Of a stretch of 64,000 nt of DNA, positions 1 through 64,000 are shown piece after piece. Origin of the DNA: a virus; the IMG/VR virus record IMGVR_UViG_3300020183_000016, positions 61,741-125,740 of that record, one strand, 5' to 3'. The notes below the pieces were generated by a model. That model worked only from the letters and a program-made list of their open reading frames with translations. It was not told the DNA's origin and searched no databases. Within the stretch, counting starts at the first letter, position 1, and each line of letters begins with the position of its first letter. The translations under genes and the position numbers were made by a program.

Positions 1-1
1 A

Positions 2-667
2 AATGATTGTCCTTTAAGTGCCCAAACTGATTTCAGTATAGGTGAAGAAACTTTGTATTCTTTAGTAGAACAAAAACCAATATATCCGACTAGTGATGAG
101 ATAAATAACATTAAAAATCAAATACGTAATAAAGAGATTGAAATTGCGATTGCAAACCAACAATTAAATTTATTAAATAGTAAATTATGTTCTTTAAATT
201 TACAGGATACTAATACACCTAATTTAAGTGTTAGTATTTCAGAAATTAATTTAGAGATAAGTGAAAAAAATAATTTAATAACACAACTTAATAATCAATT
301 AACTGAGTTATTAGATAACCTATCTCAGTTAGAGACTGAATATATAGAACAACAAAATAATTATTTAAATAATTTTATGAGTTGTAGTGGCATAACACAA
401 TCATTGATACAGGCGCAAAATAATCTTTCTAATTTTACGCCAGGTACTACATCATATGAAAGACAAAGAAACTTTATTGCGGGACTTAGGAATAAATATG
501 ATAAATGTGTTAGAAAAGCGAATACATTAATTAGTGATTATAATACAGTTTTTATTACACAGATTTATGATAGTAATGAATATGAAGGAAATGTTACTAT
601 TTTGGGTGATCCAGATTGGGAAGAGGGTGGTCCTTTTTATAATCAAGAATTAATTCATAATTGTTAG
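2..667 (+). CDS. Coiled-coil phage structural protein (5' partial)
   Basis: The reading frame is open from base 2, so the start lies outside the window; the TTG at 53 is only the first in-frame start-like codon. The visible protein is rich in Asn, Gln, Leu and Glu, with long heptad-like stretches suggesting a coiled coil over roughly the first 120 visible residues, then a short non-helical tail with two cysteines. It sits directly upstream of a tail fibre and large tail genes, so a fibre, connector or other virion role is likely. I do not recognise the family. Confidence 0.6.
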   Translation, partial: NDCPLSAQTDFSIGEETLYSLVEQKPIYPTSDEINNIKNQIRNKEIEIAIANQQLNLLNSKLCSLNLQDTNTPNLSVSISEINLEISEKNNLITQLNNQLTELLDNLSQLETEYIEQQNNYLNNFMSCSGITQSLIQAQNNLSNFTPGTTSYERQRNFIAGLRNKYDKCVRKANTLISDYNTVFITQIYDSNEYEGNVTILGDPDWEEGGPFYNQELIHNC

Positions 668-686
668 TAATAATGTTGTAAAGATA

Positions 687-698
687 ATATTTATAAAT
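687..698 (+). promoter_or_regulatory. Putative phage promoter element (ATATTTATAAAT)
   Basis: This AT-rich motif ends 12 bases before the fibre gene start. Near-identical motifs lie upstream of 5478, 18377, 21798, 24237, 25860 and 30148. A phage late promoter element is inferred from recurrence and position only; in a genome this AT-rich some copies may be chance. Confidence 0.4.
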
Positions 699-709
699 AA
701 AAGAATAAA

Positions 710-2527
710 ATGGCAAAACAAAGACTAACCGATAGAATAATAACTAACAGTGTAGGATTAAACGATCTTATTCATGTAGTGAAAACAGGTGATACTTCAC
801 AAAATCCTGCGGGTTCTTCATATGCATCAACTATTGGGGTATTATTATCTTCTATTAGTGGTGGAACAGTAACAGGTAATTATTTACCTTTAAGTGGTGG
901 AACAGTATCGGGGGCAACAAATTTTACAAATGGATTAACTGCGAATACTATATCTACCACTAATTTATTAGTTAACGGTGTTCAGATAACTGGTGATACT
1001 TACGTTACGGGTGGTACATATTCTAGCGGGACATTAACATTTACTAATAATCAAAATAATAGTTTTCAAGTTACAGGAGTTACATCATCTGGTGGAAGTG
1101 GAACGTTTACTGGAAATACTTCTGCAACATGTATAACTGATTTATATTTAACAAATTTACACGGATGCTCACCGATAACTGTACATGATGAAGTTCGGTC
1201 TATCGGATCAACATCAACGGGAATATTAAGTTTTTCATTTGGTGACGGAGTTACTGCTTCAGGAGATTATTCTCACGCTGAAGGGTATTTAACAATTGCT
1301 TCTGGAACAAGTTCTCACGCTGAAGGTAGTGAAACAATTGCATTAGGAGATTATTCTCACGCTGAAGGGTATTTAACAATTGCATCAGGAGATTATTCTC
1401 ACGCTGAAGGGTATTTAACAATTGCTTCTGGAACAAGTTCTCACGCTGAAGGTGGATTAACAATTGCTTCTGGAACAAGTTCTCATGCTGAAGGGTATTT
1501 AACAATTGCATTAGGAGATTATTCTCACGCTGAAGGTAGTGAAACAATTGCATTAGGAGATGCTTCTCACGCTGAAGGGTATTTAACAATTGCATCAGGA
1601 GATTATTCTCACGCTGAAGGTAGTGAAACAATTGCATTAGGAGATGCTTCTCACGCTGAAGGGTATTTAACAATTGCATCAGGAGATTATTCTCACGCTG
1701 AAGGGTATTTAACAATTGCTTCTGGAACAAGTTCTCACGCTGAAGGTGGATTAACAATTGCTTCTGGAACAAGTTCTCATGCTGAAGGGTATTTAACAAT
1801 TGCATCAGGAGATTATTCTCACGCTGAAGGTAGTGAAACAACGGCATCAGGATTATATTCTCATGCTGAGGGTATAGGTACCATCGCTTACGAAGATTAC
1901 CAGCATGTGTCAGGTAGATTTAATAATACCTCAAATGCAAGCCAATATTTTATAATAGGTGGGGGAACGTCAAATGTTGCTAGGGCAAATCTTTTAAGGG
2001 TTAGTAGTAATGGTAATTTAAATATTGCTGGAACATTAACAATGTCTTCTGCTGACTATGCTGAATATTTTGAATCGTTATCAGGTGATTCATTACCTTT
2101 TGGTACGGTAGTAGAATTAGTAGGTAAAAAAATAAAAGTTTGTGAAAACCCAAATAACGCAATAGGGGTAATTTCATCTAAGCCTTTGATATTAGGGAAT
2201 GCAGAAGAAGGTACTGCCGATGAGTGGATCGATAAATACGAAAAAGATGAATGGGGTAGACATATTATGGAAGATGTTGAGGCAGAAATTCCTGTTGGGG
2301 TGGATTCGAAAAATAAAATTATATATAAAAAAACCACTCAAACAGTTAAGAAAATATCAGTTAAATACAATCCTAATATACCGTATATTCCTAGATCAGA
2401 AAGACCTGAATGGAATATTGTAGGTTTATTAGGGCAGATAAGAATTCTTAAAAATCAACAAATACCTTCTAGATGGATTAAAATGGAAGATATAAATGAT
2501 GAAATTGCACTTTATTTAGTTAGATAA
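710..2527 (+). CDS. Tail fibre / receptor-binding protein with SHAEG repeats and autocleaving chaperone-like C-terminus
   Basis: This 605-residue protein has a Gly/Thr/Ser-rich N-terminal shaft (about 1-187), fifteen 14-residue repeats each opening with SHAEG (188-397), and a C-terminal domain from about residue 445 beginning near ADYAEYFE. The repeats match the left-handed beta-roll seen in trimeric autotransporter heads (YadA/Hep_Hag type), which form elongated trimers. The C-terminal block resembles the Peptidase_G2 intramolecular-chaperone domain of phage appendage proteins, which in known members cleaves itself off after trimer folding. The gene lies between other tail genes with short gaps. 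The likely role is host binding; the receptor cannot be inferred. Confidence 0.85.
   Translation: MAKQRLTDRIITNSVGLNDLIHVVKTGDTSQNPAGSSYASTIGVLLSSISGGTVTGNYLPLSGGTVSGATNFTNGLTANTISTTNLLVNGVQITGDTYVTGGTYSSGTLTFTNNQNNSFQVTGVTSSGGSGTFTGNTSATCITDLYLTNLHGCSPITVHDEVRSIGSTSTGILSFSFGDGVTASGDYSHAEGYLTIASGTSSHAEGSETIALGDYSHAEGYLTIASGDYSHAEGYLTIASGTSSHAEGGLTIASGTSSHAEGYLTIALGDYSHAEGSETIALGDASHAEGYLTIASGDYSHAEGSETIALGDASHAEGYLTIASGDYSHAEGYLTIASGTSSHAEGGLTIASGTSSHAEGYLTIASGDYSHAEGSETTASGLYSHAEGIGTIAYEDYQHVSGRFNNTSNASQYFIIGGGTSNVARANLLRVSSNGNLNIAGTLTMSSADYAEYFESLSGDSLPFGTVVELVGKKIKVCENPNNAIGVISSKPLILGNAEEGTADEWIDKYEKDEWGRHIMEDVEAEIPVGVDSKNKIIYKKTTQTVKKISVKYNPNIPYIPRSERPEWNIVGLLGQIRILKNQQIPSRWIKMEDINDEIALYLVR
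1271..1900 (+). repeat. Fifteen tandem 42-bp coding repeats (SHAEG units)
   Basis: Fifteen 42-bp units encode SHAEG followed by nine variable residues such as YLTIASGDY, SETIALGDA or GLTIASGTS. Units 3-7 match units 10-14 in order with small changes, which shows a block duplication with a seven-unit (294-bp) period. Units are near-identical at DNA level in the middle and diverge at the 3' end, as expected for arrays that grow and shrink by recombination. Confidence 0.95.
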
Positions 2528-2530
2528 AAT

Positions 2531-5437
2531 ATGGCGAGTATTAGAGGTAAAATAATAAATCCCATTTTAATGGGTGGTGAAGTTATAAATGAAATAGAAA
2601 CACCTGTTGAAGTTAGAATTGGTACAGATATGACTTATCAGGCATCTTCACTATCTACATTTTTAGAAACAAGAACTGCATTATTCTTACCTTTAGATTT
2701 ATCTAGAATAGATAATATTTTTACTTTTTCTAAACCAGAAAAATACGGGCAATCTATTTTTAGAAATTTGTTAACAGAAAAGACATTAACATTATTTTTA
2801 TCAGGTAATAGTAGCGATACTATATTACCAATACCAATATACCCAAATAACCAAATAAGGTATATTGATGGAGGTAAAACTTATCAATTACTTTCGAGTA
2901 GAAGTGAAAGTCAAAATTTTGGGTGGGAGCCTGTAAGTAACAGAGAAATGTATAGTCATATTGAAAGATCAGACTTTGATAGTTTTGATTTCCCACAAAT
3001 TACTATGAGAGGTGTTAGAAAAATACCTGCAACTTCTGCCGATACATTATGTGGACCAGTAACATATACAGGTTATACGTATGATAGATTAAATTATAAC
3101 TGGTTATTTGGGCAAAATGCGGGAATAGATTTTAATAATATTATAAACGGTAATGAACCTATACCGATCACAGGATCAATGGTTTCACAAGAAGGTGTTT
3201 CATCTATATCTAATGAAAAAGGTAGTCTTTTATTTTATACTAATGGAGAGACTATATATACTAGTGCAAATACTATAATGTTAAATGGTACAGGTTTATC
3301 TAGTTCTGGAACATCTACACAATCTTCTATCATTGTACCTAGATCAAACTCAAATAAATATTTTGTATTTACTACTGACTATAATGGATCACCAAATGGT
3401 TTTGAATACTCAGTAGTAAATATGGATTTACAAAATGGACAAGGTGAGGTTGAGACTAAAAATATTAAACTCATCAATTCACCTTTGACTGAAAAAGTTA
3501 CTGCATGTAATCATAGTAATGGGGAGGATTTTTGGGTAATTACACATACTAGTGGTGACACTAATTACTACGTTTATAGTGTTAATTCTTTAGGTTTAAG
3601 TGGTCCAATAGTATCGAATATAGGTAGTGTTCATAATAGTGCGAGAGGTTATATGAAAACATCTCCTGATGGTTCTAAATTAATTTCTCTATTATATGAT
3701 GAAGATATAATAGATATTTTAGATTTTGAATCCTCTGCAGGAACTTTATCTAATCTAATAACTATAACAGGAATGACTTTCGATGTTGGACCTTATGGTT
3801 TAGAATTTTCATCGGATTCCTCTAAATTTTATGTTTCAGAAGGTGCGGGTGAAAAGATATATCAGTTTGATTTATCTTATACATCATCTACTGAGATTTT
3901 AGAAAATGTAATAACTATTGCAAATGTAACAGGATCTAGTTTAGGGGCATTACAAATGGCACCTGATGAAAGAATATATGTTGCAGATTATAATAGTAAT
4001 AATTTACATATTATACATAGACCAAATGGATTAGGAGTTCAGTGTAATTTTGAACAAAATGCGTTTAATTTAAATACTCCACAAATAACAGGTACAACTT
4101 CTTATTGGGGATTACCGAATATAGTTACTACTAAATCATTATCTTGTGATAGATGTGTTTATATAACACCTAGAAGTAGAACAGGTTTTTCTTTCGAACT
4201 TTTAGTGAATAATATAAATGGTGTGATTGAAACTAATAAGTTATCTTTTTACGGTGAAGTTTATAAATATAACCAAAGTAGTGGATTTTTTGATACTTCT
4301 GCATTATATAATTTTTCACTCCCATATGTAGATTTAACTGGAAATACTGGAAATACAATATTTATACCCTCTTTAAATATAGGTGAAGGTGAATTCTTAA
4401 TTAAACCTTATTGGAGTTATGATGTAAACACATTTTTAGCTAAACAACAGTTAGTAAGAAAAAATAGTGTTGATACATATAAGAGGGGAAATTTATATGG
4501 TTTATATTATCCAGAAACAGATTGGTATTTTATAAATTTATTTGAGGCAGAAATACCTACATTTAATGATAATAAAGCACCGTCAGCACCTTCATTGAAT
4601 TCATTGGTGGTTTCCACACAATTCACTGAAACTGGTACTACTGAATATAGTATACAAGGTTTATCCGATCCAATAGTAAGCTATAATGGTTCTGTATTAG
4701 CAAAAAATATAGAATATAGTGCAAATACAACCGCATCAACACCATACATAAAATTATTATTTACACCATTAGATAAACAAATTTTAACTTACGCATTCAT
4801 AACCGATGGTAAGGCTAACGATTTATTTGGTGATATTTACACTATTACAACCCCAATAGTTAGTGGTGCAACTGGGACACAATCTACTACTGATAGAGTA
4901 TTTTATAATACAACTACAAATAAGTATGAATTTTATTTAGTTAGTGTACCTAATAGTGATTCAGTTTTATCTTTAAATGGTTCTGTTTTAACTAAAGATA
5001 TAGAATATTATCCATCAGTTAGTGATGCAAGAAGAATTATTTTAGAAGAAAATTTAAGTATAGGTGATATACTACAAGCATTTTATGTACCTACCGCACC
5101 TGCAAATGGAGGAATTTCAACAAACAACCCTATATTGAGTTGGTCAATTAACTCAGCACCACTAAGTCTTAATGGTAAATTCACTGTTGAGGTTACTGAC
5201 CCATTAGATATAAATTTCCAAAATATCATTTATAGTGAAGTAGTTGAATATGTAGTGGGGTTAAAAACATATAGTTTAAATTTAACATTGACAAATGCTA
5301 GTGCGGGTGATAAATTTATATATAGGGTAAAAAATGAAAAATTTTATACCCCTATTATAGGTGAAACAATATATAGTGTTAATTATAGTAGTATAAATAA
5401 TATAGAAATACTAACAAATGCAGGTAACACATATTAA
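2531..5437 (+). CDS. Large tail protein with a Bacteroidota-type beta-propeller domain
   Basis: This 968-residue protein starts three bases after the fibre gene. Residues about 220-545 contain repeated blade-like segments (GSLLFYTNG, STQSSIIVPRSNSNKYFVF, MKTSPDGSKLISLL, LEFSSDSSKFYVSE, MAPDERIYVADYN) typical of the YncE/WD40-like propellers in secreted, gliding-associated proteins of Bacteroidota. A CxxC pair (SCDRC) closes the propeller. The C-terminal half has two similar beta-rich segments around a LSLNGSVL / VSYNGSVLAKNIEY motif, probably Ig-like or fibre modules. A role in adsorption to the host surface is inferred from context. Confidence 0.7.
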   Translation: MASIRGKIINPILMGGEVINEIETPVEVRIGTDMTYQASSLSTFLETRTALFLPLDLSRIDNIFTFSKPEKYGQSIFRNLLTEKTLTLFLSGNSSDTILPIPIYPNNQIRYIDGGKTYQLLSSRSESQNFGWEPVSNREMYSHIERSDFDSFDFPQITMRGVRKIPATSADTLCGPVTYTGYTYDRLNYNWLFGQNAGIDFNNIINGNEPIPITGSMVSQEGVSSISNEKGSLLFYTNGETIYTSANTIMLNGTGLSSSGTSTQSSIIVPRSNSNKYFVFTTDYNGSPNGFEYSVVNMDLQNGQGEVETKNIKLINSPLTEKVTACNHSNGEDFWVITHTSGDTNYYVYSVNSLGLSGPIVSNIGSVHNSARGYMKTSPDGSKLISLLYDEDIIDILDFESSAGTLSNLITITGMTFDVGPYGLEFSSDSSKFYVSEGAGEKIYQFDLSYTSSTEILENVITIANVTGSSLGALQMAPDERIYVADYNSNNLHIIHRPNGLGVQCNFEQNAFNLNTPQITGTTSYWGLPNIVTTKSLSCDRCVYITPRSRTGFSFELLVNNINGVIETNKLSFYGEVYKYNQSSGFFDTSALYNFSLPYVDLTGNTGNTIFIPSLNIGEGEFLIKPYWSYDVNTFLAKQQLVRKNSVDTYKRGNLYGLYYPETDWYFINLFEAEIPTFNDNKAPSAPSLNSLVVSTQFTETGTTEYSIQGLSDPIVSYNGSVLAKNIEYSANTTASTPYIKLLFTPLDKQILTYAFITDGKANDLFGDIYTITTPIVSGATGTQSTTDRVFYNTTTNKYEFYLVSVPNSDSVLSLNGSVLTKDIEYYPSVSDARRIILEENLSIGDILQAFYVPTAPANGGISTNNPILSWSINSAPLSLNGKFTVEVTDPLDINFQNIIYSEVVEYVVGLKTYSLNLTLTNASAGDKFIYRVKNEKFYTPIIGETIYSVNYSSINNIEILTNAGNTY

Positions 5438-5453
5438 TAATATGAAATTTAGA

Positions 5454-5466
5454 ATATTTATTAAAA
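5454..5466 (+). promoter_or_regulatory. Putative phage promoter element (ATATTTATTAAAA)
   Basis: The motif ends 12 bases before the ATG of the tail gene at 5478. It matches the elements before 18377 and 24237 closely. Confidence 0.4.
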
Positions 5467-5477
5467 AATAGAGGAAA

Positions 5478-7721
5478 ATGAGTTATATAAATAAACAAAG
5501 TACAACATTAGTAAGAGTAAAATTAACTGATAGTGGTAGAGAACAGTTAGCTAAAGGACAATTAACTTTTGCCAATTATATAATTGGTGATTCAGAAGTG
5601 GATTATAATTATGTGAAGGGTTGGAAGGAATTTGTTCCATCTATAGGTGCGTCAACGGGAGAATTTTATTTTGTTGAGGCAGATGGTAACATACAAAAAA
5701 ATATTTTTTCAAAAGTATTGAGACCTAAAGACGATAATCCCTTTTTCTCTACGTTCCTACTTAACCAAAGTAATCAATTCGTTTATCCTTTAAATCAACA
5801 AAGTAATATACAATTAATAAAAGGTATTGTCACTAACGAAGCTGAAGACAGAGGATTCTTTTCTGGGTCAACTGTTGATACAGGTTTAGTTGCTCAAACA
5901 GGAAGTAAATTTATAAAAGAAAGTGGAACAATTGATTTAGGTAAATTTGACGGTTCTGCCGATTTTACAACTTACACACAAGGTATTTTAGTTTTAGATT
6001 CTCCACTAACTGCAACTAGTGTAAACGATTACATAGTATTTAGATTTAGTAACCCTACATTAGGAAATGTTACTGGTGATACTATGACTGGTGCGACAGT
6101 TAACACCACATATAATATTACGTATTTAAGTGGGTCAACAATTAGAGTAGATAGAACTTTACCTACATTAAGTGCATATTCAGGTACAATAATTACTTAT
6201 TATACAATTCCAGGTGGTGATAACCCTACTGATGATTATTATGGTTTAAATTCATTATCCGCTTATTGGAATACAGGTACGTTGTCATTTGATAGTAGTT
6301 GCGATATTTGTGTGGAAAATATACCCGTTTGGAATATGAATAATGTTTGGACAGAAAATCCTGCAGGGTTATTTAAAGACTCACCGATTAATTTTCATGA
6401 ACACAATTTATTTGGTTCAGAACATTATACAGGTACAAAACAATATTTAGGGTATAATGAAAATTTAGTTTGTGATACAAATGATGCAACATCTATTTGT
6501 GGTGTAAATCAAGCATTAAGTTATATTGATCCGTATAGGAAATCAATTTCTATTATACATTATACAAACAGTTGTATTTCTAATTTTTATGGTGAACAAT
6601 TTTATATTGATCAAGAAACAGGTAAATTATTAAATTTAGATATACCTGTAATGTGGCATAGAAGAAATGATGTTGGTTCAGGAAGTGGAACAACATTAGG
6701 GATGAGATTTACATCTGACACAATTAAAAAAACATTATCATCTAATAATGATATTGAATATTATGATCTTATCGAATTTAGTGGTATGTCAGTAACTCCT
6801 ACATTACCATTAGTTGTGGGTAAAGTCTTCCCTCAATTACAGATAGTAGTTATAGATAATGAGGAATTAGTTGCAGCAATGTCTTATAGGTCAAATAGAA
6901 ATTATACTTTACCTGATTTATCAGCGGAATTAATTTCACCAATAAATGGAAATTGTACTGGATCTTTAAAAGCGGGAGAAAGGATGTATTTAACATATTG
7001 GTTAGAAAATGTTGGTACAGGTACAACAGGTACCACCACAGTTACTACACCAATTTTACCTTGTCAAAGATATATTGTAATTGATAATGATACTAATTCT
7101 GATAAAGATGTTCAATTTAGAATTAATAATGTTGGACAACTACCTTATATGAGAAAAAGAGAAAATGTCTTATATGATGGATATGGATTTTTTGCGGATA
7201 CTTTTAAAGTATTATCTCAAGTAATTAACATTAGTACACAAACTAGACCTTTACCTTCTAATTGGAAAGTTGTTGATTTTACGTCTACAAACATAACAGG
7301 TAATAGTGGTGAAACTATAAATCCATTGTTATTCGAAAACCAAAATCCCAATATTACAGGATTTATTTTAACAGGATCTTTATATACAGGTGCCACTACA
7401 TTTAACTTAGGTGCGGAATTAGATTTAACAAATGCAAGTTATTACGATAGAATGACTTTTGGTGATGAAAGATTATTTTATGGTAACCTTAGAACACATA
7501 TAGGTGCAACAATATATAAATCATTATTTAATATTAATATTGATGGAGCATCCATCGCATCAAGTAGTAACCCTACTTTTGAATTTGGGGATGATAGATA
7601 TGTGAGTGAAATAGGTATTTTAGATAATAATCAAAATTTAGTTTTAGTTGGTAAGTTGTCTAGACCGATAAGAATTTCGGATTCTACAACTGCGTCAATA
7701 GAATTAACAATAGACTTTTAA
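5478..7721 (+). CDS. Tail/baseplate structural protein, paralogue of the next gene
   Basis: This is a 747-residue protein whose first ~45 residues (YINKQST, VKLTDSGREQLAKGQ, FANYIIGDSEVDYNY) align with those of the gene at 7734. The rest is beta-rich, with many Thr/Gly/Asn turns, a SCDIC motif near residue 275 and no transmembrane segment. The shared N-terminus suggests that both proteins dock on the same virion partner and carry different outer domains. The exact position in the tail cannot be read from sequence. Confidence 0.65.
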   Translation: MSYINKQSTTLVRVKLTDSGREQLAKGQLTFANYIIGDSEVDYNYVKGWKEFVPSIGASTGEFYFVEADGNIQKNIFSKVLRPKDDNPFFSTFLLNQSNQFVYPLNQQSNIQLIKGIVTNEAEDRGFFSGSTVDTGLVAQTGSKFIKESGTIDLGKFDGSADFTTYTQGILVLDSPLTATSVNDYIVFRFSNPTLGNVTGDTMTGATVNTTYNITYLSGSTIRVDRTLPTLSAYSGTIITYYTIPGGDNPTDDYYGLNSLSAYWNTGTLSFDSSCDICVENIPVWNMNNVWTENPAGLFKDSPINFHEHNLFGSEHYTGTKQYLGYNENLVCDTNDATSICGVNQALSYIDPYRKSISIIHYTNSCISNFYGEQFYIDQETGKLLNLDIPVMWHRRNDVGSGSGTTLGMRFTSDTIKKTLSSNNDIEYYDLIEFSGMSVTPTLPLVVGKVFPQLQIVVIDNEELVAAMSYRSNRNYTLPDLSAELISPINGNCTGSLKAGERMYLTYWLENVGTGTTGTTTVTTPILPCQRYIVIDNDTNSDKDVQFRINNVGQLPYMRKRENVLYDGYGFFADTFKVLSQVINISTQTRPLPSNWKVVDFTSTNITGNSGETINPLLFENQNPNITGFILTGSLYTGATTFNLGAELDLTNASYYDRMTFGDERLFYGNLRTHIGATIYKSLFNINIDGASIASSSNPTFEFGDDRYVSEIGILDNNQNLVLVGKLSRPIRISDSTTASIELTIDF

Positions 7722-7733
7722 ATTTTTAAAAAA

Positions 7734-9029
7734 ATGGGATTCATAAATAGTGCAACCACAGTAACAATTAGAGCTAGATTAACTAATCTTGGTAGACAAA
7801 GATTATTAACTGGTAGTAATACAATTTTCTCACACTTTATTTTGGGGGATTCTGATGCAAATTACAATACAGAAAGTAAATTAAATACGGGTAGAATTCC
7901 TGCGGATAGTGGTGATTTAGGTAGTGGGAATAATACAAATGATAATATTTCTGAAAATTTAGGTATTAATAGTAAATTGTTTGTAACTGTCGCACCAACC
8001 ATAAAAAAATCTGTTGAAGCTAATTCCGCTAAGGTAAATATAGTAACTAATGAAATAGGTGAAACTACTGTTAGCGGTTCTAATTTGACTTATGTTCAAA
8101 TAGATAGAATCGATACATTCAGTCAAAATACTAACTATTTTAAAAGTTTATCATTACCCATTAAACCTAAGACAGTAAACATTTATACGGGAACAACTTC
8201 ACAAAATGGGGGATGGTTAGACACACCTTTCAGCGGTTTAGGTATGACAAAAGTTTTATTAGGTGTAATTAATAATAGTCAGTATGGTGAGATAATAGAT
8301 GGGAAAAGTGTAAAAATTAATTTACCTGTTTATACTGGTTTTACTACTGGAGGAACGCCAACGGGTATAACAACCTATGAAATATATAGTACATACCCTA
8401 GAACTACAATACCTAAAACAGAATTAGATAATCAGTATATTGATGAAAGTAGTTATCCGCAATCCCTTTTTGGTAGAAAAATAAACGTTTCGTATTTAGT
8501 TTCTGATAAAATTAAAAAACCAAATAATAATACCTCAAAAAGTTGGTCAACTGGTTACGATACCTTTAAACCGTTTAGTTTGAATGGTAAAGAATTGATA
8601 AATGTGCAAACAGTATCATCTACAGGAATTTATGCAGATAAAATTGCGGGTGTTATATATTTAGATAAAGGTATTTTTGCAATAACTGATACGAATATAG
8701 TTAATAATATTGCAATTAATTTTAGTGGGGATACTGATACAAATATCATAAATAATAGTTTAGGACTTTACTATTATAGTGCTAGTACTTATAATACGGT
8801 TATCGATAGCATACAAAAAGATTTAGTACAGAATATTGTTTGTATTGCAGCTAGAGGTGAATTTTATAATTCACAAAATGAAACATTAACAGTTTATGAT
8901 GATGTTAGAATTAGTGAAGTTGCGATAACAGATATATCTGGAAATGTTTTAGCAATAGGTAAGACAGATAGACATATAGTTAAAAAGAAAAATGATTTTG
9001 TAGTTTTCGATGTACAAATTATAATATAA
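7734..9029 (+). CDS. Tail/baseplate structural protein sharing an N-terminal domain with its upstream neighbour
   Basis: This 431-residue protein begins 12 bases after the previous gene. Its N-terminus (FINSATTVTIRARLTNLGRQRLL, then FSHFILGDSDANYN) mirrors that of the 747-residue neighbour, and the C-terminal ends of both also resemble each other (DVRISEVAITDISGN here; DDRYVSEIGILDNNQN there). They therefore look like a duplicated pair differing by a large central insertion. It is likely a virion protein. Confidence 0.65.
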   Translation: MGFINSATTVTIRARLTNLGRQRLLTGSNTIFSHFILGDSDANYNTESKLNTGRIPADSGDLGSGNNTNDNISENLGINSKLFVTVAPTIKKSVEANSAKVNIVTNEIGETTVSGSNLTYVQIDRIDTFSQNTNYFKSLSLPIKPKTVNIYTGTTSQNGGWLDTPFSGLGMTKVLLGVINNSQYGEIIDGKSVKINLPVYTGFTTGGTPTGITTYEIYSTYPRTTIPKTELDNQYIDESSYPQSLFGRKINVSYLVSDKIKKPNNNTSKSWSTGYDTFKPFSLNGKELINVQTVSSTGIYADKIAGVIYLDKGIFAITDTNIVNNIAINFSGDTDTNIINNSLGLYYYSASTYNTVIDSIQKDLVQNIVCIAARGEFYNSQNETLTVYDDVRISEVAITDISGNVLAIGKTDRHIVKKKNDFVVFDVQIII

Positions 9030-9050
9030 CATTTTTTTATTAAAGTTTTT

Positions 9051-9683
9051 ATGAGTAGAATATTAGGATTGGATGTATCCACTAAAACAATAGGTATATC
9101 TTTATTTGAAGATAATGGTGATAACGGTAAATTACAATTATTAACTCACATAACACCTAAAGTTAAACCAAAACCCGTTGATAATATTGAATTATTAATC
9201 AAAAAGGCGCAAGTTTTTCAGTTTGATTTTTTAGAAAAGTATAGTGATATAGATATTAGTAGAGTAATCATAGAAGAACCTTTATTACAATCTAATAATG
9301 TAAATACGGTTTCCACACTATTACGATTCAATGGGATGATTTGTAGATCAGTTTATGAAGTCCTAAACATTGTTCCCGAATTTATATCGTCTTATGATGC
9401 CAGAAAATTTGCATTTCCTGATTTAATGCAAGTTAGAACACATAATAAAAAAGGTGAGGCGTATACTGAAAAAGATATTGATAAAAAACAACCTGTTTTG
9501 TTTGGTGCGTATCCTTGGGATACAGATAAAAAGGTAGTTATTTGGGAAAAAGTAAATGAAAGAGAACCTCAAATTATATGGATGTATGATAGACATCAAA
9601 AATTAACAAAAGAAAATTATGATATGACAGATGCATATACCTGTGTTTTAGGGCAAATGATGAAAGAGGGTAAGTGGAAGTAA
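9051..9683 (+). CDS. RuvC-like Holliday-junction resolvase (RNase H fold)
   Basis: The 210-residue protein shows the RuvC-family pattern: a first strand GLDVSTKTIGISLF with Asp8, an IIEEP motif with the second acidic residue near 75-76, and a C-terminal acidic pair in DMTDAY near 191-194. Family members cleave four-way DNA junctions with two metal ions, and phages use them to resolve branched replicative DNA before packaging. The gene sits at the junction between tail and replication genes and is followed by a terminator. The metal-binding residues appear intact. The length fits RuvC-like phage proteins. Confidence 0.75.
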   Translation: MSRILGLDVSTKTIGISLFEDNGDNGKLQLLTHITPKVKPKPVDNIELLIKKAQVFQFDFLEKYSDIDISRVIIEEPLLQSNNVNTVSTLLRFNGMICRSVYEVLNIVPEFISSYDARKFAFPDLMQVRTHNKKGEAYTEKDIDKKQPVLFGAYPWDTDKKVVIWEKVNEREPQIIWMYDRHQKLTKENYDMTDAYTCVLGQMMKEGKWK

Positions 9684-9710
9684 TATCGTTTAAATCACCG
9701 ATAATTTGAA

Positions 9711-9738
9711 GTATCGTCTTTTTAGGCGATATTTTTTT
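9711..9738 (+). terminator. Rho-independent terminator after the resolvase gene
   Basis: ATCGTC (9713-9718) pairs with GGCGAT (9725-9730), including one G-U pair, around a six-base loop, and a run of seven T follows from 9732. It separates the tail/RuvC unit from the primase promoter. Confidence 0.75.
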
Positions 9739-9757
9739 GCATATTAAAAAAAATTAT

Positions 9758-9765
9758 TATATTTG
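9758..9765 (+). promoter_or_regulatory. Bacteroidota-type promoter -7 element (TATATTTG)
   Basis: The element matches TAnnTTTG exactly and ends six bases before the primase ATG, just after a terminator. Transcription would begin within a few bases of the start codon. Confidence 0.6.
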
Positions 9766-9771
9766 TAATCG

Positions 9772-10725
9772 ATGTCTGAAATAATTGTAGAAATATTAGA
9801 AAGTATTTTGGGTGAACCCAGAAAACATTACAAAGATAAGTCACAAATATCTTTCGATTGTCCTGTCTGCTCATACGATATAAAAGGGTTAGAAAAGGGT
9901 GATGGAAAAGGTAATTTAGAGATTAATTATGATAGTAATGTTTATAAATGTTGGGCATGTTCCGAAACTAATAACACACATGGTTCAATATATAAATTAG
10001 TAAAACAATACGGAACAAAATCTGATCTTAAAAAATATAAATTAGTAACACCTGAATTAGTAGATAATTTTAAAAGGAATGTTGAAGTAAAAATTTTAGA
10101 TGGGTTACCTAAAGAATTTATACCATTATCTATTGAATCTTTTACTACTGCGTATAAAAAATCTATGGAATATCTTAAAAAAAGAAATATTGATTTTGAT
10201 ACCATAAAAAAATTTAATATAGGTTATTGCGAAACTGGTGAGTATGCGGGCAGAGTAATTTTCCCTTCTTATGATATACACGGAGACACCAACTATTTTT
10301 TAGGTAGAAGTTATGATAAGTATAGTAAATTAAAATATAAAAATCCTGATATCCCTAAAACAGAAATTATATTTAATGAAGGTAAAATTATATGGGATTC
10401 TAACATTTATATAGTAGAAGGTGTATTCGATCATATAGTAGTACCAAATAGTATCCCTATGTTAGGTAAAGTTATGAGTGAAAATTTATTTACTCAGTTA
10501 GTAAGAAAGGCAGAATGTAAAGTAATCATTTTGTTAGATTCTGACGCATATAATGACTCAATTAAGTTATATAAGAAATTAAATTCTACTAAATTAATGG
10601 ATAGAGTTATGATAATTAAGTTACCTGATGGTTATGATATTTCTGACATTAATCAAAGATTAGGTAAAAAAGGTGTAATAGATATTCTATTTACTGCAAA
10701 AAAAATTAAAGAAAGTTTGTTATAA
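9772..10725 (+). CDS. DnaG-like DNA primase (zinc finger plus TOPRIM)
   Basis: The 317-residue protein has an N-terminal zinc-binding motif (CPVC at 30-33, CWAC at 60-63, with a nearby His) and a C-terminal TOPRIM region with VEGVFDHIVV and a later LLDSDAYND. Bacterial and phage DnaG primases use the zinc finger for template recognition and TOPRIM for metal-dependent RNA primer synthesis. It is shorter than cellular DnaG (about 600 residues) and lacks a helicase-binding or helicase domain, so the replicative helicase must lie elsewhere in the genome. It has its own promoter. Confidence 0.8.
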   Translation: MSEIIVEILESILGEPRKHYKDKSQISFDCPVCSYDIKGLEKGDGKGNLEINYDSNVYKCWACSETNNTHGSIYKLVKQYGTKSDLKKYKLVTPELVDNFKRNVEVKILDGLPKEFIPLSIESFTTAYKKSMEYLKKRNIDFDTIKKFNIGYCETGEYAGRVIFPSYDIHGDTNYFLGRSYDKYSKLKYKNPDIPKTEIIFNEGKIIWDSNIYIVEGVFDHIVVPNSIPMLGKVMSENLFTQLVRKAECKVIILLDSDAYNDSIKLYKKLNSTKLMDRVMIIKLPDGYDISDINQRLGKKGVIDILFTAKKIKESLL

Positions 10726-10738
10726 TAAAATTTTTATT

Positions 10739-10746
10739 TATATTTG
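10739..10746 (+). promoter_or_regulatory. Bacteroidota-type promoter -7 element (TATATTTG)
   Basis: The exact TAnnTTTG match ends 15 bases upstream of the gene at 10762. Confidence 0.55.
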
Positions 10747-10761
10747 TATAAATAATAAACA

Positions 10762-11184
10762 ATGGTAAAAAGAATAATTAGATTTTTTAGGAGAATAAAA
10801 CTTAGATTTTATTTGTTAAGTAAAAAGAGTAAAATGTTTAAAACATATGAGGAAGAACCGACTTCATATGAAAAGACTTGTTTTCAAGTATGTCTTCAAA
10901 TGATTAAACATCCCGCAACAAAATTTATGATTGCACCTATGTCAAATAAAAGATACATTGAAAATAAAGAAATGGATCTTTTTATTACAATGGATTATGG
11001 TAGAATTGATTTAACAAATCATGTATATCATTATAGTGTAAAACTAACTAATAGAGATTGGGAAAGAGTTACATACATTTTTGATGTTGAGACAGAAAAA
11101 AGAAGATTAAAATATGAAGAAACTGTGAATTCTCAAATTAAAAACTCGTTACATAATGTGTTAGAAAGAATTTCTAATCTCTGA
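10762..11184 (+). CDS. Hypothetical basic protein, 140 residues
   Basis: The N-terminus is strongly basic (MVKRIIRFFRRIKLRFY) and could bind nucleic acid or membrane. The remainder is mixed alpha/beta with no motif I recognise. It has its own promoter element upstream and a strong terminator downstream, so it is probably expressed as a single gene. Confidence 0.6.
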   Translation: MVKRIIRFFRRIKLRFYLLSKKSKMFKTYEEEPTSYEKTCFQVCLQMIKHPATKFMIAPMSNKRYIENKEMDLFITMDYGRIDLTNHVYHYSVKLTNRDWERVTYIFDVETEKRRLKYEETVNSQIKNSLHNVLERISNL

Positions 11185-11202
11185 TAAAATATTAAAAACT
11201 AT

Positions 11203-11224
11203 GGAGTCTACGGACTCCTTTTTT
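11203..11224 (+). terminator. Strong rho-independent terminator
   Basis: GGAGTC (11203-11208) pairs with GACTCC (11213-11218) around a TACG loop, followed by six T. It ends the gene at 10762 and faces two minus-strand genes. Confidence 0.9.
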
Positions 11225-11296
11225 GTTTTATAAGAAATCATAATCTGTTTTTGATTTTTACCTGATTGTGAATCATATTTTAACTAAAAAACTTTG

Positions 11297-11809
11297 TTAA
11301 AATATTTTTTTAATCGCATCTGTTAATGCTGCGATATGACTAATTAAATTATTTTTATTTTTTTCGGGAATGCCTTCTTTAGCCCCAGCACCTCTATGCC
11401 AATCAGTTGCGTGTACATAAAAATTACTGGCATTGAGATTGGTCCATGTTGTTTTCCCACTTTTAGATGCCCAAGGCTCAATACAATATGTTTTAGATGT
11501 AGGTACATATAGTGGGGATAAATTATTGGATAATGAACATGCTGCACTAAATAAAACTAGTGTATCTACATTATTTTTATTTTTTTCTAACCACGTATAA
11601 AGTTCTGATCCTTTATTTTGGTGATTATTGTAATTATAATACTTAACATTCTTATCTGTATCACCTAAACCATTATCAAATGCGTCATATTGGGTACTAT
11701 GTGCCACACCTGTTGTATTAGTTCCTGCAACAAAAACTATGTATTTACTACCTTCAGTCTCCAAATCCTCCAAAGTTTCTTTTAATATTTGTTTAATTAT
11801 ATTTTTCAT
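11297..11809 (-). CDS. Putative capsid-targeted cargo protein, unknown function
   Basis: This 170-residue minus-strand protein opens with MKNIIKQILKE, one of about a dozen short basic N-termini in this window that end in [I/L]-x-E. The rest reads as a compact alpha/beta domain (YIVFVAGTNTTG, VDTLVLFSAACS) with the look of a hydrolase- or flavodoxin-like core, and a later HATDWHRGAG stretch. I cannot name the family. It lies three bases downstream of the next minus-strand gene, so the two are probably one transcript. Confidence 0.65.
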   Translation of the reverse strand: MKNIIKQILKETLEDLETEGSKYIVFVAGTNTTGVAHSTQYDAFDNGLGDTDKNVKYYNYNNHQNKGSELYTWLEKNKNNVDTLVLFSAACSLSNNLSPLYVPTSKTYCIEPWASKSGKTTWTNLNASNFYVHATDWHRGAGAKEGIPEKNKNNLISHIAALTDAIKKIF

Positions 11810-11811
11810 TA

Positions 11812-12243
11812 TTATATTTTTTTTACAATTATTTCTTCATCCCAAGTTTCGCGTATATCAGTACTTACATCATCTTCATCTATTGCATACGATTCTATTA
11901 GACCCTCCAATATTACTGGTAAATATGTTTCAAAATCATAAAATTCTTTAAATAGTACGGTTGCAAAATAACTTCTTTCGCCACGAAACTTTTGCAAAAC
12001 TGGTAAAATAACATCATTTTCAGTAAAATTAGAAAAATTACCATTTAAATGTTTTAAAGTTTCACAAAAAGAGGCGTAAATTAAATCTACTTGATCGGCA
12101 TCACTAATCCCTAAACCACTTTGAATAAAATCAAAAACTTCCTGATATGCAGTTTTATCGGTAAAGTAATCATTAATTTCCCATTCACCAGCAAATTCAG
12201 AAAAAATTAATTTAATAAATCTATATAAAATTTTTTTGTTCAT
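11812..12243 (-). CDS. Hypothetical acidic protein
   Basis: This 143-residue acidic, largely helical protein is encoded on the minus strand just upstream of the 11297-11809 gene and diverges from the nuclease gene at 12300. No catalytic motif or membrane segment is visible. The 56-base AT-rich gap to the divergent gene must hold promoters for both directions. Confidence 0.6.
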   Translation of the reverse strand: MNKKILYRFIKLIFSEFAGEWEINDYFTDKTAYQEVFDFIQSGLGISDADQVDLIYASFCETLKHLNGNFSNFTENDVILPVLQKFRGERSYFATVLFKEFYDFETYLPVILEGLIESYAIDEDDVSTDIRETWDEEIIVKKI

Positions 12244-12299
12244 AATTTGTTTTTTAATAAAAAAATCATTATCATTATTAATTATAAATATAGTAAAAT

Positions 12300-13214
12300 A
12301 TGCAAATTTTAAAAGAGTTATCAGTTTTTAATAATATAAAATATTATGATGAACCACACACTTATTATATTAATGGTATAAAAACAATATCGTGTACAGG
12401 ATTAATTCATAAATTTGAAGATGAATTTGAGGATGGTATTTTAAAACTTGATAGGTGGGCAGAAAAACAAGGGTATATCTACGTAGCAAAAACTATGGCG
12501 GATAGGTACGCAAATAAACAAAATTACTACCCTATGGAATCCGATCCTTACGGTAGACCTGATTACTCAAACCCTAAACCTAAATCGGAATGGGTCACTG
12601 AAGAACAAATTCAGGCGGAGTGGAGATATAAAAATATTCATGCAACTTATGAAGGTTCTACATTACACGATTATATAGAAAATTATATTAGTAATAAGAT
12701 AAAACCTGAACCTAAAATAAGTTCTGAAGGTTTATTATTTGAAGAAATTGAATCTACATATAACATTATGAAAGGATATTTCCATAATTTTTATAATGAT
12801 ACAATAGCACAAGGTAAATTGATACCTGTAAAATCAGAATTAGTTGTTGGGGATGAGGAATTAATGTTATGTGGTATGATAGATCAAATTTTTTGGAATG
12901 TAAAACATCAATGCCTTCAAATATGGGACTGGAAGACAAATACTTTATTAAAAATGTTTAATGAATTTGGTAATAAAATGAAATATTGTTTATCAGATTT
13001 AGATGTTTGTGAATTTAATACTTATTCTTTACAGTTGAATATCTATAAAAAAATAATAGAAAGAAATACTAATTTAAGATTTGGTGAAAACTATTTAGTT
13101 TGGTATAATGAAGAAAATCCTAATTATGAAATCATTAAATGTGAAGATTATTCGCATTACGTTGATGATATGTTTCACATGTTAAAGACAGAAAGAGAAT
13201 TATTATTTAAATGA
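12300..13214 (+). CDS. RecB/Cas4-like PD-(D/E)XK nuclease
   Basis: This 304-residue protein carries the RecB-family nuclease order: a GSTLHDYIE helix near residue 119, SELVVGDEELMLCGMIDQIF supplying the Glu and the active-site Asp, LQIWDWKTN supplying the D-x-K, and a downstream YSLQLNIYKKIIE helix (QxxxY). The family cuts DNA with Mg2+, often as an exonuclease in recombination. It directly precedes SbcD- and SbcC-like genes, so a joint role in end processing is likely. No iron-sulfur cysteine set is evident. Confidence 0.75.
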   Translation: MQILKELSVFNNIKYYDEPHTYYINGIKTISCTGLIHKFEDEFEDGILKLDRWAEKQGYIYVAKTMADRYANKQNYYPMESDPYGRPDYSNPKPKSEWVTEEQIQAEWRYKNIHATYEGSTLHDYIENYISNKIKPEPKISSEGLLFEEIESTYNIMKGYFHNFYNDTIAQGKLIPVKSELVVGDEELMLCGMIDQIFWNVKHQCLQIWDWKTNTLLKMFNEFGNKMKYCLSDLDVCEFNTYSLQLNIYKKIIERNTNLRFGENYLVWYNEENPNYEIIKCEDYSHYVDDMFHMLKTERELLFK

Positions 13215-13240
13215 TATTTGGAAACAATAAAAAAAAGTAA

Positions 13241-13248
13241 TATATTTG
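13241..13248 (+). promoter_or_regulatory. Bacteroidota-type promoter -7 element (TATATTTG)
   Basis: The element ends four bases before the ATG of the SbcD-like gene. Any start site set by it would make a leaderless or near-leaderless mRNA for the recombination operon. Confidence 0.6.
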
Positions 13249-13252
13249 TACT

Positions 13253-14071
13253 ATGATAAAAAAACTATTTCACATTGCGGACTTACATTTTAGAACATAT
13301 AAAAGATTGGATGAGTCAGAAGAAGTTTGTAAAAAATTTTTAGAAGAAGTTACTGATTATTTTAAAGATCATAATCTTTATTATGATGATGCTAGGATTG
13401 TTATAGTTGGTGATGTAGTTCACCAAAAAATTACTATTTCTAATGAATTATTTGCATTAATAACTTGGTTTTTTAATGAGTGTAGTAAACTATGTCCAGT
13501 TGTAATAATTGCAGGTAATCACGATTTATTGGAAAATAATAAAGATAGGTTAGACAGTATTACACCAATAACTAAAGCAATAAATAATGAAAACATTAGG
13601 TATTATAAAGATAGTTTATGTTATGAAGATGATAATATAGTTTGGTGTGTTTATTCTATATTTGAAGAGAATAGGAGACCAAACATAGAAGAATTTAGAA
13701 AATTAATTGGTAAAGATAAAAAATATATTGGTTTGTATCACGCGCCTGTTACTGGTGCCATTACTTCTATAGGTTTTGAATTCGAAGAAAGTGTGGAGTT
13801 ATCCCAATTTGATGGGTGTGATGCAGTTTTAATGGGGGATATACATCATAGACAAAATTTCACCTATAAGGGTATTAATATTGCCTATTGTGGTAGTTTG
13901 ATACAACAAGACTTTGGTGAAAGAGTAGACAATCACGGTTATTTACTTTGGGACGTTAATGATTTAACTTACACTGAACATAATATAAAAACTGATTACG
14001 GTTATTATGTTTTCAAAATAAACTCTTTAGATGATATAGAAGAAGAAAGAGAATACTTATCAAATTATTAA
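13253..14071 (+). CDS. SbcD/Mre11-like nuclease subunit (T4 gp47 type)
   Basis: The 272-residue protein has the metallophosphoesterase motifs in order: ADLH near residue 10, VGDVVH near 52, AGNHD near 83, YHAP and GDIHH near 197. These bind two Mn2+ ions in Mre11/SbcD/gp47, which pairs with an SbcC/Rad50/gp46 ATPase to process DNA ends and hairpins. It shares a TAATG overlap with the next gene, and the SbcC-like partner follows one gene later, so the three are translationally linked. The C-terminus is shorter than in cellular SbcD. Confidence 0.85.
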   Translation: MIKKLFHIADLHFRTYKRLDESEEVCKKFLEEVTDYFKDHNLYYDDARIVIVGDVVHQKITISNELFALITWFFNECSKLCPVVIIAGNHDLLENNKDRLDSITPITKAINNENIRYYKDSLCYEDDNIVWCVYSIFEENRRPNIEEFRKLIGKDKKYIGLYHAPVTGAITSIGFEFEESVELSQFDGCDAVLMGDIHHRQNFTYKGINIAYCGSLIQQDFGERVDNHGYLLWDVNDLTYTEHNIKTDYGYYVFKINSLDDIEEEREYLSNY

Positions 14072-14577
14072 TGGAGATACCTAAAAAAGTAAAAGAAGAA
14101 ATTTGGGAATATTGTAGATTAAACGACATCTCAAATATAGACGATTTTATATTAAAATTAATTAGACAAGGTTTTACTTCTGAAAAATATGGGGCAACAC
14201 CTATGGGTAATTTTGAACCAAAAGAAATAGAAAAAATTGTTGAGGTTATTAAAGAAGTACCCGTAGAAAAAATTGTTACAAAAATTGAGTATATAAATGA
14301 TACAGATAATGAAAATGAATTAATGGAAAAAATAAAGGAGTTGAATCAAAATATTTTCCATTTAAATGAAGAATTTTCCACAGAAAAGAAAATTTTTTCC
14401 ACTAAAATAGAAGAAATGGAAAAAAATTTCCAAAAAGAAATAGAAAATAAAGATAAAGAAATCGATAATCTTAAAAAAGAAATAGAAGACGAAAAGAAAA
14501 AAAATAATAAAAATCATGACATTTACGGAGATGAACGTAAGGCAGGTTGGTTCGGCTCAAATATATTAAAAAGATAA
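14071..14577 (+). CDS. Coiled-coil protein between SbcD and SbcC
   Basis: The 168-residue protein has a globular N-terminal part (about 1-60) with helix-like IWEYCRLNDISNIDDF, then a long highly charged coiled coil to about residue 150, and a short conserved-looking tail (ERKAGWFGSNILKR). It overlaps the SbcD stop by one base and ends one base before SbcC. It is probably an accessory of that complex. I do not know a named family. Confidence 0.65.
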   Translation: MEIPKKVKEEIWEYCRLNDISNIDDFILKLIRQGFTSEKYGATPMGNFEPKEIEKIVEVIKEVPVEKIVTKIEYINDTDNENELMEKIKELNQNIFHLNEEFSTEKKIFSTKIEEMEKNFQKEIENKDKEIDNLKKEIEDEKKKNNKNHDIYGDERKAGWFGSNILKR

Positions 14578-14578
14578 C

Positions 14579-16948
14579 ATGAGTGTAAAAGAAAAAGTTA
14601 AAAAAATTAATCTACCTGAAAAGGCACAAATTAGAATTGATTGGAAAGGTTATCCAGAGGAAAGAACAATAGAATCTGTGAATAGGGTTAAAACCTATTT
14701 TTCTGAAAAGTATAATGTCCCTAAAGGATCAATAAAAATAAATTTTATTCCCATTCTAAAAAATAGTGCGGGTAAAGTAATCGATATTACTGATGGTTTA
14801 ATTGATAATATATTGGATACTGCATACCAAAGAACTTTATTTATAGAGTGGTTGAAATTGAATGAAGTTACTATTGAGTACGATAGACTTTGTAGGTTAG
14901 ACGATAAAGTTAATGAAGTTTTAATAAATAGTGAAGAAGAAAATGTTAGGTATAGGAGATGGAGTATTAAAAATATATGGTTAGATAACTTTTTATCTTT
15001 TGGTAAAAACAATGAAATTTCCTATAAAAATTTAAATGGTTTAACTGTAGTTAATTCTATACCTGCAAATCAAGGGGGTAAAACTATTTTTACTATTGAT
15101 TCACTCTTATTTTTATTTTTTGGGAAAACCACAAAAACTGAAGTATCTTCTGAAATATTCAATACATTTACTGGCAAAGATAGCGTTACTGTAGGTGGTC
15201 ACATAGAAATAGATGGTGATGAATATATTATAGAGAGAGGTTTAACTAGAAAATTGTCAAAAAGTGGTGAATATAAAGTATCATCTACTTTGGACTTCTC
15301 TAAAATTTTATCTGATGGTTCTAAAGAAAACTTAGAAGGTGAACAAAGGAGAGAAACGGATAAATTAATTGCAGAGACTATTGGTTCTTATGATGATTTT
15401 ATGTTAACAATAGTTGCAACTGCGAAAAATTTAGAGGATTTGATAGAGACAAAACCAACGCAGAGAGGTAGGTTATTAACTAAATTTATTGGGTTAGAAG
15501 TTATAGAGAAAAAAGAAGAGATTAATAAAACACTTATGTCAGAATTCAAAAGTAAAATGAAGTCAAATCTATATAATACTAAACAATTAGAAATTAATAA
15601 TGAGGAGTATTCAAAAATTATTAGTGAAAATAGGATACAAATTAGAGAACATGAAAGTTCTTTAAAGGTTACAATAGAAAAAATTAAAGACGCTAATCTA
15701 AAAAAAGAGGAAGTGTTAGGTAAAAGATATGTGATAGATGAAGAAATCACCAAAGTTAATCCGATTACCTTAAAAAAAGAAATTGATGATTTAACTAACA
15801 AAGGAGTCTCACTTAACCAGAAATTAACTGACATAAAAAAAGAAATAGAAGAAATTCCTAAATTTTCTTATGATGAACAAGTTCATGATGAACTTAGAGA
15901 AGAAGAAAAAAAATTAATGATAATTAAAAATAATATAGAAATAGAAATTAAAAATTTAGAATTAACTATATTAAATTTAAAAGAAGGTGAAATATGTCCC
16001 ACCTGTAAAAGATCTTTAGAGGAAGTTGATCATACTGTCGAAATAAAAGAAAAAGAAGAATTGGTTGAAACTAAAAAAAGTGAATTAGATAATAGTTCTA
16101 AATTATTGTCGGACACCCAAAAAAAATTATTAGATATAAGTGAAGAGAAAAAAAATTCTGATTTATTTGATAGATTAGGTATGTCAAAAGATAAAACAGA
16201 TATAGAGATTGATAAAATGAGGGTAGAATATAAAGAAAAAAATAATTTATTAAAAGATTATGAAAAAAATTCTACTTTTATTGAGGAAAATAGAAAATTA
16301 GAAAGTACTATTTTAGGGTATAATCAGTTAATTGAAACTTTGGATATTGAAAAGGATACTATTAAAAATAAAATACAAACATTAAGTTCTGATATTACAT
16401 TGAAAGAAAATTCTATCGAAGAAAATAAAAAAATGATAGACGTAATTAAAAAAGAAGAAGATGTACTTAAAATATTTGAAGTTTATGGGAAAATGATTGG
16501 TAAGAATGGTATTTCTAAATTAGTTTTATCTTCTTTAATACCAATAATAAATTATGAACTTATTAGATTATTAGATGAAGTTTGTGATTTTGAAGTACAG
16601 TTAGAAATTAATGATAAGAATGAGGTAGACTTTCTTTTAATAAAAAATAATGTAGTTAAGAAACTTAGAACTGGATCAGGTTTAGAAACTACATTAGCAT
16701 CATTAGCACTACGTTCAGTATTAGGTAGGGTTTCCACACTCCCAAAACCAAATGTAATTGTATTTGATGAGGTATTAGGTAAAGTTGCAAATATAAATTT
16801 AGATCGAGCTAAAATATTTTTTGATAAGATTAAAAAGATGTATGATACAATTTTATTAATAAGTCATAACCCTTTAGTGCAAGATTGGGCAGATAAAATT
16901 GTGACAGTAGAGAAAATAGATGACATTTCTATTTTGCAGATTAAATAA
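14579..16948 (+). CDS. SbcC/Rad50-like ATPase with N-terminal extension (T4 gp46 type)
   Basis: The ATPase head begins only near residue 120 (IKNIWLDNFLSFGKNNEISY), after an unfamiliar ~120-residue domain. The Walker A region reads IPANQGGKTIFTID, the central part is a long coiled coil with a CPTC zinc hook (EGEICPTCKRSL), and the C-terminal head has the signature-like LRTGSGLETTLASLALRSVL, Walker B VIVFDEVLG and the switch LISH. Rad50 proteins tether DNA ends through the hook and power SbcD. The usual first Gly of Walker A is Pro here and the fourth is Gln, but the GKT core is kept. Confidence 0.85.
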   Translation: MSVKEKVKKINLPEKAQIRIDWKGYPEERTIESVNRVKTYFSEKYNVPKGSIKINFIPILKNSAGKVIDITDGLIDNILDTAYQRTLFIEWLKLNEVTIEYDRLCRLDDKVNEVLINSEEENVRYRRWSIKNIWLDNFLSFGKNNEISYKNLNGLTVVNSIPANQGGKTIFTIDSLLFLFFGKTTKTEVSSEIFNTFTGKDSVTVGGHIEIDGDEYIIERGLTRKLSKSGEYKVSSTLDFSKILSDGSKENLEGEQRRETDKLIAETIGSYDDFMLTIVATAKNLEDLIETKPTQRGRLLTKFIGLEVIEKKEEINKTLMSEFKSKMKSNLYNTKQLEINNEEYSKIISENRIQIREHESSLKVTIEKIKDANLKKEEVLGKRYVIDEEITKVNPITLKKEIDDLTNKGVSLNQKLTDIKKEIEEIPKFSYDEQVHDELREEEKKLMIIKNNIEIEIKNLELTILNLKEGEICPTCKRSLEEVDHTVEIKEKEELVETKKSELDNSSKLLSDTQKKLLDISEEKKNSDLFDRLGMSKDKTDIEIDKMRVEYKEKNNLLKDYEKNSTFIEENRKLESTILGYNQLIETLDIEKDTIKNKIQTLSSDITLKENSIEENKKMIDVIKKEEDVLKIFEVYGKMIGKNGISKLVLSSLIPIINYELIRLLDEVCDFEVQLEINDKNEVDFLLIKNNVVKKLRTGSGLETTLASLALRSVLGRVSTLPKPNVIVFDEVLGKVANINLDRAKIFFDKIKKMYDTILLISHNPLVQDWADKIVTVEKIDDISILQIK

Positions 16949-16955
16949 TTATTAG

Positions 16956-16963
16956 TATTTTTG
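16956..16963 (+). promoter_or_regulatory. Bacteroidota-type promoter -7 element (TATTTTTG)
   Basis: The TAnnTTTG match lies just after the SbcC gene and about 38 bases before the likely start at 17002. It could drive the UVR-motif gene and the sigma factor gene together. Confidence 0.5.
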
Positions 16964-17001
16964 TCAGTAAATAAACTAATGTATGATTGTTGTTAATATT
17001 A

Positions 17002-17496
17002 ATGGTTATGGAAATTAGAAATAATTTTTTAAAGTCTTATTGTTTAGTGGTATTAGATAGTAAAGACACTTTAATGGATGTTTTAAGTCGTATTTCAGAG
17101 ACTAACGTAAATTTTGTAACAGGTAAATTTGCTGGTGGAGAGAAATTAGTGATAGCAACATTGAAAAGTACGTTTAATATCCTAGAAATAGAAGAGTTAT
17201 TAAATATGGTTATTAAATCTTATATCATTTTCGAAATGACACCAGGTTTTTATGGTGCAAAATTAGAAGACGATTCCTATCAAGAGGCTCTTTTTGGGAA
17301 AGATATAAATAAACTACCTTTTATGCAAATTCAAGAAGCGTTAAAAGAAATTAATGACGAAATGTTTGATACATTTGTCGATTTTACAAATAAAAGTTAC
17401 CCTTCTAAAAACTTAGAAGAAGAATTAAAAGAGGCATTAGATAATGAAGATTACGAAACCGCCGCAAAATTACGTGATAAAATAAAAAGAAAATAA
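17002..17496 (+). CDS. Protein with C-terminal UVR motif, upstream of sigma factor
   Basis: The ATG at 17002 is preferred over an in-frame TTG at 16987. The first ~120 residues are alpha/beta and unfamiliar. The last ~25 residues (LEEELKEALDNEDYETAAK) match the UVR helical-hairpin motif of UvrB/UvrC and of ClpC-partner regulators such as McsA, which mediates protein contacts. The sigma factor gene starts nine bases later. A regulatory or adaptor function is possible; nothing indicates catalysis. Confidence 0.6.
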   Translation: MVMEIRNNFLKSYCLVVLDSKDTLMDVLSRISETNVNFVTGKFAGGEKLVIATLKSTFNILEIEELLNMVIKSYIIFEMTPGFYGAKLEDDSYQEALFGKDINKLPFMQIQEALKEINDEMFDTFVDFTNKSYPSKNLEEELKEALDNEDYETAAKLRDKIKRK

Positions 17497-17505
17497 ATTA
17501 AATTT

Positions 17506-18303
17506 ATGACAAACAAATATATTGACTTAACAGAATATTCATTAAACCTATACTTAAAAGATGTTAGAAAAAACGAAATAATAACTATAGATGAAGAGGT
17601 TGAATTGGCGAAGAGGATTAAAAATGGTGATCAATTAGCCCTAAATAAATTAGTAAGTTCTAATTTAAGATTTGTAATTAAAATTGCGAAAGAATACCAA
17701 AATCAAGGTTTACCTATTGCGGATTTAATATCTGAGGGGAATTACGGATTAATAACGGCAGCAAAAAAGTTCGATCATACTAAAGGTTTTAGATTTATTT
17801 CTTATGCAATATGGTGGATTAAACAATCTATTTTACAATCACTTAATGATAATTCCAGAACTGTTAGATTACCAGGTAATATAATCAATAAATTATCAAA
17901 AATAAGAAAACAGATAGAATTTTTTGAAAAAGAAAACCATAGGGATCCTTATAATGATGAAGTGGAACAAATTAGTACACCCACATGTATTTCTTATAAT
18001 GTTACAATAAATGAAGATGGTGATGAAATGGTTAATCTTTTAGAAAATAATTTCTTTAAAAGTCCTGATACTTTTTTAGATGAAGAAGAGTATTTAAAGT
18101 CTAAAGAAATGTCAAAAGCGATAAGAGGTCTATCTTCTAGAGAAATTGAAATAGTTAATTGTTATTATGGTATAAATGGTGAACCTATGACATTAGAAAT
18201 GATTGGAGGTGAGGTTGGGTTAACAAAAGAAAGAGTTAGACAGATAAAAGAAGGGGCAATAAGAAAGATTAGGAATAATATGGGAGGTGTCTTTAGCATA
18301 TAG
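17506..18303 (+). CDS. RpoD-family sigma-70 factor
   Basis: The 265-residue protein retains region 1.2 (LTEYSLNLYLKDVRKNEIIT), region 2 with DLISEGNYGLITAAKKFD and RFISYAIWWIKQSI (core binding and -10 recognition), a shortened region 3, and a region 4 helix-turn-helix (MTLEMIGGEVGLTKERVRQI). It closely resembles the primary sigma factor of Bacteroidota, which is about 285 residues and also lacks region 1.1. It would bind host RNA polymerase core. Candidate targets are the TAnnTTTG promoters or the separate ATATTTATTAA motif found in this window. A terminator follows directly. Confidence 0.9.
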   Translation: MTNKYIDLTEYSLNLYLKDVRKNEIITIDEEVELAKRIKNGDQLALNKLVSSNLRFVIKIAKEYQNQGLPIADLISEGNYGLITAAKKFDHTKGFRFISYAIWWIKQSILQSLNDNSRTVRLPGNIINKLSKIRKQIEFFEKENHRDPYNDEVEQISTPTCISYNVTINEDGDEMVNLLENNFFKSPDTFLDEEEYLKSKEMSKAIRGLSSREIEIVNCYYGINGEPMTLEMIGGEVGLTKERVRQIKEGAIRKIRNNMGGVFSI

Positions 18304-18307
18304 CGTT

Positions 18308-18328
18308 AAAAGGGGGTAACCCCTTTTT
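18308..18328 (+). terminator. Rho-independent terminator after the sigma factor gene
   Basis: AAAAGGGG (18308-18315) pairs with CCCCTTTT (18320-18327) around a four-base loop, ending in a T run. Confidence 0.85.
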
Positions 18329-18355
18329 CTATTTACTTTAAAATTAAAAATTAGT

Positions 18356-18366
18356 ATATTTATTAA
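18356..18366 (+). promoter_or_regulatory. Putative phage promoter element (ATATTTATTAA)
   Basis: The motif lies between a terminator and the gene at 18377, ending 11 bases before its ATG. That position is where a new promoter is required. Confidence 0.45.
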
Positions 18367-18376
18367 AAAATTAATT

Positions 18377-18706
18377 ATGAAAAAAATTATTGAATTTGTT
18401 AAAAAATATAAGATTTATATCTTATCTACATTATTATTTATTTTCTTTGTTAGATCATGTGGTAAATCTAGTGAAGTAAGAAAATTAGAAAAATTAGATA
18501 TTAAACAAAAAGAAACAATTGATAGTTTAAAAAGAGTTATAAATGGACAAAAGGATACCATCAATAACATATCTGAAGTTATTAGACTTGAAAAAATTAA
18601 AGTGCATAGTGAATATGACAACTTAATATCTCAAAAAGATAGAGGAGAACAATTAATGGAACTTCACATGATTGTTAAAGAAAATATAAAAAAATTACAA
18701 AAATAA
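18377..18706 (+). CDS. Small inner-membrane protein with periplasmic coiled coil (possible spanin-like)
   Basis: The 109-residue protein has a basic start, one transmembrane segment (about 12-27, IYILSTLLFIFFV) and then an extended charged coiled coil to the C-terminus. This topology resembles i-spanins of the Rz type, which act in the last step of Gram-negative lysis, and phage cell-wall enzymes lie downstream. Topology alone does not prove it, and no partner outer-membrane lipoprotein is nested in it. Confidence 0.55.
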   Translation: MKKIIEFVKKYKIYILSTLLFIFFVRSCGKSSEVRKLEKLDIKQKETIDSLKRVINGQKDTINNISEVIRLEKIKVHSEYDNLISQKDRGEQLMELHMIVKENIKKLQK

Positions 18707-18712
18707 AAAATT

Positions 18713-18880
18713 ATGGTTAATTGGATAAATTCTTGGAAAAGCGGTAATAAAAAAAATAAATACAATATAACTTTACGTTTGGGTAAAATAACTTTATTTG
18801 AATTAGATTTTTGTCTTTGTAGTGAAGAAGATTGTAGAAAATTTAGATTTATCTTACTTAATTTTGGTTTCGAAATATGA
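18713..18880 (+). CDS. Small hypothetical protein, 55 residues
   Basis: An ATG at 18713 opens a 55-codon frame (MVNWINSWKSGNKK...) whose TGA overlaps the next ATG in an ATGA arrangement. The overlap and tight packing support translation. There is no recognisable motif. Confidence 0.55.
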   Translation: MVNWINSWKSGNKKNKYNITLRLGKITLFELDFCLCSEEDCRKFRFILLNFGFEI

Positions 18881-19818
18881 TTAATTTTTGGAATTGGATA
18901 AAAAATAATCCTAATAGGTCTATGTTTTTAGTACCTATTTTATTAGTTGCTACAATATCTATTTCTCACGTAGTTACTTGGTATGATATAGCTAATCCAA
19001 TAAGTTGGGCTATTTACCTATCAATCGCAATCGAAGTTGCTGCAATGACTGCATTAGTTGCAGCAACCAATAAAATAAAAGGTGGTGTTTGGTTTATGTT
19101 TGGGTTGGTTACATTAATACAGATGATTGGTAACATATTCTTTTCATTTAAGGAAATCGATTCAAATGGGGATTTATTTAAATCTTGGGTAGAATTAACA
19201 GGACCAATGTGGGAGATGATAGGTTCGGATCCTACAGATTTAGTGTCAATGAAAAGGTGGTTAGCATTTTTAGAAGGTGGTTTATTACCAGTTATTTCAT
19301 TAACATCTTTACATTTCTTTGTTAAATACGATGAATCTAAAAAAATTCAAACTGAATCAAATGATACTGTTGAAGTAGTAAAAGAAAAAACAATAGATCC
19401 TATTATTGATGATCGGAATGATGAAGAATTAGTGGATGATGATAGAGTAAAAAAATATGTTGATTTACAAAAGGAAGTGTGGGAAAGAGTAAAAAAACTT
19501 AAAGAAGAAGGTAAACTTCCTGAACTACCTACGGAAGAAGAACTATTAGAAGAGCCTACTGCATTATCATTTACACCATATATTGACGAAGAAGATGATT
19601 TTTCTGATTTAGATAATACTTTATTAGATGGGTTAGAAGATGAAAATTCTATTGAATTAAGTGAAGAAGATTCTAAAATATTTGCCGAAGAGATAATTAA
19701 AGAACCTGAATCACCTAATGAAGTATTAGAAAATGCATTAAAGAAATATAAAGAATCTAAAGGTGTTATTAATCCACCTGTTAAAAATAAAAAAAGTGAT
19801 ATTAAAAGAATCAATTAA
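18877..19818 (+). CDS. Multi-pass membrane protein with acidic cytoplasmic tail
   Basis: The 313-residue protein has about four hydrophobic segments within residues 15-150 (FLVPILLVATISISHVV, WAIYLSIAIEVAAMTALVA, VWFMFGLVTLIQMIG, LLPVISLTSLHFFV), followed by a long hydrophilic tail very rich in Glu and Asp. It overlaps both neighbours by a few bases or one. The function is unknown; a holin, transporter or host-modifying role cannot be separated by sequence. Confidence 0.6.
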   Translation: MINFWNWIKNNPNRSMFLVPILLVATISISHVVTWYDIANPISWAIYLSIAIEVAAMTALVAATNKIKGGVWFMFGLVTLIQMIGNIFFSFKEIDSNGDLFKSWVELTGPMWEMIGSDPTDLVSMKRWLAFLEGGLLPVISLTSLHFFVKYDESKKIQTESNDTVEVVKEKTIDPIIDDRNDEELVDDDRVKKYVDLQKEVWERVKKLKEEGKLPELPTEEELLEEPTALSFTPYIDEEDDFSDLDNTLLDGLEDENSIELSEEDSKIFAEEIIKEPESPNEVLENALKKYKESKGVINPPVKNKKSDIKRIN

Positions 19819-20426
19819 TGGACATCAACTTAGAGAAATATAAGTTAGATGAAAAAAACTATTATAATACTGAGTTTAATAAAAGGCAAATAGTTATAGG
19901 TAATAGTTTTTCGGAAAAAGATTACCATATAAAAGGATGGAAAACCAGAATGGGTGGAGAATATAAAAAAACCTCCACCTTTACTATTTTTAAAAATGGA
20001 GAAATCCACCAACATTTTGATCCCTCATTATATTCAGATTTTTTAGATAATAAACCAATAGATAAAAAGATAATTTCAATAACCATTGAAAATCAAGGTT
20101 GGTTACAAAAAGATTTACTGAATAATGAGTACTTTAACTGGGTTGGTAATATTTATAAAAAGAATAAAGAAGTATTTGAAAAAAGATGGCGTGGGTATAC
20201 TTATTGGGATACATACACTAAAAAACAAATTTCTTCTTGTGCTAATTTAGTTAAATATCTTTGTGAAAAATATAATATACCTATTAATTGTGTAGGACAT
20301 AATACATTTATTGATGGAGTGGAATATTTCGAAGGGATTACTTATAGAAGTAATTACTACAAAGATAGTACAGATTTAAATCCTAGTTGGGATTTTAAAA
20401 ATTTTAAAGAATTAATAGAGAATTAA
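19818..20426 (+). CDS. N-acetylmuramoyl-L-alanine amidase-like protein, zinc ligands incomplete
   Basis: The 202-residue protein follows the amidase_2/T7-lysozyme layout: an early strand RQIVIGNSFS, a TFTIFKNGEIHQHFDP core, ISITIENQGWL, then CVGHNTF and STDLNPSWDF near the end. In active enzymes the first and third blocks supply His and His/Cys zinc ligands (HCSA or HHT; PKACPS or DPGP). Here the first position is Asn and the last lacks His and Cys; only the middle His remains. It may be an inactive fold, a binding protein, or use other residues. It overlaps the previous stop. Confidence 0.6.
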   Translation: MDINLEKYKLDEKNYYNTEFNKRQIVIGNSFSEKDYHIKGWKTRMGGEYKKTSTFTIFKNGEIHQHFDPSLYSDFLDNKPIDKKIISITIENQGWLQKDLLNNEYFNWVGNIYKKNKEVFEKRWRGYTYWDTYTKKQISSCANLVKYLCEKYNIPINCVGHNTFIDGVEYFEGITYRSNYYKDSTDLNPSWDFKNFKELIEN

Positions 20427-20436
20427 ATAAAAAGAT

Positions 20437-20967
20437 ATGAGTGAACATGATGTAACTAGAAAAATGTTAGAAATTATCAGAGAATCTGAAAATGCTAATA
20501 AAAAAATTATAAAAGAGAATTTACAAAAACGTAGATTATTAAAAGAGGTGGATGAAAATAAAGAAGATAAAGATTTAGATCCTACTGAACTTTCTGAGGA
20601 AGAAAAAAAATTTAGAGATACTGTATCCCCTAGAGTAAAATTCAACAGATTTAGATTATACCCTAAAGCTCAAAATGTAGAGTTTAGTGGTAAATTTACG
20701 GATAGTAATGTTGAGTGGTTTTATTCTTTAGATGATACTAGAGGTGTTTATATAACTACAGATTTATTACAATTAAATGATCAAACACTTAAACAGATAC
20801 AAAAATTAGTTGCATATTATGAAAGTTGGTCAAATGAATGGGCAACTAAAATAGCGGAAGAGTATAATAATGAGGTTAAAGACGAAGAAAATGCTGAGGA
20901 AGGACCTGAAAGTTTAGAGAGTACTGAGACTGAAGAAGGTGAAGAAGCAGAAGGCGGAGAATTATAA
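20437..20967 (+). CDS. Acidic-tailed protein, possible head-associated protein
   Basis: The 176-residue protein has a helical N-terminus with repeated [I/L]-x-E sites (EIIRE, KIIKE, RLLKE), a small central domain (about 65-150, NRFRLYPKAQNVEFSGKF) and a Glu-rich C-terminal tail. The composition resembles scaffold or internal head proteins of T4-like phages, in which [I/L]-x-E is the prohead protease cleavage site. It overlaps the start of the next gene. Confidence 0.55.
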   Translation: MSEHDVTRKMLEIIRESENANKKIIKENLQKRRLLKEVDENKEDKDLDPTELSEEEKKFRDTVSPRVKFNRFRLYPKAQNVEFSGKFTDSNVEWFYSLDDTRGVYITTDLLQLNDQTLKQIQKLVAYYESWSNEWATKIAEEYNNEVKDEENAEEGPESLESTETEEGEEAEGGEL

Positions 20968-21752
20968 TGAAAAATATTAAAGACATATTATTAATATCTT
21001 TATCTATTGTAATAATAGTTTTATTGTTATTTGGTTGGGTTAAATACAACCAAATGCAAAAAGAACTAAGGGACGAAATAGATAGTGGAAATAGAGTAAT
21101 ATTAAGTATGGATAAAACCACTAAAGAATCTCAGGGTCAGTATGCAAAACTTGTTAATTATTTTAATACTGAAAAAGATTTAAATAAACAATTAAAAGAA
21201 CAAAATGAAGATTTATTTAAATTAATTAAAAATCAGAATGAAAGACTTTTAATGATTAATAACTCAATAGTTACTTTAGAAGGTAAAATGACAGAAGGTT
21301 TTGGTAGTATTAATAAAGATGATACTAATAGAATTGATTTAAAATTAGATTACCCAAATAAAGATAATAGTTTTATTACTTGGAATGGTTTTGTTAATAG
21401 AAAGACTGCGTTTTATAAGGGTGAATTTTCTTTTGGTAAATTACCATTACAGATTGTTTTAACTGAAACTGAAAGAGGTATATGGAAATCTAGGTTAATC
21501 GGCCCTGAATGGTTAATAGTAGACTCTATGGATGTAAATAGTTTACCTTTACCTACACCAGAAAAAATAAATAATTGGGGAATATTTTTTGGGGGAGGAT
21601 ATCAAAAAAGTTTCAATAATAATATAACAGATGCTTTCTCTTTATCTTTAGCTGCACAATATAAACGACATATGTTAATGTTAGATGCTACAACAAATAT
21701 GCAGCTAGGGTTAAGATATCTTTATAAGATAGAAAATTTTAAAAAGAAATAA
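20967..21752 (+). CDS. Membrane-anchored periplasmic protein with coiled coil and beta-rich C-terminus
   Basis: The 261-residue protein starts at the last base of the previous stop. Residues 7-25 form a transmembrane segment (ILLISLSIVIIVLLLFG), 26-110 a coiled coil, and the last ~60 residues (GIFFGGGYQKSF, FSLSLAAQYKRHMLMLDAT, MQLGLRYLYKI) look like alternating beta strands of an outer-membrane type. It could span the envelope from inner to outer membrane, as spanins do. This is inference from topology. Confidence 0.5.
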   Translation: MKNIKDILLISLSIVIIVLLLFGWVKYNQMQKELRDEIDSGNRVILSMDKTTKESQGQYAKLVNYFNTEKDLNKQLKEQNEDLFKLIKNQNERLLMINNSIVTLEGKMTEGFGSINKDDTNRIDLKLDYPNKDNSFITWNGFVNRKTAFYKGEFSFGKLPLQIVLTETERGIWKSRLIGPEWLIVDSMDVNSLPLPTPEKINNWGIFFGGGYQKSFNNNITDAFSLSLAAQYKRHMLMLDATTNMQLGLRYLYKIENFKKK

Positions 21753-21774
21753 TCTAAACTTTTAATTTTTTACA

Positions 21775-21785
21775 ATATTTATATA
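21775..21785 (+). promoter_or_regulatory. Putative phage promoter element (ATATTTATATA)
   Basis: The motif ends 13 bases before the ATG at 21798, at the head of a run of genes with capsid-targeting-like N-termini. Confidence 0.4.
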
Positions 21786-21797
21786 AAAATATTTTAT

Positions 21798-22058
21798 ATG
21801 AACGATAATCACTTAAGGTATATAATTAAGGAGTCATTGTCACAGACTGATGAAAATCAAATAGGTGTGATGATTAGAAAAGAAATAAAAAAAGCTTTTG
21901 GTGATGATTTAGAAAAAAAAGTATTACAGATAATAAAAAAAGAACTAAAAGGTAAAGATATAAAAAAAGATATAATGGACATCAATAAAGATGTTTTAGT
22001 TCAATTATATAAAGAATTGTGGGTAAAACGACAATTTTGGTTAAATGCAATAAAATGA
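21798..22058 (+). CDS. Small helical protein with capsid-targeting-like N-terminus
   Basis: The 86-residue protein opens with MNDNHLRYIIKE, fitting the [I/L]-x-E signal pattern, and is otherwise lysine-rich and helical (IRKEIKKAFGDDLEKKVLQI). Its TGA overlaps the ATG of the next gene. A DNA-associated internal head protein is plausible; the family is not recognised. Confidence 0.6.
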   Translation: MNDNHLRYIIKESLSQTDENQIGVMIRKEIKKAFGDDLEKKVLQIIKKELKGKDIKKDIMDINKDVLVQLYKELWVKRQFWLNAIK

Positions 22059-23272
22059 TGGATATCAATAAAATGATGGGTGATTACGAAAGAACTAAAA
22101 ATGTTATTCTTTCTTGTAAAAATTTAGAACAATTAAAAGTTGCGGTTAAAATGTATAACCAATTAAATAGGATGCATTCATTGAGTGATGATAAATTAGA
22201 TAAGTTAGAAAATTTAATTGGTTTGATGAGAATAAAATTTGGTGTAGAAATGGTAGATGAGAATATCTCTGCAATGGGTAATGAATTTAAAAAAGAAACA
22301 TCTAAAAGCGGTTTACCTGATTTAACCAAAATAAGATTTAACGAATCAACAAAAAAATTAACTGAAAAAGAAATTGCTAAAAAACATAATAGTGAACTAG
22401 AAAAGATAAAAAAAGAAATTTCTATCGGTACAAAAATAGAAATGGAACATACGGATGATAAAGAAACTGCAAAAAAAATTGCAATGGAACACATTTATGA
22501 AGTAGAAGATTATTATACGGATCCTGAATATGGAATAATTGCAATTGAGGATGAAAAACAAAGTAGAAAAAAATCTTTAAGGTTATCTAAAAAAGAAATG
22601 AGTAAATTAGAAAAAAGTGGAAAAGTTACTGTCGATGGTATTGAAATTTCATTTAAAAAGAATTTAAAAGAAGATTTAGATTATAATGATATAACCAAAA
22701 GTATAAGGAATCAACTAACTCAAAAGTCTAAAAATAGATTTAGTAAGGATCGAATTTTTGATGTCATTAAAAGGAGAAAAGAGGAAGAGGATGAGAGAAG
22801 AAAGAAAGAAATTGAAGATTTTAGAAAGTTTAAAGAAGATTCGTTTAAAGAAGTGGGTGATGAAGAAATCGAAGAGGGAACTGGTGCAGTATCATCAGGA
22901 TCCTATGTTGGTTCTATGAATAGTCCTATTAGTAGATTATTTAAAAATAAAGTTTCTTATAATCAAGAAATACCTGAAATGATTTCGGAAGAAGATAATG
23001 TTGATGAAGCAACAGGTGCGTCATCAAACGCAACATATGCTACTTCACCTTGGGGAAAAAGTAAATTTATGTTGACTGATAAAGGACCAGGTAAAGTACC
23101 TGTTAAAAAAACACAACCAGATATGACAAATTTAGGGTATCAAAAAGTTAGGGTAAAAGAAAGGTGTAAAACTTTTCCTTACTGTAACCAAAGTCCTGAG
23201 GCTATTGAGTTCTATAATGAAAATAGAGTAATAAAAATAATAAATAAAAATAAATTAAAATTAAATGAGTAG
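22055..23272 (+). CDS. Head-associated protein with a DUF5661-like segment
   Basis: The start at 22055 overlaps the previous stop (ATGA) and is preferred over an upstream TTG at 22019, giving 405 residues. Residues about 135-175 (IGTKIEMEHTDDKETAKKIA then MEHIYEVEDYYTDPEYG) resemble the DUF5661 helical motif common in phage and bacterial contexts. The C-terminal third has GSYVGSMNSPI and RVKERCKTFPYCNQSPEAIEF, with two cysteines. Context suggests a virion protein. It overlaps the next gene by eight bases. Confidence 0.6.
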   Translation: MMDINKMMGDYERTKNVILSCKNLEQLKVAVKMYNQLNRMHSLSDDKLDKLENLIGLMRIKFGVEMVDENISAMGNEFKKETSKSGLPDLTKIRFNESTKKLTEKEIAKKHNSELEKIKKEISIGTKIEMEHTDDKETAKKIAMEHIYEVEDYYTDPEYGIIAIEDEKQSRKKSLRLSKKEMSKLEKSGKVTVDGIEISFKKNLKEDLDYNDITKSIRNQLTQKSKNRFSKDRIFDVIKRRKEEEDERRKKEIEDFRKFKEDSFKEVGDEEIEEGTGAVSSGSYVGSMNSPISRLFKNKVSYNQEIPEMISEEDNVDEATGASSNATYATSPWGKSKFMLTDKGPGKVPVKKTQPDMTNLGYQKVRVKERCKTFPYCNQSPEAIEFYNENRVIKIINKNKLKLNE

Positions 23273-23804
23273 AAAAGAAAAAATTAAAAGGTCTTTGATA
23301 TTAGAAGCTAACAGAAGAATTTTAAATGAAATTGCTGATATTGCAATACCAGAACCTGAAATGGATATAACAAATACATCTATGGGTGGTGGCGAAGGTC
23401 TATCTTTAGAATGTGTTAAAATTGATTATGAAAATCCTGAAAATTCAGAAGTAGGTTATTCTGGACCTTATCCTTGGAAACTAGTTCAATACAATAAAAA
23501 AACGAGACCAGTTAAACTTTTTGTTTTTAGGGAAGGTATCCCTAGAGATGTAGTTTGGGGAGAATCTAATGATTATGAAATGATAATAGGATTTACAGAA
23601 ATAACTGACCCATCTTTAAAAAGTTTATTTGGTATAGATAAAAAATATATAATGACAACTAATATGTCTCCAGGGTTAGTAGGTAAACAATTTTGTAAAG
23701 TGGACGGAAAAATGGACAAAGAGTGGGATGATAATCTATTTTCTCTTGAAAATAATTCTTCTATAATTGAACCTTATCCTGATTTTTCTAAAATAACTGG
23801 TTAA
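23265..23804 (+). CDS. Putative capsid-targeted protein
   Basis: The 179-residue protein starts inside the end of the previous gene. Its N-terminus carries two possible signal sites (IKRSLILE and NRRILNE) before a proline-rich linker and a beta-rich body without known motifs. It is likely translated with the preceding gene. Confidence 0.6.
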   Translation: MSRKEKIKRSLILEANRRILNEIADIAIPEPEMDITNTSMGGGEGLSLECVKIDYENPENSEVGYSGPYPWKLVQYNKKTRPVKLFVFREGIPRDVVWGESNDYEMIIGFTEITDPSLKSLFGIDKKYIMTTNMSPGLVGKQFCKVDGKMDKEWDDNLFSLENNSSIIEPYPDFSKITG

Positions 23805-23817
23805 TAAACTTACTACA

Positions 23818-23850
23818 ATAAAAAAATTGTGGAATTCCCCAATTTTTTTA
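23818..23850. terminator. Bidirectional terminator between convergent genes
   Basis: An A-rich tract, the hairpin ATTG-T-GG...CC-C-CAAT and a T-rich tract form a near-symmetrical stem between the plus gene ending at 23804 and the minus gene ending at 23848. Confidence 0.75.
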
Positions 23851-24144
23851 TTTAATGTTAATATGTTTATAATCTATGGTATCAGTAAAATTATTTAATT
23901 CTTTTTCTGAATAACTACCATTAACCCATTCTTGACGTTTTTTTTCGGGTAATGACATAAGGTACCAGTAGAAGGCTCTTTGTGCTCTATCATATCCAGG
24001 TACTTTAGTACTGTCTTCAACAACCGTTGATGTATTAGGTGATTTTAAATTAGAATCATTTAAATAAATTTTCTTAGGATTATTACAACTAACAAATAGA
24101 CTAGTTGATAAAACGATTCCGATAATTAAGATTAATTTTTTCAT
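23848..24144 (-). CDS. Small lipoprotein
   Basis: The 98-residue minus-strand protein has a lipoprotein signal: MKK, a hydrophobic core, and a lipobox ending in FVSC with Cys20, followed by Asn-Asn. The mature part is about 78 residues, hydrophilic, with AQRAFYWYLMSLPEKK. It would be exported and lipidated in the host envelope. Phage lipoproteins often block superinfection or act as outer-membrane spanins; no evidence here decides between these. Confidence 0.7.
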   Translation of the reverse strand: MKKLILIIGIVLSTSLFVSCNNPKKIYLNDSNLKSPNTSTVVEDSTKVPGYDRAQRAFYWYLMSLPEKKRQEWVNGSYSEKELNNFTDTIDYKHINIK

Positions 24145-24214
24145 AGTGTTTGATTTTATATAAACAAATATATATATAATATTTTAATCTGCCAAATTTT
24201 TTTATAAAAAAGTG

Positions 24215-24227
24215 ATATTTATTAATA
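24215..24227 (+). promoter_or_regulatory. Putative phage promoter element (ATATTTATTAATA)
   Basis: The motif is identical over 13 bases to the one before 25860 and ends 10 bases before the ATG at 24237. The neighbouring minus-strand gene points away, so a plus-strand promoter is needed here. Confidence 0.5.
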
Positions 24228-24236
24228 AAAAAGAAA

Positions 24237-25304
24237 ATGGAAAGAAAATTCTTAACTAAAAAAACAAAAATCACTATTAAAGAAAATAGAGAAGTTGCTG
24301 GATTATCAACCGCAATGGGTGCTAGATCTAAAAGTGGTGAAATTAATACTGATGCATTAAAAGATTTTAATAAAAAATTATCTGACTATTATCATTTTGA
24401 CAATAAAGAAGATTTCAAAACACCTAAATATAATCGATCAGATTATGAAGAGGCTTATGAAATAGAAGATTTAGGTGCTGGTAAAATGTCAAGTTTAAAA
24501 TATGATAATGAAGATACTGAAGTTTTTAAATCTTTTTCTGAAAGAATGGATAAATTAAATGATACTTCAGAATATGATGAAAATTTTGGAACTTATGATG
24601 GATTTGGTGAAACAGATGAAGAAGATGACACTTATGAAACATTAATAGATAATAGTAATAAATATATAAAACATAAATACGAAAAACCAGAGGAATACCA
24701 CTATACTCCAAAAGTTAGAGTAACAAACGAATCAAAAACAAAAAAAATGAAAAGATTAAATTTTAAAAATGAGTTTACATCTGAATATGATATGAAAAAA
24801 CTTATTCCAGAACATTACAAGTATGATGGACATGTATTTTTAATGACTGATGGTAACCAAACTTTTAAACTTAGATGGGACGATTCAATTAATGAAGGTA
24901 CAACTATATCGTACAAAAACAAAAACATGATTAATGAGGATATGAATAAAATGAAAAAATTATTCAATTATTCTTATGAAGATTCTATGGGTAAAACAAA
25001 TAACTATAATGAAGAAACTAATAAGTTTAAAACTTTATTTGAACAAGAAAAAAATATGTTATTGGAACAAAGAAGATTAGTCAATGAAATATATGACATT
25101 GGATCAAATGTGTCACTAACAAAAAATGGGGTAAAAGTTGATTATGTTATTGATGCGATTGGAAATCTTAAGGGTAATTTTAGTATCACATTAAGAGACA
25201 TAAAAACAGGTAAGTCTGAAAGTTATGACGATAACTCAATCAACAAAATAACAGACATAAATTTCAAAAATGGATTACTAGCAATTAGATCTCAAAAAAT
25301 ATAA
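24237..25304 (+). CDS. Putative capsid-targeted protein, 355 residues
   Basis: The N-terminus (MERKFLTKKTKITIKE) is basic and ends in I-K-E. The body is hydrophilic, rich in Tyr, Asp, Glu and Lys, with low complexity up to about residue 240. A small C-terminal domain (VSLTKNGVKVDYVIDAIG) looks beta-rich. The function is unknown; it is likely packaged if the targeting idea is right. Confidence 0.6.
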   Translation: MERKFLTKKTKITIKENREVAGLSTAMGARSKSGEINTDALKDFNKKLSDYYHFDNKEDFKTPKYNRSDYEEAYEIEDLGAGKMSSLKYDNEDTEVFKSFSERMDKLNDTSEYDENFGTYDGFGETDEEDDTYETLIDNSNKYIKHKYEKPEEYHYTPKVRVTNESKTKKMKRLNFKNEFTSEYDMKKLIPEHYKYDGHVFLMTDGNQTFKLRWDDSINEGTTISYKNKNMINEDMNKMKKLFNYSYEDSMGKTNNYNEETNKFKTLFEQEKNMLLEQRRLVNEIYDIGSNVSLTKNGVKVDYVIDAIGNLKGNFSITLRDIKTGKSESYDDNSINKITDINFKNGLLAIRSQKI

Positions 25305-25314
25305 TAAAATTATT

Positions 25315-25374
25315 ATGAAACACATATTAAATAACATTTCACAAGAAGAAAAACAAAAAATTACGGAACAATAA
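25315..25374 (+). CDS. 19-residue peptide resembling an isolated targeting signal
   Basis: ATG at 25315 opens a 19-codon frame, MKHILNNISQEEKQKITEQ, ending in TAA at 25372. It has the composition and closing I-T-E of the N-terminal signals of neighbouring proteins but no following domain. The 44 bases after the stop lead into a terminator. It may be the remnant of a deleted cargo gene or a functional micropeptide. Confidence 0.45.
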   Translation: MKHILNNISQEEKQKITEQ

Positions 25375-25417
25375 GTTTCAATCCGGTAACCCAATAATAA
25401 TTTTAAAATAAAAAAAT

Positions 25418-25446
25418 CCCCCATCTCTAAACAGGTGGGGGTTTTT
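25418..25446 (+). terminator. Strong rho-independent terminator
   Basis: CCCCCATC (25418-25425) pairs with GGTGGGGG (25434-25441) with one G-U pair, followed by five T. The A-run before the stem could allow some function in the other direction. Confidence 0.9.
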
Positions 25447-25463
25447 ATTTCATTATTTTTTTG

Positions 25464-25471
25464 TATTTTTG
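25464..25471 (+). promoter_or_regulatory. Bacteroidota-type promoter -7 element (TATTTTTG)
   Basis: The match follows a terminator and ends five bases before the ATG at 25477, supporting that start over an in-frame GTG at 25435. Confidence 0.6.
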
Positions 25472-25476
25472 TTTTT

Positions 25477-25791
25477 ATGAAAAACATAAAACAACTTTTT
25501 CGTAGAAATCCTGGTCTTTTAGACAAACCTGAAGTTCAGGAACTTATTGATTATACACAAGAACTTGAAGGACAAATATTAGAAAGAAAGGTTGAAGATA
25601 CATATGACAAAGAACATATGTTAAAATCAATGTTGTCAGACATTCTTTCAAGTTGTAGAGAATACGAAGAAAATAAAATACTTGAAGAAAGATACCCTGA
25701 ATTATATAAAAAAGTTGATGCAGATTCTTTAGTTCGTAATTTAATGGATTATATTATATCTATGAATGTTAAAAACGATCTTAAGTTATGA
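25477..25791 (+). CDS. Small hypothetical protein, paralogue of the gene at 54015
   Basis: The ATG at 25477 gives 104 residues. The N-terminus (MKNIKQLFRRNPGLLDKPEV then QELIDYTQELE) aligns with that of the 102-residue protein at 54015 (MKSINQIFKTNNSLMEEPEV, VELIDYCKDLE), and both end with a predicted helix before a short tail. It stands alone between a promoter and a terminator. The function is unknown. Confidence 0.7.
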   Translation: MKNIKQLFRRNPGLLDKPEVQELIDYTQELEGQILERKVEDTYDKEHMLKSMLSDILSSCREYEENKILEERYPELYKKVDADSLVRNLMDYIISMNVKNDLKL

Positions 25792-25812
25792 AAAAAAAAT
25801 AATTATAACTAA

Positions 25813-25837
25813 GGTGTCTTATATGGACACCTTTTTT
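25813..25837 (+). terminator. Rho-independent terminator
   Basis: GGTGTC (25813-25818) pairs with GACACC (25826-25831) around a seven-base loop, followed by six T. Confidence 0.9.
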
Positions 25838-25847
25838 ATTTTAAACA

Positions 25848-25860
25848 ATATTTATTAATA
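25848..25860 (+). promoter_or_regulatory. Putative phage promoter element touching the start codon (ATATTTATTAATA)
   Basis: The element occupies the only space between the terminator and the next gene, and its last A is the A of the ATG at 25860. If it is a -10-like element the mRNA would start at or inside the coding region. Confidence 0.4.
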
Positions 25861-26615
25861 TGAAGTTTAAAAAATTAATAACAGAATCAATTATAGATAC
25901 ATTAAAAATATCTAAACTAGAAAAGGCAATTTTAAAAACTTTTAATGTTGTTGACGATGATAAAAACACATATTCAGTAGGAACTTTTGATTTAACTGAC
26001 GGGGAAAAAATAATTAAAGTTTCTGATATGACAGGTGTAAATGATTTAGACAAATTATATTCTTTATATAAATTTTTTGAAAAGTATAAAGATATTTTGT
26101 TTAAAGATGAGATGGGTGGTATCGAATATGGTGTATTAGATATAAATGATAAAGATTTATTATCGGCACTAATTTTAAAATATTATTATGATCATTATAA
26201 TGAAACTACATTACTTAAAGTTGATGGTGGGGAGTGGAAATTTGGTACTATGTTCGATTTACAAGATCAAATCGCAGAAGAAACATATTCTATTATAATA
26301 TACTTAAATTCCGACACTTTACCAAATGCAGTAGTATATTCTGGCATTTTTAAAGATAATGAAAAAGGTATAGGTTGGGATTTAATAACTCACGATGATG
26401 ATTTTGCGATTTATAACGCAAAAAACATAAAAATGAAAGGTGGTCAATATGATGAAGTATTAGATGGTGGACACATCAATATACCGACACCAAAAAACCT
26501 TTCAAATCCAGAGATGGAAAAATACTTTAATGAATTATTTATACATATAGAAGATATTATTTTAGAAGATATGTGGATAATTGAGGGGTATATGGAATAT
26601 AAAAATAATAATTAA
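25860..26615 (+). CDS. Putative capsid-targeted protein, 251 residues
   Basis: The N-terminus MKFKKLITES is the closest in this window to the T4 internal-protein signal (basic start, then [I/L]-x-E within ten residues). The body is alpha/beta, acidic and without named motifs; it contains EYGVLDINDKDLLSALIL and a late HINIPTPKN. The next gene follows after 12 bases. Confidence 0.6.
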   Translation: MKFKKLITESIIDTLKISKLEKAILKTFNVVDDDKNTYSVGTFDLTDGEKIIKVSDMTGVNDLDKLYSLYKFFEKYKDILFKDEMGGIEYGVLDINDKDLLSALILKYYYDHYNETTLLKVDGGEWKFGTMFDLQDQIAEETYSIIIYLNSDTLPNAVVYSGIFKDNEKGIGWDLITHDDDFAIYNAKNIKMKGGQYDEVLDGGHINIPTPKNLSNPEMEKYFNELFIHIEDIILEDMWIIEGYMEYKNNN

Positions 26616-26627
26616 AATTAAAAAGTT

Positions 26628-27233
26628 ATGTATACAAGAGAACAAATAAAAACAACAGTTGAGTCTAAAGGGTATAAATGGTTTAATGATGATTCGGGAA
26701 AAGGATTTGATGTTAACATTATTGGTGTGAGAAACACCTCACCTGCGGTTTATAAAAAAGTAACCAACGTATTTGATGATTATATCACTATATCATTTAA
26801 AGATGAAAAAGGGGTATGGCAATTCTATTGTTGGCAAGCTACTACTGATCCAGGTAAAAAAGGGGTTCAACAATTTCATAATAAGAAAGGTGTAGCTAGA
26901 TTAGTAACTGGACAATATAGAACTACTTGGGCGGTTGATAAACATCAAGGTAAATATGACGCACTTTGTCAAAGACTAAATAATGTTACTGTTTGGAGAG
27001 ATGGGAATAGAGATTTGGTATTTGATGAGGTTGTAAAAGATACAGGAATGTTTGGGATTAATATACATAAGGCAGGACAAGACTCAACTTGGGTAGAAAA
27101 TTGGTCAGAAGGTTGTCAAGTATTTAAAAGAGTAAAGGATTTTGATGAGTTTATGAAAATATGTAAGAAAGCTGCAAAAATTCATGGAAATAAATTTTCT
27201 TATACTTTATTAGAATCAACTGATATAAAATAA
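26628..27233 (+). CDS. YkuD-like L,D-transpeptidase/peptidase-fold cell-wall enzyme
   Basis: The 201-residue protein reads like a phage lysis-associated domain: GVRNTSP, TTDPGKKG, GQYRTTWAVDKHQGKYDALCQ, RDGNRDLVFDE, then FGINIHKAGQD followed by WSEGCQVF. The His near residue 147 and Cys near 163 in H-x15-S-x-G-C reproduce the YkuD active site, in which the Cys attacks peptidoglycan stem peptides. It lies 19 bases before the amidase endolysin, so the two probably act together on the host wall. No signal peptide is evident. Confidence 0.75.
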   Translation: MYTREQIKTTVESKGYKWFNDDSGKGFDVNIIGVRNTSPAVYKKVTNVFDDYITISFKDEKGVWQFYCWQATTDPGKKGVQQFHNKKGVARLVTGQYRTTWAVDKHQGKYDALCQRLNNVTVWRDGNRDLVFDEVVKDTGMFGINIHKAGQDSTWVENWSEGCQVFKRVKDFDEFMKICKKAAKIHGNKFSYTLLESTDIK

Positions 27234-27252
27234 CAATAAAAAAAATAAAAAA

Positions 27253-28131
27253 ATGGAAGTTTTAAAAAAAGGAAGTAAAGGTGAATCTGTTAAAACATTA
27301 CAAGAGTTTTTAAAAATCACTGTTGATGGTGATTTTGGGACAAAAACTGAAAATGCAGTAAAATCATACCAAAAAAAGAATGGGTTGATAGTTGATGGTG
27401 TAGTTGGGCCAAAAACTTGGTCACATATGGGTATTTTAACTACTGATTTAAATGAAAATTTAAGTGTTAGTAAAGGGTTAGAGATAAAAAAATATTTTTT
27501 ACCTCCGACAGAATATTTTGCGGGACCAACCAAAAAAGAATGGATATTCTTACATCATACTGCTGGTTGGGAAAATCCTTATACTGTAGTTGATGTTTGG
27601 GGTAGAGACACTAGGGGTAGAATTGCAACAGAATTTATTTTAGGTGGTCAAAACGTAAAAGACGGATCATCAAAACATGACGGAGTTTTGGTGCAAGCAT
27701 TTCCTGAAGGAGGTTATGGTTGGCATACTGGAACTGGTAATTCGCCAATGCATAGAAATTCTGTAGGTATTGAGGTGTGTAATTTTGGTTATTTAGTAAA
27801 TAATAAAACTTATGTAGGTACACCAGCACATTCATCACAAGTGGTAAAATTGGCTAAACCATTTAGAGGGTATCAGTTTTGGCATAAATATTCAGATGAA
27901 CAATTAAATGTTTTGAAAAATTGGATAATTTATATTGCAAATAGAGATGGTATTGATCCTAAAGTAGGTTTAGTTGAATTAATTAAAACAAAAGGTGCAG
28001 ATGCGTTTGATGTGTGTGATGTTAAAATGGCTGAAAGTAAAAAAGGTATGTGGTCACATACAAATGTTATGAGAGGTAAAGTGGATATGTTCCCACAACA
28101 GGAATTAATTGATATGTTATTATCTTTATAA
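27253..28131 (+). CDS. Endolysin: peptidoglycan-binding domain plus N-acetylmuramoyl-L-alanine amidase
   Basis: Residues 1-60 form a PG_binding_1 domain (LKKGSKGESVKTLQEFL, DGDFGTKTENAVKSYQKKNG, VDGVVGPKTW). Residues about 95-270 are an amidase_2 domain with IFLHHTAG, FPEGGYGWHTG, NSVGIEVCNFG, FWHKYSDEQ and a C-terminal WSHTNV...KVDMFPQ that supply the zinc ligands and active site. The enzyme cuts between muramic acid and L-Ala of peptidoglycan. It lacks a signal peptide and would need a holin or pinholin. It is the best candidate for the main endolysin of this phage. Confidence 0.9.
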   Translation: MEVLKKGSKGESVKTLQEFLKITVDGDFGTKTENAVKSYQKKNGLIVDGVVGPKTWSHMGILTTDLNENLSVSKGLEIKKYFLPPTEYFAGPTKKEWIFLHHTAGWENPYTVVDVWGRDTRGRIATEFILGGQNVKDGSSKHDGVLVQAFPEGGYGWHTGTGNSPMHRNSVGIEVCNFGYLVNNKTYVGTPAHSSQVVKLAKPFRGYQFWHKYSDEQLNVLKNWIIYIANRDGIDPKVGLVELIKTKGADAFDVCDVKMAESKKGMWSHTNVMRGKVDMFPQQELIDMLLSL

Positions 28132-28158
28132 TTTTTTAAATTACATTATTATTGTTTT

Positions 28159-28626
28159 ATGAATAGTTTTGAATTTATGAGTTATATGATTGATCCGTTA
28201 ACATATGAACAAATTAATTTATTATATAAGGCAAATGATGTAAAATACGATAAATGTAATTTATATTATGATGTCATTAAAACATTAAATAAGTTAATTG
28301 TTGATACCTATTTAGGTGATGAATACATTATAAACGAAAATCAAAAATTAGAACATTATAATTGGTGTTTTAAAACAGTTATAGAAAACTTTAAGAAGGA
28401 AAAAATAATCTTTGATAATATTGATGATTTAAAAGATTATTTTTTCTTTTTTTATGATGAATTATTTTATAAAGATAAAGACAAAAATATAGAAAAAATA
28501 GACAACCTACCAGAACTATCATTCAAATTTTATAGGTTGAAGTCTAGATCAGATATGGATATTATGATAGAACTTTATAGATTATTTGAAAAAAGTTTAA
28601 ATGAAAAAATAAAAAATACGATTTAG
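28159..28626 (+). CDS. Hypothetical protein, 155 residues
   Basis: The protein is rich in Tyr, Asp, Lys and Asn with predicted helices and no membrane segment or signal. It lies 27 bases after the endolysin. No family is recognised. Confidence 0.55.
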   Translation: MNSFEFMSYMIDPLTYEQINLLYKANDVKYDKCNLYYDVIKTLNKLIVDTYLGDEYIINENQKLEHYNWCFKTVIENFKKEKIIFDNIDDLKDYFFFFYDELFYKDKDKNIEKIDNLPELSFKFYRLKSRSDMDIMIELYRLFEKSLNEKIKNTI

Positions 28627-28665
28627 TATTGATTTTTAATGTTTTTTTCATTATAATGGTATCAT

Positions 28666-28908
28666 ATGAATACAAAAATAAAGTTTTTGGAAATAGTTTT
28701 ATCTGATTTAGTATCCCAAAGAGATACCTTAGAACTCGAATTAAATAGAATCTTAAACAAAGAAGAAAATGTTTCTATTAAGAAAAATGAGTTTGACAGT
28801 ACGTTAACACAAATCACTATTACAAATCATAAAATACAAATGTTAAGTGATTATTTAACTACTTTGGGTGGTTTGGAAGATAAAACTGAAAATAATAACA
28901 ATGTTTAA
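28666..28908 (+). CDS. Small coiled-coil protein, 80 residues
   Basis: The protein is almost entirely helical with heptad-like spacing (KFLEIVLSDLVSQRDTLELE). It precedes the Hc1-like gene by 11 bases. A dimeric structural or scaffold role is possible. Confidence 0.55.
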   Translation: MNTKIKFLEIVLSDLVSQRDTLELELNRILNKEENVSIKKNEFDSTLTQITITNHKIQMLSDYLTTLGGLEDKTENNNNV

Positions 28909-28919
28909 AATAAATTAAA

Positions 28920-29102
28920 ATGGAATTGTACGAACAATTAGTTAAATTAGTTACAGAACTTAATGAAGATGTTACTAAATTTTATGACAAAGGGAACAAA
29001 GCTGCAGGTACTAGAGTAAGAAAAACTTGTCAGGATATTAAAAATCTTTGTCAGGATATTAGAGTTGATGTTTCTAATAAAAAAACAGAAGTTAACGCAT
29101 AA
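28920..29102 (+). CDS. Histone H1-like protein of the Bacteroidota Hc1 type
   Basis: The 60-residue protein carries the conserved core KFYDKGNKAAGTRVRKTCQD followed by IKNLCQDIR, which is the hallmark of small Hc1/histone-H1-like proteins found across Bacteroidota. Such proteins are helical and bind DNA without strong sequence preference. In a phage it could condense viral DNA or be packaged with it, or displace host nucleoid proteins. The net charge is lower than in cellular versions because the Lys-rich tail is missing. Confidence 0.75.
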   Translation: MELYEQLVKLVTELNEDVTKFYDKGNKAAGTRVRKTCQDIKNLCQDIRVDVSNKKTEVNA

Positions 29103-29108
29103 TTTGAT

Positions 29109-29300
29109 ATGGATATACTTAATAACATTTATTTGTTTTTTTTCATCCTTTCTACATTAAATATTTTTAGAAATTTATTTTTTCTAATTAGAAATATTAG
29201 AACGGAAGAAAGATTTGTGATGGATAAAATACCTTTATTTGTTTTAGGTATATCTATTTCTTATTTCATAACTTCAATAATAACAGTATTAATAAAATAA
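29109..29300 (+). CDS. Small two-segment membrane protein
   Basis: The 63-residue protein has two hydrophobic segments (IYLFFFILSTLNIFRNLFF and PLFVLGISISYFITSIITVL) with a charged loop between them. The size and topology fit a class II holin, and it lies about 1 kb after the endolysin, but many small phage membrane proteins share this form. Confidence 0.5.
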   Translation: MDILNNIYLFFFILSTLNIFRNLFFLIRNIRTEERFVMDKIPLFVLGISISYFITSIITVLIK

Positions 29301-29302
29301 AA

Positions 29303-29761
29303 ATGTTTCACGACAAGTTAAACGAAATGAGACCTTATGTGACGGGTATAAGATTTGTAAAAGATTTACCTGTTGTGGATGTGGTATTCTTAGATGGTTG
29401 GGATATGTTTGAATCTGATACTGTTTCCTATAAGCCTAGTAATAACAATAAAAATTATTTTATGGTATTTCCACAACAAAATGGTGGAACTATTGACAGT
29501 GTTATTGATCATGTACAATTTGTAATTGATTTTAATATAGAAAAAGAAAATAAGTTGTCATTATTGAAGGCTAAGATAGAAGAACTTAAAATTTTATTTA
29601 GTGAAAAATCTTTATCTGAATTAGAAAAACTAAAGTTTATTATAGAAACAGTTAATGAACCTACATTAAAAGACATTAGTAAAACACCAAAATTACATAA
29701 TGGTGTGGAATTACCACCTACAAACGATAAGATTGTGGAAGAAGAGAAAGAGGGAGTTTAA
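29303..29761 (+). CDS. Hypothetical protein, 152 residues
   Basis: The N-terminal half (MRPYVTGIRFVKDLPVVDVV) is beta-rich; the C-terminal half is a helical region and a disordered acidic tail. It ends within a bidirectional terminator facing a minus-strand gene. I have no functional assignment. Confidence 0.6.
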   Translation: MFHDKLNEMRPYVTGIRFVKDLPVVDVVFLDGWDMFESDTVSYKPSNNNKNYFMVFPQQNGGTIDSVIDHVQFVIDFNIEKENKLSLLKAKIEELKILFSEKSLSELEKLKFIIETVNEPTLKDISKTPKLHNGVELPPTNDKIVEEEKEGV

Positions 29762-29774
29762 TCCCTCTTTTTTT
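29747..29774. terminator. Bidirectional terminator between convergent genes
   Basis: AAAGAGGGA (29747-29755) pairs with TCCCTCTTT (29762-29770) with T-runs on the plus strand and A-runs before the stem. It overlaps the ends of both flanking genes. Confidence 0.9.
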
Positions 29775-30093
29775 ATACCTCTAATTTTTCTTGTATAGTA
29801 TGAATCAACCAAGTTGTTCCTGAAATTAAACAAGCATCTAAGAAAATAGATAACGGAGCAAATTCCAAACCATAATGATAAAAAGGTGAAAATTGAGTAA
29901 AACCACTAATTTGTGATATCAACGATAAGAAAAAACCTACCCACCAAGGTGTACACATCATACAACCTAAAAGTTTACCAAAAAAGTTAGGGCTATAAAT
30001 TTCCGCAGTTTCTCTTAAACCTTCAAAAATAGTCCCATAAACAATAATGTTAGAAATCCCATAACTAACTAAAATTAATAATAATAATTCCAT
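29773..30093 (-). CDS. DUF1360-like phage membrane protein
   Basis: The 106-residue minus-strand protein has hydrophobic segments and the typical SYGISNIIVYGTIFEGLR, then GKLLGCMMCTPWWVGFFLSL with a CxxC pair. The small DUF1360 proteins of phages and bacilli share the Tyr-Gly-xx-Asn opening and the cysteine pair next to a tryptophan-rich membrane helix. The function of the family is unknown. Confidence 0.7.
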   Translation of the reverse strand: MELLLLILVSYGISNIIVYGTIFEGLRETAEIYSPNFFGKLLGCMMCTPWWVGFFLSLISQISGFTQFSPFYHYGLEFAPLSIFLDACLISGTTWLIHTIQEKLEV

Positions 30094-30121
30094 AATGATT
30101 ACTTTTTTATTAAAAAAATTG

Positions 30122-30134
30122 ATATTTATTATTA
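30122..30134 (+). promoter_or_regulatory. Putative phage promoter element (ATATTTATTATTA)
   Basis: The motif lies between a minus-strand gene start and the plus-strand gene at 30148, where divergent promoters are required. Confidence 0.45.
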
Positions 30135-30147
30135 AAGTATACTTATA

Positions 30148-31059
30148 ATGAAGATAATTGTAAATAGAAGTCAGTATAATAAAGTCATTAATGAAACTAG
30201 AGGTTACTCTAAAACAGTTGAAAATTGGGCGGATTATGTCACTGATGAATTATTACCTTTAATAATTAAACAAGATGTAGTAGAAGATGTTTACACATTA
30301 AAAAAATTATCTTTAAAACTTAAAAATAAAAATTTTTACGAAGAAATTCCAATAGATAGTATTATTATGACTGTAATAATCAATGATATTGAGGGTGATT
30401 CGGCGGATATTAATATGGGATATAATCCATATTATACGCAAGTAGTAGAAAATGATGACAACACTTATAATATTTTAGATGTAGAATTTGATGTGGTGAT
30501 GAATTTACCTATAAATAGATCGGATATTGAATATGATACTTTACATTATTATTTTTCTTCATTTTTGTCTCATGAATTTATGCATGTATATGAATGGTTG
30601 CAAAGAAATTTGGAAACCCCTAAAGAAATAAAAGGTTGTGAAGATGTATATAAAGAAGGGGATATTAATGGGGACGCAGTAGATAGGATAGGATATTTAT
30701 TATATGTAACACAATCTTTTGAAATAAATTCATTTGTCCAACAAGCAGCTACAATGATTTCTAAATTAGAACCAAAAGATAATAATGAATTTTTATTATA
30801 TTTAAAAAATTTACCAATTTATTCATACGTTGAAACGATGTTAAATTTTAATAAAATCGATTATTTATCTGAAATTGAAAATTTAACTAATGATAGAAAA
30901 AGTAAACTTTACAATATGATTATGTGTTTTTACCATATTGATGGTAGATTACCTAAAATAAAATCTATTGATAAATTTTTAAATGATATTGATAAAAAAT
31001 TTAAAATAACTGGTGAAACATTTAAAAGAAAATTATTAAGATTAATAACTGTAATATGA
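30148..31059 (+). CDS. Zinc metallopeptidase-like cargo protein (HExxH)
   Basis: The 303-residue protein begins MKIIVNRSQYNKVINE, a targeting-like N-terminus. Around residue 147 it has FLSHEFMHVYEW, an HExxH zinc-protease motif, followed by a long helical C-terminal region. The protein may be packaged in the head and delivered with DNA, or cleave virion or host proteins. It overlaps the start of the next gene by four bases. Confidence 0.65.
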   Translation: MKIIVNRSQYNKVINETRGYSKTVENWADYVTDELLPLIIKQDVVEDVYTLKKLSLKLKNKNFYEEIPIDSIIMTVIINDIEGDSADINMGYNPYYTQVVENDDNTYNILDVEFDVVMNLPINRSDIEYDTLHYYFSSFLSHEFMHVYEWLQRNLETPKEIKGCEDVYKEGDINGDAVDRIGYLLYVTQSFEINSFVQQAATMISKLEPKDNNEFLLYLKNLPIYSYVETMLNFNKIDYLSEIENLTNDRKSKLYNMIMCFYHIDGRLPKIKSIDKFLNDIDKKFKITGETFKRKLLRLITVI

Positions 31060-33875
31060 AAAGAATTTTAATTAATGAAAAACAATATAAAAGATTAGTT
31101 CATTTATTAAATGAGCAGCATATAATTTTTAGAAATAAAGAAGATGAGAAAGATACTAGTCATGAAATATTGGCTACATTAGTTTATTTAACAGGTATTT
31201 TTAAAGAAAAAAATATCAAAAAAGATATTTTTGTTGATAAGATAGAGGATGGTATTGTTTATTTAGACGCTAAAGAATATACGTCAGAAGAAATTTCTAT
31301 GATAGAAAAAGCTATTTCTGATTATATTAAATATGGTACTAACCCAAGAGACAAAATTTTAAAAAATGATTTAGGTTTTGATAGTGGTATAGATACTGAT
31401 GGAGATAATGATATTGCAGATGTAGATTTAGATAATAATGATGTTGCAGATATAGAAGATGATAGTGATGTTGCAGATATAGAAGATGATAGTGATGTTG
31501 CGGTTATAGAAGATGAGGATGAAAAAGTATATAAAGAAATAGAGGCGTGTAATTTCGGTATTAATTCAAAAGGTAAAAAAAGAAAAGTGATATTACCTCC
31601 AGCTATGGACATTAGGTTTTATCAAGATATATTAAAAAAGTTAGGCACTAAAGTTACATGTCAAAAAATGTTATTCTTTTTTGCTTGGAGAGATGGTGAA
31701 AGTTCAGAGTCTACTTATAATCCATTCGCTACAACACATAAAGATAGTAAAAATGAAGGTTGTTACTATAATTGTTTAAAAAATGGTGTTGGGTATACAC
31801 CTACTGATTGTAGAACTTGTCCATCTGGTACGGTTCCAGGTGTAAGGAATTATAAAACATATGATTCAGGTTTAAATGCCACAGTTGAAACATTAACCAA
31901 CGGTAGATACCCCAATGTTGTTAGAAAATTAAAAAATGATAATATTACTGCATTAGAAATTGCTTCAGAAAAATCGGAATTAAGAATTTGGGGTACAGGT
32001 GGTTTAGTGCATGATATACTTAGGTTAAATAATACCTTATTAGTAAATAGAATTGCAAAACCTGATGGTAATACAATTGTTGAGGAAGATTGTACATTAA
32101 CTACGAATGAATATAAATATTTTAAAGAACATATTCGTAATAAAAAAGAAGGGGATGCTTTCAGAAGATGGGTTAATTCAGATGAAACTAGATTAAATAA
32201 TATTAATAGAAAATTATCTAATTGTGAAAAATTTAGTGGTTTAGAACTTTCTGGGGAGGTAAATGATTACGTTGAATTAGCATTTAAATATAAAGGAAAA
32301 GAATGGGTTAAATTAGGAAAACCTGGTGTTGGAGAAGAAGTAGTTGATAGTAAAAAAGATACGGAACTAAGAAATAAAATTATAAAGTATGCGGAAACTA
32401 AATTAGGTGAACCATACATATGGGGTAAAGAATTTGATGGTAAAGGGGGAGATTGTTCTGGTTTAATAGACAATGTTTTAAGAAATGTTCCAGGAATAAC
32501 TTCACCTTATAATGGTAGAGAGACATCCGCAGTTTTAAAAAAATTAGTTTTAGGTAAAAATGTTGGTAAGAAAAGTGGGCTTAAAAAAGGAGATATATTG
32601 GTATTCAACCCAAGAGCGGGAGGAAAAATAGGTCACGTAGGTTTTGTGCATAACGTAAATAATGATGGGACTGTGGATATGATACATGCGAGTTCAGGTA
32701 ATGGGGTTATAGTACAAAAAAATATATTTAAAAGTGGGTTGGCTAAAAGATATTACGGGGCGTTACCGATAGTAAATGGTAGATACGAATCATCAAGTAG
32801 TGGGAATCTTGGTAGTAAAAGTGATGATTATGAAAGTCCTGATAGTAGGAATGATGAGAATGATTGCCCTAACTACGATTGCTGGACATATTTTGGTAAA
32901 GAATCCTTTTGGGATGGTAAAAATAAAGTAAATAATATTACTGTACCTAAAATTACAATAAAAAAATCAACGGATTTATTTAAGATAACATATAAAGGTG
33001 TACGTTCAGGATTATTACTGAAACATGGTAATGGAGGTAAAAATGATACCATACACCAACTTTTAAATGTATTAACATTAGAGTTAAATAAATACTTAAA
33101 AGAAAATTATTTAAAACCTGTAGTTAAATCGATTAAAATGAATTTAGTTGGTAATAGTTTAACAGTTGAGGTACCATTGGTAAATTCAGTAAATAAAAAA
33201 TATATAATTGATAGAAGGGGATCTTTAGGTGGAAAAATAGATGATAGTGGACTTAAAAAATATGAAAATATGGATGGTTATGAAGTTGCTACACATGTAT
33301 CTGATGATTTAAAAGAAAAATTTGTAACTGTAATAACTTCAAAAGAAGAAGAGAACAAACCTCCTAAAGTAATTACCCAACCTAAAAAGGGATCTAAAAT
33401 TACTATTCCTACAAAAGCAAGATTAACTTCAGCACCAACGGCAAATAGATGGGGTAGACCACATCATGGTTATGATATAGTTGGGCCTTATTCTGGATAT
33501 AAATGTTTAATAGTATGTAATAAACCAGGAGTAGTTACTTATGCGGGACGATGTGGTGGGTATGGTAATTTAGTAGAAATACGTCATAATGATGGAACAT
33601 ATTCTGCATATGCTCACTTACACAAAATTTATCTTGTAGGAGGTCAAAAAGTAAATATTGGTGTTGTTATAGGTATTGAGGGTAATACGGGAGGATCTAT
33701 GGGTAGACATTTACATTTTGAGGAAAGAGTTAAAAGACCTAAAGGTAAAAAGAATAGATGTGGTGAAGGGTCACCATATAATGAGGTAATTGGTTATATA
33801 AATAAACAAGGTAAAAGTTTAGTTAAACCAGTTAGTAATCTAAATAATTACTTTTATTTTCAAGAATTAGGATGA
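31056..33875 (+). CDS. Giant cell-wall hydrolase with NlpC/P60 and M23 domains
   Basis: This 939-residue protein starts with MKRILINE and a second LLNE site. Then come an acidic repeat region (about 115-165, repeated DVADIEDDS), a Cys-rich segment (GCYYNC...DCRTC near 235), an NlpC/P60 domain at about 441-570 (GGDCSGLID with the catalytic Cys, GHVGFVHN with His, DMIHASS), a linker, and an M23 zinc endopeptidase near 799-915 (RPHHGYDIVG, YAHLH, GRHLHFE). Both domains cut peptidoglycan peptides. The size and position suggest a virion-associated wall-degrading enzyme used in entry. Confidence 0.85.
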   Translation: MKRILINEKQYKRLVHLLNEQHIIFRNKEDEKDTSHEILATLVYLTGIFKEKNIKKDIFVDKIEDGIVYLDAKEYTSEEISMIEKAISDYIKYGTNPRDKILKNDLGFDSGIDTDGDNDIADVDLDNNDVADIEDDSDVADIEDDSDVAVIEDEDEKVYKEIEACNFGINSKGKKRKVILPPAMDIRFYQDILKKLGTKVTCQKMLFFFAWRDGESSESTYNPFATTHKDSKNEGCYYNCLKNGVGYTPTDCRTCPSGTVPGVRNYKTYDSGLNATVETLTNGRYPNVVRKLKNDNITALEIASEKSELRIWGTGGLVHDILRLNNTLLVNRIAKPDGNTIVEEDCTLTTNEYKYFKEHIRNKKEGDAFRRWVNSDETRLNNINRKLSNCEKFSGLELSGEVNDYVELAFKYKGKEWVKLGKPGVGEEVVDSKKDTELRNKIIKYAETKLGEPYIWGKEFDGKGGDCSGLIDNVLRNVPGITSPYNGRETSAVLKKLVLGKNVGKKSGLKKGDILVFNPRAGGKIGHVGFVHNVNNDGTVDMIHASSGNGVIVQKNIFKSGLAKRYYGALPIVNGRYESSSSGNLGSKSDDYESPDSRNDENDCPNYDCWTYFGKESFWDGKNKVNNITVPKITIKKSTDLFKITYKGVRSGLLLKHGNGGKNDTIHQLLNVLTLELNKYLKENYLKPVVKSIKMNLVGNSLTVEVPLVNSVNKKYIIDRRGSLGGKIDDSGLKKYENMDGYEVATHVSDDLKEKFVTVITSKEEENKPPKVITQPKKGSKITIPTKARLTSAPTANRWGRPHHGYDIVGPYSGYKCLIVCNKPGVVTYAGRCGGYGNLVEIRHNDGTYSAYAHLHKIYLVGGQKVNIGVVIGIEGNTGGSMGRHLHFEERVKRPKGKKNRCGEGSPYNEVIGYINKQGKSLVKPVSNLNNYFYFQELG

Positions 33876-34255
33876 CAAATAAAAAATACGGAGGAGTTTT
33901 ATTGATAGATATTAGAACCAATTCCTTTTTACTTAGTCAAAGAGGAAAAAATACTTCTTTTGCAAATTCTTGGTCGTTATTTGGTGGTACAATAGAAAAA
34001 GATGAAGATGTCTTAGATGGAGTTAAAAGAGAATTAGAAGAAGAAACAGGTATTAAATCTGAGGATATAATATTTAAACTATTTGAGGAACAAATTACTA
34101 TGGGACACACGTATTATTTTTTTATAGGTTTTTGTGATGGTATGAAAAAATGTAAATTAAATGATGAAAATCAAAATTGGGGTTGGTTTACTATGGAAAA
34201 TTTACCAAAACCACTTTTTCCTACACTTTATTCTTCACTAGTTAGAATTTTTTAA
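33872..34255 (+). CDS. NUDIX hydrolase
   Basis: The 127-residue protein shows the Nudix box G-x5-E-x7-RELEEETGI (GGTIEKDEDVLDGVKRELEE) in a typical small fold with WSLFGG before it. Nudix enzymes hydrolyse nucleoside diphosphates linked to another group, such as damaged dNTPs, NAD(H), ADP-ribose or capped RNA 5' ends. The substrate cannot be read from the sequence. It overlaps the giant hydrolase stop by four bases. Confidence 0.9.
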   Translation: MTNKKYGGVLLIDIRTNSFLLSQRGKNTSFANSWSLFGGTIEKDEDVLDGVKRELEEETGIKSEDIIFKLFEEQITMGHTYYFFIGFCDGMKKCKLNDENQNWGWFTMENLPKPLFPTLYSSLVRIF

Positions 34256-34268
34256 TTATAATTATAAT

Positions 34269-34460
34269 ATGGATGAATTTAAAAAAATAGAATCTGATAT
34301 ACAATTAGAAAAATTAAAAACTGAACTTAAAAAAGAAAAATTCATAAAGGACATCAAAAATGGATTAGGTGAACACATTAAGATTAATGGTAGTAATGTA
34401 AAAAAAATAAAAAAATCGTTTATAAGACGTACTTGGGAGAAGTTTTTAAAAGTATTTTAA
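34269..34460 (+). CDS. Small helical lysine-rich protein, 63 residues
   Basis: The protein is almost all Lys, Glu, Ile and Asn and predicted helical, ending in basic SFIRRTWEKFLKVF. It sits two bases before the next ORF. No family is known to me. Confidence 0.5.
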   Translation: MDEFKKIESDIQLEKLKTELKKEKFIKDIKNGLGEHIKINGSNVKKIKKSFIRRTWEKFLKVF

Positions 34461-34461
34461 T

Positions 34462-34683
34462 ATGAATTTAGAAAAAGTTTTAGAAATCGCAAATGAATGC
34501 GTAGAAAATGAATTAATACCTACCGAAAATTTAACTATTTCGTATAAGTTAGATAAAGATACTCATAAAAAATTAGATAAAGAATTATTTTATAATACAA
34601 ATAATAACCTAACTAATTTTGTACACAACGATTTAATAGAAATTAATATTGCGGGAATTACTTTTGTATTTGAAATAGAGTAA
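34462..34683 (+). CDS. Hypothetical protein, 73 residues
   Basis: A small protein with a helical start and a beta-like end (NIAGITFVFEIE). It is probably co-transcribed with the upstream gene. The function is unknown. Confidence 0.5.
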   Translation: MNLEKVLEIANECVENELIPTENLTISYKLDKDTHKKLDKELFYNTNNNLTNFVHNDLIEINIAGITFVFEIE

Positions 34684-34727
34684 TTTGACATTCCTTAAAA
34701 AAATCCATATTATTAGAAAAAAAATAT

Positions 34728-35738
34728 ATGGAAGAAAACAATACATACAAAGATTTTATGGATTATCTCTTAAATGATGATAAAGAAACCTATGATAATG
34801 GTTTGTCTCATCCTAGCGTTGAATCGGAAGAAAAAGAACGTAAAGTAGTAGATGAGATATTAGAAAGTAGAATGATAGAATATTATTGTTGTGATAGATT
34901 TTATGGTAACGAAAAATTAGTTTGTGATAATATTAAGAAATTAAGTAGTTGGGTTTGTGATGAAGATGGACTTAATATGAAAGAAAATATTAATTTCATT
35001 TTAAAAGATATAGTTCAGTGTGAAAATTTAAATCACTTATATCAGAAACCATTAGGGTATTTACATAGAACAGTAATCATTAACGATATCATAAAAAAGT
35101 CAGATGGGACTTATTATAGTCAAAAATTAAATAATTGTTGTTTGGTAAAGAACAACGATGGTGAATGGAGTTATGTAAACAAATTAAATACTAATTATAG
35201 TGATTTAGCGGAACTATTAACCACTTTATTCATCAAAGGTGGGCAGATAGAAAAACTATCTAAAATGAATAGTACTGAAATAAAAAAATTCTTGTTGACG
35301 TTAAAAGGTGAGACATTGACAAAACTATTACAGAAATATTTTACATTGGATGAGTATGAAGATTATACTTACAACACAAAAAATAATACTAAAATTGGTG
35401 ATTTTGTAGAAAATTTAACAAAAGAATTATTACAGGAAGATGGATTTACTTCATTATATGAAGGATGTAATGGTAATTTTATTGATATGATATATGGTGT
35501 TGATCTTATTATGGAAAAGGATGGCGAAATATATTTAGTTCAAGTAAAAAGAAGATCATCTGTTGCCAAACAAAGTACTACCAACATTAAATATAGATAT
35601 ATAGATATTTTTGCAGGTGAATCACCAGATTATAATGGTATTATGTTATATAATAGACATGAAAAGTTTGTCGAAAAATTTATGGGTAGAAATGTTCTTA
35701 AAAAGAATATGGATTATTTAAAAGAAATGTATAAATAA
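34728..35738 (+). CDS. Restriction-endonuclease-fold (Mrr-like) protein
   Basis: The 336-residue protein has an N-terminal helical domain and a C-terminal PD-(D/E)XK-type core: GDFVENLTKELL with a Glu, DMIYGVDLIMEKDGE with Asp, and YLVQVKRR giving Q-x-K. Mrr-like nucleases of this form cut DNA or are carried as silenced folds. No methylase is adjacent, although two methyltransferase genes lie 6 kb downstream. Whether it targets host DNA, competing phage or its own recombination intermediates is open. Confidence 0.6.
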   Translation: MEENNTYKDFMDYLLNDDKETYDNGLSHPSVESEEKERKVVDEILESRMIEYYCCDRFYGNEKLVCDNIKKLSSWVCDEDGLNMKENINFILKDIVQCENLNHLYQKPLGYLHRTVIINDIIKKSDGTYYSQKLNNCCLVKNNDGEWSYVNKLNTNYSDLAELLTTLFIKGGQIEKLSKMNSTEIKKFLLTLKGETLTKLLQKYFTLDEYEDYTYNTKNNTKIGDFVENLTKELLQEDGFTSLYEGCNGNFIDMIYGVDLIMEKDGEIYLVQVKRRSSVAKQSTTNIKYRYIDIFAGESPDYNGIMLYNRHEKFVEKFMGRNVLKKNMDYLKEMYK

Positions 35739-35761
35739 ATTTGTAATTAAAAAATTTATTC

Positions 35762-35769
35762 TATCTTTG
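35762..35769 (+). promoter_or_regulatory. Bacteroidota-type promoter -7 element (TATCTTTG)
   Basis: The TAnnTTTG match lies 17 bases before the ATG at 35787. Confidence 0.55.
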
Positions 35770-35786
35770 TAGAAAATAATATTATT

Positions 35787-44729: not shown

Positions 44730-44903
44730 ATGAGTTTATCTAAAAAAGTTTATGAAAATATTAAGTATGAGGAACAAAAAAATACTCACACTGAAAACGA
44801 ATGGTTAGATAGAATATTATACACCAAAGATAAAATAAAAAAAAGTTCTTTGAAATTTGGGGATGGTTTTGGATTTGACAATCAAAGGTTGAGTTCGAAA
44901 TGA
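44730..44903 (+). CDS. Short ORF or first exon, 57 codons
   Basis: ATG at 44730 opens a frame with phage-like codon use (MSLSKKVYENIKYEEQ, then FGDGFGFDNQRLSSK) that stops at TGA 44901. No family is recognised. The frame could be a complete small protein, or the 5' part of a gene split by later elements in this unit, since two further protein-like segments follow in other frames (44933-45048 and 45043-45084). From 44904 to the intron at 45236 I see hairpins and these fragments but no ordinary gene. Confidence 0.4.
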   Translation: MSLSKKVYENIKYEEQKNTHTENEWLDRILYTKDKIKKSSLKFGDGFGFDNQRLSSK

Positions 44904-45235
44904 TGCAAGCCGAGTTAGATGGAAACTCGTAAATTACCTATCAAAATATAAATGCAAACGCATACAACGTAGAGGATATCATGAGTATCCCAACTTCTAT
45001 CACTCGCTCAGCGATGGTTGAAGAGATGGAATCAATCGAATTGGTTTAATCGGTGGGTCACACTTACCTAGAAACAGAAAGGTGTAAAAATAGAGTTGAT
45101 CGTTAATACTCTTTAAACAATTGATGAAACAGGGTTGTTGGATAACCATGTTATAAATAAAACCAAATATTTTGTTTGTTTAGAAAAATGAACTAAGCTT
45201 GTGAATGAATTTCTAATGTCGATTTGGTTGGACGA

Positions 45236-45593
45236 GGGTTTGAGTGCGGACCCACTTATTGGTGACAGTAAGTTAAAAATCGGATGAATTGCTGGAACGC
45301 TAAGTCTTTTTAAGATATGCCAATCAGCAGCCAAGCCTACAGAGTAGGAAGGTTCAGAGACTATTGGGGATTATAGCGATATAATGTAATACCAACTAGA
45401 GCGTCCGACATCTTTAGTAGATGATGATATAGTCCAGACAATAATGAAAATTATTGATTATAGCGACTCCCTCCATCTCCACGATGGGTTAAATTAAATA
45501 ATGCGATCATCTAACCATGAGGATTTACTTGCAGGAGTCCAAAGGACGAACATCGGATAAAGGAAGAACACCTGATTTAACCCTTTTTTTTTG
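45236..45593 (+). ncRNA. Group I intron core (IA-like)
   Basis: The core elements appear in order: P1 GGGTTT/GGACCC (45236/45248), P2 ACTTA/TAAGT (45254/45269) with a GGTGAC loop as in T4 td, P3 TCGGA/TCCGA (45280/45404), P4 GCTG/CAGC (45291/45325), P6a CCTAC/GTAGG (45336/45344), P7 GACTA/TAGTC in GTTCAGAGACTA and ATATAGTCC (45359/45430), P8 CATCT/AGATG (45409/45419), P9 CAATAAT/ATTATTG with GAAA loop (45439/45450) and P9.1 GACTCC/GGAGTC (45465/45534). The 5' splice site should follow T45240 or T45241; the 3' site is uncertain, with G45593 a candidate. No endonuclease ORF lies inside. Confidence 0.85.
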
Positions 45594-45666
45594 CACCATT
45601 TCTACTTCTCAAGAGTAGACAGTTGTAACGACAAGAGACATTGCTCAACAATTCTCTTTCAAGAAT

Positions 45667-45894
45667 GTGAATGATTCTGATACAGACATGAGAACCTGTA
45701 TAGTAACAAAAAACTTTATTATGGGAAATACAGAATGGGTAAAAGGATTACTTGGTGATACTAGAGTATTTAACAATGAATACCAATTTAGAAACTATGA
45801 TGGTAGTATAGAATCTTTTAGTTCAATGGAAGAATTAGAAGATTACTTAAAAGAATACTTTTTGTATATATGTGAGTTATCACAAACTTCATAG
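45667..45894 (+). CDS. Short ORF downstream of the group I intron (possible exon)
   Basis: The 75-codon frame from GTG 45667 (NDSDTDMRTCIVTKNFI, then SIESFSSMEELEDYLKEYF) is open upstream to 45619 without an ATG, which fits either a GTG start or an exon. The mix of residues and the codon use look like real protein. It is flanked by two elements, CAGTTGTAAC (45620) and CTGAGTGCAGAGGG (45902), that also occur at 59350 and 59461. Confidence 0.45.
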   Translation: MNDSDTDMRTCIVTKNFIMGNTEWVKGLLGDTRVFNNEYQFRNYDGSIESFSSMEELEDYLKEYFLYICELSQTS

Positions 45895-45990
45895 TGTATA
45901 CCTGAGTGCAGAGGGTTCACTAGGTTTCTTTATTCCTTAAAAAAAAATAAAGTGGTGGAAGTAGATAGTGATCCTATCGACCCTTTTAAA

Positions 45991-46015
45991 AGTCCCGAAT
46001 ATTCGGGACTTTTTA
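45991..46015. terminator. Strong bidirectional terminator
   Basis: AGTCCCGAAT (45991-46000) is followed directly by its complement ATTCGGGACT (46001-46010), with T-run after and A-run before. It ends the 44.7-46.0 kb unit. Between 45895 and here lie two more hairpins (CTTTATT/AATAAAG and GATAG/CTATC) and no gene. Confidence 0.95.
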
Positions 46016-46094
46016 TTTTTTAACAAATATTTATAATAAAAAATTTGGCAGAATCGAAACTTTTTTTTAAATTTACATTATAAATAAAAAGATT

Positions 46095-46292
46095 ATGAAC
46101 TCAAAACTTCCATTTGTCGTAAATTATACAAAAGAGATGTCAGATAAGTTTAACGAAGAACTTATGGAATCTAAGACTTGTCCTATGACAAACCCAAAGT
46201 TTTATGGTAAGTGGGATTTAGTTGATTTCGATTCACCAGAATATAATGAAAAGGTAAAGGTGAAAAGAAATTATGTTACAGAAAAGAATTAA
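46095..46292 (+). CDS. Small conserved-looking protein, 65 residues
   Basis: The protein has a compact pattern (TCPMTNPKFYGKWDLVDFDS) with Cys, Trp and several Pro that suggests a real small phage family. Its 3' end overlaps the next gene by 20 bases. Confidence 0.55.
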   Translation: MNSKLPFVVNYTKEMSDKFNEELMESKTCPMTNPKFYGKWDLVDFDSPEYNEKVKVKRNYVTEKN

Positions 46293-46893
46293 AAGAATAT
46301 TAAACGAAATTAAATTTTCTCAGGAACAATCTGATGAACTTAGAGATAAATTTGGTTGGAGGTACGTTCAAACAGAAAAACCTAAGTCCGATAGTAAATA
46401 TAAAAAATTAAGAGTTTATACTTTCCATACTCCTAAATATAAGTATATTGTACATATAGAGGAATATGAATACGATTATTTCCTTATTTCTTTTTTCCCT
46501 AAACTAAATACTGATTTTTATGTTAGACAACAAAAATTGGCAGATAGAGGACAAAATTTTTATGACAAATATAGTTATCAAACTAAAGAAAATATTCCTT
46601 TTAAAATATTCTCACTATTAGTAAGTGAAATAAAAAATATTTTAAAAGATCACCCTTATGCGTCTTTTGGTTACTTTGGGGCGCCTGATTACAAATTAGG
46701 TGAAGAAACAGATTTATTTAACACGAAAAGGGTTAGAATTTATAATCAATTATTGAATGATGAATTTAATCAAACTCATGTTGTTAAATCTGAATTAGAG
46801 TTTAGTGGTGGTATGATTTTAAACAAAGAAGTATTAAATCAGTACCCAAATTTAGAAATGTATTGTAGGGATATGTTACAATCCCATTTATAA
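46273..46893 (+). CDS. Putative capsid-targeted protein, 206 residues
   Basis: The N-terminus MLQKRIKRILNE matches the [I/L]-x-E signal pattern closely. The body is alpha/beta with FGWRYVQTEKP, YIVHIEEYEYDYFLISFFPK and HPYASFGYFGAPD. The function is unknown. It overlaps the upstream gene. Confidence 0.6.
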   Translation: MLQKRIKRILNEIKFSQEQSDELRDKFGWRYVQTEKPKSDSKYKKLRVYTFHTPKYKYIVHIEEYEYDYFLISFFPKLNTDFYVRQQKLADRGQNFYDKYSYQTKENIPFKIFSLLVSEIKNILKDHPYASFGYFGAPDYKLGEETDLFNTKRVRIYNQLLNDEFNQTHVVKSELEFSGGMILNKEVLNQYPNLEMYCRDMLQSHL

Positions 46894-46911
46894 TAAAAAA
46901 AATAAAGTTTT

Positions 46912-47406
46912 ATGGAAAAGGTATTAGTTTTAAATAATGACTATACCCCATTAAATGTAACCACACTTAAAAGGGGTTTTAAGTTAGTCTATAAAGGTAA
47001 GGCAGAAATAGTTTATTCTGATGAGACAAACCCTATTGTATCCAGTTTTAAAAACTTCACTAGACCATCTGTTATTAGGTTGAATAGATTTATCTATACC
47101 CCCTTTAAAAAAGTTCCTTTAAGTAGATATAATATTTTTAGGAGAGATGGACATAAATGTGTTTATTGTGGAACAAATAAAAATTTAACAATCGATCACG
47201 TAATACCTAAATCTAAAGGTGGTGACAATACTTGGAAGAATTTAGTTACTTGTTGTGGTGTATGTAATCTTAAAAAGGATGATAGAACACCAGAAGAGGT
47301 GGGAATGGGATTTTTAAGAAAACCATTTGCACCAACATACATCCAATTCATAGAAAGAATGAATGGTATAATTAAAGAAGAATGGAAACAATTTTTAATG
47401 ATTTAA
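46912..47406 (+). CDS. HNH endonuclease (bacterial-type, CxxC zinc ribbon)
   Basis: The 164-residue protein opens with VLVLNNDYTPLNVTTLKRGF and has the HNH core from about residue 83: CVYCGTNKNLTIDHVIPKSK then WKNLVTCCGVCNLKK. This version occurs in many bacteria and phages, with four Cys binding zinc and the DH/N residues binding the catalytic metal. It is free-standing. The role may be packaging-related cleavage, mobility or defence; context does not decide. Confidence 0.85.
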   Translation: MEKVLVLNNDYTPLNVTTLKRGFKLVYKGKAEIVYSDETNPIVSSFKNFTRPSVIRLNRFIYTPFKKVPLSRYNIFRRDGHKCVYCGTNKNLTIDHVIPKSKGGDNTWKNLVTCCGVCNLKKDDRTPEEVGMGFLRKPFAPTYIQFIERMNGIIKEEWKQFLMI

Positions 47407-47407
47407 T

Positions 47408-47578
47408 ATGAAAAAAAAATTTAGTTGGTATAAAGGAAATGGACTTTTTTGGTTCAGAATATTTGGGTACGGTTTATCTATCTCAAATAGATTAACATTT
47501 AGTCAAAAAGAGGGGTATGTGAATTACATTTACTTTTATGGATATGTAATTAGTTTTTTAAAACCTTATAAATATTAA
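47408..47578 (+). CDS. Small basic-aromatic protein, 56 residues
   Basis: An ATG two bases after the HNH stop opens a 56-codon frame (MKKKFSWYKGNGLFWFRIFG) that ends in YFYGYVISFLKPYKY. The aromatic-rich pattern with a GYGLSISN turn is typical of small phage families. No function is known. Confidence 0.55.
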   Translation: MKKKFSWYKGNGLFWFRIFGYGLSISNRLTFSQKEGYVNYIYFYGYVISFLKPYKY

Positions 47579-47579
47579 T

Positions 47580-47684
47580 ATGTTAGATAAAATAAGATTA
47601 TGGTGGAGGTTTGAGGGTAAACATTACCATAGAGATTTCATTGTGGGACTGACAAGATTTTTTAGAAAATATTTGTTTTATTAA
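47580..47684 (+). CDS. Very small protein, 34 residues
   Basis: An ATG one base after the previous stop opens MLDKIRLWWRFEGKHYHRDF..., ending RFFRKYLFY. The Trp-Trp and basic residues are similar in style to its neighbour. It is short, so support is modest. Confidence 0.45.
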   Translation: MLDKIRLWWRFEGKHYHRDFIVGLTRFFRKYLFY

Positions 47685-47695
47685 AAAATAGTTAT

Positions 47696-47703
47696 TATAT
47701 TTG
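47696..47703 (+). promoter_or_regulatory. Bacteroidota-type promoter -7 element (TATATTTG)
   Basis: The TAnnTTTG match lies 17 bases before the ATG at 47721. Confidence 0.5.
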
Positions 47704-47720
47704 TTTTAAATTAAAAGACT

Positions 47721-47900
47721 ATGCCACCAGAAGAATATTATGAAAGACTATTTGAAGATAGGTTAGATTCAAATAGAAGAGGTAAAAGTAATCATAAAAG
47801 ATTAACTGCCGAAGAACAAGTTAGAGAAATAGAACTCAGAAGAAATATGAAGTATCTAGCGAATTTAATGGTTGATTATGTGAAAAATAATCCTAACTAA
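47721..47900 (+). CDS. Small helical protein, 59 residues
   Basis: The frame MPPEEYYERLFEDRLDSNRR... is charged and helical throughout. It has a promoter element upstream and its stop is followed immediately by the next ATG. Confidence 0.5.
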   Translation: MPPEEYYERLFEDRLDSNRRGKSNHKRLTAEEQVREIELRRNMKYLANLMVDYVKNNPN

Positions 47901-47901
47901 A

Positions 47902-48075
47902 ATGGTAAGAGTACGTTTCCCAAACGAATCATATTACGATACAATTCCTAATTTTAATTGGGATGAGTTCAAACCAAGTAAAATTTATGATGAATGTGTA
48001 TTTGGTTGGTTTCAAGATGTATACGTCTGCGTCGAAAGAGTTGATTATGACGAATATTATAATAACAAAAAATAA
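47902..48075 (+). CDS. Small protein, 57 residues
   Basis: The frame MVRVRFPNESYYDTIPNFNW... contains FGWFQDVYVCVERVDYDEYY and begins one base after the previous stop. It is aromatic-rich and acidic. No family is recognised. Confidence 0.5.
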   Translation: MVRVRFPNESYYDTIPNFNWDEFKPSKIYDECVFGWFQDVYVCVERVDYDEYYNNKK

Positions 48076-48084
48076 TACATTACT

Positions 48085-48309
48085 ATGAAAAAAATTTTAC
48101 TCGAAACTCTAATTATGATTTTATCGGGAATAGTTTCAGGAATTGGATTTGCTGCATTGACTATTGCCTTAGATATGGGCACAAAAAATTATTATGTGTT
48201 TATTCCTGCGTTAATAATAAGTTGGTTAATACTTTACCCTTCATATATATTTTGGTTGGACTTCTTCAAAAAAGTTTTAAAATATGAAAGTTATGGTCAA
48301 AAAAATTAA
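48085..48309 (+). CDS. Two-segment membrane protein, 74 residues
   Basis: Two hydrophobic helices (ILLETLIMILSGIVSGIGFA and YYVFIPALIISWLILYPSYI) are joined by a short loop. It is a small inner-membrane protein of unknown role; its end overlaps a short interrupted frame. Confidence 0.55.
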   Translation: MKKILLETLIMILSGIVSGIGFAALTIALDMGTKNYYVFIPALIISWLILYPSYIFWLDFFKKVLKYESYGQKN

Positions 48310-48400
48310 ACTACGTATCATATAATGGTGGAAAAAATGTATTGTAGATTATTGCCCACCTGAATTAGAAGACTATGTGGTTTCAAATAAATATAGATAA
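48293..48400 (+). pseudogene. Short gene with an in-frame TAA
   Basis: From ATG 48293 the frame reads MVKKIKLRII, then TAA (48323-48325), then WWKKCIVDYCPPELEDYVVS and a final stop at 48398. The post-stop part looks like protein and keeps the frame. It is either a recent nonsense mutation or a gene needing readthrough. Confidence 0.45.
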
Positions 48401-48411
48401 AAATTAAAATA

Positions 48412-49182
48412 ATGGCGAATTTTATATATTCCAGAGTTACAATTGAACCTTTAGAGTCAATGAACAAAATTTGTAGTATGATTGAAAACATGCCTAAATC
48501 AGAGTATGGTAAAGAAACTACAACAGTTGTTAAAACATTTTATAGTGAAGAAGAATTGAAAAAACCGTATAACAATGGTGAGACAGAATACCCTATAACT
48601 GATGTAGGGGTTAAAATTGGTTGGTTATATGATAATGTTGGGACTAAGTGGATTGAATTAGGTATTGATGATGATATTAGAATTGAGTCTCCTTATTACA
48701 TACCTGATGGATTTCTTATTAAATTATATAGTTTATGTATAGATGAATTTTCAGATGTTAAAATAATTTGTAAATGGTATGATGAATTTGAAACAAATTG
48801 TGGTACTGCATTAATATGGAATGGAATTTATACTGAAGATGAAGAAACTTTAAAAGATGAAAATATTGGTGATCCAGCCTATCAAGTTAATGGTGATGAA
48901 AATATTGATGAGATTAAAAAATGGGTATTAAGTGAAACTACTGAAGATTCTTATACTAAACCAGAAGAAATAGAATCTATGAATGAAGAAGAATTAAGAT
49001 GCCTTTTTGAAGATTGGAAAAATCAAGGTAAATGGAATTATATTACTGATAGGCAAGAATCTATGTATTATTCATGTGAAGAAGCAATAGAAACTGAAGA
49101 TTTTAATTTTCCGATATCGAGAGTTAGAAGAATTGCGAATGTAAAATATGAAATGATAACAGATTGTTATCCGTTTAAATAA
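48412..49182 (+). CDS. Hypothetical protein, 256 residues
   Basis: The N-terminus (MANFIYSRVTIEPLESMNKI) and the WLYDNVGTKWIELGIDDDIR block recall the api92/DUF1281-like phage proteins, in which a similar ferredoxin-like arrangement is seen. The second half is acidic with repeated Glu. No catalytic residues stand out. The gene has an AT-rich leader. Confidence 0.5.
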   Translation: MANFIYSRVTIEPLESMNKICSMIENMPKSEYGKETTTVVKTFYSEEELKKPYNNGETEYPITDVGVKIGWLYDNVGTKWIELGIDDDIRIESPYYIPDGFLIKLYSLCIDEFSDVKIICKWYDEFETNCGTALIWNGIYTEDEETLKDENIGDPAYQVNGDENIDEIKKWVLSETTEDSYTKPEEIESMNEEELRCLFEDWKNQGKWNYITDRQESMYYSCEEAIETEDFNFPISRVRRIANVKYEMITDCYPFK

Positions 49183-49205
49183 AACAATAAATAAAAATAA
49201 AAGTT

Positions 49206-49457
49206 ATGGGAATAAAAAATAATTTTATTGAAATGATTAAAGGTGGGTATCCTGATTTTGATCCACAAAACGATTCAGTTGAAATCGAGTTCGAAGGTGG
49301 AGGAGATTCCTTTGATTCGTTTTCTTTTATTTCAGTCTACCCTAATAGGGAAGGTGAATTAAATCTAATTGATCATTGGGACACATTATTTGATATTATA
49401 GATAATTCTGGTGTTGCGTACAATTGGAACAATGGTGGTACTACTGGTAGGATTTAG
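49206..49457 (+). CDS. Small acidic protein, 83 residues
   Basis: The protein has VEIEFEGGGDSFDSF and VAYNWNNGGTTGRI, a pattern recurring in a phage family of unknown role. It follows the previous gene after 23 bases. Confidence 0.55.
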   Translation: MGIKNNFIEMIKGGYPDFDPQNDSVEIEFEGGGDSFDSFSFISVYPNREGELNLIDHWDTLFDIIDNSGVAYNWNNGGTTGRI

Positions 49458-49463
49458 TATAAT

Positions 49464-49574
49464 ATGAATGGTGAACAAGAATTAACTGTTAGCACAATTA
49501 TGATGGAAGAATATTGGGGTGAAGTTGATGACGATGAAGAGGAAGTTGGTGAAGTAAATTCTAAATCAGAATAA
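49464..49574 (+). CDS. Very small acidic protein, 36 residues
   Basis: The frame starts six bases after the previous stop (MNGEQELTVSTIMMEEYWGE) and ends in an Asp/Glu-rich tail. It is plausible by packing only. Confidence 0.4.
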   Translation: MNGEQELTVSTIMMEEYWGEVDDDEEEVGEVNSKSE

Positions 49575-49575
49575 G

Positions 49576-49713
49576 ATGGTAGGAAATATTTGGTTAGCAG
49601 TAAAGAAATTCTTTCACCAACATATACTTTGTATTCACAAGTATAAATGGGTCTATAGAAGAGATAATGGTGCAGACTATGAGGTTTGTGAGAAATGTGA
49701 TTTGATTAGATAA
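49576..49713 (+). CDS. Small zinc-binding-like protein, 45 residues (DUF1660-like)
   Basis: ATG 49576 opens a frame with HQHILCIHKYKWVYRR and VCEKCDLIR. The His/Cys and C-x2-C arrangement around a K-W core matches small DUF1660-type phage zinc ribbons. Confidence 0.5.
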   Translation: MVGNIWLAVKKFFHQHILCIHKYKWVYRRDNGADYEVCEKCDLIR

Positions 49714-49734
49714 CCTTTAAATCAGAATAAAATA

Positions 49735-50139
49735 ATGGCGAATCCTTTAGTACATTCAAAGTCATCCGTTAAATTTTGGGGAGGAAAAGAAGAAGATTAT
49801 TTACCACTTCATAATAAAATGGATTCTTCTAAAAAATATTTTAGTGATAACAGACATAGGGCGTTGACACATAATATGTTTTTTATATTTGAAGTAATGA
49901 TACCAATTTTCGGTGAATATATTACAAATTCAGATGGTAAAATAGTATCCGTTAAAGATATATGTGAATATCATATATTAGAAGATTACGGTAAAAAGTT
50001 TATACCTAATGTTTCTGACTTTCTACAAGAAATGGAAATCAAATCTTGGATGGCGAATGGTTTGGGTGAATCCCCATCATCACAAAAAAAAGTAATAACG
50101 AATGAAAGTAAAGTTCATAAAAGATTGGTAAAGGATTAG
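49735..50139 (+). CDS. DUF6915-like phage protein
   Basis: The 134-residue protein reads MANPLVHSKSSVKFWGGKEE, then YLPLHNKMDSSKKYFSDNRH, RALTHN, and later VKDICEYHILEDYGKKFIPN. This is a widespread phage/bacterial family of unknown function with conserved His residues. The next gene starts two bases after its stop. Confidence 0.65.
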   Translation: MANPLVHSKSSVKFWGGKEEDYLPLHNKMDSSKKYFSDNRHRALTHNMFFIFEVMIPIFGEYITNSDGKIVSVKDICEYHILEDYGKKFIPNVSDFLQEMEIKSWMANGLGESPSSQKKVITNESKVHKRLVKD

Positions 50140-50141
50140 TT

Positions 50142-50444
50142 ATGTTTGAAATTATCGGAATAGTATTTACAGTTATTTTTATTTTTCTTTTGTTATTTAT
50201 ACAATATACTTTAATTTTGTTTGGTGTAATGAAAGAAAGTTTAAAGTGGTACGGTAGAGTTATTAGTTGGATACCTTTATTACCATATTTTATATATTTT
50301 ATTTTAACAATAAGTTTTATAATTATGATTATGTTTGATAAATTTGTTAAGTGGTTTGAACTAAATTTGGGTTGGTTCTTTATTAATGGAAGAAAACAAT
50401 CTTATTGGTCAGAGTATCTAAAGAATAAATATAAAGATGAATAA
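50142..50444 (+). CDS. Membrane protein, 100 residues
   Basis: Hydrophobic stretches (IIGIVFTVIFIFLLLFIQYT and WIPLLPYFIYFILTISFIIM) make two or three transmembrane helices; the tail is basic. It is probably co-expressed with the upstream gene. Confidence 0.6.
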   Translation: MFEIIGIVFTVIFIFLLLFIQYTLILFGVMKESLKWYGRVISWIPLLPYFIYFILTISFIIMIMFDKFVKWFELNLGWFFINGRKQSYWSEYLKNKYKDE

Positions 50445-50486
50445 TTAAAAAAATGTTAAAATTTTAACTAAATGTGTATAATTATT

Positions 50487-50516
50487 TTGACATTTAAAAT
50501 TTTTATCCTATATTTG
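50487..50516 (+). promoter_or_regulatory. Full Bacteroidota-type promoter (TTGAC - 17 bp - TATATTTG)
   Basis: TTGAC (50487-50491) and TATATTTG (50509-50516) match the host primary promoter well. About 80 bases of leader follow, with a GAGAT/ATCTC hairpin (near 50535-50552), before the lipoprotein gene. This is one of the strongest promoters in the window. Confidence 0.8.
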
Positions 50517-50597
50517 TATTAAATAAAAAAGTTAGAGATACTTATAATCTCCGATGGGTGAAAAGCCTTAATAACAAATAAATTAAATTTTTTTAAA

Positions 50598-50786
50598 ATG
50601 AAAAGAATTTTTTTAATCTTAACCGTAATGGCAACGTTGGTGTCTTGCGGAGGTAACTCAACAGATGCGACTGCACCAGCAACAGATGCAGGTACGGCTA
50701 CTGAGGCAACTACAGAAGCAACTTCTAACGCAACTACTAGTGATAGTACTTCAGTAGAAGCAACTTCAAAAGTAAAAAAGAAGTAA
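50598..50786 (+). CDS. Small Thr/Ala-rich lipoprotein
   Basis: The 62-residue protein has a clear lipoprotein signal (MKRIFLILTVMATLVSC, Cys17) followed by GGNS and a low-complexity tail of Ala, Thr, Ser and Glu (TDATAPATDAGTATEATTEA) ending in basic KVKKK. It would be anchored in the host outer or inner membrane with a flexible tail. It has its own strong promoter and terminator, the pattern of an independently expressed accessory gene; exclusion of other phages is a fair guess. Confidence 0.8.
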   Translation: MKRIFLILTVMATLVSCGGNSTDATAPATDAGTATEATTEATSNATTSDSTSVEATSKVKKK

Positions 50787-50817
50787 TAAATCAGTTGGTT
50801 ATTAAAAAAAAAAGAAA

Positions 50818-50842
50818 CCCCTAAATTTTTAGGGGTTTTTTT
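50818..50842 (+). terminator. Rho-independent terminator of the lipoprotein gene
   Basis: CCCCTAAA (50818-50825) pairs with TTTAGGGG (50828-50835), then a seven-T run. Confidence 0.9.
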
Positions 50843-50896
50843 ATATTTATATTATATTGGTTATTATATTTAATAAAAAACAATTATTGTACCAAA

Positions 50897-52870
50897 ATGA
50901 GAAAGACTATTAAAAAAATTTTAAGAGAATATAAAACAATTTTAGAAAATCAGGATATGGTATCTTCTATTTTAAATGTTATTTATTGTAAAGATATTAA
51001 ATATTCTGATAATAGAAGTTATGGTACAAAGGGTTGGACACAAAAAAATTTAAAAAAAAGTAATGGAAATTTTCCACCTCTTATAAAAAGAGATGATCAA
51101 ATAGATAAGATGTGCAATTGTTGTGCCGATGGAAAATATATTAGGGATATTAAATGTGAAGATGCATATATAGAACATTTAAGAAAGCATGATTTTACAA
51201 CAAAGAACTTTTTATGGTATAAAAAAAATTGTGACACTAAAAAACAAAAAGAACAAAAGACTAAAAAACAAAAAGAACAAAATCCGAATAGAAAAATAAG
51301 TATACTTAATGACACATCAATAACTATTGTAGAAGATGATTTAACTTATAAATTACCACCCCCTCCTTCACCGCCAGATCCTAATTTTATGCTATCATTA
51401 ATGGGTAATATTGTGCAAGAATCTTTTGATTTTTTAAAACCACATGAATATGCTTGGATAATGAGTGAATTTGTTAAATTTGATGAGGAAAAGCCTAAAT
51501 GGTGGGATTTATTGGGTAAGGCAAAAAGATACGCTAGAAATAAAGTGCTTGACTGGACAAATTTTTTATCTTGGGATATTATGTTAGAAGTAGATGATTT
51601 TTCTATAAAATATGGTGTCACTAAAGAAGGTACAAGTCAAGGAAATGTATATATAAGTATGAAGATTGCCATAAATAATGGTGTTAAAAGAATTGCGACA
51701 ATTAGAGTGGAGAGTGAATGTAAAGCAAAAATAGAATTAGTAGATAATATTTTTAATTGTGTAATAACAGATTATGCTTTATACGGAGATGTAGTTTCAA
51801 TGTTTGATTTTAAATTAAGTATGGGTAGTAGTAATATTTTACACATTACTAAAGGCGATTACATTGATATACCGATAGATTTAAATGAATACATTAAATT
51901 AGATTTTGAATACGAAATTCCTATACCTTCATATATGTCATTTAATGTAAGTATTCCTGAAAATGAAAAAATTTTGTACGGTTCTTTAACTAAAGGAAGT
52001 AAAAAAATTGAAGTTACAAACGAAAGCACTTTATTTTCTTCATTTATAGAAATTTCTAATACTCCACCAAAAATAAATGAAAGTAACAAAAGACATTTAT
52101 CTTCCATAAAACAAAAATTTAGTGATAAAATATTTAAAATTATAAATGAACAGGACAATGTCATTGAAAAAACTAATAATGTTCAAATGATGATTAATTT
52201 TAATATAGTGCAAAAAATATTAAACCATATAGGATCAATAACTTTTAAACATAAAGTATCGGATTTTGTTGATAGTAGTTTAATAGATGAAAGATTAAAC
52301 ATTGTCTGGGATAAAATAAAAGATAATGATGTAATTTTAACTATTAGTAATTTATACACGTACAATATTTCAAGTAGTTTAATAGGGTTATCTGGTGTTG
52401 CAACAATAAAGTCACAACCACTATTTGTAATTAAAAAAACAAACGGTAACATTTTAGGTTATGATATAGACATCAGTTTAGATTCAAATAATTTGGTACA
52501 AAAAAACATACCATTTAGCTCTACAATATATGTTAAAAATGAAGGTACAATAATAAAGATGGGTATGGGTAGTTTAAAATTAAATATCCATAAATTTTTT
52601 AAATTAGGTATAAAAGAAAAAAGTGATCAATTAGACGCAGAATTCGATTTCATCCCAAATGCGAAAGATAGTGAAATAACGTACCCTACTGGTGAGAAAT
52701 CACCGTTTAAATTAGAGTTCCCTATACCCCCGATTAAAAAAGAAGAAATAGATATAACTTTTGGTGGCAATAAAAGAAGTGTAATCATACAACCATCGAA
52801 CCAATATCAAATAACTCTTACTGAAAGTTTAGTAAGTAGTCTTACACAAGTTAAATTAGAAACTATTTAA
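50897..52870 (+). CDS. Large putative capsid-targeted protein, 657 residues
   Basis: The N-terminus MRKTIKKILREYKTILEN has two [I/L]-x-E sites. A Cys-containing region follows (VIYCKDIKY, CNCCADGKYIRDIKCEDAYI), then a Lys/Gln linker, a helical segment, and a long beta-rich region with repeated FELSM/DFKLSMG-like strands. A proline-rich KLPPPPSPPDP linker lies near 150. It resembles no family I know. An internal head or ejected protein is inferred from the N-terminus; an ATATTTAATAA-like motif lies upstream near 50865. Confidence 0.6.
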   Translation: MRKTIKKILREYKTILENQDMVSSILNVIYCKDIKYSDNRSYGTKGWTQKNLKKSNGNFPPLIKRDDQIDKMCNCCADGKYIRDIKCEDAYIEHLRKHDFTTKNFLWYKKNCDTKKQKEQKTKKQKEQNPNRKISILNDTSITIVEDDLTYKLPPPPSPPDPNFMLSLMGNIVQESFDFLKPHEYAWIMSEFVKFDEEKPKWWDLLGKAKRYARNKVLDWTNFLSWDIMLEVDDFSIKYGVTKEGTSQGNVYISMKIAINNGVKRIATIRVESECKAKIELVDNIFNCVITDYALYGDVVSMFDFKLSMGSSNILHITKGDYIDIPIDLNEYIKLDFEYEIPIPSYMSFNVSIPENEKILYGSLTKGSKKIEVTNESTLFSSFIEISNTPPKINESNKRHLSSIKQKFSDKIFKIINEQDNVIEKTNNVQMMINFNIVQKILNHIGSITFKHKVSDFVDSSLIDERLNIVWDKIKDNDVILTISNLYTYNISSSLIGLSGVATIKSQPLFVIKKTNGNILGYDIDISLDSNNLVQKNIPFSSTIYVKNEGTIIKMGMGSLKLNIHKFFKLGIKEKSDQLDAEFDFIPNAKDSEITYPTGEKSPFKLEFPIPPIKKEEIDITFGGNKRSVIIQPSNQYQITLTESLVSSLTQVKLETI

Positions 52871-52900
52871 AAAATATTTGTTTTTTTGATTTATTGTTCT

Positions 52901-52908
52901 TATTTTTG
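52901..52908 (+). promoter_or_regulatory. Bacteroidota-type promoter -7 element (TATTTTTG)
   Basis: The TAnnTTTG match ends 12 bases before the ATG at 52921. Confidence 0.55.
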
Positions 52909-52920
52909 TAAAAAAACATT

Positions 52921-53082
52921 ATGGGAACACCACAAATCATTATTTTAGTATTATTTTCTTTAGGTTTATTGTCTGCCGCACATTTACATGGTAAAGAAAG
53001 AACTCCTCATAATTTTTGGGTTGTTTTAATTGCCGTTTTTATTTATGTATCTATTTTAATGTGGGGAGGATTTTTTAATTAA
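52921..53082 (+). CDS. Small two-helix membrane protein, 53 residues
   Basis: ATG 52921 opens MGTPQIIILVLFSLGLLSAA, a polar HLHGKERTPHNFW loop and a second helix ending MWGGFFN. This pattern is common in phages and prophages as a small conserved membrane protein of unknown role. It has a good promoter. Confidence 0.65.
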   Translation: MGTPQIIILVLFSLGLLSAAHLHGKERTPHNFWVVLIAVFIYVSILMWGGFFN

Positions 53083-53088
53083 AATATT

Positions 53089-53253
53089 ATGTATAAAAGA
53101 ACAGTAGAGGACATTGAACGTGACTTATACATGGCTCAGTTCAATGTAAAAAGATGTCAATACAATGACCATTTATTTGATATGGAAAAATGGGAATATG
53201 AAGTTGATTTACTTAAAGAAGAATTAGAAAAAGTTAAAAATGAAACTAATTAA
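53089..53253 (+). CDS. Small coiled-coil protein, 54 residues
   Basis: The frame MYKRTVEDIERDLYMAQFNV... is helical, ending in LLKEELEKVKNETN. It begins six bases after the previous stop and overlaps the next short frame. Confidence 0.5.
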   Translation: MYKRTVEDIERDLYMAQFNVKRCQYNDHLFDMEKWEYEVDLLKEELEKVKNETN

Positions 53254-53329
53254 GAAAAATAAGGGTGGTATAATCTTTATGATGGTGAAATTAGATTCTG
53301 ACGGATGTTTAATACTTAGAAGAATATGA
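53240..53329 (+). CDS. Very small protein, 29 residues
   Basis: An ATG inside the end of the previous gene opens MKLIKKNKGGIIFMMVKLDS..., whose TGA overlaps the next ATG (ATGA). The two overlaps give modest support. Confidence 0.4.
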   Translation: MKLIKKNKGGIIFMMVKLDSDGCLILRRI

Positions 53330-54018
53330 AAAAGAAAATTACATTTATTAGTGATACCCACACTAAACATTTACAGATAAAAGATTTTCTAACTGGTGGG
53401 GATATTCTAATTTGTAGTGGTGATATATCTAGTAGAGGTTATATTACTGAAATAGAAAATTTTATTAGGTGGTATGATGAAATAAATAATTACGATACCA
53501 AAATATTTATTGCGGGTAATCACGATTTTGGTTTTCAAGATAATCACGATAATATTAAAGGGAAATTAACAGGTTATAAAACTGTTGAGTATCTTCAAGA
53601 TGAAAGAATTGATCTTTGGGATCAAGAAGATCAACAATTAGTTATTTATGGTTCACCTTGGCAACCTGAGTTCCGTAGTTGGGCATTTAATCTACCTAGA
53701 GGTGAAAAAATTAAAGAGAAGTGGGATATGATTCCACGTGATACCGATATTTTAATTACACACGGTCCACCATACGGTAAATTAGATTATGTGTATTATG
53801 ATAATTTAAATGTTGGTTGTGAGGAACTATTAAAAGTGGTGGAAGAAATAAAACCTAAAATACATGTGTTTGGGCATATTCACGAAGGGTATGGTTATGT
53901 ATTCGATGGTAACACTCATTATATTAATGCGGCAGTATTAAATGGTAGATATGAATTTAGAAACAAACCAGTTAATGTTGAGTGGGACATGATAACCAAT
54001 GAAATAGAATTTTTATGA
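53326..54018 (+). CDS. Calcineurin-like metallophosphoesterase
   Basis: The 230-residue protein has FISDTHTKH, LICSGDISSRG, FIAGNHDFGF, LITHGPP and HVFGHIHEGYG, which are the five metal-binding motifs of class III metallophosphoesterases. Relatives hydrolyse phosphodiesters, including cyclic nucleotides and RNA 2',3'-cyclic phosphates. It starts a tightly linked run with a small paralogue, a cREC-type protein and a HAD protein, which points to nucleotide or RNA end chemistry. Confidence 0.85.
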   Translation: MKKKITFISDTHTKHLQIKDFLTGGDILICSGDISSRGYITEIENFIRWYDEINNYDTKIFIAGNHDFGFQDNHDNIKGKLTGYKTVEYLQDERIDLWDQEDQQLVIYGSPWQPEFRSWAFNLPRGEKIKEKWDMIPRDTDILITHGPPYGKLDYVYYDNLNVGCEELLKVVEEIKPKIHVFGHIHEGYGYVFDGNTHYINAAVLNGRYEFRNKPVNVEWDMITNEIEFL

Positions 54019-54323
54019 AATCAATAAATCAAATATTCAAAACGAACAATTCACTTATGGAAGAACCAGAAGTAGTTGAATTAATTGATTATTGTAAAGA
54101 TTTAGAAGATGAGGTTGTCGAGTATAAACAAAAAAATGATCAAACTATAATTTTAAAACAACTTATTTCTGAAATTAATAAAAGTTGTTTTGAATTATTA
54201 GAAGATGATAAAAGGGCTGAAAGGTGGGAAGGTGATTTTGATAAGGTTGATTTTAAAGAATCTATTATTAATTTAAGAGAGTATATAATAAAATATTGTT
54301 TAGATAATAAAATAAATTTATGA
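54015..54323 (+). CDS. Small protein, paralogue of the gene at 25477
   Basis: The 102-residue protein overlaps the phosphoesterase stop by four bases and shares the opening pattern (MEEPEVVELIDYCKDLE) with the gene at 25477. Both have a helical second half. Two copies in different operons suggest a repeated regulatory or adaptor role, but no function is known. Confidence 0.65.
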   Translation: MKSINQIFKTNNSLMEEPEVVELIDYCKDLEDEVVEYKQKNDQTIILKQLISEINKSCFELLEDDKRAERWEGDFDKVDFKESIINLREYIIKYCLDNKINL

Positions 54324-54757
54324 ATAAGTATAGAATATATTTAGATGACATTAGGACACCTGTTAGTCCTAATAATGAATGGATTGATGGTTTTGAGGAA
54401 TGGACAGTTGTACGTTCCTATGAAGAATTTGTCCAAAAAGTAAATTCATTAGGACTAAAGAATATTGAATTAATTTCATTGGATCACGATTTAGGTGATT
54501 CGGCAATGCAGGAATGGCATTATGGTGTAGTTAAAAACTATACGATTAATTACGATAACATCACCGAAAAAACTGGATATGATTGTGCCAAATGGTTGGT
54601 TAATCAATGGATGGATGGTAAACCAGTTGTTAGGGTGGTAACTCATTCGGCAAACGCAATTGGTAGTGCCAACATTATGGGTTACATAAATAATTACTTA
54701 CACTTAAATAGATTACCACAAGATTGTGTAAGAGTACAAATAGAACATACAGTTTAA
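54320..54757 (+). CDS. Cyclic-phosphate-processing receiver-like (cREC) protein
   Basis: The 145-residue protein matches the cREC pattern: YRIYLDDIRTP at the start, VVRSYEEFV, LISLDHDLGD in the middle, KTGYDCAKWLV, and VVTHSANAIGSANIMGYIN near the end. These Asp, His and Ser residues form the proposed active site of a receiver-like fold that has been linked by comparative genomics to RNA repair and cyclic-phosphate removal. It overlaps its upstream neighbour and ends one base before the HAD gene. Confidence 0.75.
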   Translation: MNKYRIYLDDIRTPVSPNNEWIDGFEEWTVVRSYEEFVQKVNSLGLKNIELISLDHDLGDSAMQEWHYGVVKNYTINYDNITEKTGYDCAKWLVNQWMDGKPVVRVVTHSANAIGSANIMGYINNYLHLNRLPQDCVRVQIEHTV

Positions 54758-54758
54758 T

Positions 54759-55319
54759 ATGAAAGTAATATTTTTAGATCACGATGGAGTGATATGTTTA
54801 TCCCAACAATGGGGTGGACGATATAAGAAAAAAGGTTATGATTCAAATACTGAAACTCCTTTAGATATCAGAATGGATAGTTTTGATGAAAAGGCGGTTA
54901 AAGTTCTTAATAATATTATTGAAGAAACTGGTTGTGAATTAGTTATTAGTTCTGATTGGAAAAGATGGGGTACATTGGAACAAATGAAGGAAATGTACGA
55001 AACAAGAGGTATTAAACAACCTATTGATTTAACCCCAATGATACAAAATTGTACTGCACACAGTAACACATTTATATGGTCACCGAGATGGGATTCAGAA
55101 CAAACTAGAGTTCTTGAAATTAATCAGTATCTACACGATCACCCCGAAATAACTCATTGGGTTGCCATTGATGATTTAGATTTAGGTAAGAATGGTGAAG
55201 GATGGAAAGATTGGGGGTTAGATAATTTTGTACTTTGTAAAAGACCGTATAATGAAGGAATAAAACAATTAGGTTTAAAAGAAAAGATATTAAAATTTTT
55301 AAGTGATGAGTTACTATAG
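54759..55319 (+). CDS. HAD-type phosphatase, RNA-repair-associated form
   Basis: The 186-residue protein starts VIFLDHDGVICLS (DxD catalytic pair at residues 7 and 9), has CELVISSDWKRWG, PIDLTPMIQ and HWVAIDDLDLG near the C-terminus. It resembles the HAD domain described in Swiss-Army-knife RNA repair proteins, which are proposed to remove phosphates from broken RNA ends. The next gene overlaps it by 14 bases. Confidence 0.75.
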   Translation: MKVIFLDHDGVICLSQQWGGRYKKKGYDSNTETPLDIRMDSFDEKAVKVLNNIIEETGCELVISSDWKRWGTLEQMKEMYETRGIKQPIDLTPMIQNCTAHSNTFIWSPRWDSEQTRVLEINQYLHDHPEITHWVAIDDLDLGKNGEGWKDWGLDNFVLCKRPYNEGIKQLGLKEKILKFLSDELL

Positions 55320-55569
55320 AATTAAAATTGAGGAATTAAAGGATGGTGAGACAAAATATATACCACAAAAAGGTTATTTAATAACTCGTAGAAGTTTTTT
55401 ACAAAGTAAATCTGAAATAAGGTGGGAAAATATGTTTTGTGGTTCATTTAGTAGTGAATCTCTCGCATTGGAAAGGATAGAGTTAGATAAAAAATTGGAA
55501 GAACAAAAAAAAGGTAAAGAAATATTAAAAACGACATATAAAATAATTGATGCGGGTTATTTACTTTAA
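55306..55569 (+). CDS. Small hypothetical protein, 87 residues
   Basis: ATG 55306 (MSYYRIKIEELKDGETKY) is preferred over the in-frame GTG at 55303. The protein is alpha/beta with FCGSFSSESLALERIELDKK and an otherwise charged body. No role is visible. Confidence 0.55.
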   Translation: MSYYRIKIEELKDGETKYIPQKGYLITRRSFLQSKSEIRWENMFCGSFSSESLALERIELDKKLEEQKKGKEILKTTYKIIDAGYLL

Positions 55570-55640
55570 AATTAAAAATTAGTATTTTTATTAAAAAATC
55601 AATTGAAATTGTTAAGGAAATTGAAAGGATTTTAGATAAA

Positions 55641-55748
55641 ATGGGTGAAGAAATAATAGAAAATAATGACCCCGAAAAAATGTCTGAAGTTGTAAATAAC
55701 TACCAACATTATAAAGAAATATTAAAAAAACAAAATAAAAATATATGA
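55641..55748 (+). CDS. Very small helical protein, 35 residues or longer
   Basis: From ATG 55641 the frame reads MGEEIIENNDPEKMSEVVNN..., and its TGA overlaps the next ATG. The same frame stays open upstream with helical, protein-like sequence (EIVKEIERILDK), so translation may begin at an ATT or other non-standard codon near 55600. Confidence 0.45.
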   Translation: MGEEIIENNDPEKMSEVVNNYQHYKEILKKQNKNI

Positions 55749-56005
55749 GTAAGGCAAATTTAGAATTTGATTTAACAGATTTCGATGATAGAATGGAATT
55801 CGAAAGATTTAATAAATCCACCGATATGGCAATGGTATTGTGGGAAATGGTTTATAATACTAAAAAAAAATTATATTATAAATTTGAGGATATGGAAGAA
55901 AAAGGTGAAAAACCAACCCCATATGACGGTGTTGATTCATTTTTAGAATGTTTAATTGAAGAATTAAATGATAGGGGTATTATAATAGATAAATTAATTG
56001 TTTAA
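55745..56005 (+). CDS. Hypothetical protein, 86 residues
   Basis: The protein is acidic, starting MSKANLEFDLTDFDDRMEFE, with LWEMVYNTKKKLYYKFE and VDSFLECLIEELNDRGI. This composition recurs in phage proteins of unknown function. It is packed on both sides. Confidence 0.55.
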   Translation: MSKANLEFDLTDFDDRMEFERFNKSTDMAMVLWEMVYNTKKKLYYKFEDMEEKGEKPTPYDGVDSFLECLIEELNDRGIIIDKLIV

Positions 56006-56006
56006 T

Positions 56007-56099
56007 ATGAAAACATTAAAAAAAATAATAAAGTATATTAATTTTTTGGAAAAAGAAAAAATTAATTCTATGATTTATTGTGGAAGAAATTTTAATTAA
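56007..56099 (+). CDS. Very small protein, 30 residues
   Basis: The frame MKTLKKIIKYINFLEKEKIN... ends MIYCGRNFN. It starts one base after the previous stop and ends three bases before the next start. The end motif also looks like a small phage family. Confidence 0.45.
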   Translation: MKTLKKIIKYINFLEKEKINSMIYCGRNFN

Positions 56100-56102
56100 G
56101 AT

Positions 56103-56384
56103 ATGAGTGATTTTTTATTAGTCTGTAAAGAAATTTCTGAAAGGTTATCTAACCTACCATACGATAATGGAGATTCTTCCGATATAGGGAATGAGATAGG
56201 AATTGTTTTAGGACTTTTCTTGTCTGAAGGTTCTTTTGGTTGGGAGGAAGATGATTTTATCTCTGGTATAAAACACGGTATAGATTTAAAAAAGAATCAA
56301 GAATTTTATTTATCTGAAATGATGAAGAAAGATCAAGAAAACGGATTATACGATAATTTAGATGGATTTGACAAAGATAAATAA
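56103..56384 (+). CDS. Hypothetical protein, 93 residues
   Basis: An acidic, helical protein (EISERLSNLPYDNGDSSDIG, GWEEDDFISGIKHGID). No domain is visible. Confidence 0.55.
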   Translation: MSDFLLVCKEISERLSNLPYDNGDSSDIGNEIGIVLGLFLSEGSFGWEEDDFISGIKHGIDLKKNQEFYLSEMMKKDQENGLYDNLDGFDKDK

Positions 56385-56409
56385 AATTATTAACTTTAAA
56401 TAAAAAAAT

Positions 56410-56790
56410 ATGATGACTAATGAACAAATGAATGAATTTTTAGTTTCCATTGGGGGATTAGAAAACGGTTTTTATTCGGATAGACAACCCATTACTGATT
56501 GTAACTTTTTTGATGTAAATAATGGTTGGTTTGAATTGATAAAAGAATTAATTGAAGATTTAATATCTTTAGGTTGGGATAAACAAACCTGTCAAGTTAA
56601 AGAAAAATTTGGTGGACTTAGATTTTATATTAATGGTGGAACTGATGAAATCTTTAATAGAATAATTGAGGCAGAAAGAAAGAGTTATGAGATATGTGAA
56701 GAAACGGGAAAACCTGGTAAATTAAGAACAGATCTTGGTTGGCACAGAACTCTTTGTGATGAAGAATATGAAAAATTTAAAAATAGATAA
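56410..56790 (+). CDS. Conserved phage protein with QVKEKFGGLRFY motif
   Basis: The 126-residue protein has GWFELIKELIEDLISLGWD, then QVKEKFGGLRFYINGG and a C-terminal ICEETGKPGKLR with a possible zinc site, ending near a TLCDEEY. This arrangement is found in a wide phage family, function unknown. The next gene starts one base after the stop. Confidence 0.65.
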   Translation: MMTNEQMNEFLVSIGGLENGFYSDRQPITDCNFFDVNNGWFELIKELIEDLISLGWDKQTCQVKEKFGGLRFYINGGTDEIFNRIIEAERKSYEICEETGKPGKLRTDLGWHRTLCDEEYEKFKNR

Positions 56791-56791
56791 A

Positions 56792-57064
56792 ATGAAATAT
56801 AGAAAAAAACCAGTAGAAATTGAAGCGGTACAATGGGTATCTGATAACATTGAACAAGTTTATGAAATGTTAGGTGATAACTTAATAATAGGCGGCGATG
56901 AAAATGATTTAAAACATTTCATTAATACGTTAGAAGGTGAAATGGAATTGTCTTGGGGTGATTATGTCATCAAAGGAGTTAAAGGCGAATTTTATCCTTG
57001 CAAACCAGATATTTTTGAATTAACATACGAAATAGTAGAAAAAACAAATGAAATTGGAATATAG
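56792..57064 (+). CDS. Conserved prophage/phage protein (MKYRKKPVEIEAVQW type)
   Basis: ATG 56792 gives 90 residues and is preferred over in-frame ATGs that lie inside the previous gene. The protein has MKYRKKPVEIEAVQWV at its start and WGDYVIKGVKGEFYPCKPDI near its end, both hallmarks of a very common phage family of unknown role. It overlaps the next gene by 17 bases. Confidence 0.75.
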   Translation: MKYRKKPVEIEAVQWVSDNIEQVYEMLGDNLIIGGDENDLKHFINTLEGEMELSWGDYVIKGVKGEFYPCKPDIFELTYEIVEKTNEIGI

Positions 57065-57338
57065 ATTTATAAACAGATACAGTAACGAAATACTTTTCAT
57101 TAGGGAAGGTGATTCTTTCGAAATGAAGGGTGGTGATTACTACAGATATCTATTCAATGTGGACGATGAAGGTAATTTTTTAAATTACGATGCGATTGAT
57201 CCATCTGGTGGTCCTTATATTAGTGTTGGGATGGATATGGAATATATACACGAAGACTTAAAAGGTTTAGTTATTGAATCCATAGAAAGAAATAAGGAAG
57301 GTAATGAAAAAATAATATTAAAAACGAAATTATTATGA
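57048..57338 (+). CDS. Hypothetical protein, 96 residues
   Basis: A beta-rich protein (YRFINRYSNEILFIREGDSF, AIDPSGGPYISVGMDMEY) overlapping both neighbours. It could be a small barrel or SH3-like fold. The role is unknown. Confidence 0.55.
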   Translation: MKLEYRFINRYSNEILFIREGDSFEMKGGDYYRYLFNVDDEGNFLNYDAIDPSGGPYISVGMDMEYIHEDLKGLVIESIERNKEGNEKIILKTKLL

Positions 57339-57721
57339 CATACGAAGAATTTTTAAGTATATTAATGTCTTACAAAAAGTTAAATGAAGACTTTACAGAA
57401 TTATACCAAATGGGATTTGATTTTTTAGAAGGTAAATATAAGTTAGAAGAAGGTGTATCTAGGATGTTAGATAGTATTTTATCTTCACATTACACAGAAG
57501 AAGGTGTTGATTGGATTAATTGGTTTATGTTTGATAGTGATTGGGGTACTAGAGATTGGAGTAGATTGCCTGTATATGATACATCAGGTAAATTAATTCA
57601 CGACGCGGATTCAATGAAGGCGTATGGTGCGAAAGATGAGAATGATAACCCTATATGTTTTTCATTTGAATCCACATATGAGTATACGAAACAATATTTA
57701 AAAAATAAAAAAGATGAATAG
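57335..57721 (+). CDS. Hypothetical protein, 128 residues
   Basis: The protein has a helical first half and a Trp-rich middle (GVDWINWFMFDSDWGTRDWS) with PICFSFESTYEYTKQYL near the end, similar to other phage hypotheticals. It overlaps both neighbours by a few bases. Confidence 0.6.
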   Translation: MTYEEFLSILMSYKKLNEDFTELYQMGFDFLEGKYKLEEGVSRMLDSILSSHYTEEGVDWINWFMFDSDWGTRDWSRLPVYDTSGKLIHDADSMKAYGAKDENDNPICFSFESTYEYTKQYLKNKKDE

Positions 57722-58316
57722 ATTAGAATTAACAGACGAACAACTTTGGTTGGTTCAACAGGCATTAGATTTTTATTCTAGGGTAGGTATCGGTCAATTT
57801 ACTGTAATTAAAGATCACCCAACATTTGAAAGATATTTGGAAGAAGTGTGTAGACCTGTTAAAGATCCTGAAGTTGGTGATAGAACGTCACAAGGTGAAA
57901 TATTAGAAATTAAAGATGGTAAGGCATTAATTAATGGTTCTGTAAGTAAAGAAACTGGACATTGGTGTGAAGAAAAAGAATGGAAACCAATTAAAGAAGT
58001 TAAATTAAGTACAGATTATTCTAAGTATCATAGATTGAGGGATAATGTAGATATGATGTTGATACAACCTCGTAATGTTTTAATAAACGATACAACTATG
58101 AATAGTAATGGTTCTTGGGGTATTCATCATCCATCTGTTGATGATAGTTGTAGGATGGCGTTTGATATGGTACAAGTTATAAGACACGAAAGGTGGAAGA
58201 AAAATCCTAATAGAAATACTATGACAGTTGATTCTCATACACATTTTACACACAGAAAGGATAATTCATCTAATAAAATTAAATGTGAATTAAATGTAGA
58301 AGATGAAAATAAATAA
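57714..58316 (+). CDS. Conserved phage protein, 200 residues
   Basis: The N-terminal ~45 residues (LTDEQLWLVQQALDFYSRVG, then GQFTVIKDHPTFERYLEE) form a block often seen in phages; a GDRTSQGEILEIKDGKALI beta segment and a His-rich C-terminal half (SWGIHHPSVDD, HTHFTHRKD) follow. The His residues may bind metal. The function is unknown. Confidence 0.65.
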   Translation: MNRLELTDEQLWLVQQALDFYSRVGIGQFTVIKDHPTFERYLEEVCRPVKDPEVGDRTSQGEILEIKDGKALINGSVSKETGHWCEEKEWKPIKEVKLSTDYSKYHRLRDNVDMMLIQPRNVLINDTTMNSNGSWGIHHPSVDDSCRMAFDMVQVIRHERWKKNPNRNTMTVDSHTHFTHRKDNSSNKIKCELNVEDENK

Positions 58317-58500
58317 TATTATATTTTTTTGTAGCGAATGGAGTACTTGGAATGGATTCGTCCTACATTTATTTCACTACGATGGATTTATTTTTGACAG
58401 ATATTTTGATAATTCATTATTTAGTATTAATTTTAGTAAAAATTTCTTATATATAGATTTATTTTTTATGACTTTTAAAATTTATAGTAATTTGAAATGA
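58303..58500 (+). CDS. Small aromatic-rich protein, 65 residues
   Basis: The frame from 58303 (MKINNIIFFCSEWSTWNGFV...) is very rich in Phe, Tyr and Ile and overlaps both neighbours. It may associate with membranes. Support is the packing and consistent overlap. Confidence 0.5.
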   Translation: MKINNIIFFCSEWSTWNGFVLHLFHYDGFIFDRYFDNSLFSINFSKNFLYIDLFFMTFKIYSNLK

Positions 58501-58667
58501 AAAAATATGATCAACATAAAATGAAGAGAACACAGATACGTCAACAACAAGTTGAAGATGGTTTTTTTGATGGTCGTTTTGTTTCTAGATCGGAAACACC
58601 TAAAAATTTATATAGTAGAAAATTAAAACATAGAAAAAATAATGGAGACAATCCAAACATCATTTAA
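58497..58667 (+). CDS. Small basic protein, 56 residues
   Basis: ATG 58497 overlaps the previous stop (ATGA) and opens MKKYDQHKMKRTQIRQQQVE, then DGFFDGRFVSRSETPKNLYS and a basic end. The strong positive charge suggests RNA or DNA binding. It overlaps the next gene by 26 bases. Confidence 0.5.
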   Translation: MKKYDQHKMKRTQIRQQQVEDGFFDGRFVSRSETPKNLYSRKLKHRKNNGDNPNII

Positions 58668-58968
58668 TGATTTATATGTAGGTAAAGAATTTATCTATAA
58701 GAGTAAATACGGTAGAACCAAAGGTATAGTTAAATCAGTAAAAGTTAATACATCATTTATTTTCGATGAAGATACACAAAATTCTTTGTCGTATATTGCG
58801 GATCATTCCGTTAAAGGTACAAAAACTTTGGAAAAACCTGTATTAAGTGGTGAAAAAAGATACATCGCACTTCAACCACAAATCCTTATTGAGTCTACAA
58901 ATGGGGTAATCTACGAATTAAAAGATTGTTATTTTTTGACTGAAGATGAAAATAAATTCGGTTTTTAA
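58642..58968 (+). CDS. Hypothetical protein, 108 residues
   Basis: A beta-rich small protein (LYVGKEFIYKSKYGRTKGIV, PVLSGEKRYIALQPQILIES). It precedes the promoter of the RNA cluster, and its end overlaps the TTGAC region. No function is visible. Confidence 0.6.
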   Translation: METIQTSFNDLYVGKEFIYKSKYGRTKGIVKSVKVNTSFIFDEDTQNSLSYIADHSVKGTKTLEKPVLSGEKRYIALQPQILIESTNGVIYELKDCYFLTEDENKFGF

Positions 58969-58975
58969 AAAATAT

Positions 58976-59006
58976 TTGACAATTCGGTTTTTTATTTTTA
59001 ACTTTG
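58976..59006 (+). promoter_or_regulatory. Full Bacteroidota-type promoter for the RNA cluster (TTGAC - 18 bp - TAACTTTG)
   Basis: TTGAC (58976-58980) and TAACTTTG (58999-59006) are spaced as in the promoters at 36441 and 50487. Transcription would start about 20 bases before the 14-bp inverted repeat at 59030. Confidence 0.8.
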
Positions 59007-59029
59007 TAAAAGAAAATTAGTTCATTGAC

Positions 59030-59043
59030 ATATTGGTTATAAA
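59030..59043 (+). repeat. Left arm of a 14-bp perfect inverted repeat
   Basis: ATATTGGTTATAAA here is the exact reverse complement of TTTATAACCAATAT at 61297-61310. The two arms enclose the whole tRNA and RNA cluster. Confidence 0.85.
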
Positions 59044-59051
59044 GAATAAAA

Positions 59052-64000: not shown

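Follow-up and report, generated by a model that had tools for sequence, protein, structure and literature searches.

Sequence anatomy of a phage tmRNA gene split in its T-loop by a group I intron, and of the long tag that it encodes

What does a group I intron interrupt when no join of its flanks yields a long open reading frame? The question was raised by a locus in the window, that is, the whole stretch of 64,000 nucleotides analyzed here, which is part of a viral sequence of 125,740 bp that encodes a tail sheath of the T4 type as well as a DnaB-like helicase. The first-pass annotation placed a group I intron core at 45236-45593 and supposed that it lay either in a structured RNA or in a gene in decay. 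The comparison with the Rfam group I model that it proposed gave a match to the full RF00028 model (1-253) at 45230-45456, with 100.3 bits (E value of 8.8e-25, cut-off of 50). All intron core strands were intact in this alignment, and the strand GGTTCAGAGACTA occurred once in the window (0 expected). By means of RF00028, a gapped alignment to an intron-free relative (L020) and a covarying fold, the intron was delimited to 45241-45463 on the plus strand, comprising 223 nt with no ORF and ending, as the terminal-G rule demands, in G45463. P1 (45236-45253, plus strand; read directly and from the RF00028 alignment) pairs the exon sequence GGGUU (45236-45240) with the guide GACCC (45249-45253), and the U-G pair that marks the 5' splice site is formed by U45240 and G45249. 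The conserved P3-P8 core was recovered together with P1 and P9 by both RF00028 and the fold. In the consensus fold of this intron and four relatives, 28 of the 55 pairs were kept through two-sided changes in at least one sequence, including pairs in P2, P3, P8 and P9. P10 could be drawn for only ca. 2 bp and is not claimed. Thus, the intron itself is real, but its boundaries had been set too wide, since the stretch up to 45593 consists of the 3' exon of a tmRNA (45464-45481) and a long inverted repeat that leads into a run of nine T's. On direct reading, this repeat is a possible terminator (45486-45592, plus strand), with 10-bp arms (45486-45495 and 45574-45583), a loop of ca. 80 nt and the T9 run. 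The fold of the whole segment was not significant (z of -1.16), and the idea that 45482-45596 holds another structured RNA was therefore rejected.

The interrupted gene was also recognizable from its own model. In spite of the split, RF00023 matched at 44868-45256 with 61.6 bits (cut-off of 47), overlapping the 5' end of the intron match, and ARAGORN called no tmRNA in the unspliced window. Joins between 5' sites at 45232-45247 and 3' sites at 45455-45477 were run through ARAGORN, and among the joins listed, a tmRNA was called solely for those that bring the two parts of the T-arm together. The 45240|45464 join combines U-G pairing at position -1, a terminal G and the canonical TTCGANT loop; it restores the T-loop TTCGACT and the T-stem GAGGG/CCCTC, upon which ARAGORN calls a tmRNA, and the exon junction reads GAGGGTT|CGACTCCC. 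The phage tmRNA gene extends from 44859 to 45481, with the intron inside the T-loop. Its 5' exon (44859-45240, plus strand; RF00023, ARAGORN on the spliced sequence and alignment to L020) runs from the acceptor 5' strand GGGGATG through the mRNA-like part to the TT of the T-loop. The 3' exon (45464-45481, plus strand; ARAGORN and L020 alignment) contributes CGACT (T-loop), CCCTC (T-stem), CATCTCC (acceptor 3' strand) and an A as discriminator, and the CCA is not encoded. Joined in this way, the exons make up a tRNA-like domain with its T-arm and, from a reading of the sequence, a 7-bp acceptor (GGGGATG/CATCTCC) whose third pair is G-U (G3-U70), the alanine signature of tmRNA. The absence of a long ORF from any join, correctly described in the first-pass annotation, is therefore explained, because the exons are tmRNA, and the suspected structured RNA has been identified. 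Judged from the sequence, the anatomy of a split phage tmRNA is all but certain.

The empty site in relatives leads to the same gene. In L020, which comes from a 253.9-kb viral contig, 15 ORFs around the tmRNA match those at 38.5-50.4 kb of the window (69 to 95% identical), and the tmRNA is intron-free and 92.3% identical to the joined exons. When long gaps were allowed in the alignment, the 223-nt gap fell exactly at TT|CGACT, and L015 and L021 agreed with this empty site. This is the kind of intron-free relative that had been sought for the exact exon sequence, and it carries a tmRNA there rather than a protein gene. Many phage group I introns do interrupt protein genes, with similar ones in terminase and ribonucleotide reductase, so that exons of a protein gene might have been missed; however, this idea, which we ruled out through the intron-free ortholog, has a negligible probability, as the joins make a tmRNA as well. 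Decay of the tmRNA, the other possibility raised at the outset, was rejected because no damage is seen in the tag frame, the acceptor stem or the T-arm, the stems being paired, and these features are conserved in three close relatives. It is likewise very unlikely that the intron no longer splices and that the gene is silenced or decaying. The window tag does lack the LAA end of most relatives, but its ELV end is common to the close relatives, the core strands and both splice-site rules are preserved, and the exons retain 92% identity to L020 with the tag frame open and the stems paired.

The interval between the tmRNA and the next shared gene (45485-45990 of the window) is ca. 440 nt longer than in L020 and contains the long inverted repeat with its T9 plus a 75-aa ORF (45667-45894). 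An HNH endonuclease is encoded at 46912-47406, 1.4 kb downstream of the intron, and since it is also present in the intron-free L020 and L021, it is not obviously tied to the intron.

Group I introns in the tmRNA T-loop are known at four subsites, positions 2, 3, 7 and 8, and all cases reported for position 3 are in the class Bacteroidia, according to PMC11915505, which gives 883 unique sequences of intron-form bacterial tmRNA genes. Following the subsites of that source, the exact empty site places the window intron at position 3. The same source lists 79 phage tmRNAs, and its main text describes no phage intron form. Phage-carried tmRNAs as such are known from mycobacteriophages, Bacillus phage G and huge phages (PMC4131195, PMC7162821); unlike them, the tmRNA in the window is split by an intron and encodes a 31-aa tag with EDxMSIPTS. 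With the intron-form bacterial tmRNAs it shares the T-loop group I intron, the position and the U-G and terminal-G rules, but it differs in its phage genome and its long tag.

The window is not the only such case. We found five further intron-form phage tmRNAs, namely, L004 (in the 735-kb phage LR756501), L005, L018 (partial), L240 and L241, all with the intron inserted after the same TT; the L004 intron would end in A instead of G. The 735-kb phage also has an SmpB. The L240 intron (L240:2071-2790, in the tmRNA T-loop) contains, after P9, an ORF in antisense orientation that, from a GFFDADGS motif read by eye, looks like a LAGLIDADG homing endonuclease. In the cellular Bacteroidia genome L066, an intron abuts a tmRNA and is readable as position 3. 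In a FastTree phylogeny, the six phage tmRNA introns clustered together (support of 0.97) next to phage-gene introns and separate from that of L066, although this is only suggestive, the tree being small (ca. 220 nt, with a single cellular intron at position 3). Several similar introns of the phage collection sit in terminase and ribonucleotide reductase genes; these have a core 70 to 76% identical to that of the window and are its neighbors in the tree, but the exon of the window intron belongs to a structured RNA and not to an ORF. To judge from this tree, the introns of phage tmRNAs may also differ in kinship, their clade being distinct from the one cellular Bacteroidia tmRNA intron sampled. 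What this intron interrupts is now settled, and tmRNA T-loop introns are extended to phages. Standard tools overlook such genes, as ARAGORN was silent not only on the window but also on the 735-kb phage locus.

The position of the intron, reported only from Bacteroidia, together with promoters of the Bacteroidota type, indirectly suggests a Bacteroidota host for the phage. One such promoter (TTTG-N20-TATATTTG; 44677-44708, plus strand; pattern search) lies upstream of the tmRNA, and the pattern TTTGN{19,21}TANNTTTG occurred 11 times in the window versus 2.67 expected, a number reached in 0 of 100 shuffles. SmpB was found neither in the 125.7-kb record, which may be incomplete, nor in the 26 other viral records tested. 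Three tRNA genes (Leu-CAG, Leu-TAA and Arg-TCT) and a weak tRNA match (61144-61231) lie at 59223-61231 of the window.

How might the split gene work? Before splicing, P1 of the intron would hold the 5' half of the T-stem and loop (GGGUU), so that the tRNA-like domain should be unable to form at this stage. Guanosine-initiated splicing at 45240|45241 and 45463|45464 would free the intron and create the T-arm, and self-splicing of this intron is very likely. The mature tmRNA would be charged with alanine through G3-U70, would have its CCA added by an enzyme and would rescue stalled ribosomes, adding the 31-aa tag, with the SmpB of the host, which is expected because none was found in the phage record. 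Building on the observed anatomy, the exact empty site and the relatives, we consider the best explanation, and a highly probable one, to be a phage tmRNA interrupted in its T-loop by a group I intron, with the splicing, charging, rescue and tagging that would follow.

The tag proved to be the more surprising result, the intron being of a known type in a new setting. According to ARAGORN, its reading frame (44954-45049, plus strand) runs from the resume codon GCA (44954) to the stop codon TAA (45047-45049) and reads ANAYNVEDIMSIPTSITRSAMVEEMESIELV. This 31-aa tag contains EDIMSIPTS, beginning with ANAYNVEDIMSIPTS and ending in ELV. An LAA-type C-terminal end is usual in tmRNA tags, albeit not universal, and most relatives do end in AA; the window, L015, L020 and L021 have ELV in its place, and the window tag may therefore not act as a degron. 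The DNA pattern GATATNATGAGTATCCCNACNTC matched 24 viral contigs, always in tmRNA-type tags. With a codon-degenerate pattern of the motif, 51 viral contigs were matched, all 51 in short frames of the same layout that end 20 to 30 codons later, mostly in AA, or meet the end of the locus; RF00023 confirmed a tmRNA in 27 of the 30 viral loci tested. Scans anchored outside the tag added further members (EDMMSFSTS, EDVMSLPTS and EDIMSIQTS) as well as a second tag family, exemplified by ANVELSTMTFEDAMSFVGVDLAVAA.

Could the motif be a host feature? Across 84,980 species genomes, the AGT form had no matches and the degenerate form had eight, none of them a tmRNA tag, and sampled Bacteroidia host tags were of 8 to 10 aa (for example, GENNYALAA) and free of the motif, so that this origin was rejected. 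A copy of another phage protein was discarded too, as the motif is absent from all other ORFs of the 125.7-kb record. A tblastn search of four tags against a phage collection gave nothing convincing and did not find the tag in isolated phages, the queries being very short. In one text collection, no text had MSIPTS or the phrase "phage-encoded tmRNA," which is not proof of novelty. By its sequence distribution, this is a phage-specific class of tmRNA tags, with an ED-x-M-S-I-P-T-S segment encoded partly by hairpin H5.

H5 (GGATAT-CATGA-GTATCC; 44974-44990, plus strand) encodes the EDIMSI part of the tag and is, in the Rfam alignment, the helix after the resume codon, with the motif inside. The motif might be only a by-product of RNA constraint on this helix, the peptide having no role. 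The hairpin is under selection, as shuffling synonymous codons by column weakened it (z of -6.9, 0 of 1,000 shuffles; z of -2.5, 11 of 1,000, in the second family), with z values inflated by shared ancestry, although at least three codon solutions exist nonetheless. However, the stems vary by lineage (GAA-GAC with TCT, GAG-GAC with TCC and GAG-GAT with AGT) while the amino acids remain unchanged, and residues beyond the stem (TS) are kept too. Over the motif, pN was 0.11 and pS was 0.62 in the PTS family, values partly biased by the search pattern; in the EDAMSF family, which was not found through the tag, they were 0.14 and 0.50, and its paired synonymous sites were GAT with GCA and GAC with GCG. 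We regard RNA constraint alone as unlikely. A separate peptide (MSIPTS...) starting at the conserved ATG within H5 is highly improbable. This ATG is near-universal and some members have an AGGA-like stretch upstream, but the upstream residues ED are conserved as well, the EDAMSF family sometimes has ATC or TTG there (L291 and L258), and Shine-Dalgarno sites are rarely used by Bacteroidota.

The motif in these alignments shows both peptide conservation and compensatory synonymous pairing, and the tag of these phages therefore appears to extend across H5, with the degron moved downstream. Since the segment is conserved as a peptide and not only as RNA, it may be recognized by a protease, an adaptor or a targeting factor. 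More tentatively, and with doubts outweighing confidence, phages of Bacteroidota and perhaps of other hosts may have rewired their tags by means of an H5-encoded ED-x-M-S-(I/F) and a relocated degron (lost in the lineage of the window), directing proteins that are tagged during infection to a protease, adaptor or location different from that of the short host GENNYALAA-type tag, and the self-splicing T-loop intron may serve some of these phages as an on-switch. The analysis has brought to light a class of tags in phage tmRNAs that share a conserved, hairpin-encoded core, and why a phage supplies its own ribosome-rescue RNA becomes a testable question; the modified tag suggests an altered fate of unfinished proteins rather than merely extra rescue capacity.

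Some observations concern other tags and leaders. Long tags of the EDAMSF family (for example, VELSTMTFEDAMSFVGADYAVAA) were found in viral contigs (L245, L247, L248, L249, L258, L260, L264, L291 and others), and here, too, the synonymous changes in that hairpin come in pairs. Another type of long phage tmRNA tag, ANADTFDFSAMSFTGNTVRGAANESRFALAA, was present in L137, L172, L175, L194 and L230. Finally, the phage proteins encoded at L235:4163-4645, L235:4698-5291, L235:10603-14097 and 31056-33875 of the window have similar N-termini (MKRRLVRLTESDLTRIVRRVI, KIFITENQYKRIF and RILINEKQYKRLV), which may represent a leader that targets the capsid or is cleaved off.
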